Below, in pieces: positions 1 to 64,000 of a DNA stretch of 64,000 bases; positions within the stretch are counted from its first letter, which is position 1, and each line of letters opens with the position of its first letter. The stretch covers positions 22,757,456 through 22,821,455 of the forward strand of contig OZ024879.1 in assembly GCA_964017185.1 (NCBI GenBank), given 5' to 3'. Under the pieces are notes generated by a model. That model saw only the letters and a list, made by a program, of their open reading frames with translations, did not search any database and had not been told where the DNA came from. Origin of the DNA: Rugalucina vietnamica (taxonomy: Eukaryota > Mollusca > Bivalvia > Lucinida > Lucinidae). Both the position numbers and the translations under genes were made by a program.

Positions 1-179
1 ATTTCTTTGGCTAAAATCCATTTTTTTTTCATGACGACCCATATATTCATAAGGAAAACATGTCCGTGAAATGTATACCCCCCTTAAATAATAAATAAAA
101 ATAAAGGTTTGATCCTACTTTCATATAGAAAAAACTGGGGTTTGCAGGGGGCGGGCTGAACCTAATGTTGATAGAACTT

Positions 180-420
180 GTAGCCCAACCCCATTGTACA
201 TTAAAAGGCAATAAAATATGTTAAAACTAGGTGTATACCTGATTTTCTTATTTTTGATGCAAAACATACATTGTGGGGGTTCTAACCTGTACCCACAATC
301 TATGGTTTGAGCAAAAATATTTAAAATATCAAAATGTGTCTACTGAAATTTTTAAATTTTTACAGTCTAGGAAAAAATGTATATTGCATGGACATGTTTT
401 CATAATGGTTGAATATTTTA
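180..420. repeat. Palindromic dispersed element (GTACCCACAATC family)
   Basis: The arms TTTTGATGCAAAACATACAT and ACCCACAATCTATGGTTTGA face each other around GGTTCTAACCTGT. An outer arm contains GGACATGTTTTCATAATGG. Relatives occur at 7385-7570, 12115-12270, 22940-23100, 30600-30725 with 32930-33010, 39935-40070 and 55240-55390. It is non-coding and most likely a MITE. Confidence 0.75.
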
Positions 421-514
421 AGAAATTTATGAACTTCTGGAAAAGTTCATCAGATAGAGGATATTGAATTCCTCATCCTGAAAGCCTTGGAAAAAGTAAT
501 CGTCGTCATGGAAT

Positions 515-721
515 TTAGAAACTCGACATCATGCAATAGTTGCTCCTCGTCGTCCACTGCTCATGCTCAGACTCTATATCAGGGTCAGCGTCAACTGATG
601 TAGAAGAAATTGAAGTTTTCTCAGTCTCAGAGAGATCAATGACTTCTTCATTAACACTCTGCGGCTCCTTATTTGTCGTGCGAGCAGGTTTCCTCTGATA
701 GGTGGTCCTTTTATCAACTGC
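515..721 (-). pseudogene. Candidate acidic exon within the duplicated unit
   Basis: On the minus strand a TTTTCAG acceptor is followed at 721 by an open frame of about 68 codons to a TAA. The peptide is rich in Glu, Asp, Ser and Thr (for example VIDLSETEKTS, DADPDIESEHEQW). It lies downstream, in the minus-strand sense, of the piggyBac-like relic and could be another exon of that gene or an unrelated exon. A near-identical version sits in copy 2 around 7680-7888. No domain is recognised, so this is a splice-signal-plus-open-frame call only. Confidence 0.3.
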
Positions 722-722
722 C

Positions 723-3001
723 TGAAAATTTAAACATACAAGAAGCTAACACGTACCTTTTTGTTAATGTCTAATTTTAGCTTTAAATAAGAGTAAATAC
801 TGATTTTTGTCATTTTATTATTAGATTGATTTACTGATTTATGTCCCAGTCAACTGCGTGTATCTTTCAATAAGGCCTGATTGGATAATAAATTTCATCA
901 TAGTGAAACTATGGTGGACTAGATGAGTGTCATGTCATGAGTGTATTGATGTCATCAAAGTGTTAATTTGTTTGCATGTATTAAATAATAAATCAAGCTT
1001 TGAGAGTGCTTACCATCCACCTATCAATAGCTGCTTATGGACCATACTTCCTAACAGGAGGAGTCTCAGTAGGCTGTTAAGTGTCGTTTCTGTTTAGTGT
1101 CGAGTTCCTCAGTCGCGTCCTTCTACTGCTTAATATATTTGATCCAATTTAGATAATACTAGTCTCTGTATCGACCACCCTGCATAAAGATACACAATTT
1201 CAGTAATTCTCTTTGGCTCCATGGTCACTGACGAGACTTTCATAGTCGAAACCGCGGTATGGCCCATCCCCTTTCTCATAAATGTGTTCGCTGCTCTTAA
1301 AGGATCTCAGTTTTAATTTTTATTTATTAGTTTCATATGTGAAGACGTAGTCTCACATGTCACACTGGTGGGTGGGAGTGTCAGGAGGAGATCAATGATC
1401 ATGTTGGCATTCTTAAAAAAATATCACCGCTATCATACACATCCTTGTCAGCCCAGGATTTGCTTCTTAATTGGGCACCATGCCTAGAACAACAAACAGC
1501 TTTTTCCGTTTACTCAGAGAACAGGGCTGTTGATTCTTTTTTCATTAAAATTGATCTAAACAGTGAATGCACTTAACAGTTGATCATTTTGTATGCACTT
1601 AATAGTTTTATCATTTGTTTGTTTACACTAAAAGATGCTAAACAAAAGTTTATCATTTTGTTTGCACTGAATGTTGAAATCATTCCTGCGTCAGTGTATC
1701 AGAAGTTAATATTCTTCTCATTAATATCTAACATTTGACATGTTGATTTTAACACTTCAATTTTTGCTAACATGCCTTTTGTGCATGACTAGTTTCATAA
1801 GTCGCCACTCATTAAGCGCCTCCTCTGAGCTAAACCCGTACTTCATCAGTGTTTGAGAATATCGTTTGAACACAGCTTTTATGTCCTCGATGTCGAAGTC
1901 TGAAAATTTTAAAACAGAGTTGAATTATTGCATACTTCAATACAGAAAATGTTTCAAGTGCAGACTGAAACGCAAACAGCCATGAAACTGACCAAACAGT
2001 CTTGGTCATAATCAGAATGTCCTATCCAGTAATTTCAGTGAGTATGAAATATACCGAATCCAAGCCATCTACATCAATTTTCTCTCAACACATCAAGTGC
2101 TTGTATTAAAAGGACAAAGGATCTAACAATTATTTTTATTCCCCATTATGCGTGCGACAAAAATCCGACAGTATTTGTGTTGCACAATATCCAGTCAATG
2201 CGTGCATTAAAATGTAAAATTTTATCACGTGCATAAAAACGCGTGCAGCACAACCATTTTATGCACTTGTGTATTGGTGCATAGGTGAATAGACATTTGT
2301 CGATGTAAACCACAAGTAATCGATAGATACTAATGTACTGAAACAACACCACAAATTTCAACTTAGAACCACTGGTTAAAAGGTGATTACAATTGAAATA
2401 TTGTAAATAAACTTGTGGTTTCGAGTATATATTTAATATGAATTGTTGATTGACTAAAAAGTCAAAAAAGACATATGCATTGAAATGGAGTTAAACTATT
2501 TCAAAATACATGAAAAACTATTTCTTAAAACCCGATTTGTAATACCGTGTGATACTCATACGTTTGCGTGGTTGCATGTGAACTTGACTTTATCAGACAT
2601 TTCTTTCTGAAGGATAAGGTGCTCGGGAACGCTTCGCATCCTAACCGTTATTCCAACAATAACAATCACATGGTCTCCCATGCATACTCATCAGTCATAT
2701 GCGAAAATAATTGCCCCTATCAAGGTTTTTCAACAACAGTTCACTTAAACGTAATCATTTTTATAGTTCACAGTCCATTCAAAGTCTTTCTTTCTTATTC
2801 AAATCATTCATTTCGTTTCCACAGTTTTCTAATAATTTAGTTCCCATTCACAGTTGTTTGAATAATTCAGTTCCTTTGTTTCCTATATTTGTGGTAAACG
2901 TTTCCCAGCATGAACTTAATCTTGGGATTCTCTTTAGGATCTTTTTCACTGATTCTCTTCCTCTTTGTAATTTGACCCTTGATAATAGTTTCTAGGTTCT
3001 T
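723..3001. other. No gene seen: duplicated AT-rich spacer
   Basis: This stretch has only short ORFs that are no better than chance. Identical ones occur in copy 2 because the region is duplicated, so their conservation between copies is not evidence of coding. Confidence 0.6.
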
Positions 3002-3796
3002 CAGATCCTCCTCCCTATCCGCTTTTGCATATATACCGTCTGGTTCGGTGCGAGGTTGGCACTCTTAATTAGGGCAGACATGGATCGGTTCAGTGAGGTA
3101 TGGTTATGACGTAGAAGGTCTGTGGCCAGTTGAATAGAAGAGAAAAGCTGTCACAATATACATGATAGAACTTGCTGAGGAGGGTTTGCTGATGAGAGCA
3201 GTTGGCGGACAATCCAATGGCTGAATGCTTCTCCTGGAGGTGCTTGTACTTATCGGCGACCCCTGTATGGTATACATTGTAGGATATAGTCAGTTGTTGC
3301 CTCCACCAGTAGCCAAAGCTTGATCCCAAATTTGGAGTGTTTTGTCGGTATGTACCGAGACATCGCACTTCGTGACCTGGTACCTATAAGACTTTCGTCG
3401 ACGGAGAGCTGCCGAGACGGAGTATAGGCACTGTGACCTCATGTTAAGATGGTCGATGACTGGCATGAATTTAGCTGCAGGATTATATCCTGGCTGATTG
3501 CGTGCTGGAAGGATCGAGTTGTCCACAACATGTAAGAACTTGAGCAGTAACTGGAACCTATTTCGACTGAACACACGCCTGAACCACGGGTAGACTGGCT
3601 GGCGCTTGTTGTCCTCCAGTACTGCAAAAATATTCGGCTTTTTGTTGAGATCCATGTTGAAGATTACTGCCACAAACCCCTTAAACTCTCTCAACGTTAT
3701 TCTTCCCACTCGAAACCATTGGCGCACTCTCGACTGCGGAACAAGTCTGTCTCCAATTTGTCTACAATACTGAGTGGCATATCTGAAAGTATACAA
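3002..3796 (-). pseudogene. piggyBac-like transposase relic, copy 1
   Basis: The minus-strand frame 3796-3290 reads SRVRQWFRVGRITLREFKGF, then a conserved NRFQLLLKFLHVVDN stretch and KFMPVIDHLN, as in the DDE_Tnp_1_7 (piggyBac) family. The reading then continues in another frame with FGYWWRQQL and YHVYCDSF, matching the family's C-terminal catalytic half (usual form CDNFFTS). There are at least two frame breaks: one after the GGGNN stop at 3290 and one in the A-run near 3145, where copy 1 has one A fewer than copy 2. The first catalytic region is poorly preserved. It is a fragment of a family usually about 500-600 residues long, and non-functional. Confidence 0.8.
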
Positions 3797-4569
3797 ATAT
3801 AGAGATTCATGAATATAACGACATATATAGAGATTAAACGTACGCTTAAATGTATGTTGATTGATGTTCTGATGAAATATTGCAAGCGCTTAAATGTTGA
3901 CATGACCCTTGTTTTGATGAAATATGACTCCCGCTTGAATGTTGACATGACATGATGAAAAATTATAAACACGCTTGAATGTTGACATGGCCTAGTCTTC
4001 GCCAAAGTTGCCGAAATTTTGCAGGACACTCGGTCAGACAGAGTCAAAAAGTTTGTCGGACCGAATACTTTTTTGTCTTATCGAACAAAAGGAGTCTGGC
4101 CGAAAGGATTAGAGATAGAATTCGAGTGTTTGAGTAAGCAATAGTCATAAAAACACAGAAAAACTGATTTGTATTGATTAATGTGACTTAAATGAATAGA
4201 TGCTATACTAAATTTTATTTTGAATTTTTTCTTTCTTCCCAGCTCACATACAATAAGCCTTATCTAGTGGTTAACAGCTACATGTTATTGCCTGGTGGCC
4301 GGATGCTTCTCCAAGCTGAGACCTTTAAAGCAGGTTTCTTAGACCTGAACTGTTGGTGAGACTCAAAACTTTAAACAAAAATATGAGCAATATGTTGTTA
4401 GAATAGTTCACATATAGACATAGTCTCAGTATGACTGAAAAACTATTACTTGGGACATTATGTCTAAATTAAAATAGTTAACACAATTAAATGATGACCA
4501 TCATCTATTTCCTCAACAGTTCTGTAAGACAGCATTTTATGTACATTTGTAAATTTAATTTAACAATTT

Positions 4570-6302
4570 CACGGGGACCTAACTGTTAATCGTGATTATT
4601 GATGCGACGTGGAATGTTAATGCATGCTTTTATGAAGTTTTGTATGCGTCGGCGACATCGTTACGAATGCGACGTTCCACATCCTCTGCCCTTGGACCGT
4701 AGGTAGCACATGTTTTGCTCTCGTAAAAATAAACAATGCCGAGTTTGCAAAATTGGCGTCCACTATGATCTGCAAAATTCTTCTATGTTCCCACTTGAAG
4801 TCAATTGGAATTCTTACGGCACTTGTGTTTTTCAGCTAATGGTTTATAAAGCTGACATGTAGATACAATTTTTCCACGGAAACTCATTACATTCTTAAAT
4901 TCCTTTTATTTTTCTTTGTCTTGGTCGTAAACTAAGAAGTATAACACAGTCCTGTGGGTGTCTTTATTGAAATTGAATCCAAACGGCTTTGTAAATGCCC
5001 ATTTATTTACTGAGCGTGAAAAACAGCAAGATAAGCATCTTTTGTATGCATCGAAGACGAAGGTACGTACTACGAGAATGAGTCATGGAAGAATTAGCAT
5101 TTTTGTTGTGCTCTTTCAAAAGTCATTTACGTACATGCAGAAGCATTTCGAGTGCCTTTATCAAGCGAAATATTTTCCTTGGACTACATGCACTTCGTCG
5201 AGCGAGCTTCAAAGCATATACCACTTCTATTTTGAATGAGGTCACAGAGTGGGGTTTCTGATTCAGCTTCGTCAACATTTGAGTGACACAACTGATTTCT
5301 TGCCTCGAAACAGCAAATCATTTTCGGACATATCAGTGACATAGCTTATATGTTTCCTTAAATTAAATGAATCTAAAGCTAAACCAATAATTTATGATCA
5401 TTGAATATGGGTGGCTCCATGCATTTCTGATAAGCAATGGGGGGGGGGGGGACAACAGAATTAAAGGGGTTTATGCGCTATTTAGGTGCGGTTGCGAGGC
5501 AGATTTCCATTGGAATGGTGTGTTATACAAGAACAACGATCAACTTTGGTTATTTCATTGCATTAATATTAGAAGAGTCTTCGGGAGCACTTTGAACCCT
5601 CGGCCTCGGGCTCAAACAACTTTCTTCAGCCTCTGCAAGTAATAATACAGTATAAAAGCCATGGTTGGCCACTTTAACGTGTATCTTAAAATAATTATTG
5701 AAGAAAATGCATCACTGTCTCCATATCGCAACATTTGCTATTTTATTTTACTGAATCATCGGTCTCATTCTTCCACGATGCATTTCTGTGTCGCATATTA
5801 AATTTTAACAACGTCTTCGATGCATACAACAGATGCTTATCTTACTGTTCTTCACGCTCAGTAGATAAATGTGCATTTACAAAGCCGTTTGGATACATAT
5901 TTCAATAAAGACACCCACAGGACTGTGTTATACTTCTTAGTTTACGACCAAGACAAAGAAAAACAAAAGGAATTTAAGAATGTAATGAGTTTCCGTAGCA
6001 AAATTGTATCTACAGGTCAACTTTATAAACCGTTAGCTGAAAAACACAAGTGCCGTGAGTATTCCAATTGACTTCAAGTGGGAACATAGAAGAATTTTGC
6101 AGATCATAGTGGACGCCGATTTTGTAAACTTGGCTTTGTTTATTTTCGCGAGAGCAAAACATGTAATACTTACCGTTCAAGGGCAGAGGATGTGGAACGT
6201 CGCATTCGTAACAATATCGCCGACGCATACGAAAGTTCATATTAGCATGCATTAACATTCCACGTCGCATCAATAATTACGATTAACAGTTGGGTCCCCG
6301 TG
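4570..6302. mobile_element. 1,733 bp element with ~490 bp terminal inverted repeats
   Basis: The left end CACGGGGACC and right end GGTCCCCGTG begin inverted arms of roughly 490 bp (about 4570-5065 and 5815-6302). The insertion is flanked by AATTT on both sides (4565-4569 and 6303-6307), while the duplicated copy shows one AATTT at 11725-11729. That is direct evidence of insertion with a 5 bp target duplication. The interior has no recognisable transposase; a run of 12 G lies near 5439. CAC-starting termini with a 5 bp duplication recall Transib/RAG-like elements, but that is only a suggestion. Confidence 0.88.
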
Positions 6303-6955
6303 AATTTACTTATAAGTTAATTATGTAATAAATGTTAAAGTAGGTAGTACTATCCCTCTCTACTTCTTCAATACAGATTTCCCTTTTTCTTAAATCCAGA
6401 TTTCAAGATTCCATCCTTGGATGGTTAAAATAAGCAATGATCATGTTTGTGTCACACCTGGTCAGATTTGTGAATACAGTAGTACACCAAGTCAAAGAAG
6501 GCCTGATGATGTTTGAAGATGATGGTTTTGTTTTTGTTTTCAAACAGAACTATATCCAAATACTTGATGAACCACAGTTCACGAAAAATTCATTTCATGT
6601 TCACCACAGATCAGCCTGTATAGACACAGATGAAGGCTAGATATTTGATATTTTGGATGTAAGAAGAAGAGGGGTAGTATTTTATGTGTGGTGAAAACAA
6701 AGACACTGATCAGCTGTGAATCAGCACAGTGATTTGGGCATTTGTTTTCTTTGGCTAAAATCCATTTTTTTTTTCATGACGACCCATATATTCATAAGGA
6801 AAACATGTCCGTGAAATTTATACCCCCCTTAAATAATAAATAAAAATAAAGGTTTGATCCTACTTTCATATAGAAAAAACTGGGGTTTGCAGGGGGCGGG
6901 CTGAACCTAATGTTGATAGAACTTGTAGCCCAACCCTATTGTACATAAAAAGGCA

Positions 6956-7382
6956 TTCTTGCATAGATATCTATGCGCATAGCTGTTTGAAGCCGTTTTT
7001 GATTGGTCGAAAGCCGTGTTCAAACCGCAAAACCCATGTTCAAATCATGAAATTCACGTGCCGTTTGAACATGGGTTTTGGCCGACGTCATTGGTCAAAG
7101 TGACGTGACGTCATGTATTTCATAGAAACAAAATGGCCGACGTTGAAGAAGCTCCGCGGTTTTCGGTGCGTTTTTACGTTGTTAATGTTATTTTCAAGAG
7201 ATTTTAAGTGGATTGGAGTGAAAATGCAAGAATAGCGATCAACCATGGTTTGTTTCAGTGTTCAAACATTCGCTGGATCACTCGGAAGGTGTTTGAACAC
7301 GCGGCCTGCGGCCTTGTGTTCAAACACCTTCCTCGTGATCCATCGAATGTTTGAAAACTGAAAACCATGGTTGATCCCTATA
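6956..7382. mobile_element. 427 bp hairpin-rich insertion in copy 2
   Basis: It is absent from the matching place in copy 1 (between AGGCA and ATAAAATATG near 210). It starts TTCTTGCATAGATATCTATG and ends CCATGGTTGATCCCTATA. Internally, a long imperfect hairpin spans 7230-7380 with arms beginning CGATCAACCATGG and CCATGGTTGATC. TTCTTGCA at the start is inverted near 7225. There is no clear target duplication. A Helitron- or Helentron-type non-autonomous element is possible but not proven. Confidence 0.75.
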
Positions 7383-10160
7383 ATAAAATATGTTAAAACT
7401 AGGTGTATACCTGATTTTCTTACTTTTGATGCAAAACATACATTGTGGGGGTTCTAACCTGTACCCACAATCTATGGTTTGAGCAAAAATATTTAAAATG
7501 TCAAAATGTGTCTTCTGAAATTTTTAAATTTTTACAGTCTAGGAAAAACATGTTTTCATAATGGTTGAATATTTTAAGAAATTTATGAACTTCTGGAAAA
7601 GTTCATCAGATAGAGGATATTGAATTCCTCATCCTGAAAGCCTTGGAAAAAGTAATCGTCGTCCTCGCACATGGAATTTAGAAACTCGACATCATGCAAT
7701 AGTTGCTCCTCGTCGTCCACTGCTCATGCTCAGACTCTATATCAGGGTCAGCGTCAACTGATGTAGAAGAAATTGAAGTTTTCTCAGTCTCAGAGAGATC
7801 AATGACTTCTTCATTAACACTCTGCGGCTCCTTATTTGTCGTGCGAGCAGGTTTCCTCTGAAAGGTGGTCCTTTTATCAACTGCCTGAAAATTTAAACAT
7901 ACAAGAAGCTAACACGTACCTTTTTGTTAATGTCTAATTTTAGCTTTAAATAAGAGTAAATACTGATTTTTGTCATTTTATTATTAGATTGATTTACTGA
8001 TTTATGTCCCAGTCAACTGCGTGTATCTTTCAATAAGGCCTGATTGGATAATAAATTTCATCATAGTGAAACTATGGTGGACTAGATGAGTGTCATGTCA
8101 TGAGTGTATTGATGTCATCAAAGTGTTAATTTGTTTGCATGTATTTAATAATAAATCAAGCTTTGAGAGTGCTTACCATCCACCTATCAATAGCTGCTTA
8201 TGGACCATACTTCCTAATAGGAGGAGTCTCAGTAGGCTGTTAAGTGTCGTTTCTGTTTAGTGTCGAGTTCCTCAGTCGCGTCCTTCTACTGCTTAATATA
8301 TTTGATCCAATTTAGATAATACTAGTCTTTGTATCGACCACCCTGCATAAAGATACACAATTTCAGTAATTCTCTTTGGCTCCATGGTCACCGACGAGAC
8401 TTTCATAGTCGAAACCGCGGTATGGCCCATCCCCTTTCTCATAAATGTGTTCGCTGCTCTTAAAGGATCTCAGTTTTAATTCTTAATTATTAGTTTCATA
8501 TATGAAGACGTAGTCTCACATGTCACACTGGCGGTAGGGAGTATCAGGAGGAGATCAATGACCATGTTAGCATTCTTAAAAAAATATCACCGCTATCATA
8601 CACATCCTTGTCAGCCCAGGATTTGCTTCTTAATTGGGCACCATGCCTAGAACAACAAACAGCTTTTTCCGTTTACTCAGAGAACAGGGCTGTTGATTCT
8701 TTTTTCATTAAAATTGATCTAAACAGTGAATGCACTTAACAGTTGATCATTTTGTATGCACTTAATAGTTTTATCATTTGTTTGTTTACACTAAAAGATA
8801 CTAAACAAAAAATTATCATTTTGTTTGCACTGAATGTTGAAATCATTCCTGCGTCAGTGTATTAGAAGTTAATATTCATCTCATTAATATCTAACATTTG
8901 ACATGTTGATTTTAACACTTCAATTTTTGCTTACATGCCTTTTGTGCATGACTAGTTTCATAAGTCGCCACTCATTAAGCGCCTCCTCTGAGCTAAACCC
9001 GTACTTCATCAGTGTTTGAGAATATCGTTTGAACACAGCTTTTATGTCCTCGATGTCGAAGTCTGAAAATTTTAAAACAGAGTTGAATTATTGCATACTT
9101 CAATACAGAAAATTTTTCAAGTGCAGACTGAAACGCAAACAGCCATGAAACTGACCAAACAGTCTTGGTCATAATCAGAATGTCCTATCCAGTAATTTCA
9201 GTGAGTATGAAATATACCGAATCCAAGCCATCTACATCAATTTTCTCTCAACACAGCAAGTGCTTGTATTAAAAGGACAAAGGATCTAACAATTATTTTT
9301 ATTCCCCATTATGCGACAAAAATCCGACAGTATTTGTGTTGCACAATATCCAGTCAATGCGTGCATTAAAATGTAAAATTTTATCACGTGCATAAAAACG
9401 CGTGCAGCACAACCATTTTATGCACTTGTGTATCGGTGCATAGGTGAATAGACATTTGTCGATGTAAACCACAAGTAATCGATAGATACTAATGTACTGA
9501 AACAACACCACAAATTTCAACTTAGAACCACTGGTTAAAAGGTGATTACAATTGAAATATTGTAAATAAACTTGTGGTTTCGAGTATATATTTAATGTGA
9601 AATTGTTGATTGACTAAAAAGTCAAAAAAGACATATGCATTGAAATGGAGTTAAACTATTTCAAAATACATGAAAAACTATTTCTTAAAACCCGATTTGT
9701 AATACCGTGTGATACTCATACGTTTGCGTGGTTGCATGTGAACTTGACTTTATCAGACATTTCGGTCTGAAGGATAAGGTGCTCGGGAACGCTTCGCATC
9801 CTAACCGTTATTCCAACAATAACAATCTTATGGTCTCCCATACATACTCATCAGTCATATGCGAAAATAATTGCCCCTATCAAGGTTTTTCAACAACAGT
9901 TCACTTAAACGTAATCATTTTTATAGTTCACAGTCCATTCAAAGTCTTTCTTTCTTATTCAAATCATTCATTTCGTTTCCACAGTTTTCTAATAATTTAG
10001 TTCCCATTCACAGTTGTTTGAATAATTCAGTTCCTTTGTTTCCTATATTTGTGGTAAACGTTTCCCAGCATGAACTTAATCTTGGGATTCTCTTTAGGAT
10101 CTTTTTCACTGATTCTCTTCCTCTTTGTAATTTGACCCTTGATAATAGTTTCTAGGTTCT

Positions 10161-10958
10161 TCAGATCCTCCTCCCTATCCGCTTTTGCATATATACCGTC
10201 TGGTTCGGTGCGAGGTTGGCACTCTTAATTAGGGCAGACATGGATCGGTTCAGTGAGGTATGGTTATGACGTAGAAGGTCTGTGGCCAGTTGAATAGAAG
10301 AGAAAAAGCTGTCACAATATACATGATATAACTTGCTGAGGAGGGTTTGCTGATGAGAGCAGTTGGCGGACAATCCAATGGCTGAATGCTTCTCCTGGAG
10401 GTGCTTGTACTTATCGGCGACCCCTGTATGGTATACATTGTAGGATATAGTCAGTTGTTGCCTCCACCAGTAGCCAAAGCTTGATCCCAAATTTGGAGTG
10501 TTTTGTCGGTATGTACCGAGACATCGCACTTCGTGACCTGGTACCTATAAGACTTTCGTCGACGGAGAGCTGCCGAGACGGAGTATAGGCACTGTGACCT
10601 CATGTTAAGATGGTCGATGACTGGCATGAATTTAGCTGCAGGATTATATCCTGGCTGATTGCGTGCTGGAAGGATCGAGTTGTCCACAACATGTAAGAAC
10701 TTGAGCAGTAACTGGAACCTATTTCGACTGAACACACGCCTGAACCACGGGGTAGACTGCCTGGCGCTTGTTGTCCTCCAGTACTGCAAAAATATTCGGC
10801 CTTTTGTTGAGACCCATGTTGAGGATTACTGCCACAAACCCCTTAAACTCTCTCAACGTTATTCTTCCCACTCGAAACCATTGGCGCACTCTCGATTGCG
10901 GAACAAATCTGTCTCCAATTTGTCTACAATACTGAGTGGCATATCTGAAAGTATACAA
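10161..10958 (-). pseudogene. piggyBac-like transposase relic, copy 2
   Basis: It is the duplicate of the relic at 3002-3796. Frame 10958-10719 gives the N-terminal part (SRVRQWFRVGRITLREFKGF). An extra G near 10750 then breaks the frame, and 10789-10451 continues with NRFQLLLKFLHVVDN. A further break leads to 10529-10161, which contains YHVYCDSFFSSIQLATDLL, the conserved region around the third catalytic Asp. Copy 1 lacks the extra G but has its own break downstream, so the two copies have decayed at different points since duplication, as well as sharing an older break. Confidence 0.8.
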
Positions 10959-12561
10959 ATATAGAGATTCATGAATATAACGACATATATAGAGATTAAA
11001 CGTACGCTTAAATGTATGTTGATTGATGTTCTGATGAAATATTGCAAGGGCTTAAATGTTGACATGACCCTTGTTTTGATGAAATATGACTCCCGCTTGA
11101 ATGTTGACATGACATGATGAAAAATTATAAACACGCTTGAATGTTGACATGGCCCAGTCTTCGCCAAAGTTGCCGAAATTTTGCAGGACACTCGGTCAGA
11201 CAGAGTCAAAAAGTTTGTCGGACCGAATAATTTTTTGTCTTATCGAACAAAAGGAGACTGACCGAAAGGATTAGAGATAGAGTTCGAGTGTTTGAGTAAG
11301 CAATAGTCATAAAAACACAGAACAACTGATTTGTATTGATTAATGTGACTTAAATGAATAGATGCTATACTAAATTTTATTTTGATTTTTTTCTTTCTTC
11401 CCAGCTCACATACAATAAGCCTTATCTAGTGGTTAACAGCTACATGTTATTGCCTGGTGGCCGGATGCTTCTCCAAGCTGAGACCTTTAAAGCAGGTTTC
11501 TTAGACCTGAACTGTTGGTGAGACTCAAAACTTTAAAAAAAGATGAGCAATATGTTGTTAAAACAGTTCACATATAGACATAGTCTCAGTATGACTGAAA
11601 AACTGTTACTTGGGACATTATGTCTAAATTCAAATAATTAACACAATTAAATGATGACCATCATCTATTTCCTCAACAGTTCTGTAAGACAGAATTTTAT
11701 GTACATTTGTAAATTTAATTTTACAATTTACTTATAAGTTAGTTATGTAATAAATGTAAAAGTAGGTAGTACAATCCCTCTCTACTTCTTCAATACAGAT
11801 TTCCCTTTTTCTTAAATCCAGATTTCAAGATCCCATCCTTGGGTGGTTAAAATAAGCAATGATCATGTTTGTGTCACACCTGGTCAGATTTGTGAATACA
11901 GTAGTACACCAAGTCAAAGAAGGCCTGATGATGTTTGAAGATGACGGTTTTGTTTTTGTTTTCAAACAGAACTATGTCCAAATACTTGATGAGCCACAGT
12001 TCACGAAAAATTCATTTCATGTTCAACACAGATCAGCCTGTATAGACACAGATGAAGGCTAGATATTTGATATTTTGGATGTAAGAAGAAGAGGGGTAGT
12101 ATTTTATGTGTGGTGTATACCTGATTTTCTTATTTTTGATGCAAAACATGCATTGTGGGGGTTCTAACCTGTACCCACAATCTATGGTTTGAGCAAAAAT
12201 ATTTAAAATATCAAAATGTGTCTACTGAAATTTTTAAATTTTTACAGTCTAGGAAAAATATACTGCATACACGTCAAATGCGACTATTCGGTATGGGTCT
12301 TTTAAGTTTTAGTATGTTAATCTGTATAAGTAAAACATAGTGTAAACTACAATTAGATTTAGCATTACCACTGTTAGCAAACACAAACTAAAACCAAGCA
12401 ATTGACCCTGCACCATATGGTACTTTCCATTTACATAAGCAGACTAAAAATTTGCAGTGAGTTAATCAAGGCACAGTGCCATATACTTGAGGTTTGCATA
12501 CCAACGTGCAAACTGAATACATTGTTATTGTGAACAAAAACGAAAATTGAAGTTTTCTTTT

Positions 12562-12725
12562 TAAAGTTTGGTTGATTTGAGGTTAAACGTCCCACTCTCA
12601 AGCTCAATCATATGGAGAAGGGACCTCGGTTTAAAGTCTCTTCTAGAAAAGCACGGGGTCGAACCCCTACAACTGGTTTACAAGGCGAGTGGCTTTACCA
12701 CTACACCACAGAGGCTTCTTAAGTG
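12562..12725 (-). repeat. tRNA-derived SINE (Thr-like head)
   Basis: On the minus strand a polymerase III A box TGGTGTAGTGG and B box GGTTCGAACCCC are correctly ordered, with a TTGTAAACC anticodon-loop-like stretch (TGT, Thr). The 3' acceptor half does not pair with the 5' half, so it is not a working tRNA. The tail includes GTGGGACGTTTAACCTC, a type of SINE tail I associate with molluscs. Two pol III boxes plus tail support a SINE. Confidence 0.75.
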
Positions 12726-12729
12726 TAAA

Positions 12730-13530
12730 TCTCATCAAATGTAAATGATTGTATAATTATACAATGTTATTTAACATGCCATACATCTGTAGTGAAAAAC
12801 AGCACATAAGCAACAACATTCAGATTGTAAAATCATCCTCTTACAATGTTTTATTTCTGTCTAAATACTGTCAGAGGGTTATGAAAAACTTTTTCCATGT
12901 TAAACTCATCTGAGCATGAAGTTTCATCAGTTCACCAATACTGAATAGTTCATGAAAACTTAAATTACGGACCTGTCATGAACAAAAATAACTTTATCTT
13001 GCTCATAGAGCTTATCTCAGATGAGTTGAGCATGAACAGGTTTTAAAACCTCATAGCCATGTGCTCACTAGAAATAAATACATCAAGCTAACCAGAAGCA
13101 AGAAAGGAAATCAAGCAAAAAGGGGATAATGAAAAGAAATATAACAACATGAACATCTTACACACCTCATATTACTGTCTTTCTAAATAAAAATGCAACA
13201 TAGAAGACAGAAGATCTAACAGGAATTGTGGAAAGACAAAAATTATCTAACATGATTTTTTCTATGTGGATGGTTTGGTTAAAATTAGCATACTGAAGAG
13301 TACTCCCACACAAGATTGATTTTAGATTAGCTAGGATGTAACACACCAAATTACCAAAAGCACACAACACTGATTATCAGTACATGCTAAAGAGACGACA
13401 GAATTTCTGATTAAATTAAAGCTGCTATATATGGGTTCTATGTGGTTCATACTAAAGTAAACTTACCGATTAATCCCCAATAAAATATGTATAAAATATC
13501 AAGAAAAACAAATCATATATTTTAAAGACT
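12730..13530. other. No gene seen
   Basis: AT-rich non-coding sequence with no convincing ORF or repeat structure visible. Confidence 0.5.
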
Positions 13531-13539
13531 GTCAATTTC

Positions 13540-13860
13540 TCAATTCCTCGTCTTTGAACGCGTCCTGCTTGAGACAGGGGGAGAGGACTCTTCTTCAGGG
13601 ATTACCTCCAACTGCTCCGTCAGCTCACCAGACAGCTGCTCTTCTGAAGAGACACTGGTCTCTAGAGTAACAGTTGTCTGGTCTGCGGAGGAACTGGTCG
13701 TGTCCAGACTCAAGTTGAGAGGAAATCCGTGAAGAGGAATCTGCATTTGCCCCTCTCCTTCTTCTACAGCGCCTCCAGCAGCATTTCAACACCAAGGCAA
13801 GTATGGCCAATCCCACACCACTTGCTGATGGTACCGAAATCGCAATCACAATCTCATCTG
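13540..13860 (-). CDS. Candidate transmembrane terminal exon, unknown protein
   Basis: A minus-strand acceptor (CTTTTTTAAAGCAG) precedes an open frame with a strong membrane segment (SGVGLAILALVLKCC) and a basic stop-transfer run WRRCRRRR. That frame continues to a stop at 13625. An overlapping frame (13746-13540) encodes an acidic, Ser/Thr-rich stretch ending SSRTRSKTRN that looks more like a natural cytoplasmic tail. Either the first frame is used as it stands, or a frame break separates the two. The pattern suggests the end of a type I membrane protein. Upstream exons were not identified. Confidence 0.45.
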
Positions 13861-14427
13861 CTTTAAAAAAGAGAAAAATAGTTTTTTAAATTATTTTTTA
13901 TACAAAAAAAACTAGCCTGAAACCTGGGTTTACACAAAAAAGGTGTAACCTTTATTAATACATTTTATAGCCTAGTAAATTTAGAAGGTGTTTGTTGACT
14001 AAAACAACAAAAAATATACATTTAGAATTTTATACTTCACATCCACCTAATTCGTTGTTGTAAGGGATCATTCAAATATCACATGATCCTCATTTCTTTT
14101 TCACCAAAAAATGTTGCCTTATAGTGCAATGAATACTATAATAGTGTTGTCCAAAGATGCAGGGTCGCTCGGGCAAAAATATTATCAGTTTGAAAACACA
14201 AACATTTCACATGTGGCAAAACATTGCCTGAGTGAGAGAAACCGATTTCTAAAATATAGTGTAATGAGAATAGCTGTACTAGCTATTAGGGTTTTGCTGG
14301 TAAAGGCTTGCTCTCAACAAAAAAAGAAATGTGAATTTTTACCATTCTCCTCGTCATCACTGCTGTCTCGCGCTGTGGTGGTCTTCATCAAGCTCGGGGC
14401 AGTTCTCAAGATGCAGGGTCACTCCTG

Positions 14428-15180
14428 TTTTTAGCTCAACTGCACGAAGTGCACAGAGCTCTTGCAGTCACCCCGGTCATCCACGTTCCCGTGCGCGTGC
14501 GCGTCACACTTGCGTTAAAGTTTTCTAGAAGTCCATATCTTGACAACCACTCATCAGAAAGCATTCATACTTGGACCATAGATACCCTGTAGGGTTAGCT
14601 TTCATTCCATGGCATCGGGCCCCTGGGTCCAGGCCAGGGGGTGGGGCTGGAGGTTAAAATCTAGAACACCTTCAAAAGTTAAAGATTTCTAGAAGTCCAT
14701 ATCTTGACAACCACTCATCAGAAAGCATTGATACTTGGGCCATTGACACCCTGTAGGGTCGGCTTTCATTCCATGGCATCAGATCCCTGGGTCCAAGCCA
14801 CGGGGTTGGGCTAGAGGTTAAAATCTAGAACACCATTAATAATAATGGCTTTTCTGTGATATAGTATTCTAGAAGTCTATATCTTGAAAACTTTTTATCA
14901 GAGGGCTTTCATACTCGGACCATAGGTACCCTGTAGGGTTGAGTTTCATTCCATGGTATCGGGCCCCTGGGGGTGGGGCTGGAGGTTAAAAACTAAAGCA
15001 CTAAAAATAGATGTACTGCTGTGTAACTTTTACAAGGAGGCATATCTTGACAACAACTTATCATAAAGCATTCATACTTCATACACTTAAGGTTCCATGA
15101 CATCGAAACCTCTGGGTCGGAGTCAGGGGAGCGGGGCTAGAGGTCAAAATCTAGAACTCCCCGATTTTTTTTTCTTTTTA
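14428..15180. mobile_element. Satellite-cored non-autonomous element A
   Basis: The head reads TTTAGCTCAACTGCACGAAG then AGCTCTTGCAGTCACCCCGG and is followed by about four diverged tandem copies (~165-180 bp) beginning near TTCTAGAAGTCCATATCTTG at 14521, 14686 and 14866. The head matches element B at 37525, although the two satellite cores differ. Conserved head plus variable tandem core is the architecture of bivalve HINE/Helitron-like elements (family knowledge from memory). A 49 bp direct repeat follows at 15190-15287. Confidence 0.7.
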
Positions 15181-15289
15181 TTTCTTAATAGAAACAACTT
15201 AGGAGGTTGGTTGGTCATTCATCCTTTGACTTTGTGATAGAAACAACTTAGGAGGTTGGTTGGTCATTCATCCTTTGACTTTGTGACAC

Positions 15290-16680
15290 TAACTTGTGTG
15301 TCATGACGGTAAGGGTCGGTTGACCTACTTTCCATGGTTCAGTGGTTTTGCCTTATATCTTGACACTCAATTAGTATATTTTCTTACTTCTTTCAGATTA
15401 TGAGTTAGTACGACCAGGCCTTTGACCCCAATATACTTATAGGTCACTGTGACCTAATTTCACGGTTCAGTGATTTTGCCTTATATCTTGACACTCAAAT
15501 GGTTTATGAACAAACTTCTTTCAAAGTATGTTTGCCTATGACAATACCTTTGACCCTGAAGTAGTCCTAGGTCACTGTGACCTAATTTCACGGTTCAGTG
15601 ATTTTGCCTTATATCTTTACACTCGATTAGTATATTTTCATACTTTTTTCAGATTATGAGTGAGTATGACCAGACCTTTGACCCAAATATACTTATAGGT
15701 CACTGTGACCTAATTTCACGGTTCAGTGATTTTGCCTTATATTTCGGTACTCAAATGGTTTATGAACAAACTTCTTTCAAAGTATGTTTGCATATGACAA
15801 GACCTTTGACCCTGAAGTAGTCCTAGGTCACTGTGACCTTATTTCACGGTTCAGTGATTTTGCCTTATATCTTGACACTCAATTAGTATATTTTCATACT
15901 TTTTCAGATTATGAGTGAGTATGACCAGATCTTTGACCCCAATATACTTATAGGTCACTGTGACCTAATTTCACGGTTCAGTGACTTTGCCTTATATCTC
16001 GGCACTCAAGTGGTTTATGAACAAACTTCTTTCACACTATGTTTGCGTATGACAAGACTTTTGACCCTAAAGTAGTCCTAGGTCAATATGACCTAATTTC
16101 ACGGTTCAGTGATTTTTACTTTATATCTCGGCACTCAATTGGTATATGAACATACTTCTTTCACGATATGTATGAGTATGACAAGACCTTTGACCGTAAA
16201 AAAGTACAAGTAGGCAAAGATCAGGAAAAGGCACAATCAGAAAAAAGACTCCCACTCCAAAAGCCAAGGTGGGAAAAAACCAAACTAACAATCAGCTACT
16301 TATACCATGAAAACATTTCGTAAGCCGAATGAGCAGCTATTTTCCCAATAGGTGGCCACTCAGTTACCTTAACTTAACTAAAAATATGCAAACATACATA
16401 AGGCGCCAACAGCACAAAAATATTTTAAACACCAAGACATAAAACAAAAAGAACCACCACAGAAGTATCGACTTGGAACGATCAGTAACACAAAGTATTC
16501 CAGGGTCACTGTGACCTAATTTCATGGTTCAGTGATTTTGCCTTATATCTCGACACTCAGTTGGTATTTTTTCATACTTCTTTCTGATTATGAATGAGTA
16601 TGACCACACCTTTAACCCAAACATACATATAGGTCACTATGACCTAATTTCATGGTTCACGTTTTGTAACGTTCATTGTT
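15290..16680. repeat. 128 bp satellite with AGGTCAnnnTGACCT in each monomer
   Basis: The palindrome AGGTCACTGTGACCT (or a close form) starts near 15441, 15569, 15697, 15825, 15952 and 16080, a spacing of 127-128 bp. Two more monomers lie at 16502 and 16631 after an interrupting insertion at 16205-16494. Alternate monomers differ (ATATACTTAT versus GTAGTCCT before the palindrome), giving a ~256 bp higher-order unit. Each monomer also has TTTCACGGTTCAGTGATTTT. It is non-coding. Confidence 0.92.
16205..16494 (-). mobile_element. Penelope-like element 3' fragment inside the satellite
   Basis: It matches 30724-31020 closely, including TACAAGTAGGCAAAGATCAG, CGTAAGCCGAATGAGCAGCT and CGACTTGGAACGATCAGTAA. 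At 30724 this sequence is the 3' end of a Penelope-like reverse transcriptase element on the minus strand, so the fragment is a 5'-truncated relative that split the satellite array. Confidence 0.8.
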
Positions 16681-16846
16681 GTCTACTCAGCATATTCTAA
16701 GCTTACATACGGCCTTCCTTGCGCATCTTGTCTTCATGTATTATTTATATGTAAGTCATTTTTGCGTCTTTGATCTAAACTGATTATTTTTATTCATCGC
16801 AGGGTGAGTGTTTGGTCTTTTCTTCGAGATATTGGTTGTCAAAGTG

Positions 16847-17092
16847 TTATTCGAAGGTTCTTGGAAAAACTTGTCCAGTGACTGCTGAACATATCTCTTT
16901 CTTTTTTTTTTTACCACTACCTCTCTGTTTTATCTGCTGAACATTATCCATGTTTTCTTGTTTGTCCGGAGTTTGTGTTTCTTTTGAGTTCTGTTGATCA
17001 TCAGGTTTTATCTCAAATTTCTCATTACTATCACTTAACTTTTCTTGAGTCTTTTCAGAAGACAGCAACAAAGAATCATACTGCGATAACAC
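16847..17092 (-). CDS. Short hydrophilic ORF, possible Polinton gene remnant
   Basis: It encodes 81 residues: Glu/Lys/Gln-rich with a lysine run (GKKKKKE) near the C-terminus. It lies just downstream of the ATPase relic on the same strand, so it may be part of the same decayed Polinton. No motif identifies it, and the low-complexity composition makes chance plausible. Confidence 0.25.
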   Translation of the reverse strand: MLSQYDSLLLSSEKTQEKLSDSNEKFEIKPDDQQNSKETQTPDKQENMDNVQQIKQRGSGKKKKKEICSAVTGQVFPRTFE

Positions 17093-17172
17093 TATTTTAA
17101 CAATGTAGATAAATATAGAAGAGAATTTGTAAAGTAATGCCCTCCTTTGCCTAAGACTTGTGTGTGGATCAA

Positions 17173-18035
17173 CTACTTTTCTGATAACCTTTTTATACCG
17201 TGATAAAAGTTGTCAACGTAACTGTTCCTTTCAAGGTATTGACAATCACCTCTAACAAAGCCTGTAGTTGAGATTTGGATACAGTTTTGATAAGTGATTC
17301 TCTTTGCTGTTTGGAGCTGGATACCAGCACATGTAGAAAATGTATATTTTCTTGGATCTTTTTCATTTCGACGATGGCGCATAAACAATCGTTGTCTCGC
17401 CTGGTAAAATATTTGTTCGCAGGGTGTATCTTGAATCAGATCTCTGAGAGATATCGATGAGTAAATAGCCGTATGGTCGAGATACAGCTTTTTTATAAGC
17501 AAAAAATATTTGTTTCTCCGGGAAACATTTGTCTTCCAAGGGTCTGTACTTGTATAGAAGAGCGTTGGTTTTTAAATATTAGAAAATAGTGCGTATTAAG
17601 TGATATCGTTCTCAGTCGTTTTGAATCGCCGAAAACATTTGAACCAGAAATATGACAGAGTAATTTATATGACTCGCAATGACACAAAAAAGTTCCACAA
17701 TGTCATTGCTTCTACTGGCTTTCTGTAGCAGGTCATCTAATACAATTATTTTCTGGCCTTTTACCTTGTTCCATTCTATTAGTTTATCCCTATCAGGTAA
17801 TCCTTCAAAAATTGTATATTTTTCACTTCCACTTTCATGCGATCAAGTAAGGGAGACTGATAGATGTTGAAACAGTAGATGATTAGTTCAGGTGGTGTTT
17901 CAAACATGATATTTGCATTTTTTTAAAAGCTTATACGTCATTTCGGTTTTTCCCCCTCCTGTAGGAGCTGCCATAATAATATTAGAATTAGTGTTAAATG
18001 GTATAACACTTCCTTCCATGCTCACAGATAAACTA
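17173..18035 (-). pseudogene. Polinton (Maverick) packaging ATPase relic
   Basis: Minus strand. A Walker A motif APTGGGKTE is encoded at about 17941-17976, a Walker B-like IIVLDDLL at about 17730-17755, and the downstream THYFLIFKN ... LGRQMFPG block at 17520-17600. All are characteristic of FtsK/HerA-type genome-packaging ATPases of Polintons. The C-terminal piece continues in another frame (17502-17173). Stops and frame changes separate the motifs (for example after the Walker A segment and before RTISLNTHYF), so the gene is dead. In the family it powers DNA packaging into a capsid. The protease and capsid relics next door support the call. Confidence 0.85.
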
Positions 18036-18164
18036 TCAATTACTGATATTGGGCCTCGGTTTTATTGACTTCTTATACTCTTTTAAACAGTTGACGCTCA
18101 TTTATATAATTAGATTCTTTATTGTTTTATTTCAACGAATGAATCAGAGACAAAAAAAATCAAC

Positions 18165-18670
18165 TTACGATTTATTCAACAAGGCTTTACAAGATTGAAT
18201 GTCGGTACATAGGTTCTGAGATGAAAAACATAAATTAAATGTATAACTGATTAAATCATGCACATATTGATCATTATAACTGAACGAAAGACTTTTAATA
18301 ATGGACTCTATTGAATTTTGCCTCGATCTCATCATTAGATAGTGCAAACAATAGTGTCCACATACAGTTGAGTAGTTATATTGAAGTTTAGTCTTATTAT
18401 ATGTGTAAACGTTGGCATTTCGCTTCATAAATGAGACGAACCAGGCGCTTTTCCATAGCTATCAAAGGACTCCCCATTTCTGCATTCATCAAAGTAGAAC
18501 GCTACCCAGTGTCTCCCAGGTGACCCCAATGGCTCCGTATTAGCTATTAACACACACGGAAAACCAACTAGTCTCTCTTTTGGCAACTGATCTGCCGCGA
18601 ATAGTCCTTTCATTGGATATTTCATAAATTCATCACAATGCAGGGCACATGTCAGTTGGGCTGTATTCAT
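18165..18670 (-). pseudogene. Polinton adenain-like cysteine protease relic
   Basis: Frame 18670-18425 carries GRHWVAFYF (catalytic His) and ESFDSYG (acidic residue). Frame 18428-18165 carries the nucleophile region TVCGHYCLHYL (Cys). The two halves are separated by a frame break at about 18425, just after the Asp region. Order and spacing fit the adenovirus/Polinton maturation protease of the C48/C5 type. The combined length of about 160 residues is near the usual size. The family matures capsid proteins; this copy is broken. Confidence 0.85.
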
Positions 18671-18769
18671 TTTTATTTATGATGCAGGCAACCGTTTTAA
18701 CTTCATCCAGTACGTCCTAGCCTCGTGAATGGCCGTGTCGATAAGTGGAGAAATCTGTTTAATTTTTTG

Positions 18770-19180
18770 CTATTTAAGTAAACTTAGTCTTAGACTAACG
18801 AAATCACTACCTCTAGCATCCAAATATATGTTCTCTTTGTCGTTACACACTGTTAAATTCAGACTATTAGCAAGACTGTATCGTTTGACGAAATGACACT
18901 CCTTTCCAGTGATATTTGACTGTTCTCGTTTGACGAAATGACACTCCTTTCCAGTGATATTTGACTGTTCTCCAAAGTTAATCGTTGTTTTCTTCGAAGG
19001 TGAGAAAATAACAATACTTATGACAGCCACTACCACAACTGACGCTAATAATGCACTGCCAACTAAACTTTATGAATTGTATGTGATCTTTTATAGAAAT
19101 ACGTCTGTTCACAGATGTTTCACAACCAAGTGTCCTGTCTTCTTCTATAGTAAATCGGGTTGTTTCCGACATCTTGCCAC
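18770..19180 (-). pseudogene. Small membrane-protein ORF of the decayed Polinton
   Basis: Starting at 19172 the minus strand encodes a hydrophilic N-terminus (MSETTRFTIEEDRTLG). A second frame then gives a strong membrane segment (LLASVVVVAVISIVIFS) and continues to a stop at 18770. A one-base-type frame change is needed between them. A 45 bp exact direct repeat at about 18883-18972 duplicates 15 residues (EQSNITGKECHFVKR). Function is unknown; it could be a virion membrane or minor capsid protein by position. Confidence 0.45.
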
Positions 19181-19195
19181 GCTGCTGGAAGGTTT

Positions 19196-19426
19196 CTAAA
19201 TAAACTTTCTTGTATTACGCGAATAGTTTATATTATCAGCATTATAGAAACTTGTTTCCTCATTTAGCAATATTTCAACAAGCCGATTTGCTGCCTCTCT
19301 TGACTCGTATTTAATCAAATAATATGGCCAAACCTTTTTGGCAATATATTCATGTAAAATATAAAGAATGTTTAGTATAATCCTGTTCAATTTAAATTGT
19401 TGTTTCATGGGGAAATCAATCAACAC
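19196..19426 (-). CDS. Unrecognised 76-residue ORF in the Polinton block
   Basis: It encodes MLIDFPMKQQFKLNRIILNI onward, with mixed charge and no motif I recognise. It lies on the same strand and between Polinton genes, so it may be a remnant of a small Polinton gene. Confidence 0.25.
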   Translation of the reverse strand: MLIDFPMKQQFKLNRIILNILYILHEYIAKKVWPYYLIKYESREAANRLVEILLNEETSFYNADNINYSRNTRKFI

Positions 19427-19592
19427 TCTATATTTTTAAATAATGTGCAGATGACTCATTCTGTTAAAAAGTCTCTCTCTTTAGTGACTTGTAAGAATCC
19501 CTGTGATTCGCTGTAGACAATACATGAATAGGTAGTACTCAATGGTTTTTCAAATTCTACTGCCAGACGTAGAATCCCAGTCTTTGACAGGC

Positions 19593-19994
19593 TCATGTGC
19601 TGGTTTTTCCGTCGTAAAACGGTTCCATGTGAAAGGTGAATAGACTGGTGCCACGGACAAAATCGTTCAGACTTATATTGTTGCCAAATTTTTCTTTAGC
19701 TTTGTTCACAAACTGGAATATATCTGAATAAGCCCTGACGACGCTTTTCGTCTTGAAGTTTAGCTTCCAAGGAGCTCCATTGACAGGTATACCATCACAG
19801 TAAAGGCACATAGATGTAACACCGCAGTTTTGAAAGTTAAATGGATTAGATGTGTAGCTCCCTGAAAATCCTGTCTCCTCGACAAAACATACCACTATTC
19901 TACATGGTTTGCGACCTTGAAACAGATTATCCCAACACACCTTTCTTGTAACCTTTTGTACAAAGCACCAACTCATATTCCAATAGTTTTCCAT
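19593..19994 (-). pseudogene. Polinton capsid-like protein fragment (F54H12.2-like)
   Basis: This 133-residue open frame contains NPFNFQNCGVTSMCLYCDGI then PVNGAPWKLNFK and YSDIFQFVNKAKEKFG. The NPFNFQ...LYVDG block followed by a Y-x-x-x-F segment recalls the metazoan F54H12.2-like proteins, which are Polinton/adintovirus jelly-roll capsid proteins (from memory). It is well short of a full capsid protein (usually several hundred residues) and is cut at its upstream end, where a polymerase fragment begins on the opposite strand, so the junction probably reflects a rearrangement. Confidence 0.65.
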
Positions 19995-20002
19995 GGACTA
20001 AG

Positions 20003-20484
20003 GGGGTTTGACAGTCACATTATCGCTCAAAATCTGGGAAAATTTGAAGGAAAAATCAAATGTATACCATAAAACATTGAAAAATACATCTGTTTCAGCA
20101 TTGGAAACTTACGTTTCATAGACTCGTTACAATTTCTGAACACATCATTAGGTTCACTTTTAGAAAATTTGAAATCAGACAAAGACAGTGTAGAACACAA
20201 TTTCAGACACTTTTTTGATGACTTTGAAAAGAAAGAAGATGCCGTAAAGTTATTGAGAAAAAACGTTTATCCTTACGATTATATGGAGTGAAGAAAAATT
20301 TATGGAAAGGAATTTACCGCCCATAGAATGTTTTTACTCATCACTGAAAAGTGAGGGAATAAGCCAAGAGAACTACAATCATGCTCAGTCTGTTTTCAAT
20401 ACTATGAATTTAAGAAATCTTGGAGAATGGTCTGATGTATCAGGGATCAATTTGGGTGCGCATTTGCGCGTCAAAAATTGTTAG
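20003..20484 (+). pseudogene. Polinton protein-primed DNA polymerase B fragment (A)
   Basis: The plus strand encodes GFDSHIIAQNLG (exonuclease Exo II-like), then an in-frame stop, NLRFIDSLQFLNTSLGSLL, then VYPYDYME and a further stop; a shifted frame continues with PPIECFYSS and YNHAQSVF. This order is the 3'-5' exonuclease-to-polymerase linker of family B pPolB in Polintons. Only ~150 residues of a >1,000-residue protein remain, with stops and a frame change. The sequence runs into a GC-rich unrelated block after 20450. Confidence 0.85.
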
Positions 20485-20730
20485 GGCGCATTAAAAGTCT
20501 TCGTTCGCGCCGAAAAGGTGCGCCCTTTTCCGCTGCGGCGCAAGGTCTTTTTAAATCCACGCCGCGATTTTTTTTCGGAAGACCGTCGTACCTTTTCGCC
20601 ATCCATAATACAGCGCTGAAAACAAGTGCGCCGTATTGTGTTCCGGTTTGACTTCGTACCTGCCCAATACGTATCATGTAAAACTTTTTTGCAGCCAACT
20701 GCCAAGGGGAAATTACACAGATTTTCCGTC
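20450..20730. repeat. GC-rich block inserted into the polymerase fragment
   Basis: GGTGCGCATTTGCGCGTCAA and the following sequence are much more GC-rich than the neighbourhood and contain repeated GGCGCA/GCGCCC elements. Two overlapping minus-strand ORFs rich in Arg/Lys are probably composition artefacts. It looks like a separate repeat inserted into the decayed Polinton; identity is unknown. Confidence 0.4.
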
Positions 20731-21349
20731 AAATAAGCCTAATCCGATAAATGAAGTTATGTCCCTGAGGACCGGTGAAACCGATATACCTGAGTTTTAT
20801 CGATATTGGGTTACCTGTAGTTAGAGAGAGAGTTTTGCTCTTTGATTTACCTGTTCTTTTACCTGAACCAAGAGTGCGAGAATCTCGCGTATAGCGAGAA
20901 TCTCGTGTACTGAATGAGAGCTAGTTAATCCGTTTCCCCATGTGACCAGATGACTGAATGAATTGTTGACAAGACCATTAAATAAAATTGCTCAGTCTGC
21001 ACATGCCGTAAAATGTAAAGTAATTGTAAAAAGAACAGATAGAGCAACTGAAGTAAAATTAAGTAATACCTTTAAGTATTAAACTTTAAAGAAATAAATG
21101 ATCTTAAGTTAATATCGTTAAAGCATGTAGCTGCAATAATGAAAATAAAGAGCTAAACTTTATCAAAAAAAGCACATGCGGTAAAATGTAAAAGTAAATT
21201 GTAAAATGAATTGTAAATTGTAAAAATAGATTAAATTAACTAAGCGTTCAACCTTTTGTATAAACGTTTAAAACAAAAAAAGAAATAACAACAGGTAAAG
21301 AGCTTTAAAACATCGTATCACTTTTCAAGTGTATTTTTAGAAAGACAAT

Positions 21350-21970
21350 GTGGCAAATGCATATACAGTATGCAGCTATATACAGATAAAGATCATTATA
21401 AGCATTACAAAGTTTGAGCCGCGTCGTGAAAAAACCTTCCTTATGCATATGCAAACACAAGGGCACGACTCACATGTGAAAATCAGCAGCGTCTTTATTT
21501 TATATAGCCTCGTAGTTATTAAATGTCTCATTGCAAATAGGAAAATTCATGATTGCTGTATAGCCAGGTTTGTGCCAGAAACAGTTGAAATTCCGAAGAT
21601 AGGTTTTATCACGCTACGCCTCATTAAAATTAAAGACAATGTGCAACTCTACGTGGTTCTAACAATCATCCCAGCTGACCAGTCATGTTGTAAAACACAT
21701 GTCATGGTAATAAAATATTTGGGCCGCCGCATGGGAAAACCAACAATCTGCATATGCGAAAACAAAGACGCAGATCAGCTTCGCAGTAACTGCAAAGCTG
21801 ATCAGCGCCTTTGTTTTCGCTACATGAATAGTACAATTCCTCTACTTTCTAAAACCAAAATTTCCAGCCTCTAATCAACATCTGTGACTTACAGGCCTGT
21901 TTGTGTCGGACCTGGTAGGAACCGAAATTGTTTGTTTTCTCACACAAAGGCTCATTTGTTAAATTTAATG
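21350..21970. mobile_element. MITE family (GATCAGC...GCTGATC), two adjacent copies
   Basis: The core GCGAAAACAAAGACGCAGAT is followed by its near reverse complement GCTGATCAGCGCCTTTGTTT at 21763-21825. Outer sequences GCCGCATGGGAAAACCAACA and GTCGGACCTGGTAGGAACCG complete the element at 21720-21965. A diverged relative starts at 21415 (GAGCCGCGTCGTGAAAAAAC). The long open frame across here (174 codons) crosses these repeats and is not considered a gene. Confidence 0.75.
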
Positions 21971-22589
21971 AAAAGCATAAGCTACTGTGCCTCGCGGCGA
22001 TGAAGATCATGTCGCATTTTTTGTTTCAACACCTTAACTTCGCACTTAACACAAACAGGTAAAATCATTATTTTAGAATGATATAATTCTAAAATTGCAC
22101 CGTGACCTGAGATTAAGTATGCCATCAAACGTGAATCTAACTCTCACTACGCTCCACTTCAATTCCCAGGTCGATTTTTGTATATGGTAACCTTGCCACT
22201 TCACAAGGTAGGACAGACCCTGCAAGTCAATAAAAGTGTAAATAGAAAAGGCATATCTGATACTTCATTAAGTCATTCTGAAGAGCGACTTAAGAAAAAT
22301 TGGTTTCCGACCAGACCCAGCAGAAACTAGCCTGGGTCCAGTCGTCAATATAATTATTTTCTCTTATCATTATTTTCGACAATGCATACGTTATAAAAAT
22401 TACACATCAAATTAGTGTATCGGTAGCCGCTATTGATTTCCGTAGATATTGTCATTTTTGACCAAGAAACGAAAAAATATAAAAGAGAGAAAATGATCAG
22501 GCTGGAACCCAGGCTAAGCAGAAACAGGTATGTACATCTATCTAACAATGCGAGAAGCTTGAAAATTTCGGATTTAAGATGATGAAAAT

Positions 22590-22680
22590 AAAGCCGATTA
22601 TAAGCTGTTCAGTCAATGCACAGCTGATCCGCGTCTTAGTTTTCGCATAGGTTTTCTCATGACAATGCTCATTTTATAAA
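22590..22680. mobile_element. MITE fragment, same family
   Basis: CACAGCTGATCCGCGTCTTA then GTTTTCGCATAGGTTTTCTC matches the 3' half of the element at 21720-21965. Confidence 0.65.
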
Positions 22681-22939
22681 TCGGGTTGTGGTGTATATAT
22701 TGGCCCTTAAGGTATCAATCATAAATTACACGCAAATCATCTTGTCGCGTGGCTGTTAATTGACCCATAAGCTGAGGGTGTGAAATACAAACTAGGTGCC
22801 GCGTGCTTGACAGTAAAGATACCGCCTTGCTTTTAGCAAAACTATTAAAACTATCAATTTTTATTCCAAATGAAATTTTCAATTTTTATTGCTGATAATA
22901 AAATTGTTGAAAATAAACACTGTATATAACATGGGCCTC

Positions 22940-23100
22940 AGGATTAGGTAACATACTTCATTAGAAATTTTTGATATTTTTGCTCCAAAACAAAGATAGT
23001 GGGTACGCACAATCTATGTTTTGGAGCAAAAATAAGAAAAATAAGTGCACCCCTGCGCATCCATTACACGGACATGTTTTCCTAATGTTTAGCGCATTTC
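22940..23100. mobile_element. Palindromic dispersed element (GTACCCACAATC family)
   Basis: The arms TTTTTGCTCCAAAACAAAGA and TCTATGTTTTGGAGCAAAAA face each other across GTGGGTACGCAC, followed by ACACGGACATGTTTTCCTAA. It is the cleanest short palindrome of the family in this window. Confidence 0.75.
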
Positions 23101-23276
23101 CACCGCAAATTTGTAGGTAATGCAAATATACTGAGATACAAAAGAAGGAATTCATCCTACAGTATGTGCACATTTCTTCTTATATTCGACAATAAGGAAA
23201 AGATAAATGGCACGATGATTCGGAGGGAAAATGACGCGAAAATTTCATTAAATTCAACACGCTAAATGTATACCCG

Positions 23277-23442
23277 GTGGCGGATTTAGAGGGGGTTCAA
23301 GGGGTTCGCTCGAACCCCCCTCTCGGTCCGAATTATTTTCTTTTCATGGGGAATTTCAAGAGATTTTGTGTGAAATTAGGCAAACGAACCCCCCTTTTCT
23401 AAGTTTGAACCCCCTCTTCAGAAATCCTGCATCCGCCCCATA
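23277..23442. mobile_element. Small element with ~30 bp inverted ends
   Basis: The left end GGCGGATTTAGAGGGGGTTC mirrors the right end GAACCCCCTCTTCAGAAATC...GCATCCGCCCC. It is rich in GAACCCCC/GGGGGTTC blocks and about 165 bp long with no ORF. A MITE or short SINE-like repeat. Confidence 0.6.
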
Positions 23443-24785
23443 TTATATATGTCCAACTTAAAGTATTTGAGCATAATCTGTCATTTTATTGTCTTCATGT
23501 GTTCACCAAAAGTGTGAAGACGGCGATTCTGATGAGCAGATCATCAAAACAAGTTTCGGTTGAATTTGTATTGCAATTATTTCTAATTCAGTAACAATTG
23601 AATAATCCTAAAATTGGTGGCGGGATTTAACTTTTCATCATACGATGTTTGCTTTAAACGTTTGTCTTTGATGCATTATAGTCAGAGGCATTTAAGCATT
23701 AAATTAAAGCCTTCTGTTATGTTCGGATAGTCTTTGAAGGACAGCATCGCGACCTTGTCCATTTGCTAATTATGGCATCAAAATGAAATGATAAGATCAA
23801 ATGATAATATTAATAATATATATAGTACTAAAGATATCCACAATAATTAAAATGATAATGATAAATAATATTTTATATAATTCTATATTCTGTAAATTAA
23901 AATGACCGCACATGATTTCTTAAAATATTCATTTTTGTAAGGGTATACGACATAATGTCATCTTTTGAAAGTGCAGACATACAATATATAATCTCAAACT
24001 AAAATTTTGATCATTTTTATATTAAAAGTATTTTTGGCCCCATTGTGTATTAAAGCTGAAGTATTTTCTTGAATTTCTCACATCTATCCATTACCTGAGG
24101 CAACCACCTGCGCTTCGACATATCACAGTTACCTGTAATACATGTATTTATGGTGCGGACTTAGTAAAATTCCGAACAAAAAATAATTTCCTGAAAAGAG
24201 TTGAAACTGGAATTATCCTATACTCGGGAAGCAAAAAGGACTATTGCTAGATTCATTAAACTTATATGTATGTAAAGTATGGAATGTGCAGATAACAAAT
24301 ATAACAGCATCCTAAATTTCCGTGAAATATTTTTTTATTAAATTAGACGTGAAAATGGGATTACACGCGTTTTGACACTTTAACAATAGCTTGATATAGG
24401 GTAACAAGATGTAACCTTCGGACGACCAGGGAAGCAAAAAGATCAAACTCAAAATAAATAAAATTTATATCATCGGAAAGCTGATAATTTGTAGAATATG
24501 CATATAACAGCATCCTGTTTCTTACTTTTTAAATAAAAATAATACAATTGTATAAAAACTGTTTTCCATAGCAATCTAATGTTAATTGGTAACCAAATTT
24601 GACAGGTAAGGCCTACCTGTCATTGCCTACGGAAATCCAATAATTCATCGGTATTTTCCGGTAAAAATGCAGGTAAGTTTAGTATGTATTGCGATAACGG
24701 GGTACCAGGTGCCTTGCTACTTCCGCTTTGAGAAAAAAGAGACATTTGACCTTCGTTGAGATCGTTAAATCGTTGCAAATAAGAC
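23443..24785. other. No gene seen; 5' flank of the hAT gene
   Basis: AT-rich sequence without a convincing ORF. A perfect hairpin AGGTAAGGCCTACCT lies near 24604. Promoter elements of the hAT element could be here but none is diagnostic. Confidence 0.4.
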
Positions 24786-26689
24786 ATGCCTTCACGGAAA
24801 AAGCTTAAACTTGCCCCCGGTCTCAACCAACGAACCATTACAAGCATGCTTCCTGTAAAGGACGGCCATTCCTCCGATATTCTAGACATTTCTACCCCAA
24901 ATCCCACAAGTGTCACTGATGAAACTGAAAATGTTGTCGATATGACCGAGGATAAAGAGTTGAATGATGATCCGTCATCTGAGGTCAGAAAATTCCAACG
25001 TCAGTGGTTGCAGTTGCACCACTGGCTTCGGTATGACCCCCAAGGAAAACAAAATGTACTGTAAACTCTGTATCGAGTCAAAATTAACAAATGCCATGAC
25101 AAGGGGCACTCAGAATTTCAAAACATCTACTCTCACCAGACATATCTCCAGCGCTGATCATTCCAGGGCGGTTGAGGCGCCGAAACAGCGCAATGATTTA
25201 AAAACAACAGCGGAAAAGGCCCTAACAAAGGAGGAAGAGGCTGTTGTGGTGGCCATGAAGGCTGTTTTCTTTCTCGTGCAGGAAGATCTGCCATTATCCA
25301 AGTACACAAATCTAATTAACTTTCTGAAACATTTAAATACCCCGTACGTTGAACACTTGCAGGTGAATGACAGAGTGGACTATACCTCGCCTTATGTTGC
25401 AAGTGAGATTTTGAAATCTCTTTCTAAAGTAGTGGATAGTCAAATAACAGAGAAAATTAATGCGTTTTCGTCTAATGACGATACTGACAGATGAAAGCAC
25501 AGACATAGTTGTCCACCATAAGCTATGCATCAGCTGTCGAATTGTGGGCCCAGTTTCCTTACAGCCATCAACATATTTTTAACTGATGTACGCCTTGAAA
25601 AGGGAACAGGGAAGGGGATTTATGACCAGATCAAGTTGGAGTTGAAAGTGAGAAACATATCAACTCGAATGATGGGGCTGGGTACAGACGGGGCCTCTAC
25701 CATGACGGGAACAAAAGAGGGGTTTACCGGCCAGTTCTTACGGGATAATCCGCATGTAGTAAACACACATTGTGTGGCCCACCGACTTGCTCTGTGCACA
25801 GAGCAGAGTGCGAAGAAGGTTACTGCCATGGCTGAATATCAAAGAACATTAGAAATGTTATACTATCACTTCAAGAAATCACCAAACAAGATGGACAAAC
25901 TTGAGGTTATTCAGAAGTTGCTTGAAGAACCAAGGTTGCGGTACAGAGAAGTCCATGAAGTTCGTTGGTTAAGTTTCTACGAGGCTCTAGATGCAGTTTA
26001 CCGTACTCTTGATTCGCTTCTCTCATATCTGAGTATTGCATCTGGTTCTGATCCTGCTGCTGCCGGTATCAAGAAAAGAGTTGGTCAAGAACTTTTAATA
26101 TCAATAACCTACTCCATGATGGATATTCTTCAGCCGATTATGAAACTGTGCCTGTTGTTCCAAAAGCGGGATCTTGACATTGGCCTTGTTCAAGTAAGTT
26201 GGATTTTTCACTTTGATTAACAGTATGAAAACACCTAGATATATCGACAACATTTTTTTGTAAAACAGTTGTAAAACTGCTAATATTTAATTTATAAAGT
26301 GCTATATTTTTGTTGTTTTTGCCAAAAATGCCCAAATTGATAAAATATACAGAGAATTTTAGATTTAACTTTTTCAATTGATATGTATTTTTTTAAAACG
26401 TTTTGCTTACATGATAACAAAGTTTGTGGATACAACATTAGAACCACTTTTTTATTATTTTGCTTTCACAGAATTAATATTGGACAAGTTTACAGGTGAG
26501 ACAGTCTTATTGGTGGCTGGTTTAGTAGCAATACTTATAATCATAACCTCTTTCTGCTTTATTCACCCATTACTTCACAAACTAATATTATCTTATATCT
26601 AACATACTAGCTGCTGATTGTTACCTTTTGTGAAAGACAAAAAATCACCTTTAGTCCAGTAGCCATCAGCATAACCTGGAAGATGGTAC

Positions 26690-27500
26690 CGCATGAAATT
26701 TTATTGTGGTTTACAGTTCACTGGGCCATGCTAGTTCAGAAACTGCATGATGCCATCTTGGCATCATTGAGCGTTTTGAAAAAAAAATCAAGATGGCGTC
26801 CAAGATGGTCGCCATAAATAAGAAAACGGCACCCCAAGATTTAATAAACTCATTTCTCTGTGTTTAAAATGCCCAATTTACGCTGTAAACAATATGAAAA
26901 AGATAATTCTAAGATTTGACCCCCATGTCATTATTATGAGGCAAAATGGCGGACAAGATGGCTGCCACAATCATACTAAAAGCAATATTTTCGTAATAAA
27001 ACGGCATTCAAGTGTTGCATAAAACAATATATTAAGCTTCGAAGTCCATTTTTGTTGTACACATAATGTGTAAGTGTTTGGTTTTCGATTATGACCCCAC
27101 ATCATCACAGCAAAAAAAGATGGCGACCAAAATGGCGGCCATAATTATAATTTAAATGGTTGTGTTCTCTGATTAAAATACCATTCCTGTGCAGAATATA
27201 CTAAATGTAACGCGTTTGAAATACTCATAAAATGTTGTGAGCAGCATGGTTATTGTTCATTCCCACATTATAGAAATGAGCCAAGATCGTGGCCAAGACG
27301 GCAGCCATAATCATAATATATGAGTACATAATTTCTGATTGAATCAGCATTCCAGTGCTGCATTTTCTCAATGATTTGTAATTCAAATGTTCAAATTATG
27401 TTGACAAATGAACTGTTTTTGATTATTTGACCCAACTTGATAACAATAAAACAAGATGGTGACCAAGAGGATCATCATATTAATGCTTTAATGTTCTTTG
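26690..27500. repeat. Left arm of inverted element with ATGGCGGC repeats
   Basis: Diverged ~150-180 bp tandem units each carry paired motifs such as AAGATGGCGTCCAAGATGG (near 26792), AAAATGGCGGACAAGATGG (26944) and AAGATGGCGACCAAAATGGC (27118). The end CCATGCTAGTTCAGAAACTG at 26735 is the inverse of the right arm's end near 30290. Confidence 0.75.
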
Positions 27501-27774
27501 AAATGATCATTTTATGGTGTAAACATCGCAATTTAATGTTTGTGTTTTGTTTTGACACTGCAAAATGATACTGGGGCGTATGTAACCTACGTAATTTTAA
27601 TACGACTGAGATCTTCTTCACTGAACAAAACTTAAGTTTAATGTGTTGCATATTGATTTAGCAGAATAAAGGGAGGGAAGCAAATCAATCGTCACCACTA
27701 AATGAAAGAACTTGTAACATTTACGGTTTAAATATACTAAAGAAGAAAAGAGGACTGCATTTTTTAAAGATATA

Positions 27775-28668
27775 CTGAGTCAAAAACTTATAACGCAACA
27801 CGGTTATTGCATTGTTTTCGCATTTTAATGTGATGCAAGATAGTCTACCAGACATGCTGGTCAGCAATCGCCAGTGAATAAATTGGTTACAAAATTTTGG
27901 TTTTCAAAGCATAAGTCACTGAGCTCGAATCTGATTGGTCAAAACGGTTATTTGGCCGGCATGCGCCTCCCTAGAGATTCTGGAAGTCAGTTTTAACACA
28001 AATTGCTTCTTTATGGATCGTCCAGTGAGGCTCGATGATGTGATTGCAAAATGCCTTCCATTTGTACCCAAAATTTTAAATCAAAGTTTGCATCACTGAA
28101 AATTGAACGTTTAATACTGAGCATTCTATTGAACACAATAGAAAATGGAATTGCAGAAAAATTCTAACGGCGAATGTTTTTCATAAAACCTTTGTGGTAA
28201 CATGTTCATTCCGTCATTCAGCATTGTTAGAAAACACAATAACATCAATTGTTGAGTCAGGAACATCTGTAACAAATGTTAAAATGTGTGTAAACCTGAC
28301 TGGTTTAGGACGAAAATGAGTCTCCAACTCTGCTCATAATTGAGCAAAATTGATCTTTTGACAGAAAAATTGTTCATTGTCTAATGTGGATCACGGCTAA
28401 TCCTGAAAACCGACATTAATTTCAAAGGTACGAATACACGTCACATGTCGCCTTCTGGAAAATCACAATGCATTTCATTTTTTGCCGAGACCCTACCTCT
28501 GAAAAATGATTAATTTCTGGAGACGCACAACACAGAATGTTCCAATCAAGATGTTGTGAGATGCGTCGATCGTCCGACAATCTAATTCAATAGAGACAAA
28601 GTTTATTTGATGACGTTCCGGAGTATAGCATTAAAATAAACTGCTGTTGCGTTATAAGTTTGGCTCAG
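27775..28668. mobile_element. 894 bp MITE with TA target duplication
   Basis: The left end CTGAGTCAAAAACTTATAAC (27775) and right end GTTATAAGTTTGGCTCAG (to 28668) are inverted repeats extending about 25-28 bp into CGCAACA. TA flanks both sides (27773-27774, 28669-28670). There is no transposase ORF inside. Size, TIR and TA target fit a non-autonomous Tc1/mariner-type element. Confidence 0.85.
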
Positions 28669-28670
28669 TA

Positions 28671-29885
28671 CAATTTAGTGAATCCTTCAGCAGAGCTATA
28701 AAACGCTAGGCGCTTGATCTGAAGCATATTCGGAAAGGGTGTAACGGACTGAGAAACGCAGATAAAGCTGGTTCACAAAGAGAAAAGGAAGAGTCGAACT
28801 GACGCTAATGCTAGGAACAGAAAAAGTTTAAAACATGCGTAGAAACTCTGAATATTGGGAAATACAATATCACAACTTTATATACAATGTGTTGTTGTCA
28901 CATTTTAAATAAATACACGTGTAAACTTTGACTCAGTCTTCTTAGCGCATGGATTTAAATTGATGGATGAACTTGAAAAAGTTGGCTGGAAAGTTTCCAA
29001 ACGATGATCGCTTGATCACTTCTATGACTATTACAATGGCGGTACGCAAAACTCATTTTAGTAAAAGCCAAAAACGCATTTGAAGCAAATATTATTTATT
29101 CAAGACACTTCCAGGTAGATTTACCTTGCCATGGTATACCCTCAGGAGTTGGCTCCCAACATTCTTCAATGTTGGGGGAACCGCGGGGACAAGAGGATTA
29201 TGAACACATAATATGTTTTTAAGCAAAATGTACAAGTTGAGAAATCCACATACACTGCGCTTGTCTGATACAGTCGTCATCGATGGGCTGAGCTATTCTG
29301 TGGACGACCCATTGTCACTTTGACTGTAGCATTAAAAGCATAACCAAAACTTCTCCAGCAAGACAAGAGGTTTGACAAAAAAGCACTAGCATTCTGTCAA
29401 CACTATTCGAACTTCTCAGCAGATGCACATCCATTTGACAATCCACGCTTGGTCAAGGGTGCATGATCTTATATCTAACTTAGGTCAGGTGGTCGTAATA
29501 ATGTTGAAGGGTTCTGAGCGCTTATGCCAATTACAACAGTGGACAGCGTGGCTCCAGCAACAGATAGTATACTTCAAGTAGAATGATTTGCTGTGGGTAT
29601 GCTTCTGAACAACCATGCTCATCATCGAAATAGAGGCGTTTCATAAATCAATTAGCCTGTACAGTGTTTTTTGCAAATGCAATTGAATTGAAGAATAAAT
29701 TGTTGCAATAGTAGAACAATATAGCTGATGACTTTGCTAAGTATTACAATGTAATGCCACAGACGAATACCTAATTTCGGTTTTAGAATAAATGCCTATT
29801 CTATCTTCCATTATATGTTGTAGATTTGCATCCCTCTGTTTATTCTGCTTACTTTAAACTTAACAAATATACATTTAGATAAGCT
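28671..29885. other. Central part of the inverted element; no gene seen
   Basis: This AT-rich stretch between the MITE and the right arm has no convincing ORF. A small hairpin CCCAACATTCTTCAATGTTGG lies near 29156. Confidence 0.45.
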
Positions 29886-30440
29886 TTTTGAATCAGAGGC
29901 CATTTTCCCTTATACTAAGATTAAGGCGGCCATTTTGACCACCATCTTGCATCATTGTTATGATGTTGGGTCAGAACTAAACTCAAACTTGAACTGTTAA
30001 CAAAATAAAGTAAAGTCAAAAACAAGAAATTCAAGACAGTTTATTAGAGACCAAGTTCTCTATATCATTTATTTCGGCGGCCATCTTGGTCACCATCTTG
30101 CCTTTTTGTTATGATTGGAGCGTCAAAACATACACAAAACTAAATTATGGTGTTTTTGTTAATAAGAACATATAAAATGAGCATTATAAACACAAAACAT
30201 TGAGTATATGCAACTCTGGGATGCTGTTTTCTTGTTTATGCCAACCATCTTGGACGCCGTCTTGATTTTTCAAGCAATTCATGATACAGTTTTTGAACTG
30301 GCATGGTCTGATGAACCAGAAGAAGACAGTAAGGACAACTTTTGCTTCACATACATGTATTATGTTGATTTTGCAATATTTTCCGCCATTTGCCGGCCAT
30401 TTTGAATTTTTGAATATTTCAAAATGCTCAATGATGCCAA
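29886..30440. repeat. Right arm of inverted element with GCCGCCAT repeats
   Basis: The inverse of 26690-27500: GGCGGCCATTTTGACCACCA (29926), GGCGGCCATCTTGGTCACCA (30076) and CATCTTGGACGCCGTCTTGA (30247), ending TTTTTGAACTGGCATGGTC (30291). Together with the left arm it defines an element of about 3.7 kb inside the hAT intron. Confidence 0.75.
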
Positions 30441-30599
30441 GGTGGCATCACTCGGATTCTTCATCTGAAAGGTATCAAGAAGTGAAATCCATAAAAACAT
30501 TTTATGCGGCACACATTTCCAGGTCACAGGCCAAATCCATGTTTGACAACTGGACTACTTCCACTGTGAGTTGGATCTGCGTATTTGAGATTGTTTTTC

Positions 30600-33010
30600 A
30601 TTAAGGAAACACGCCCATGTCATATAGGTTTTTCTTAAGTTGTAAAAATTGAAAGTTTTCTGCAGAAAATTTTTGATATTTTTCTTAATTTTGCCCCAAA
30701 CATAGATTGTGGGTACGTGTTAGAAAGGTACAAGTAGGCAAAGATCAGGAAAAGGCGCAGTCAGAAAAAGATTCCCACTCCAAAAACCGAGGTGGGAAAA
30801 AAACCAAATTAACAGTCAGGTACTTATACCATGAAACATATCGTAAGCCGAATGAGCAGCTATTTTCCCAATAGGTGGCCACTCAGTTACCTTAACTTAA
30901 CTAAAAATAAGAAAATATACATAAGGCGTCAACAGCACAAAAATTTTTTTTAAACACCAAGACATAAAACAAAAAGAACCACCACAGAAGTATCGACTTG
31001 GAACGATCAGTAACACAAAGTTACTGGCGGGCTTAAACCGGTTTAACATGGCCATAACCTCACCCTCAGCTTCTGCAGTGGTTCATAACATTTAGTTAGT
31101 TATTCGGTCCTCGTGGTGAATCTCTAACTAGTCAATGAATCATCAAGAACAAACAAATAAATCATGATGAACATCCTGATGAATCAAAAACCAGGACTCA
31201 CAGACTAAGTAAGCTGCCCGACGATGGAGATCCCTGGGCGCCGAATAACCTACTAACTCCGGAGCAAAAGAAAAACACCAGTTGGACCCCGGTGGGCCAA
31301 GCAACAGACAAGAAGCTCCGGCCCCAACCAACTAAAATGAATAGCTTTATGTCGGGGCCATCATAGAGTCTGACGCCCGACCCACCGGCGTGCAATTAAA
31401 GAAGGCAGCATAGTTATCAACCATGATTGGGTTAAAAACTAAGCATGCAGACTGTCGCATAACATTCAAGTTATAACCTATACGTCTGTAACGTGTTATG
31501 ATTTTTCTGAACTGAAAAGAAAAATCATTAATTCCTTTAAGTTTCTTAAATTTGTAAACCAAGTCACCATAAAATTCAGGTTCCGAAAGGCCCTCACTTA
31601 AAGGCGTTTTTAACCCAACATTATATTTGGAAATCAATTCATAGTGTCTACGATAAAATTTAGAAAATGTTTTTCGAAGTTTGTGATACCGATAGCCCTG
31701 TTGGAGAAGTTTTTCCGTTAAACATTTATTTCGAGCGTTGAAGTCTGTAACATGATTGCAGACTCTAGCAAACCTAATAAGTTGCGAAATGTATACACCA
31801 TAAGAAGCACGACGAGGAACGTCACCATCCAAAAAAGGACAATTTACTATATCAAAATCAAAGTCATCGCGCTTATCATAAATTTTAGAAGAAACAAATC
31901 CATTTGCAACAGAAAGATGTAGATCTAAAAAGGGGGCTTCAGTATCTGAAATATTGGCTTTGTTCAACTGAAGTTCAGGTGGATAAATTTGATTGACCAT
32001 ACCTTCAAAATAAGGGTTGTCAATGTTCAAAAGGTCATCGAGGTACCTAGATGTGGAATTAAAAGCCTCGATAACATCAGCTTGATTATCATGGTTAAGA
32101 GAATCCATGAAATCTCTTTCGTAGCAGTATAAAAATAAATCAGCTACGAGAGGTGCGCAAGTTGTACCCATCGGAATTCCAACAATTTGTCTGTATAACT
32201 TGGTCCCAAATCTAATATAAATATTATCAAGGAGATAGGATAAGGCGTCGCATACATTCTGACATGACCAAAGTGTATACCGACTTTGGTCAGAGGAAGT
32301 GAAAAAAGCCTTTCTGTCATTACATGCCAAATAAAGTGAACCATAGTTTTTAATGCCCTTTTGAAGGTCCACTCTATCAAATCCAGAAGTTTTTCTTTAA
32401 TTAGATTATGTGGTAATGTTGTATACAGAGTAGAAAAATCATATGTGGACAAGCTTGTCGCACGGAACCCTCTACACTTCAATTTACTGAGCACCTCACC
32501 AGAATTTTTAATTGACCAAAACCAATTTTTATTTGAAGTTTCATACACTGTCTCACAGTATCTTATAACATGAGATTTGATAGCAGTAAGACAGGAAGTT
32601 AATAATTTAGAAAGTTCAGTGGTAGTTCCAAAGCTAGAATTTGCAATAAATCTAGCTTTGTATGGTCTTTTGTGAAGCTTAGGTAACCAATACATCGTAG
32701 GAAGTTTGTCTTGGCCTTCATTGACACAAACAGAAAACTTAACAGGTAAATTGTTTAAGTGGGCATTAACTACAGACACCTCATCAGTATCTGTCTCCAG
32801 ATAAGCCCTGGTACCATCAAGCTCCTGTTTTAAGGTGTTAACGTAGTGAAGCCTACAAACGACAACAACATTGTTTGCGGCTTTATCTGCCGGAACCAAG
32901 ACATACTGCCTCGGTGAGGCAGTTCTAACGAGTACCCACAATCAATGTTTTGGCGCAACAGTAAGGAAAATAGGTATATATTACACAGATATGTTTTCTT
33001 GATGTACACG
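30600..33010. mobile_element. Palindromic repeat split by a Penelope-like element
   Basis: Left half 30600-30725 ends AACATAGATTGTGGGTACG then TGTTAGAA; right half 32925-33010 begins TTCTAACGAGTACCCACAAT. These are the two arms of the dispersed palindrome, now more than 2.2 kb apart with a Penelope-like element between them. The right side retains ACTGCCTCGGTGAGGCAGT, the hairpin apex. Confidence 0.65.
30724..32941 (-). pseudogene. Penelope-like retroelement, reverse transcriptase, frame-shifted
   Basis: Minus strand. Frame 32941-32144 holds LPTMYWLPKLHKRPYKARFI (RT fingers, PKxHK motif) and STYDFSTLYTTLPHNLI (motif A with catalytic Asp). Near 32370 the reading shifts to frame 32372-31347, which holds GIPMGTTCAPLVADLFLYCY (motif B), RYLDDLLNI (motif C, YLDD) and DIVNCPFLDGDVPRRASYGV. 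The rest to 30724 is 3' UTR shared with fragments at 16205 and 56940. No C-terminal GIY-YIG domain is present; in Naiad-type Penelope elements that domain is N-terminal and would be lost here by 5' truncation. That assignment is an inference. Confidence 0.88.
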
Positions 33011-34370
33011 TCACCTGCCTAGTAAATGTATTTTTTTTTCTGCTTTTCCTGACTTTATCCTTGCCAGTAGTTTGAGTAGCCGAAAGATGACATTGCTTTT
33101 GTTCAGGCTCATATGATATTAATTAATGAGTTTCATGTTCTTGTTAAGAACCCTAGCCAATGCCATGTATATATTATCATTATAGTTGTTTTCTAAGCTT
33201 GCTGGAAAGATGCAACTAACAATTATGAATTTAAATCATTATGAAAACACGCCCATGTATACAGATTTTTCCCTACTTGTAAAAATTGAAACAGATTTTG
33301 GAGCAAAAATAAGAAATATAGGTATTCTCTACATGCCCCAGTTTTGCTGTTCTGCCACAAAAGATAATTAGAGCTAAAAGTTTTAATGATGCCAAAACTG
33401 GTCTATGTTTTCTTTTACATTGGGTTTATCATAACGCAGCTCATTTTATTTTAAACTCTTCTTTCAGCTGTCTGTAGATGAATGTGTCAACGCCCTTGTA
33501 AACATTCGAGATGACAAGAACCCACTAGCGAAACCCATGTTTCTAGACAAGCTTCCAGAAGACCTCCAGAATGGTGTGTTCAAGGGCCACCATCAGGTTT
33601 CCAAACTGAAAACTTCAACACAGTTCACCAATGTTAAGAGAGACTTCATCAATGCTGTGTTGGATAATATTTCCAAGAGGTTATGTATTGTCTTTTAACT
33701 TTTCTTCGTCTTTTTAAACCTTTTACGAATGTAAACATTAGACATGTTAAAAACAATGGGGTTTACCACTTAACCACAACAGAAGATGGCTAGATACTTG
33801 AAAATTTTATTTGAAAAGCAGGCAGATTCTGATTGTACCATCTTGTTGCAAAACAAAAGGCACTAATCAGCTGTGCAGCTACTGCAAAAGTCAGTTGATT
33901 ACTATATTTCTGTCTTCATATTCCAGGTTTCCCGAATCTCAGCTGATGACACATCTGTCAGTTCTTGGTCTCAGGCCCATATCATTTCTCAGTGACTCTG
34001 AGCTACACGACTGGGGCAACGATTCCATTCAGCACTTGGCCGACTACTATGGGAAGGCTAAAGAGCACACCTACAAAGACCCAGAAACCAACACTACCAA
34101 GACCTCCAAGTCTGAGGCTATGATTGACCCAGTGGGACTGCTGGTAACTATTTTTGAAATTGCTCTAAAATTTGCAGAGACCAGTCCCTAAATATGTAAG
34201 GTAGAAAGGACAAACCACTCTTAAATTTGAAAAATTATTTAGACCAAAATCATGATTTAGGTGAAATTTTGACAATTTTTATGTTTTATTAGAGAAGGTG
34301 CCTTGAAAATTTCTTATGCAGTAATGAGATAAAAATTTTAGCTTTAATTTCGTTTTGGTATAAGCCCCCA

Positions 34371-34590
34371 CATGAGAAAACTTTTGATTGGGGTTTCCAA
34401 CCAGGTCTGACACAAACCAGTCAGAGACTTAGGCTAGTAGCTTGAAATTTTGGATTTAGAAAGTAGAGGAATTGTACTGTCTCTGTAGCAAAAACAAAAG
34501 CGCTGATCAGTAACTTACAGCTGATCTGCGCCTATGTTTTTGCCAATGCATGTTGTTGGTTTTCTTATGCGGCAACTCATGTTTAAAATG
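34371..34590. mobile_element. MITE (GATCAGC family) in hAT intron 3
   Basis: CACATGAGAAAACTTTTGAT, GTTTCCAACCAGGTCTGACA, AGCGCTGATCAGTAACTTAC and GGTTTTCTTATGCGGC follow in the order seen at 21720-21965 and 44320-44530. It lies just upstream of the exon 4 acceptor, so it probably inserted after the gene's intron was formed. A fragment of the same family (CTAATCAGCTGTGCAGCTAC) lies at 33840-33890 in intron 2. Confidence 0.75.
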
Positions 34591-35384
34591 ATTTCAGGAA
34601 GAGTGGTTGAAACTCAAGTCTCTGGTAAAGATACAGTGCTATCCTAGAAAGTCTCTGGCTGCCCTATGGAATATCATCGCAGAATATCACAGAGGAGTTT
34701 CCAAACCTAATGCTACTTGCTGCGCTAGCGCTTACACATCCAGTTCACACGAGTGACTGTGAAAGGGCTTTCAGCGCCCAAAATTTAGTCACAACATCCC
34801 TACGGAATAGGTTGGGATCAGAAACATGTGATCAGCTGATGCGAGTGAAACTGGAATCAAATGAAATGAAAGAGTTCCAATTTACAACTGCTTTATTGGA
34901 ATGGAGAAAAGTCAAGGACAGAGTCATATTTCGAAAACATCTGACCAAGAAAAATAAACTGGCTTCATGTGAACAAATAGAAATATGTATCAGTGTTTAA
35001 GTGTTAGCATCGGCTTTTACATTTTTGCTGTAACATGGATTGTCAAACTGCCTCAAAGAAGCAACTATAAAGTTGATTTTGCAACTTAAAATTAATTTTC
35101 TTACAGCTGTAAAAGTGCTGCATCTAGGCATTTTGTTAAAATTAGAGTTTACTTTTAATGGGTTCAAATAAAATGTTTTATTCAAAAAGTGTTTTAATGT
35201 AAAGTAAGAATAGCTATCACAGCAATTCTACAATCAAACTCTATGTTAAGCAACACAGAACATCACAAAAATGTTACATGACTAGCTCTTTCCCAACCAG
35301 GTAGATAACTGGCTAGCGTCAACTAAATACAAGAGTGACAAGAACAACAGAGAGGTAGTCACAAACACGCATGTACAGTCACAG

Positions 35385-35495
35385 AAGCAGGCTAGAATCT
35401 TGAAATTTTGGGTTAAAGTAGAAGAGGAATTGTAGAGTACTATCAGTAGCGAAAACGAAGGCACTGATCATCTGTGCAGTTACATAGCAAAAAGT
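35385..35495. mobile_element. MITE fragment (GATCAGC family)
   Basis: TAGAATCTTGAAATTTTGGG, GAAGAGGAATTGTAGAGTAC and GCGAAAACGAAGGCACTGAT match the same family. Confidence 0.65.
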
Positions 35496-35599
35496 AAACA
35501 TGAAGATAAATAGCCTTTGAATGGTCAGTGAAGAAACAAACTCTTTATAAAAATATACCTAAAAACATACCCAGGAAATAAGAGATAGAGGCTTCCAGT

Positions 35600-35712
35600 A
35601 ATGCTAAAAGCGTTTTCGGCAAGGGGGCTTCGCCCCCCCTGGGACCCCCACCGGGGCTTCGCCCTTGGACCCGACTGGGGGCCTAGGCGGCCCCCAGACC
35701 CCCGGCCCATAA
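35600..35712. repeat. GC-rich hairpin repeat
   Basis: GGGGGCTTCGCCCCCC and CCGGGGCTTCGCCC form strong stems, followed by GGGGGCCTAGGCGGCCCCC. The block is far more GC-rich than its flanks. Function is unknown; similar GGGGCTTCGCCCC blocks occur as dispersed repeats in other eukaryotes. Confidence 0.6.
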
Positions 35713-37524
35713 TCATCAGCAAGATTTTCCAGCAATATCCCTGATGTATATTTAAAAACAGATGTGTTACTGTTATGCTCAGTATTCGAGCATTTCAGGG
35801 ATGTGACAATGTCTCAATTCCAGTTGGATCCTGCTCATTTTGTAAGCAGTCCTGGCTTGTCTTGGTCGGCTATGCTGAAAATGACAAAAGTGAAATTACA
35901 GCTCCTTACTGACATCGATATGCTTAACTTCGTAGAGCAAGGCTTGCGTGGTGGCATCAGCTTCATTGGACACTGATACGCTGTTGCCAACAATTTATTT
36001 TTTTAGGGCTATGATGAATCGAGACCTCTCTCATATTGTCAATTTGTTGACGCGAATAACCAGTATGGCTGGGCCATGAGCCAACCTCTGGCAAAAGGTG
36101 GCGTCAGGTTCTTAGATTATGATGAAATAAAGAGGCTGAATGTCAGGAATATTGCTGATGACAACCCAAAAGGCTACCTATTGGAGGTAAGTCTACGATG
36201 CCCTGAACATCTACATGATACGCACAACAGTTTCCTGTAGCTCCTGTGAGAAGAGCGGTATCAGATGATGAAATTTCACCATACGCCAAGAAGCTATGGT
36301 GGGAGTTAAATCCTAGTAAATCAGGGAAAATGAAAGGACGAGGAAAGCAAGGCAAGTTGATAACAGACCTTCACGATAAAGACAATTATATAGTTCATTA
36401 CAGAAATCTAAAACTCTACCTGGAGCTAGGTTTGGAACTTAAACAGATTCACAAAGTTCTGGAATTTGACCAAGACAGGTGGTTAAAATGCTACATAGAT
36501 TTTAATACTGAAAGAAGGAAAGAAGCTAAATCAGAATTCGAGAAGAACTTCTTTAAAATCCTCAACTTCTCAGTATTTAGCAAGGTGATGAAGAACCAAA
36601 GACGTTATAAGGTCGTACATCTGGCCAACAATGAACGAAAACTGAACAAGATTCTATCGAAACCAACATTTGAGACTTGCAAGATCTTCAACGAAAATCT
36701 TGTGGCAGCTCAGTGCAAAAATGCCAAAGTTGTTATCACAAAACCTGTGTACGTGGGACAAGCCGTTCTTGACCTGAGCAACGTTTTGACATTTTCATTC
36801 TGGTACAAGGGTCCCGGGTCGTTTCGCCCGTGAGTCGTTTCGCCCTTGAGTCGTTTCGCCCGTGAGTCGTTTCGCCCTGGGTCGTTTCGCCCTGGGTCGT
36901 TTCGCCCGTGAGTCGTTTCGCCCTTATTAGGTGAGTCGTTTCGCCCTTATTTTTCTACCATGCCCAAATAAGTAATCTAGTGTCTTATTTGTTATTTGTA
37001 ACTTATGGATATGCCTTGGGCTGATCATTTATAATTGTCTTTTGGGTATATATACTAAAGAACTTTGAAAACGACTCACTATAGATTGGCTGCGATGCTT
37101 ATTACAGGATATTTCGGCAAAAATATTTTCGAACAGACTACTTAAATTGTATACCAAAACCGGAACATAAACGCCAGTGTAAAATAAAAATAGCAGTGTT
37201 TCCACTAACATGCAGAAGACGGGATAGGGTCGGTAGGTAGGAAATTTTTTTTATTTTTCATTTATTTTTTTTCTCCGTATAAATTTTGTGTAAAAGGTAA
37301 AAACGTGTACGCTAAAATCAATTATAAGTACTAGAAACAGACATGCAATCAGTGAGTGGAAACACAGCTATTTTTACGCCTTACGTCATACAGTATAGTT
37401 TCAAACGTTACTTCAACGAAAACAAATAATGAGGACGGAAAATATTCATAATGGAGAGAAGCCAGCCTGAGATTAGAAAGTAAGAAAAGTCGGTGTGGAC
37501 AAAAAAGAAGTTTGTTTGGTTTTT

Positions 37525-38640
37525 AGCTCGCCTGTACGAAAGTACAGGAAGAGCTATTGCAGTCACCCCGGCGTCGGCGTCGGCGTCAGCGTTAGCGTCG
37601 GCGTCGGCGTCGGCGTTGCTCAAAATGTTAAAGTTTTTGGTTAAAGTTTTTATGAGTCTATATCTCTTGAAGTTGTGGATGGATCAAGTTGATACTTTGC
37701 ATGTTGGTAGATATTGGTCTGAAGTTTTATGCTGTACCATCATGACCCACCTGGGTGACCTTGAGGTCAAGGTCACGGACTTAGAAATTTTTTGTTAAAG
37801 TTTTTGGTTAAAGTTTTTGTAAGTCTATATCTCTTGAAGTTGTTGATGGATCAGCTTGATACTTTGCATGTTGGTAGATATTGGTCTCACGTTTTATTCT
37901 GTACCATCATGACCCACCTGGGTGACCTTGAGGTCAAGGTCACGGACTTAGAAATTTTCTGTTAGAATTTTTGGTTAAAGTTTTTATAAGTCTATATCTC
38001 TTGGATATGTAGATGGATCAAGTTGATACTTTGCATGTTGGTAGATATTGGTCTAACGTTTTATTCTGTACCATCATGACCCACCTGAGTGACCTGTAGG
38101 TCAAGGTCACGGACTTAGAAATTTTCTGTTAGAGTTTTTGGTTAAAGTTTTTATGAGTCTATATCTCTTGGATATGTAGATGGATCAAGTTGATACTTTG
38201 CATGTTGGTAGATATTGGTCTGAAGTTTTATGCTGTACCATCATGACCCACCTGGGTGACGTTGAGTTCAAGGTCACAGACTTGAAAAATTTTATGTTAA
38301 AGCTTTTGCTTAAAGTGTTTTGAACTGTATATTGCTGGAACAGATGGATGGACCTAGTTGATACTTTGCTGTTAGATATTATTCTTTTATTATGCTGTAG
38401 CATCTTGACTCACCTGTGGTCAAGGTTGACAGACTTAGATTTTAGGTTATAAGTCTATATCAAATATGTAGATGGATCAAGTTGAACTTAGCATGTTGGT
38501 AGATATTGGTCTGAAGTTTTATGCTGTACCATCACGACCCACTTGAGTGACATTGAGGTCAATGTCTTTGGTCATAGATTTAAAAGATTTAGTGGCAAAG
38601 CACTAGTCAGGCGAGCTACGCTGTCCTGCGACAGCTCTTA
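37525..38640. mobile_element. Satellite-cored non-autonomous element B
   Basis: The head TTAGCTCGCCTGTACGAAAG then AGAGCTATTGCAGTCACCCC matches element A at 14428. It is followed by a GGCGTC run and about six diverged tandem units of ~168 bp, starting GTCTATATCTCTTGAAGTTG. The end CAGGCGAGCTACGCTGTCCT mirrors the head (TAGCTCGCCTG/CAGGCGAGCTA). Early units contain TGACCTTGAGGTCAAGGTCA. No ORF of interest; the 101-codon frame at 37493 is just satellite. Confidence 0.8.
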
Positions 38641-39934
38641 TTTTTTTCTTTATTATATTTTTCAGTACTCGATACATAACAAGATATAAAACAACATGCA
38701 ATGTAGATATATCAAAAGCAATTTTGCAACTTTCAACAGGGTAGTCGATACAAAGACTAGTATTACCTAAATGGGGCCAAATATATCGAAATAAACATCC
38801 ATATTTTAGACGTAAATTGTTTAAAAAAAAACATAACGTCACATTAACCTCAGAACGAAACCATGTGATCAAATCCCGTTTATGGCAAATCATTCAGTAG
38901 GGACATGAATTATACTCTCAAAAATATCCTTACATGGGCAATGTAGAAGAAAACCAGGATGGTTGCGTTTCTTTTGCGTTTAAGTATATATATTCCAATT
39001 TACAACATGAATATCCACACTTTGTGCTTTTAAATACACATGTATCTGAGTAAAGATTTTGCGTTTAAGTATATATTCCAATTTAGAACTTGAATATCCA
39101 TAGTTTTAAATACATGTATCTGAGTGAAGACTGGATGATAACACAAGTGAAAGAACTGTTCTGTTCGTTATATTATGTCACTCTGTCACACGTTGTTCAA
39201 ACACCATCGTCCCTTGGCCCGTAGAGATGCCCGACGGTCTTCAGAAACTTGCTTGTGGAGAGATGGTCGTCCGTATACTGGTCCCACGCATCCTGTAGCC
39301 GGAGTTCAAGGTTGGTTGTCAACGATGAGATGTCCCGCTCTAGGTCGGCTGCCGTCACATTGAGCTCCACCAGCTGTGCCTCACGTCGCAGGAGTGGTAG
39401 TAGGCGGTACACCCCCAGACCATTCATCCCCGCCTTGACGTTCAGTCGATGGTGCCACCCTGAAAATAGAAAAAAAGAAATATTAGATGTAGTCACATAT
39501 ATACATTAAGGAATGCATGCAACGTTCTGTTAAATATAATTTGATGGGTTGGAAAATTATCCGAGTTTCTATTCATCTCCAGTATGTTATACTTATTATC
39601 TATTTACTATTGTACATGTGTAAACCTAATGAACGTGACATGTTCAACTGCAAGAAACAGTACGATCGGTAAAGTATGCATAAAGGTATAACAAAGTCAC
39701 ACACCTTCTTATATTTTAAAATATAATACAATATACAAGATGTTTCATGATTTCTTATATTAAATGAAATCTACCTCAACACCATCGTTGTCTCTTGGTG
39801 GGATGCGAACGACACAGGGTTGACAGACAAACTTGAGTTCTCCTTCATTCCGTAACGATGCGAAATACATGTCCTGCGATATACCTGAAAATAGAGCACG
39901 TTATACAAACATGTGCGAAAATAAATTCTAATAT

Positions 39935-40070
39935 GTACCTCAACATTACGAAAACAATCCCATGCATTATACAGATTTTTCTTAAGCTGGAAAATTGAAA
40001 ACTTTGTGGGTTTGAATTAGAGCCGCCTCGCCGAGGCGGTTCGAATGCGTTTGCGTTTGACATGTTCTGA
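39935..40070. mobile_element. Palindromic dispersed element with GCCTCGCCGAGGC apex
   Basis: It has TTATACAGATTTTTCTTAAG, GTGGGTTTGAATTAGAGC and the perfect hairpin CCGCCTCGCCGAGGCGG, and relates to the family at 30600 and 55240. Confidence 0.55.
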
Positions 40071-40204
40071 GATTTTTTTGTCTTGAAAGTGAATAAAACT
40101 ATGCACTTACCATTGAAGAAATAAAGACGCAGTTTCAAACACGAACTTTTGCATTATCACAAACAAAAATTTGGTACAACAAAGAGCGACAAATACGATT
40201 ACCT

Positions 40205-40217
40205 TAAAATAAAAAAA

Positions 40218-40256
<39 letters not shown>

Positions 40257-40260
40257 ATCG
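40205..40260. repeat. AAAT microsatellite
   Basis: About 13 AAAT units, in the intron between exons 1 and 2 of the MULE relic. Confidence 0.9.
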
Positions 40261-40781
40261 AATTTATGTATACCAAAATAGATGCATGTAAGTAGAAATA
40301 AATAAACTAGTTACCTGTATCGCCGCAAAGACGATGCTGTTTTCTTCCACAAACGTCACAAACCACTACATGTCGGCGTCCAGAAACAGACAAATTACAA
40401 AAAATGCACAACTCAGACATGATTTAATGCTTCTTTGACAATCTTATGACGATTTCAAAGATGAATGATGATAGAGGTCATCAAATACGGTTATATACTT
40501 TTCGGTCGGCATATAAAAGGATTTTTTCCAACAAAGAAAATATTACTCATGTTTTATTCCTTTACCATTTAACATTTACTTTAAAGAATGTCGGCTATCG
40601 GTCACCGCCAAAGACAAAGCATTCACACATCGCCTTTAATTAACAAACACGATTATTGCCACCTTATGTGTGATTAAAGACGTAAACGAATTAATGGATT
40701 ATCGCATTAATCAATTAAAGTGGACAAATATCACACTTCTGTTAATTATTTGATTAGTTTAACTGACCCTCGAAATACCAC

Positions 40782-40863
<82 letters not shown>

Positions 40864-40892
40864 TGCTCCCTCCCTCCGTTCCTTCATTTCCT

Positions 40893-40958
<66 letters not shown>

Positions 40959-41098
40959 CGTCCGTTCCTCCCTCCTCTCTGTTCGTTCCTTCCTTCCTTC
41001 GTTCCTTCCTCTTTCTACAACATTAAAAGCCACAGAGGCGGAAGCGCTAAAATGTTAAAGATAAATTAAGATACGTCATGATACTCCTTTTAACCAAA

Positions 41099-41193
<95 letters not shown>

Positions 41194-41233
41194 CGTTCCT
41201 CCCTCTTTCCGCTCCTTCCTTCCTTCCTTCCTT

Positions 41234-41315
<82 letters not shown>

Positions 41316-41380
41316 AGCATCAGCATCTTCAACAACAGCAATATCAACAACAACAACAATAATAATAATGATAATAATAA
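40782..41380. repeat. ATCT microsatellites and flanking CAA/AAT runs
   Basis: ATCT runs occupy about 40782-40862, 40896-40957, 41099-41193 and 41236-41315, separated by CCTTCC-rich spacers that also look duplicated. CAA and AAT runs follow to 41380, directly against the right terminal array. Open frames here (YLSI repeats) are artefacts. Confidence 0.95.
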
Positions 41381-42139
41381 TAATGGGCGAAACGACTCAC
41401 GGGCGAAACGACTCACCTAATAAGGGCGAAACGACCCACCCATTAAACAAGGGCGAAACGACCCAGGGCGAAACGACCCGGCGAAACGACCCACGGGCGA
41501 AACGACCCGGATTCTGGTACAAGTACTTGATAGCGAGATACGGCAGTGCAAAACTGAACCTACTGATGACAGATACAGATAGTTTCCTGTACGAAATCCA
41601 TGATACTAAAACAGATTTGTATTTGGATATGAGAGACGCTATTTATTTGTTTGACACCTCTAGCTATCCTTTAAATCATTTCTGATATTCTGAAAGAAAT
41701 AAAAAAAAGTATTGGGAAAATTACAGGATGAAACAAATGGGAAAGCTATAGAAAGATTCTGTGGATTCGCTCAAAGCTGTATACATTCAATGTTCGTGAT
41801 GAAAAAAAATGTGACAAAGAAAGCCAAAGGCATCTCGAAAGCTGCTAAAAAACAGCAACTTAGTTTCTCTCTATACGAGGAAGCTTTGATTAGAAACGTT
41901 CAAACAGTAGTAGCAATAGACTTGATTCGAAGCCGTTCACACCAACTTTACGTTGAAACTGTGCATAAAAAATGCCTATCTTGGTTTGATGACAAAAGAT
42001 ACTTATTAGACGACGGAAAAGGCAGTTACGCATATGGACATTACAAAATAAAAAAACGCACATCTTTTAATTGACTGCTGTAGCTTCAATAAAAATTATG
42101 GTTTAAAAAAACCCTTGTTGTTTCTTTGTCCTCAAACTA

Positions 42140-42312
42140 AGTTAATGATACGCCCTCGATATTAACGAAGTCCTCAAGATTATTCGTCCTCAACTGATAC
42201 AAACTCCTCAATCTTTTGTCTTCAAGTTACAAAGTCCTCAATAACGTCTTCAATATACAAAGTCTTCAAGATACAAAGTCCTCAAGATACAAAGACCTCA
42301 AGTTCTGTCCCC
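42140..42312. repeat. Degenerate short tandem repeat
   Basis: Repeats of CAAAGTCCTCAAGATA-like units with variable spacing follow the Polinton polymerase stop. Confidence 0.7.
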
Positions 42313-42319
42313 TCAAACA

Positions 42320-43091
42320 ATACTACTGATACCAGTAGGTAACTGCTAAAATTAACAAAATTCTGCTTTTGTTTCTATCCTATTTCAAGTGTGTAATCTT
42401 ATTATGCATTGTATATGGTATGCAAAGATTGGTGAAATAAAATGTAATATAACCAAATAATTACAATGTTTTTTGTCAAAAGAGGTGACACGATTACCTA
42501 GATAAATGCTTAATAGATTTAAAGAACACCTTACACCTTGAATATTGTTTCAGCTCTAAAATAGAATAAAAAAGTTACCTGATTTATACAAAAACTTGAT
42601 TGACCTAAATGCTGAAATGACAAGCTCAGAGGGCCCAATGGAAGATTATTTTTAACACATATTTATATTGTGATATCACCAATAAGCAGTTTCAAATATC
42701 TCGGGAAATATATTCAACATGCTCATAATTTACAAATTATTACTGAACATGCTGTGCGACTTTATTGATATTGTATTCAGGCGAAACATGATCTTATCTA
42801 AGATGACTTCAGCAATATCTTCACAACCTCATTATATCACACATGTGAACTACAGGTAATTTACCTAGTTTTGAAGTATCATTCATTTGCAGGCTAATAA
42901 GTGGTATATTTATACAATAAAACAGATTGAATTTTAGATGATTTATTTTCGAGTAACAAAATCAAATAATAATCACATCTAGCACCAATGATTTGTGCTA
43001 AAAAAAAGGTCTTTGTAAATTGCTGTATCAAAAACACAATATATATAGGATACATCATGGCACTATAATAACATTTAATTATTTTCTTTTA

Positions 43092-43126
<35 letters not shown>

Positions 43127-44310
43127 TAGATCATAAAATGTGGGTACACATAGAACCTTCTAAGTGATCTATGCTTTCAACTGAACATAAGAAAATAATG
43201 TTTACACCAGTAAGCCCCATTTGTCCTATCAATGGGGTCTATATAACCTGTACATGTTAAAAAATTTCAAAACCATGGCAAATATCAAGTTATAATCCAA
43301 ATTGCCCTATTTAATGGGGTCTATATTACATGAACATGTTATCATGATGTACAATCTCAAAAACATGACTAACATCATCAAGTTGTGATTATTTTACATT
43401 ATAATGAAAATAATAAATGGTTTCCATAAAGGTAAATGTATCTTGAATGGTGAAAAAATACTTTTTTTCTGATATCAATTCAGAATCTCTAAACAATATT
43501 CTCTGGTTATGCTTGATGGAAAATGTGATGTCGAAGCTCATTTTTCTCATGAAACGGTGTTATTTCAAAATGCTTCTTATATGACATTTTTCTAAAAGAT
43601 GACATAAGCAAAATTAAAGAAACATGCAAAATTTATTACAGTTTTCATTTGAAGTGTCATGTAATTCAAGAGATAAACATCTTTAATAAAGATGGATTTC
43701 AAAAATGTAAGCATATTTCAACATTTCTTTTTCATGGGAAGCTCTGACAATTATCACATTTACCTCTGTCTTCTTGACTGTATTGATAATGACTAGAAAA
43801 ATCACAGTTTCAAAATAAACAAACAACCTGGACAGTGTTCAGAGATCTTTGCCTGTCTCTCAAGCAAATATATTGGAATTTTACTTAAAAATAGCATACA
43901 AAAATATACAATGTTTATATTTTTTTTTTGATCCTTTGAGATAAGTGAAGATATTTGGAGTATTTCAAATATATTGTACGTTCAGAATCATTATCTTAAC
44001 AGAATTTTGAATATTTGGCCCCTTTGGGAATTTTAGTCTTTGAATTAGACTATACTGGTGAAAATTCTTGAAATTGTAGCAATCATGAATGTCTGTCTTT
44101 CGCTGCCAGTTTTATAAAGAGTCACTGATGAAGGTTCATTACCCGAAATTGTACAATATGGCCCACCTCTCTTTTAATGTTTTTACTGCTTCCAAAGGAT
44201 CTAACAATTATATTTTATTACATACTTTAGACCCGTCTATGCTTACCATAAAGCTTAGCATGAGCACTTGATAATTTGATGGTTCTTTATCTCGTATTCA
44301 GGCCTATAAG
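42320..44310. other. No gene seen
   Basis: AT-rich spacer. A GT microsatellite lies at 43092-43125, and two diverged ~105 bp copies of a unit with CAATGGGGTCTATAT at 43225-43340. CACTGATGAAGGTTCATTAC near 44116 has a CTGATGA...CGAAA arrangement reminiscent of Penelope-associated hammerhead motifs but does not form a convincing fold. Confidence 0.5.
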
Positions 44311-44319
44311 AGTTGCAAT

Positions 44320-44530
44320 GTGAGAAAACCAGCGTTTTGTATATGTGAAAACAAAGACACAGATCAGCTGCCAGCCGATCAGCGCCTTTGTTTTCTCTTC
44401 ACAGATAGCACAATCTCTCCACTTCCTAAATACTTAATGTCAAGTCTCTAGTTCTCTTCTGTGGTTACACAGTCTGGTTTGTTCTGGACCTGGTTGGAAA
44501 TTCGACGATCGGTTTTCTCATAGATTTTAC
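44320..44530. mobile_element. MITE (GATCAGC family)
   Basis: AAAACAAAGACACAGATCAG and AGCCGATCAGCGCCTTTGTT form the core, followed by TTCTGGACCTGGTTGGAAAT and CGGTTTTCTCATAG, matching 21720-21965. Confidence 0.75.
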
Positions 44531-45078
44531 ACCTACATAAATCTCAGGCAAAGCAAAAAATAATTTTAGATGCCTCGGAAATGATTTACGTATCTCAGAC
44601 TCTACTTTGAGGTTTCTCTAAAATTAAATCTCGATTTTGAGAAAATACTTATCGAAAGTTATTTTAGAACATATACTGAGCAAAAGAAGATTTCTGATTC
44701 ACAGAGATTTGGCCATATGTGGTCCTTTCTAGTTTATAAGTAGACCCTCAGCATAGGTTAATCTTTGGCAAGATAAACAATACAATTGTAAATCATCATG
44801 GCAAAAATAACACATGAAACAATAATTGAGGCAATGTAAAATTATCTCACTACAATGTTATCATCAAGAATGCGGTAGAAATAAACATATTTAAATTTTA
44901 CATCAATCCAATGAAAAATAGAAAAAAACTTCCCTGAAGTTTAGTTGTCATACCTGCAGGATATTCTATGGGGTGTACCATCGACAAATTTGACAGACTT
45001 TTGTTTATAATCTTAACATTAACCACCTGCGCCAAAATCATGGTACACCAAAATACTAGAGGAATAGCCTGAACAAAT

Positions 45079-45720
45079 CGTCCCATGAATGCAAGAAGGT
45101 GCTAAGTGCATTTTTTAAAGTTTTGAGAAAACTGATTTTTTTAAATTTTTTCATTACGCAAAAAAGCTAATCAAAATTTAGCTGGGCCATGGTATACATA
45201 TATACAATGTCTAAATTTTATGAGATTTGCTTTGATTGGGCTCTTACAGAACAAGAGATATGTAAGGAAAAGTAGTTACCACCTATTGGACAACCCCTTT
45301 GTTTCAAAACAATTACCTGCAAGAAAGGTATAAGTGCAACTAGAACCTTTTTGCAGGAACAAGCTGCATATTAATAACAACAATTTGTTCTGCAAAAAGG
45401 TGATATGTGCATTTAGAACCTTTTTGCGTGAATGAATATAAAAAAAATAGAACATTCTTTTCCTGTAGTAAGGCGGTATCTTAACATAGAACCTTCTTGC
45501 TTGAATGAATATACAAAATGAAAGGCAATTATTTTATGCAGTAAAGTGGTATCTTAGCATAGAACCTTCTTGCATGCATCAGATATAACCATATATGTTT
45601 ACTTTAAACGGCAATAAGGTTCTACATGCTTCTTAGCACCTTATTGCAGTAAATGAATCCTTCAATGTCTACATAACAGAGTCCATCAGAAGGTGACGCA
45701 TTTTATGAATTATAAAGAGT
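45079..45720. repeat. Left TIR and subterminal palindromic modules
   Basis: The motif GCAAGAAGGTgctaAgTGCA and its inverse recur: CTGCAAGAAAGGTATAAGTG...AACCTTTTTGCAG (45319), CTGCAAAAAGGTGATATGTG...AACCTTTTTGCG (45399), and AACCTTCTTGC at 45490 and 45560. GCAATAAGGTTC...CACCTTATTGC lies at 45609-45655. These are plausible transposase-binding sites. Confidence 0.8.
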
Positions 45721-45991
45721 TTAGCGATTGGGTGATATCTTAAATACAAATAAGAATGGAGGTCATTATTGGGCTACATTTTAATCTACTAGTATAAACT
45801 ATAAAGCTACGATTTACGCAAAATACATTCTAATGCATGCTAAAGGTAACTATTCCTGTCTGATAAGCTTTACATCGCAGTCATTTTTCTGTAAACTGGC
45901 ATGAACTGAATTTCCGAACAGTGGAATATTCTGAATGTAGTCATTTTTGTTCTTGAATGTCCAGTCCTCGAGATTATACTTGTCATTTTAT

Positions 45992-48900
45992 TTAGTCACT
46001 GTCCGTATCAGCATCCAAATCATCGTCAACTGTGTCATGTACTGTTTTGTCACCTAGAAGTCCTTCATAATACGGGTGATGTTCTTCTGGAATACAACCA
46101 GACTTACACAATGACATCAAATCATTCTTTTTAGCTTGTGACACACGAAGCTTGCTTTCATATAAGGAGCTAATTTGAAGTCCTTTCTTCCCTCGTTTAG
46201 GTTTTGTCTTCACCTTCATTTCCGTGAAACAGTTTTTGTCGTAAGTGTAATTGACAAATACACTGTCCGGGTCTGTCTTTCGGTACTGTAGCCATTTCAC
46301 CTTCAGCCAATTTACAGATTTCCCATTAACATCGACCTTCATATTGTTGCATTGGTCTTTTTTGAGCTTTTTGAGGTCTTTAAACTGATCATACTTCAAT
46401 GGAATTACTATATATGGGTCCCGTTTCCTTGCCATGTTTATAACAGTAGCCCACTGGGATGGTACAAAGATAGATGTGCACTTCTTTGCTTGCTCAATTG
46501 CTGAGTGCATCGAATCTGCCTCCATCTCTGAGTGCTCTCGCTCAAAAAATTTCTGATTTATTATTTCAATTTTGCTGTTAACGTTTATAGCATATAACAG
46601 AGCTGACGATACAAATTGATTTCGATTTTGTCCTCCACAGATGTCTGAATAAAACGGTATTTCTTTTATGGCAGATGTATGGCCAGAAAGTCTAGAAATG
46701 TACATTAGCAAACAACTTCCAATTTCTGAAGATCCTCGTCCACCTTGGGATTCATCCCACAAGTAGCATATACCTTTTCTGTCACCAAGGGAGTAGAATG
46801 TAAGATTATAACATGATAGTTTCCGTTTATAATAAAACTCTCCAACTAGACTACATGGGGTTGACAATACTGCTTCCAAATCAAATGTACATGAGTGAAA
46901 ACTTTTATCCTCCCTGGCTCTTTTCTTATCTCTGCCTTTTTCATCTCGGGCCTCATCTTTACGTTTCAAGTGTTCTTTATAATCATTTTCCATCTCTGGA
47001 GTCCGAGTACCATTCATTTTGTGTTGCAGATAAAGTGTACAGAACGAGCACTGATCCTTCTTAGGTTTGTGAAAGGAATAATTGTAATTTTCACAAAAAA
47101 TGTTTCGATATACTTTTTCACTGACATGTGTTCTCTTTTCAGTCTTACATTTTTCCTTGTACATTGTGTACATTTTTGTAATGTTCAAATCTCCGTTTAA
47201 ATATTGTCTTTTTGAAGTTTTCCTTGTATAGTGTGACTCAACAGTGGGAAAGCTTTCTATGTGTTCACGAACAAAGTTAACTGTTTCTTCTGATGTTTTA
47301 TTTTTTGACGGTTTTTTCCCTCTCAAATCAGTTCCTTGAAAAGTCCCATGTTGCTGCTTCTTCAGTGCATAATCAACTGTCTTCTTGCCAATGTCCAGGG
47401 TTCTAAGAAAGAATGATTTACAAACACGAATAGTGGACTGTTCTATCTTAAAAGAAAATTTGGCCGATATTGCTCGTCTTCTTGGTGTGCTGCTGGATCG
47501 TTTTACATCCGATACAGTGATATTCTGACAGATAAATTCTCTCTGAAGTGCATAGTTTTCTTTCCCCCAGTATGTATCAAATAAAGACTGGCGCTGCTCT
47601 TCACTTATTTTCATAGAACACTTAAACTTACAGCCAGAACAGTCAATTGGCTTCAATGTCCTTTTTGGAACCTTTTTGCCAGAACTTGAGATGTATTCTT
47701 CCCCAGCACAACGACGCTTTTTGTTCTTGTTTCGTTTCCATTCGCCTTGATTGGACTTGCGCTTACGACTCAATTGTTTTTTCTCAGGCGAAATGTAATT
47801 TGCACTTTTATGTGGTGTAAATACACAATTGTCTTCATTTGTTTTAGTTTTTTCTGGGGTTTGTTTCTCTGTTGAGGCATTAGATACTGAAACATTATCA
47901 TCCAAATTCGCGCTGGCATTTCTTACGGCATCAAAGTGTTCTGTTCCATGTACTGCCAGTAAAGCTAAAAACAGTGTTTCTCCCCTCTGTAACGAAATGT
48001 CAGGCTCTATATCATACACTGGATTAGACAATTTACTGGAGTATGTACGAATAGGTCTTTGCAATTTGTTTGATATTGATAGTGGTAAACAATCGCCAAG
48101 TTCAGTATTCCATTTTCCATCTTGCTTAAGTTCATCTACACTTTTGCTGAAAAGTTCATTTTTCTGACTTTCATCTGCTGATTCTGGAAACTGTAAAAAG
48201 TTCATGTAGTGTTGTTTGTGTTCAAGCAAATGTTCAGAGACTGTGCTTCTTAACTGTTCAGGGGAAACAGTCTCTTCAAGTTGAATACACACAGCTTTCA
48301 TTAGGCAGTTTCCATCTGCTTTCACTTCATGTCTGGTTAGTCCATTGCTAGCCAGTAGGTTGTTAAGCCTCGTATTGTGCAGCTTTTTAAGAAAGTTCAA
48401 TAAATTATTTTCTTTTCTACTGGCTGATTTAGCCCTTTCAATATCACCATTAGAATTGTGTACCGTCCTTACGAAAGGTGCTGATTTTCTCGTTTTAAGC
48501 AAAGGTTTGGTTGAACGTGGTGGTAGTTGTATTTTGCGCCTGGCAGTACGTTTCTTGGCTGCATTCAACTTTTCGTTCAGACTAGGTTTTAATACTGTTT
48601 TGTTCCTCTTGTTTGTCCTATTGGTTTTCACTTTTTTTTCCTTTACGCTTCCAACCTTTATCTCGTAAGCTATTTTTGATAAGCTCACTCAAAGGAATTG
48701 AGTCTTCGTCACTTTCAGATTCCCTTTCTGACTGATTTGATAGAGTTTGATTTTCAGAGTCGCATGAGTTGATATCTTTTTTATTTGGCTTAAATGTTGC
48801 ATCCAAGGTTGAATCGTCACTATCATAGTCCTTTTCTGAATCCTCAGCTGGTGTAAATACCGACTGTTTTGCAGCTGGACCTATTTGATTTGGCTTAGCA

Positions 48901-49106
48901 GTTGTACATTTAGTTTCATTGTTGTCACACTCACTGTTGTTGTATCTGTCCTGTGATGTCGTAGTTTGCCCTGTGTTCTTTAACGTTTGAGCTTCAGAAT
49001 TGGTCTGTTTAGTGGTATTCTCTGGTTCAGTATTTGCAGCTGCATCCAGCAGACTGATGTCAGTATAATAAGTCGACTCAGGATCAGACCAATCAGCATC
49101 CGACAT
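45992..49106 (-). CDS. OTU-like protease / candidate DDE transposase
   Basis: Start Met at 49106 lies directly after an acceptor-like TTATTTCAG, suggesting a 5' UTR intron. The first ~162 residues are acidic (MSDADWSDPESTYYTD). The frame shifts by one at an A8 run (48632-48639) into an 898-residue open frame ending at 45992. There an OTU-like domain has KADGNCLMKAVC (Cys128) and EHFDAV (His251). A basic linker with KKKRRC and a CSGCKFKC cluster (350-357) follow. The C-terminal region has CTFDLEAVL (D603), FYSDICGGQNRNQF (D682) and HSEMEADSMHSAIE (E723/D725), arranged like an RNase-H-fold DDE/D triad. The tail is acidic. From memory the C-terminal half resembles metazoan DUF7869 proteins. The catalytic roles are inferred. 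Confidence 0.75.
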
Positions 49107-49644
49107 CTGAAATAATATGCCATAGGTAAGAATATATTGGTGCATTGAAACGCAAAACCTTCATAACCTTAAGTCCAAGCTAAACACTTTATTATATGAT
49201 GTGTTTGTTAATATATCTAGCATCTTGTTCAAGTGCAAGGTACATGAATGATTTATAAGAAGTGAAAAAGTATTTACATACATATATGTAATCATATTCC
49301 TACACAGCCAGCAGTTCAAAGAAAGAGCTTAGTTGAACAAAATTGGGGATTATTCTAAACAAATTCTTATATCTAAAATTTCAACGAATTAGCATTTCTC
49401 TTTTTATTCCCATTCCAATGAAATAAAATGTGCTTACTTTGATTACTGTAAAACTCTATTTTCCACAGTACCAATCCTTTGTTTCCTCCTAAACTACTCA
49501 GCATAAACTGATAAAGTTATATCTTTACACCTCTGAAGGCAGCAATGTTTATTGCTAGTACACACATGTGTTATCTATAATCAGATTACGCTTTCAAGGA
49601 AATACCTCCTTTTTGCACTGAAATAAATATACAAATACACCTAG

Positions 49645-49904
49645 ACAGCACTCTGCAAGAAGGTGATAACTGCCATTTGGAACCTTCTTGCAGACTGTAG
49701 AAAGCACATAGCACCTTTTTGCATGACTTTTTCTGGCAATGGAGACTTACCCCCTTTGGTCTTCGTGCAATAACTTTACAACCAATAATGCCACAATGCT
49801 AAGCTTTTGATTATCAGCTGGAGAAAAAAATAAGCTATAATAATTTATAAAAAAACGATTTTCACAAAAAAGTGCATTTAGCACCTTCTTGCATTCAGGG
49901 GACG
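49645..49904. repeat. Right subterminal modules and TIR
   Basis: CTGCAAGAAGGTGATAACTG...GAACCTTCTTGCAG at 49652-49693, CACCTTTTTGCATGAC at 49707, and the terminal AGCACCTTCTTGCATTCAGG. Same modules as the left end, in inverse order. Confidence 0.8.
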
Positions 49905-50434
49905 AAATTTCAGAATTATTGAACCAATGGTCTCAGACGAGTTGTGTTCATAAGACTACAATACTAAACATCAAAAGACGGAGACAGGTGGAAATTCGCA
50001 GGCCTATGTCGCCCATGCTTAAGGTGGTGCGGCATAAAATGATAATGGGAAAATTTATCTACATGTATCTATGCCATCTTGCCTAAACTTTCATCAACTT
50101 TAAAATGAAAAATTTTATCAAATAATGTTTATGTTGCAAATGTAGTCATTTGTTTTCAAAACTAGTACCAGATTGTTATCTGTGTCTTCATTTATCACAA
50201 CCAAATTGCTTAATTCAAAGCTTGAGAATTTCTCATACTGTATATGGCATCAAACAGTTAAAAAACTATTATTTTCAGAAGTAATTTTTTCTTGTATATC
50301 TGCGAAAAATCAGTTTTCTCTTTGATGTGACAGCTTATTAAATTACTTTGAAAAACATATAAAAAGGGAATTCCTTGTCCAGCATTCTCATAAAGTCTTG
50401 ACTAAATCTTGTAAACTGACTAAAACTTGCAAAC

Positions 50435-51555
50435 ATGTCAACTGTCATTAAAGAACACATGCAGTATGTGATTTACAATTGGATGCTCGAACAGGTTTAT
50501 TACTATATTAACTTTAAAGTCAGAAGTTCTTGTAAACGGTGTCATCAGGGAGAACCAATGGATGATAAGCATATTTGCTATGAACTAGCGCCAAGGTACC
50601 ACAGCAGATCTAATCTGCTGTGGTTTTTTACTGATGCCATGTCCACAACATGGGATATGCTGTGTACGGAGACACTCTTTGAGGATTTGGTGGGGATATA
50701 CCAGACTTGAATTAATGAAATTCGGACATAACAGGGAGGAAATAGATCAGATTAACAACCTAGACAACATCAAATCTATTGCGTACGCTGACGTGGCTGC
50801 TGAATACATATTTAATAGGCTCTGGAGTGTTCACTCTTCTGTTATTCCAACACTTTCTCCTCCGCAGCCAAATCAAGGAGAGCCTCTAGGTGAGGAAACT
50901 GATGTTGATGCGGCACTGGCTCAAATTCAACAGGAAAATAGTCCCCAGACTGCCACTGCCGAACTACAACAAGACCAGGGCTTGCCTTGCCAGATATGAT
51001 ATTTCAGGCCATACAATTGGCAAATTCAGGTAACTAGTTTGCTGGAATATTTATCTCAGATAAGCAGCATATGTCTGGTTTTAAATCCTACAGTCAAGTG
51101 CCAATTTTGCTCACATTTTGAAATTCTGTGCGCTGTTTATTGCAAATTAATTTAATATATTGCCATTAAACTACCTTAGTAGATAAAACACATCCTGTCC
51201 AGATGACTGATTTTCAGAGTCTTTTAACTTTTATGGCTTCATTAAATTGACTGGACACACCTTAATTGCTTGAAGGCATAACAATGTAATGAAATTTTAA
51301 TTATTATGAAGGTTTTCAGAGAAATTTCATATATAGACCTGGCAAGATAATCTACAATACAACTTAATGTAAAACTACTCTTTAAAGACATAGCAAAAGT
51401 TCCAAAATCTCTTGACAAATAAAAATATGAACTTATACTATATTTCTTTATTTTTTCAGAGGACTAAAATTCTGGACGTGGATCTGTTACACAAAATCAT
51501 GAGTTTTCACTCTTTGACTTATCAACAACATGATTACAAAGTGATGATGAACTGA
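50435..51555 (+). pseudogene. Unrecognised gene remnant with CxxC...HxC cluster
   Basis: Frame 50435-50710 starts MSTVIKEHMQYVIYNWMLEQ and has SCKRCHQGEPMDDKHIC, a possible zinc ligand set. A shifted frame (to 50999) continues with HNREEIDQINNLDNIKSIAY and a Gln/Pro-rich tail. A donor-like CAG|GTAACT lies at 51028 and an acceptor-like TTTTTTCAG before 51460. I do not recognise the family. The frame change near 50705 suggests a relic or a missed intron. It lies just outside the OTU transposon and belongs to something else. Confidence 0.45.
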
Positions 51556-52235
51556 GTTTTATGCTGTATTGTTCCAATTGTTCTTATTCATATCCAATTG
51601 ACCTCAAAATGTATATTGCTTTTTTTAACTGTAAAATTATATTGTACTTCTTTTATTAAAACAATTCTACCTATATTATAGTATTCATTGAAAATCTCAA
51701 CTTTGTTATTTCTCAACGGCATCAAGCATAAATGTGTCTTAGATTACCCTATCCACAAGCTTCATATGAACTGTGATGTGAGGGCTGTGATGTGGCCCTG
51801 GCAAGTGCAACCATCTACGAAACATTTTTGCTTGATGTAAATCTACATGAGGAGAACAAAATGAATACAAAAATAACATGTAAAAAACATCGTTATGCAC
51901 CACAAATAATTTGGTGGGTATTTTTTTTTTTCGTATTTTTGGAATTCAATTGTTTTGCTTTGTTGACGCTATAAATGACCTATTGTACGATCCGGAGGCT
52001 ATATATGACCTTATGTTAACTGTTAACAAATTTGGCATCACTCCTATTTCAGAACGGATTTCATCGTGCACTAGGTCATGCGTAGCAACAACAAAGCAGA
52101 CTAACTAAATTTCAAAAAAAAAAAAAAAAAAAAATAAAAAAAAAAAAAAATAAAAAAAATAAAAAATGTCTTGCTTTGCACCCTGTGCATAGAGCTACGA
52201 AAAGAAATCCCATCATAGAATGTTAGCCTTACTAA
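51556..52235. other. No gene seen
   Basis: AT-rich spacer with an A-rich tract at 52107-52165, possibly the tail of a retroposed sequence. Confidence 0.45.
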
Positions 52236-52239
52236 TACA

Positions 52240-52463
52240 GCCCTGCTCATTCTCAATAATAGCCCTGCTCATTCTCAAACTATAGGACCAGCTGTCCTGT
52301 ATCGCTCACCTGATCAAATCATACAACCTAGTATACTATCAGCACTGTGAGCTAAAATTTGTACAGCCCTGCTCATTCTCAAACTATAGGACCAGCTGTC
52401 CTGTATCGCTCACCTGATCAAATCATACAACCTAGTATACTATCAGCACTGTGAGCTAAAATT
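52240..52463. repeat. ~103 bp direct tandem repeat
   Basis: AGCCCTGCTCATTCTCAAAC...GAGCTAAAATTT occurs twice almost identically (from about 52261 and 52364), preceded by a partial third start (AGCCCTGCTCATTCTC at 52242). Each unit contains TAGGACCAGCTGTCCTGTA, a near-palindrome. Confidence 0.9.
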
Positions 52464-52496
52464 TAGTTTGCTTTCTATTTTTTTTTATTTCTCAGG

Positions 52497-52837
52497 TTAT
52501 ATGGGTCCATTTGTTCCCTTAATAATTTCTGTCTTGGGATAGGAGCCTTTGCCTTTGGGGCAGTAGGTTTTCGTTTTGGTGTGACTGGACATGTTGCAGA
52601 GGTGGAAGACATGGGTTGTGTGGGGATTGTCTGCCGTGCAGGGAAGATCAGGAGTGGTTCGGAAGACGAACTGGAAATCAGACTTGTCTCTTTGACTGCT
52701 GGAGAGCTGGAAGAGGCGTTCGATGTTCAAATTCCTCAGGTTGATCCTCTTGATTTGTATCATTTTGAAGTGATGAAATATCACAAGAAGAATTATAACT
52801 ATTACGCAGCCCCCTGCCGACACTGCGGTACCAATCA
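52497..52837 (-). CDS. Candidate terminal exon of a membrane protein
   Basis: A strong acceptor (CACTGTCTTGCTTTCAG) precedes an exon encoding IGTAVSAGGCVIVIILLVIF (membrane helix) and a basic then Ser-rich tail ending KGTNGPI and a stop at 52497. It is organised like the exons at 53101 and 13540: helix first, cytoplasmic tail after. Upstream exon unknown. A separate gene or an alternative last exon are both possible. Confidence 0.5.
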
Positions 52838-53100
52838 CTGAAAGCAAGACAGTGATATAGATGGGTAAAGTGAAAAAAATGTACACAAGTCCTGTCAGAC
52901 TATTTCATATTGTTCTATTGGTAAATTCTCTTATGATAAGTCCATGTAGATGCATTTCAAAATATTTTAACGATTATTTGAAGTATATCCCGTAAAACAG
53001 CATCACAAACCATCCAGACTACTCTGAATTTGTTTTTAATCTATACGGAAAACTGAAGGCTACACTTCTGCATAAGAGCTGACAAACAGCCCCGAAAATG

Positions 53101-53159
53101 TTAAGCATAAATTTCTTTCTCAATATTCACTGATACTTTTTTTACTGATTCATAAAGTA

Positions 53160-53194
<35 letters not shown>

Positions 53195-53541
53195 GTATCA
53201 TTTTGGCTAAATCTTTTTGATGAAACAGGCTTTTCATAACTTCCATCATCAAAAATATCTGAAGAACTGGTTTGTGGAAATGCATGCAAAGGGTTAGGAT
53301 ATAAATTACTCGGTGCAAAATTGGCTTTAGATATTGGTTGTGAGTGATAAGTTTTAGGCGGGATGAATTTTCGCTTGCTTTTGATAATTTTGCATTGATA
53401 CAATATAACAGTGATTAGCACTGTTGAAATGACAGTCATTATTATGAACAAAATTTTAAAAATACTCGTCCTGCTACCTGCATTTTTAAGCTCAGTGGAT
53501 GTTGCCTGCGTTTGTGCAGAGGCTGTTGTAGCTGGTCCATT
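53101..53541 (-). CDS. Candidate terminal exon: stalk, TM helix, acidic tail
   Basis: Acceptor TATGTTTTTAG leads in phase 0 to NGPATTASAQTQATSTELKN (Thr/Ser-rich stalk), a membrane helix (ILFIIMTVISTVLITVILYQ), a basic stop-transfer (KIIKSKRK) and a tail with an Asp run encoded by a CAT/ATC microsatellite (53152-53195) and VLYESV, ending at 53101. The opening residues NGPATTAS repeat those of the exon at 53778-54027, and the phases fit, so these are probably consecutive exons of one mucin-like type I membrane protein. Confidence 0.6.
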
Positions 53542-53777
53542 CTAAAAACATACCAATTACATATATTTCAATAAATTGATAATGGTCTTTGCATATAGGC
53601 GGTCTTTATTCAACGGTTATCATATTGAATGTCCAGTTCTTTTTTTTTTTTTTTTTTCACTCAAAAAAAATATATTTTTTATAACAGCTGAAAAGCCATC
53701 ACATGGTCTTAATAATAAACATGTATACTCTTACGCAAAAGTGGATCTTTTCAAAGTGTAAAAAAAATTATGCATAC

Positions 53778-54027
53778 CGCTGTGACCATCACTGTTGCCG
53801 GCCTTTGAGCAGTGGCTTGAAGTGCTCATTGTTGCCGGCCTTTGAGCAGTGGCTGTTGAAGTGCTCACTGTTGCCGGCCTTCGAGCAGTGGCTGTTGAAG
53901 TGGTCACTGTTGCCGACCTTTGAGCAGTGGCTGTTGAAGTGCTCACTGTTGCCGGCCTTCGAGCAGTGGCTGTTGAAGTGGTCACTGTTGCATGCCTTTG
54001 TTCAGAGGCTGTTGTAGCTGGTCCATT
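53778..54027 (-). CDS. Candidate mucin-like repeat exon
   Basis: Acceptor GCATTTCAG opens phase 0 with NGPATTASEQRHATVTTS, then about five 14-15-residue repeats (TTSTATARRPATVS type) encoded by a ~42 bp minisatellite. The donor GCG|GTATGC is phase 0 in the repeat frame, matching the next exon. A 2 bp deletion in the last repeat (ACTTCAAGCC where the others have ACTTCAACAGCC) breaks the frame. Thr/Ser/Pro-rich repeats suggest a heavily O-glycosylated stalk. Confidence 0.55.
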
Positions 54028-54892
54028 CTGAAATGCAAAAAGTACTTACGCAAATCCGTAATGTGCTGACAAGCCGGTTTTTGTCAAATAATTTTGACTT
54101 AATTTCAAGTGTTTTAACATTTAGAATGTTCCTCTAATTCATTCCTGAAGAGAGACGATCGAAAGTGATCATAGCAGTTGTTTTTCCAAAAATGGTAAAT
54201 TATACCAAGATCCTGTTCCAAACATGCAATGTAGTAGGCCTAAATCAAATTGGCAATCGCCCCGTAGTCATTCCAATTAACTAACAAAGAAAGAAAACAT
54301 GCAAAACACATGTTGATCTTTGTATCTATTTTCTCACCGGGCAGAAAAAAAACGGTATTAGCGATTTCAAATTGAGTTTAAAGCTGGAGGCCATGTCGGT
54401 CTAAAATTCATTCATAGCGAGGACATCCCTTACGTAAAGCAACTAGGTTCAATAACTCCTCATTTACTATTTTGGGAGGCCCATTTACTATTTTGGGAGG
54501 CTCTAGCTCAATACACTTTTTGGCTTTCATAGTAAGCTTTTTCCAGGGATGGTTAGACAACATAGTGGGAGAGTGGGTGTGTTTTTATGAGCAAGGAGGC
54601 GGGATAAGTGAGGTAAAACAGAAACTGAACAACATAACCAATATTAAGTCAAAGAATGTTTATTAATGTTTGCATAAAATGTACCTACGTGGTATAGGAG
54701 AAACGAATCCCCAGCAAATTGTGAAGTTGATTAATAGAAACAAACATACTGATCTAAACGCGCTTTCCCTCTCATAATAAAGCATAAAGCTTATATCTAG
54801 AATGATGTTTATACTTGTGAAGTAATAGTAAAGAGTAGTAAAGAGTCCAACTGGTTATTTTAGTCACTGTAGTCAACCTCTTGAAAACACAA

Positions 54893-55036
54893 TCATTTAC
54901 ACTTAATGTCTTTGTTTATCTGCGTTTCTGATTCTTTCTTGCCGCCGGTCCTGCAGTCCCTTGATTGGTAGATGGTCGAGTATAGTGCCCTCCTTTTTCG
55001 CAACTGCCGCTTGATTTGTATGGTTTTGACGTCATT
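54893..55036 (-). CDS. Possible exon, unknown
   Basis: Acceptor TTATTTTTCTAG is followed by an open frame starting NDVKTIQIKRQLRKRRALYS. Like its neighbours the exon begins AATG. No motif; weak support beyond the splice signal. Confidence 0.25.
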   Translation of the reverse strand, partial: NDVKTIQIKRQLRKRRALYSTIYQSRDCRTGGKKESETQINKDIKCK

Positions 55037-55239
55037 CTAGAAAAATAAAAAGGAGACTAAAATCATTATGAGGGAAAATGTTTTAATTTACAAATTAATG
55101 AATAGGGCTACATACTTTTTTATTTAAAATTTCTTTGAAATATGAGCGCATACATGTTTTTCTCTTGTTGTCAGAAAGAAGAAATGACAAACCTTCAAAT
55201 AAACATTAGAATAAAATGTTCGTGAATTTTATTCACACT

Positions 55240-55390
55240 TTTAATATCATACTTTAATCCCACCTTTAATATCATACTTTTGCTCTAAAACATAGATGTT
55301 TGGTACTCCCTTGAACCTTCTTCCCGAGAAGGTTCCAACGTGTACCCACAATCTACGTTTTGTCGACAATTCATCTAAAAATAAAACGTT
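55240..55390. mobile_element. Palindromic dispersed element (GTACCCACAATC family)
   Basis: TTTTGCTCTAAAACATAGAT, the apex GAACCTTCTTCCCGAGAAGG and GTACCCACAATCTACGTTTT form a ~100 bp palindrome. Confidence 0.7.
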
Positions 55391-55609
55391 TCAAATATTT
55401 GGCTCGTTTTGAATGGTATAAGTCTGAGTATCTGTTTGCAGGGTTGCTGGGGAAAGTCCAGGCCCTGGTGCAGTAGCTGTAGCTGGTGGTATGGATTCGG
55501 ATGCTATTGGGAGTATCTGTGCGAGAGCGGGAGTCGCTAATTGGGTTACTGGTGCATTTGTCTGAGTTGTTGAATTGACCTGACTTGTGAATAGCGCCAT
55601 AGAAACATT
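55391..55609 (-). CDS. Possible Thr/Pro-rich exon
   Basis: Acceptor GCTGTTACAG, then in phase 0 NVSMALFTSQVNSTTQTNAP and a Pro/Ala/Thr-rich stretch to a stop at 55391. Composition fits an extracellular stalk like the exon at 53778. No obvious donor is identified, though CAG|GTCAAT lies inside. Confidence 0.35.
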   Translation of the reverse strand, partial: NVSMALFTSQVNSTTQTNAPVTQLATPALAQILPIASESIPPATATAPGPGLSPATLQTDTQTYTIQNEPNI

Positions 55610-55717
55610 CTGTAACAGCATTTCGGACGTACGATACGGCTCATGTATTTGTACACCGTTTATGTGCTACATACGAGTACATGTACGTATATATATGGGT
55701 GTCAATGGGGTTACTGA

Positions 55718-56083
55718 TTAGCGATTTCTGGCCCTAATATTTAATGATAATCGAAATTTGAAGGCAAATTTTACTGTATACTCATTCACTTCATGACCAT
55801 GTCCCTCAAGTAACGGCTGCAAATGTATCATTATCAAACCAGCTCTACACTCGGTACATTGTCTATCTACACACCTTAAATTGTGAAATGTTTCATCTCC
55901 TTTCTCACACAAAGTGATATTCACAGCATTGTATTTGTCTTTAAATTGCTTTGGCATTCCCAAACTCGTAGCATAGTTGTTCAGAGCTTTTAACTTAAGG
56001 TCAACGTTTGTGCAGACTTCATACAGACAGCTGTGCCATGGCTTAATATTATGTGGCTTAATATTTTTCGGTATTTGCCGCAA
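55718..56083 (-). pseudogene. Cys-rich transposon ORF fragment
   Basis: A 121-residue frame with PHNIKPWHSCLYEVCTNVDL, KLKALNNYATSLG and LRCVDRQCTECRAG. The CLYEVCxN...CxxRxCxxC spacing resembles N-terminal parts of uncharacterised transposase-like proteins widespread in bivalves (from memory), but I cannot name the family. It is a fragment with no flanking domain. Confidence 0.45.
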
Positions 56084-56379
56084 AAGTGGAGAAACCCACT
56101 TTTACATCAGGGTTTTCTTTTTGGAAGTCATCAAAGACATCCTGTCTAGTACCTTTTTATCTCGTTCTTCTCTTACAGCTTTATGGTCTGGTAATGTGGT
56201 GGATACACTGGGCTTGTCATAAAAATATCTTCCTCTCTACATCATGGCTGGGAACAGTACCCACAATTCGGCGCGATGGATTAAAAGCAAACAGGAGACC
56301 TATGATCTAAATGAGAATACATTCCTATAATTGCTTGTCAAGATATGGACTGTGCTAATTAACATTGTAAACAGAACAT

Positions 56380-56640
56380 TTTAAAGGTGACCTAGATTTT
56401 TACCTCTAGCCCCACCCCAAGGCAAGTACCGTACGGTTCGGACTCATGGAAATAACCCAAACCCAATAGTACCTATGGTCCAAATATGAATGATTTCTGA
56501 TAGTTGGTTCATGAGATAGACACTACTTGAGAAACTTTAACCAAAACTTTGACGTAAATTCTACGAACGAACTAACTAACGGACGAAGGAAAAGCGAAAG
56601 CTAAATACACGTCGGCATAAATGCCGGGGGTATAATGAAG
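56380..56640 (-). repeat. Single satellite monomer related to element A
   Basis: Read on the minus strand, CATATTTGGACCATAGGTAC and GGGGTGGGGCTAGAGGTAAA match the monomers at 14521-15170. It ends with CGGCATAAATGCCGGGGGTA, a hairpin. Confidence 0.65.
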
Positions 56641-56939
56641 GACGGAAATGCAAAAGCTGTAAAAATTTGTCACACTGATTTGCATTGACAATAATTTACT
56701 TAAAATGTTGCTAAATTAATAAATTTTACCTCAAAACGTATCCCATCTAATTTCATACACAGTATTCTGTCATATCTAGAAATTATTTTTTTCTCTCGTT
56801 TCTGTTCATTTCCTGGTTTGACTGATCACCATGGCACTATGACTTCACTCGTAGGATAAGGTTTGTGACACTAACCTTACTAGTTTGTGTTTTTAAAACA
56901 AATGGAAGCATAAAATACAAAAACATATTTTTTAGTAAA

Positions 56940-57035
56940 AAGGTACAAGTAGGCAAAGATCTGGAAAAGGCGCAATCAGAAAAAGATTCCCACTCCAAAA
57001 ACCAAGGTGGGAAAAAAAAAAACAATCAGGCACTT
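56940..57035 (-). mobile_element. Penelope-like 3' fragment
   Basis: GGTACAAGTAGGCAAAGATC and GATTCCCACTCCAAAAACCA match the 3' ends at 30724 and 16205. Only the last ~100 bp are retained. Confidence 0.75.
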
Positions 57036-57611
57036 ATTCCATTTATTTAAAAGCTATTTAAATAAAAGTAACTAAATTATTTTGGAGGGTTTTGAATGAT
57101 TTGTTAACTATGTTCTAGAGTATATATTTGACGTCACATGTGCGTCAAAGTGGCATGGTGGTCCATTGATCCAGGAAAAAGAGGAGAAACGAGAGAAAAA
57201 AAGGTTTTTAGCTGCGGGTCCTGTGCAGAACGATCCTAGTTACTGCAGCAGAAGGAAAGATTAGATCCAACTTTACAAACATGGATATGTGTTGAGGTAA
57301 AGTTTGATAATTTGTCGACATTATAAGTAAATCATTTACTGCAAATCTGTTCGATTTTTTTTTTTTGCGGCTTTAGCATTTCCGTTCCTTCAGATTATTT
57401 CAAAATCTGGCCAAATTTGGCCATATATATGGCGATTTCTGTGCTTTCTACTCGATCCATGGCAGTTAAAATGTCAAATGCTTGTGTATAGATGCACTGG
57501 TTTGCATGAATAGAATTATTTATTGATGTGAATTTTCTTGTATGCACTATTTGCACATAACATATTTGGGCAAAGTGTCACAATTTAAAAAAAAAACAAA
57601 AACATAATAAT

Positions 57612-57643
<32 letters not shown>

Positions 57644-57819
57644 AAATAAAGAAAAATACTGCTAACAATTTGGTTAATTTGAAAATGGAAACAAAACACA
57701 ATTAAAAGAGACTAGAAATCACAACATAATCAACAACAATTGAACAACACTCAAATGCTGCCGCAGCCACCAGAGCAACAACAGGATCTCTTCGAGCAGA
57801 TCTTTCAATAGATCTCGCA

Positions 57820-57935
57820 GACACGAGGCCAGTGGATCGATGCCACGAGGCCAGTGGATTGCAATCCACGAATGTCGGTGGTTCGAATCACACGAAGGCC
57901 AGTGAATATAACTGACACGAAGGCAAGTGTATATA
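57820..57935 (+). repeat. tRNA-Cys-like fragment in a short tandem repeat
   Basis: GTGGATTGCAATCCAC looks like an anticodon arm with GCA (Cys), followed by GGTGGTTCGAATCAC resembling a T arm. The acceptor and D arms are replaced by copies of CACGAGGCCAGTGGAT. A pseudogene or SINE piece, not a functional tRNA. Confidence 0.5.
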
Positions 57936-57984
57936 ACTGATCTGACATTACAGTTGTTTTTGTTTATTTTTCTACACATATTAT

Positions 57985-57986
57985 AG

Positions 57987-58075
<89 letters not shown>

Positions 58076-58076
58076 T
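57985..58076. repeat. AT dinucleotide microsatellite
   Basis: About 90 bp of uninterrupted TA repeats. Long YIYI open frames across it are artefacts. Confidence 0.97.
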
Positions 58077-58115
58077 ATATATAAACAAACAGAATTAGCG
58101 TACAAAAATCGGTCG

Positions 58116-58190
58116 TTCCGCGACCGGGAATCGAACCACGGACCTCCTGCATTCCGGGCAGACGTGCTAACCATTACACCACCGCGGTCT
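58116..58190 (-). repeat. tRNA-like sequence (tRNA-derived repeat)
   Basis: On the minus strand: CCGCG acceptor pairs with CGCGG, D arm GTGTAATGGTTAGCAC and anticodon arm TCTGCCCGGAATGCAGG pair well, and GGTTCGATTCC is a B box. The T stem has two mismatches, position 33 is C not T, and the GGA anticodon (Ser) lacks the long variable arm expected of tRNA-Ser. A pseudo-tRNA or SINE head. Confidence 0.6.
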
Positions 58191-58429
58191 TCCGATTCTG
58201 TACGCCAATTTTAGCATCTATAAACCTTTGACGTCATTGACGCTATTTAGCGGCCTATTATTTACCGCCATGGGCGACCCTATCATTTTCGGTTCTTTTT
58301 ATTACCTACGGACGGCGGCCATTTTATTTATTTTATTAGATTTACAGACGCTCTACTGCATCGGGAATAAGTATTTAAGAAACAGAGAACAGCACGATAT
58401 ATATATATAGTAAATAAAAAGTTCTTTAG

Positions 58430-59800
58430 AATGCACAATTTCTTTATTTCGTATGGCTGACCGGTTTCATGATAAATATCAATTTTCAAAGCCTTTAAAC
58501 AAATGTGGTTTCCATTAAAGTAAAATGGCGTCCTGTTGTCAAGCGACACGACGTAACGTAACGCAAAATACTTCCTTCCGTTAATTACATTGCATGTAAC
58601 GAAATACGTCTGTTTAAATACGTCGTAAATACAATGTACGCAACTTGTCTCTAAATTATAAACAAAAACAATAAGACTTAATGTAAAGAGTTCAGTTTTG
58701 GTGAAAATGTTCGAATAAAATACTTCTCCTTTTCTTTTCGTTTTATAATGCTATCTGTTTTCATTTGATAAAATGGGAATATACTGTATTTGGGATCATG
58801 GTCAGAGCAGTCAGCAATGTGTTTGCTCACAGGTATTTTCCTTAGTTCCGCGTGTCTTATATGTTGATTATGAAGTGTTACGCGGTTTCTCAAATTTACT
58901 GTTTCACCTATATATTGTTCATTGCAACCTCTGCACTGTATTACGCAATGACATTTTTGGCCTTACAAGACATATTGTCTTTTACTGTAAATAATTTATC
59001 TTTGAAATGAATTGATGGTCCTTCTTTTATATATTTACAAAGACCGCAGCGCGGCTCATTGCATTTTGTTACATTGCACTGACAATCATTATTAATGTTA
59101 TTTGTAAATTTAGCCTTTGTTAAAAGACGTTTTAAGTTTGGTGGCTGTCTTTTGCTTTTTAGAAAGACCTTGTTCTTGAAAACTTCGTGCAACTCATTAT
59201 TCCTGTGCAATATTGTTTTCAGTTGCTTAATATCAGGATAAATTTCGGGGTTATATGGGTTAAAGGTGGTTACATAAGGTATGGTATTCGTTTCATCTGT
59301 TTTATCAGATTTGCTTAATAATTTTCTTCTATCTAACGAGTGCACTTTTGAAATTGCATCTTCAATAAGTTTGACGGGATATTTGCGTTTTAATAGATAC
59401 TTCTTCAAATCACCTAGACGGATGTTTAAAGTGTCCTCGTCAGACACTATGGTTTTTAGTCTTCTTGCTAAATTATATGGGATACTATTTCTAGTGTGTT
59501 TCGGGTGACAGGATGTGTATAATAGGTATTGTTTCGAGTCTGTTGGTTTGTAGTATATGTCAGTTTGTATTTTACCACCATTGTTAATAACCATTGTATC
59601 TAGAAATGGAAGTTGATTAGTGATACTGTCCATTGTGAACTTTAAACTGGGATGTAAATTATTTAAATATTGATACAATTTCTCCAGTTCATTGTCTGAT
59701 TTTTTAAATAAGATGAAGCAGTCATCAAGAAATCTCTTGATTTTGGGATTTTTAAAAAAAACAAATATAATGTGGGCAAGTTTGTTTCACTTATTTCTTC
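58430..59800 (-). pseudogene. Penelope-like element with GIY-YIG endonuclease, truncated
   Basis: Minus strand. The RT is truncated just upstream of motif C: KRFLDDCFILF is encoded near 59730, in a different frame from the continuation. Frame 59678-58941 holds LPFLDTMVIN, DIYYKPTDSKQYLLY and SCHPKHTRNSIPYNLARR, the typical RT thumb/linker, then CNEPRCGLC and CKAKNVI. A one-base break near 58940 precedes IQCRGCNEQYIGETVNLRNR (GIY-YIG core with the catalytic Arg) and HIADCSDHD, ending 58678. The 3' UTR runs to about 58430. This architecture (RT then C-terminal GIY-YIG) is that of canonical Penelope/Neptune-type elements, different from the one at 30724. Confidence 0.88.
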
Positions 59801-60499
59801 TACTGGACAATAAATTATAAGAGAAACTCTCTTATCGTAGACCCGTATAGCTTTAGCCACATATATGTAGGCAATGATCAGGAAATGCTTATAGTAGGAC
59901 AACATATCGTTAAGCCTAGTAGGCAGCTATTGTAAAAAGCTGAATGCAGGTTGCGAGTTACGTGTAATCGAAATTCAGCACTTTTCACTCGACCTTGCCG
60001 TTTTCAGCATTAAGGTCAAAGCATATATTAACAACACACAATTGAAATATTATAGGGGCGAAAAGGTAGAATTTTATTAATTTTAGCAGTTACCTGTTGG
60101 TGTCTACATAACCAATATTCCACAAGTAAGATAAGTTTTTTGCATTAACTTGGTTATTTAGTGTGAAACTACTGTCACTTAAATCGGCAGATCAATTAGT
60201 CTAGATGTCTTTATGGACACCATGAAAAGAAACTCAGATCTTAAGAACACATGGTCTTCTCGTGTAATACAAATGCTCTAACGGCAGGCTCGAATGAAAG
60301 GGACTGTAATAGTAAACAAGGAAGTACAATAGTGTAAAGACTAAAGGTAACACTCTAGTGCCATATTTACTATTAAGCTTTGCAAATACAATGTACTTTA
60401 TCGTGTACACCACACGCAATAACTGTTTGTTACCATATGTCTTAGCATTACAGTAATAAACTATTAAGAGATTTATGTATTTCGTTTATTTTATTCGGT

Positions 60500-61060
60500 G
60501 AAAAATGACTGAGAATAACTAGCCTTTTAACAGAATCCAGTTAATACAGAATGTTCATACAGTCTTCGTTTTACTACGAATAACATGATAAATGGATAAA
60601 CTATACAGTGAAGTGTCATTTCCTTAATTTCTGCCTCCATCACGTCATCCATCACGTCACGTGTCTTAAACGGAATAGGATAACCTTGTGACCAAATCGG
60701 CTCTGACGTTAAGAGCTTAATATTGTGTTCAATTTAATCAGTACGACCCGGTAAACTCGTGAACACGTCCGAGTATTGCTCTATGAACGTCTTTTCGTCA
60801 TCACGTTGTTCTGACGAGAACGTTTCGCAAATGCTAACGTCATTAAACGACTCAGGCTGCTTAGCCGTCGGAAATGGCTATGCACATTCCTCAAGACTAA
60901 ATTCCTCACTTTCGACCTGTTCATCGGCAGTTACGTTTGATTCAGCAGACATTAAACAATGTGGCGTCACGTTCTGCCGTTCCACATACAGTTTGAGCAT
61001 GTTAGCATGATACATATTTACAATGCCAGCGACGTCAACTTTATAGTCCGCATGCAAGCA
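60500..61060 (-). pseudogene. Ty3/gypsy polyprotein fragment (pre-RT region)
   Basis: Minus-strand frame: GIVNMYHANMLKLYVERQN, an in-frame stop, EQYSDVFTSLPGRTD, a further stop, then KLLTSEPIWSQGYPIPFK and EAEIKEM. The HANxLKxYxER ... DVFxxLPGxTD ... PIxxxxYPIPxK order is the protease-to-RT junction of gypsy-type retrotransposons. Stops show it is dead. The catalytic RT motifs are not present in the window. Confidence 0.85.
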
Positions 61061-61310
61061 GCCCCCATGGCCGAGCGGATAAGAGCGCTGTTTCTAATTA
61101 CTCGATCATCTCACCGCTGTTTCTGGTGCAGGAGCCCCGTACTGGCCACATGTGAGACAAGCCAAATTCTGCTTGCAGGTGTTCCAGGTGTTTTTTCTCT
61201 GGTTCCTCCCATTTTGACCAACTACTGATTGGCCCGTCTCATATGAGCTGAAATAATCTTGAAAGGGACGTAAAACTGAATTAAAAAAAATCAATTGCAG
61301 TTTCATGGCT
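61060..61310 (+). repeat. tRNA-derived SINE (Leu-like head)
   Basis: CCCCCATGGCCGAGCGGATA resembles a tRNA-Leu 5' half with A box TGGCCGAGCGG. The 3' end has TTGAAAGGGACGTAAAACTG, a mollusc-type SINE tail, then an A run. It abuts the gypsy fragment, so it probably inserted into it. Confidence 0.65.
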
Positions 61311-61759
61311 AAAGTATCAATTGCAGTTTAATGGCTATCAGAGATACTTATTTGTCTTTCCAGATGTTTATGGCATTGGAAATTGTCTCCTTATCAAGCA
61401 ATTATTAGTCTTACATGTACATGTAATATCTCGATGGGCCAAAGCCCTTCGAGATCGGGTTTTAATAAAACACTCTCAGATGTGTGTGTTGATATGTTAT
61501 GATGATAACAATGTAACAATATGTAACTACGTCATGAGCGACGTAAACGTCAGTTAGGTAACAATTAAATCCAATATCTTCATTAAGGATATTACAATAC
61601 ATAGCAACAGTATTGCGAAACCATTCAGAAAAAAATATATTACTAGAAACAATATTGCCTATTATCAAAAGCATCCAATGCAGCAAACATTTTATAACTT
61701 GACCAGCCTTCAGTTTTTGCCATTTGAATTTTGATAATACATGCATGCTGTTTTTTCCA

Positions 61760-61848
61760 GATTATGTTGATGACTTGATGGACGCCGTGTGGTCTCTGAG
61801 GACAACGTTCAAGACAGTGAAGGAGGCCAAAGCTCAGCTAATCTGACC
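61760..61848 (+). pseudogene. BEL/Pao-like reverse transcriptase scrap
   Basis: YVDDLMDAVWSLRTTFKTVK then EAKAQLI and a stop. YVDDLxDAV followed by an amphipathic helix is typical of the RT motif C of BEL/Pao elements. Only ~28 codons, so family assignment rests on one motif. Confidence 0.5.
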
Positions 61849-61849
61849 A

Positions 61850-63600
61850 GCAATGTCCATTCCTGGATATACAACAAATAAAGCGAACAAAGTTGACAAG
61901 GAAGAGGCTGACAAGAACTTTAGATCAAGAGTTAGTTCCAAATGATTATTGATCTTATGATCTCGCATACACAATGACTGTTTCTATGGATATTGAACAC
62001 ACTGGCCATGGTCTATGGCTATTGAAACCCGGCATAATTCTGATCTGGAAAGGCAACCCGTATCTTTGCAACTGTGCATGCTGGATGGACTAGTATGTCA
62101 TGTGTTGGTGAACCGTGACAGTCGTCTGTATGTGATGTAACGAAAAGTCCTGGAAAGAAATGGAAAAGTGCTCTGGCTTTATAAGAACACAAACATTTTC
62201 CAACAGTTTTGAGGCTTGATTTCCAGGAAAATTATATATAACTCCATGGATAGGAGTTTGGGAGTATGCAATGGCATCATGTCAAGAACCTTGATTTGTT
62301 GGTGTAGTGTTTTAGCAAATGGAACTAATTTAAGAATCAGAAAATGAAATTTCCTGAAAGTGTCGTTTACATTTGGTTCATGTACATCCTCTATCAGTGT
62401 TGCTATTTGTTGTTGATTTTCAATAAAGACAAAAGTCAACAAAGCCAATGTTTGTTTTGGTGATTAAATTTTCCAGTCAACACAATCTTAAGTCATGTCA
62501 GAGATTTACCACAGTATTAGTGAGGTTTGAACCACAACTCTCGATCCTCAGTCTGACTCAATATTTGTAAGACCCACAAGCAAATTTGTCTCAGTGTTGC
62601 TATCACAGAATGGTAATTATTGTCTGCTCTCACTTGTTTGTGGTTGAACATCCTATGATCCTAGTCAACAAGTTTTGAGTAATGGCAGGTCAAAGCCATC
62701 AATTCCAACAGATGAGTCAGTAAAATGATGAATAAATAGTCAGTTGTAAAATAGTATAGTCAGATTTAATCGAAGAAAAATGCAGTGCCATTTCGATGTC
62801 CATGATTTAATGATTAATGCGAAAATATTTTGTCAGATTGTCTTTTGTACAAATAATTTTGTCCTCTTGTACCTAGTTAATTGTTGTTTGTATATAGAGA
62901 TTTTAAGTTCCAATCAACAGTTTATAAGTCTTGTCGGTACAGGGCAACGACTTCCTGGGTATTAACCAGTACTTCGGGGAATTAATTTGCCTTGCTCAAG
63001 GACACAACAAGGCACTTTAAGTGGGCATCAACCCCAGTATCTATGCTCTACCACCAGGCTCCCCTTCAACAGTTGCAATTAATTTATTGAGCCTTGAATG
63101 AATCAGTTCTTGTATGAATATACTGGCAAACCAAGGACTTGCTTGGCAAATTACTGTTATCAACTTTTTCATGGCTAGGGAATTTGGTGTTTTTGTGTTC
63201 TCTCCATGCATACTTTTACGACAATTTATTTTCACAGACTGTTGAACTGGCCTATGCAATTATATACAGTCTGCCAAAACGGACACTTTTAAAGTGATCT
63301 TTAAAGCTGCTAACCAGGCCTCCTCCGACTTTTGTTGGCGGTTTCCTGAAATTAGCTATTTGATAATTTAACATTCACGAAAACGTTTATGCTTACTTCA
63401 ATCGAACTTTCGAAAGATGTGCATTCTGCTCAAAAACAATCAGTGGACAAACTTAAAGAGATTCATGCATAGAAAGCAAATCAAGGTGGAAGACAAAACA
63501 AAAATGATTTCAAAAGACAGCTTCTGCAATGTAAGCGTTATTATGTAGCTCTTCAGAATGATCATGTAAAATTAACTACTGACTTCTGACTTCAAACAAC
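61850..63600. other. No gene seen
   Basis: AT-rich spacer with only short chance ORFs. No palindromic or satellite structure was recognised. Confidence 0.45.
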
Positions 63601-63626
63601 TTACAATTACAACCAACATCTGCAAA

Positions 63627-63833
63627 ATGACAATCAGCTATACTCAGTTACAAAGTGACATTGCACAGATGAAGTCCGAAAATACTAACCTCTTGGAAAT
63701 GGTCAAAAATCTAAAAACTGAGAAGCAAAATCTAGCAAAAGAGAGCGTAAGGTACTTAGAGATACAAAACCCTGCTAATATGTCAATAAATCTTCGACCT
63801 GCGAAGAACTCAATAAGTAATTGTGATCGATAG
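63627..63833 (+). CDS. Small coiled-coil ORF, unknown
   Basis: 68 residues starting MTISYTQLQSDIAQMKSENT with heptad-like spacing of Leu/Ile/Val through NLLEMVKNLKTEKQNLAKES, then a non-coil tail. It could be an exon or the gag-like N-terminus of an element running off the window. No family recognised. Confidence 0.35.
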   Translation: MTISYTQLQSDIAQMKSENTNLLEMVKNLKTEKQNLAKESVRYLEIQNPANMSINLRPAKNSISNCDR

Positions 63834-64000
63834 GAAGATGAGGATGGCCAACCAACTGTGGCACCACCCACCCCAGCCCAGATATTTTGCGCACAGGCTA
63901 TTCCTCTGGATGCCTGTAAATAACTGGGGAGTCATTCTCCATTGTCTATGGTCACAGCAGGGGTACACCAGAAGACCAGGCTGGTGCTTGACATAGATTC

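Follow-up and report, generated by a model that had tools for sequence, protein, structure and literature searches.

A DUF7869-lineage DNA transposon of a lucinid bivalve, probably within or near Sola, whose transposase is fused to an OTU-fold domain

In a 64,000-nucleotide stretch of the genome of the bivalve Rugalucina vietnamica (hereafter the window), a gene joining an OTU-protease-like domain to a candidate DDE protein raises the question of whether it belongs to a mobile element and, if so, to which group of DNA transposons. A first-pass annotation of the letters had proposed an apparently complete transposon that could not be matched to any named superfamily. We find that the element is a genuine cut-and-paste DNA transposon with a transposase fused to an OTU-fold domain (Table 1); its ends, 4-bp duplications, repeated end motif and invariant catalytic-type residues can be read directly.

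The matching inverted termini (TIRs) of the earlier description are borne out: the arms (45078-45116 and 49867-49905) are 39 nt long and 92% complementary, one of the 39 positions being a base of the duplication, and their inverted-match score is 33, whereas dinucleotide-shuffled versions of the two end regions (300 bases each, 200 shuffles) average 10.5 and never exceed 15. The AAAT target site duplication (TSD) likewise lies where it had been placed. The reported subterminal structure is real as well, in the form of copies of the inner TIR motif. This 15-nt motif, with up to four mismatches, has 17 sites within the element, two of which are its source, as it was derived from the element's own TIR; 100 shuffles give a mean of 1.6 and a maximum of 6, and in the window outside the element (59,174 bases) there are seven sites. 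All but two of the 17 (15/17) fall in the end regions 45090-45648 and 49603-49893, and the left subterminal repeats are likely to serve as transposase binding sites.

Table 1. Coordinates of the element and its features in the window
Feature	Position	Strand	Remarks
Whole transposon	45079..49904	.	4826 bp; TIRs, TSD and second copy with matching ends
TSD AAAT, left	45075..45078	+	
TSD AAAT, right	49905..49908	+	
Left TIR, first bases CGTCCC	45079..45116	+	inverted-repeat match and shuffle control
Right TIR	49867..49904	-	inverted-repeat match and shuffle control
Left subterminal repeats, inner TIR motif	45317..45648	.	partly a 73-bp tandem array
Right subterminal repeats, inner TIR motif	49603..49723	.	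motif count and shuffle control
898-aa ORF (OTU domain, zinc-binding-like segment, RNase-H-fold transposase)	45992..48688	-	
175-aa ORF, other phase	48618..49145	-	acidic N-terminus MSDADWSDPES from about 49106
OTU-fold domain, residues 96-262	47903..48403	-	Cys128 codon 48305-48307; His251 codon 47936-47938
Zinc-binding-like segment, residues 542-573	46970..47065	-	conserved residues; putative metal binding
RNase-H-like catalytic core, residues 600-735	46484..46891	-	predicted fold and conservation
Catalytic codons	D603 46880-46882; D682 46643-46645; D725 46514-46516	-	

A DNA search over the 1.09-Gb assembly of 47 contigs, in which copy counts are lower bounds, recovered at least one further copy of the window family (G000:C11:17542757-17552940). 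It differs from the window element by 20, 14, 11 and 8 substitutions per aligned piece (about 1% of 5379 aligned columns), has outer termini identical to those of the window element, is flanked by ATAT and spans 10.2 kb with its inserts. Three stretches have been added to it, one part is duplicated, and it shows several minor changes in length. The added stretches of this copy (L009, L010) measure about 2.0, 1.3 and 1.5 kb, and element positions 1858-2380 are repeated beside the first of them. On C17 and C12 the search also met two weak matches, whose surroundings constitute a sister family (L011, L012). Its two elements, of 4653 and 4654 bp, are 98.7% identical over 4671 columns, carry the TIR CGTCGGTTGAGAGCATAAAGGTGCCAACTGCATTTTT, are flanked by GGTT and ATTT, and each hold a single open frame on the minus strand (1075 and 1072 aa) whose product is 46.5-46.6% identical to window residues 83-898; L012 keeps all 13 of the checked OTU, zinc-like and catalytic positions. 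The outer-end CGTC is common to both families and their inner motifs are similar. With the second copy and the sister family added, therefore, all four elements read have exact 4-bp duplications (AAAT, ATAT, GGTT, ATTT) that differ at constant ends, and no copy read lacks the terminal repeats or the 4-bp duplication. The two sister copies differ at 19 of 1071 codons (dN/dS 0.0055/0.0077), too few for inference on selection.

Where the first-pass annotation saw one long gene, the 898-aa frame with its OTU and DDE-type parts is indeed present, but the N-terminus stands in the separate 175-aa frame, which overlaps the longer ORF in a different phase, so that their join is broken in the window copy. 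An N-terminal MSDWSD-like stretch occurs in many relatives. The frame runs continuously through this junction in the relative P0024 (73% identical over 64% of the query) and likewise in the sister family; at the same place the second copy has a 20-base length difference and an in-frame stop. Since relatives read MSDWSD... in one frame, the GTG listed as the start of the 898-aa ORF is unlikely to be the real one. The junction being broken in the window and continuous in relatives, the window copy is therefore probably a non-autonomous, decayed member of its family, for which 'apparently complete' was too strong.

The OTU-type Cys/His pair noted earlier lies in an N-terminal domain that Pfam recognizes as OTU (PF02338, residues 123-219 of the 898-aa ORF, E 1.3e-8) and that structure modelling predicts to adopt the OTU fold. 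The best fold matches of this predicted domain are deubiquitinases; OTUD3 and yeast Otu2, among the fold matches, are 24% and 19% identical to it over the aligned part and, unlike the window protein, are not transposon proteins. In an alignment of the window protein with 60 of the 120 listed relatives out of 638 found (A1), 55 of the 61 rows fill the OTU columns; three of these are OTU-less, and in the remainder the Cys is kept in 52/52 rows and the His in 51/52. Sequence profile, predicted fold and catalytic-type Cys and His are together those of an OTU cysteine protease. Farther along the protein, P542, D545, C547, C550 and H573 are invariant in all 61 A1 rows and mark a segment that may bind zinc. 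The D...D...E/D arrangement described at the outset also stands, with D603 and D682 correctly numbered and D725 as the third member: the three residues are invariant in 61/61 rows and sit on a predicted RNase-H-like fold, present around D603/D682 in the models read. D725 is likely rather than proven to be the third catalytic residue, because E723 is equally invariant (61/61). Residue 718 (46535-46537), which adjoins this third catalytic region, is Glu in the window as against Gly in 60 of the 61 aligned rows.

For the transposase part of the window protein itself, Pfam gave no family and a sequence-profile search of solved structures no relatives; viral structures gave no match at E <= 0.001, and the three proteins scanned against NCBIfam hit no relevant family. 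The first homology search yielded 638 proteins; of the 120 listed, many have OTU, DUF7869 or both. When a piece of the window protein was aligned with 71 of the 120 listed proteins (A2), DUF7869 (PF25273) was matched in 60/72 members and OTU in 11/72 at E <= 0.01, many members lacking the N-terminus. The window transposase thus belongs to the same protein family as the DUF7869 proteins, a family of unknown function of which we found no mention in the literature searched. A second search started with a sea urchin protein devoid of OTU and yielded 297 proteins, 120 of them listed. Pattern searches gave 34 stretches in genome_contigs and 49 in viral_contigs, with 0 confirmed relatives in either.

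The distribution of OTU was followed on two transposase trees, one of 114 rows (111 of the 120 listed proteins of the first search, the window and the two sister frames) and one of 187 (all 184 listed proteins of both searches with the same three additions). Its presence was scored with a profile from the A1 columns of residues 96-262, from which five rows judged OTU-less had been excluded, making the score mildly circular; rows that gave no OTU match and had fewer than 440 residues N-terminal to the core were left unscored (46/114 and 85/187). On the first tree, with the 46 short rows aside, 62 OTU and 6 OTU-less rows require one change; on the second, 79 OTU and 23 OTU-less scored rows of the 187 require three, and a branch of support 99 splits the two kinds with one row of each misplaced. 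Organism names accompany 36 rows, and by the usual phylum assignments OTU is present in 12/12 scored mollusc rows and absent from 8/8 scored echinoderm and insect rows, 12 further animal rows being too short for scoring. This pattern by itself points to a mollusc as the host of the window element. The remaining four named rows (P0016, P0032, P0073 and P0150; two with OTU, two unscored) are animal transposon-family proteins recorded as bacterial, from Sedimenticola and Thiodiazotropha symbiont MAGs, and most likely represent host DNA within symbiont assemblies.

Could the locus be a gene or pseudogene of the host whose inverted repeats arose by chance? Few copies are found at the DNA level, these counts being lower bounds, and the frame of the window copy is broken, as such an origin might suggest; however, the exact ends and differing duplications of the second copy and the sister family mark independent insertions, and with the shuffle controls for TIR score and motif count they leave this explanation virtually untenable. 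Among named transposon groups, piggyBac and Kolobok elements duplicate TTAA, which flanks 0/4 elements here, and both are rejected. Ginger1 comes closer, as a described group that likewise fuses a DDE-type transposase with OTU, makes 4-bp TSDs and includes the mollusc Aplysia among its listed hosts. In the accessible text of its description, it has CCGG or CCGT/ACGG duplications, TGTNR ends, a Gypsy-integrase-like transposase and a C-terminal OTU (PMC2836005). On three of these features the identity fails and is highly improbable: 0/4 of our elements have CCGG or CCGT/ACGG duplications, the TGTNR ends are absent and CGTC stands in their place in 4/4, and the OTU domain is N-terminal to the core in a protein for which Pfam gives no integrase family at E up to 1. 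Element-encoded deubiquitinase-type domains, as in the window element, also occur in Helentrons and Helitrons, which the available portion of PMC9741609 presents as rolling-circle RepHel elements (HUH endonuclease and helicase) that have no DDE transposase; VTD-bearing Helitrons are reported there from molluscs among others, 121 of them also with OTU. This identity is rejected too, as neither ORF has a helicase or Rep family match (Pfam, E up to 1) and TIRs and 4-bp duplications are present.

Membership in Sola is established by significant similarity to Sola transposases in iterative searches; the case made here is one of description, as no sequence with a Sola label came up in the libraries used. 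As described in the accessible part of PMC10741241, Sola elements have a DDD transposase, a 4-bp TSD, TIRs of 11-1124 bp and lengths mostly of 2-9 kb, and the window and sister elements agree in the first two features and, with TIRs of 37-38 nt and lengths of 4826, 4653 and 4654 bp, lie within both ranges. Sola2-type elements of slime moulds are reported with AWWT-type duplications, also ATAT, AAAT and ATTT (PMC3627910, in part), which accommodates three of our four; GGTT lies outside AWWT. Unlike the window element, Sola is given no OTU domain in the accessible portions of both sources, and PMC3627910 does not contain the word OTU. A bivalve survey includes 14 curated Sola2 elements in its available text (PMC10294476), and Repbase entries under Sola names could include the elements described here. 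We therefore consider it fairly probable that this is a DUF7869-lineage cut-and-paste transposon within or near Sola (Sola2-like), in which a DDD core would do the cutting and the OTU domain would act as a protective deubiquitinase; it would work in the cut-and-paste manner of Sola, in which its membership, by description and not by sequence, is probable but unproven. Of the first-pass view that no named superfamily fits, the OTU and DDE-type transposon itself survives, backed by its sequence, the modelled structure and the three additional copies, and the exclusion of named groups is weakened by the fit to Sola. A DDE superfamily apart from Sola, still unnamed, with the OTU-bearing mollusc elements and the OTU-less echinoderm and insect relatives as its branches, remains a serious minority reading: for the transposase part, Pfam and NCBIfam return either DUF7869 alone or no relevant family, the solved-structure profile search is empty, DUF7869 is absent from the literature searched and GGTT departs from AWWT, yet TSD length, D..D..D, size, TIR length and three of the four TSDs all agree with what is described for Sola or Sola2. 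The fuller version of this reading, a large unnamed non-Sola animal lineage whose mollusc branch gained OTU about once and has kept the catalytic residues since, we regard as rather unlikely; if true, the transposase would bring along its own means of withstanding the ubiquitin system of the host.

On the preferred, Sola-like reading, the transposase would bind the TIRs and the subterminal motif copies, and its predicted RNase-H core, through the three invariant Asp residues, would excise the element and insert it at a target site opened by cuts staggered by four bases, giving the observed duplications. The N-terminal OTU domain would be an active deubiquitinase, clearing ubiquitin off the transposase itself or surrounding host proteins and thereby sparing the transposase destruction or silencing. 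Such deubiquitination is probable from sequence conservation, the Cys being retained in 52/52 rows and the His in 51/52. A comparable protective role for transposition proteins has already been proposed for the VTD deubiquitinases of Helitrons, in a source whose available text describes the activity of transposon OTU domains as untested when it was written (PMC9741609). A fold does not reveal the substrate, and the domain might instead serve to bind proteins, or act as a protease on the fusion protein itself and so free the transposase; the retained catalytic-type residues and the deubiquitinases among the best fold matches make either role improbable.

Transposon OTU domains are already known from Ginger1 (PMC2836005, in part) and Helentrons (PMC9741609, in part). 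The elements described here would add a third case in which OTU is coupled to transposition machinery, so that the control of transposition by ubiquitin becomes a directly testable question, for which the open frames and near-identical copies of the sister family offer material. They connect members of the unnamed family DUF7869 with mobile elements whose ends are defined, and reveal a DDE transposase lineage that retains an apparently intact N-terminal OTU fusion.

Elsewhere in the window, a 176-aa ORF (24964-25494, +) matches a C17orf113-type probable zinc finger (PF25431, E 8.5e-13), and a 168-aa ORF (3290-3796, -) with a DDE_Tnp_1_7 match (PF13843, E 2.3e-11) is presumably a piggyBac-type remnant.
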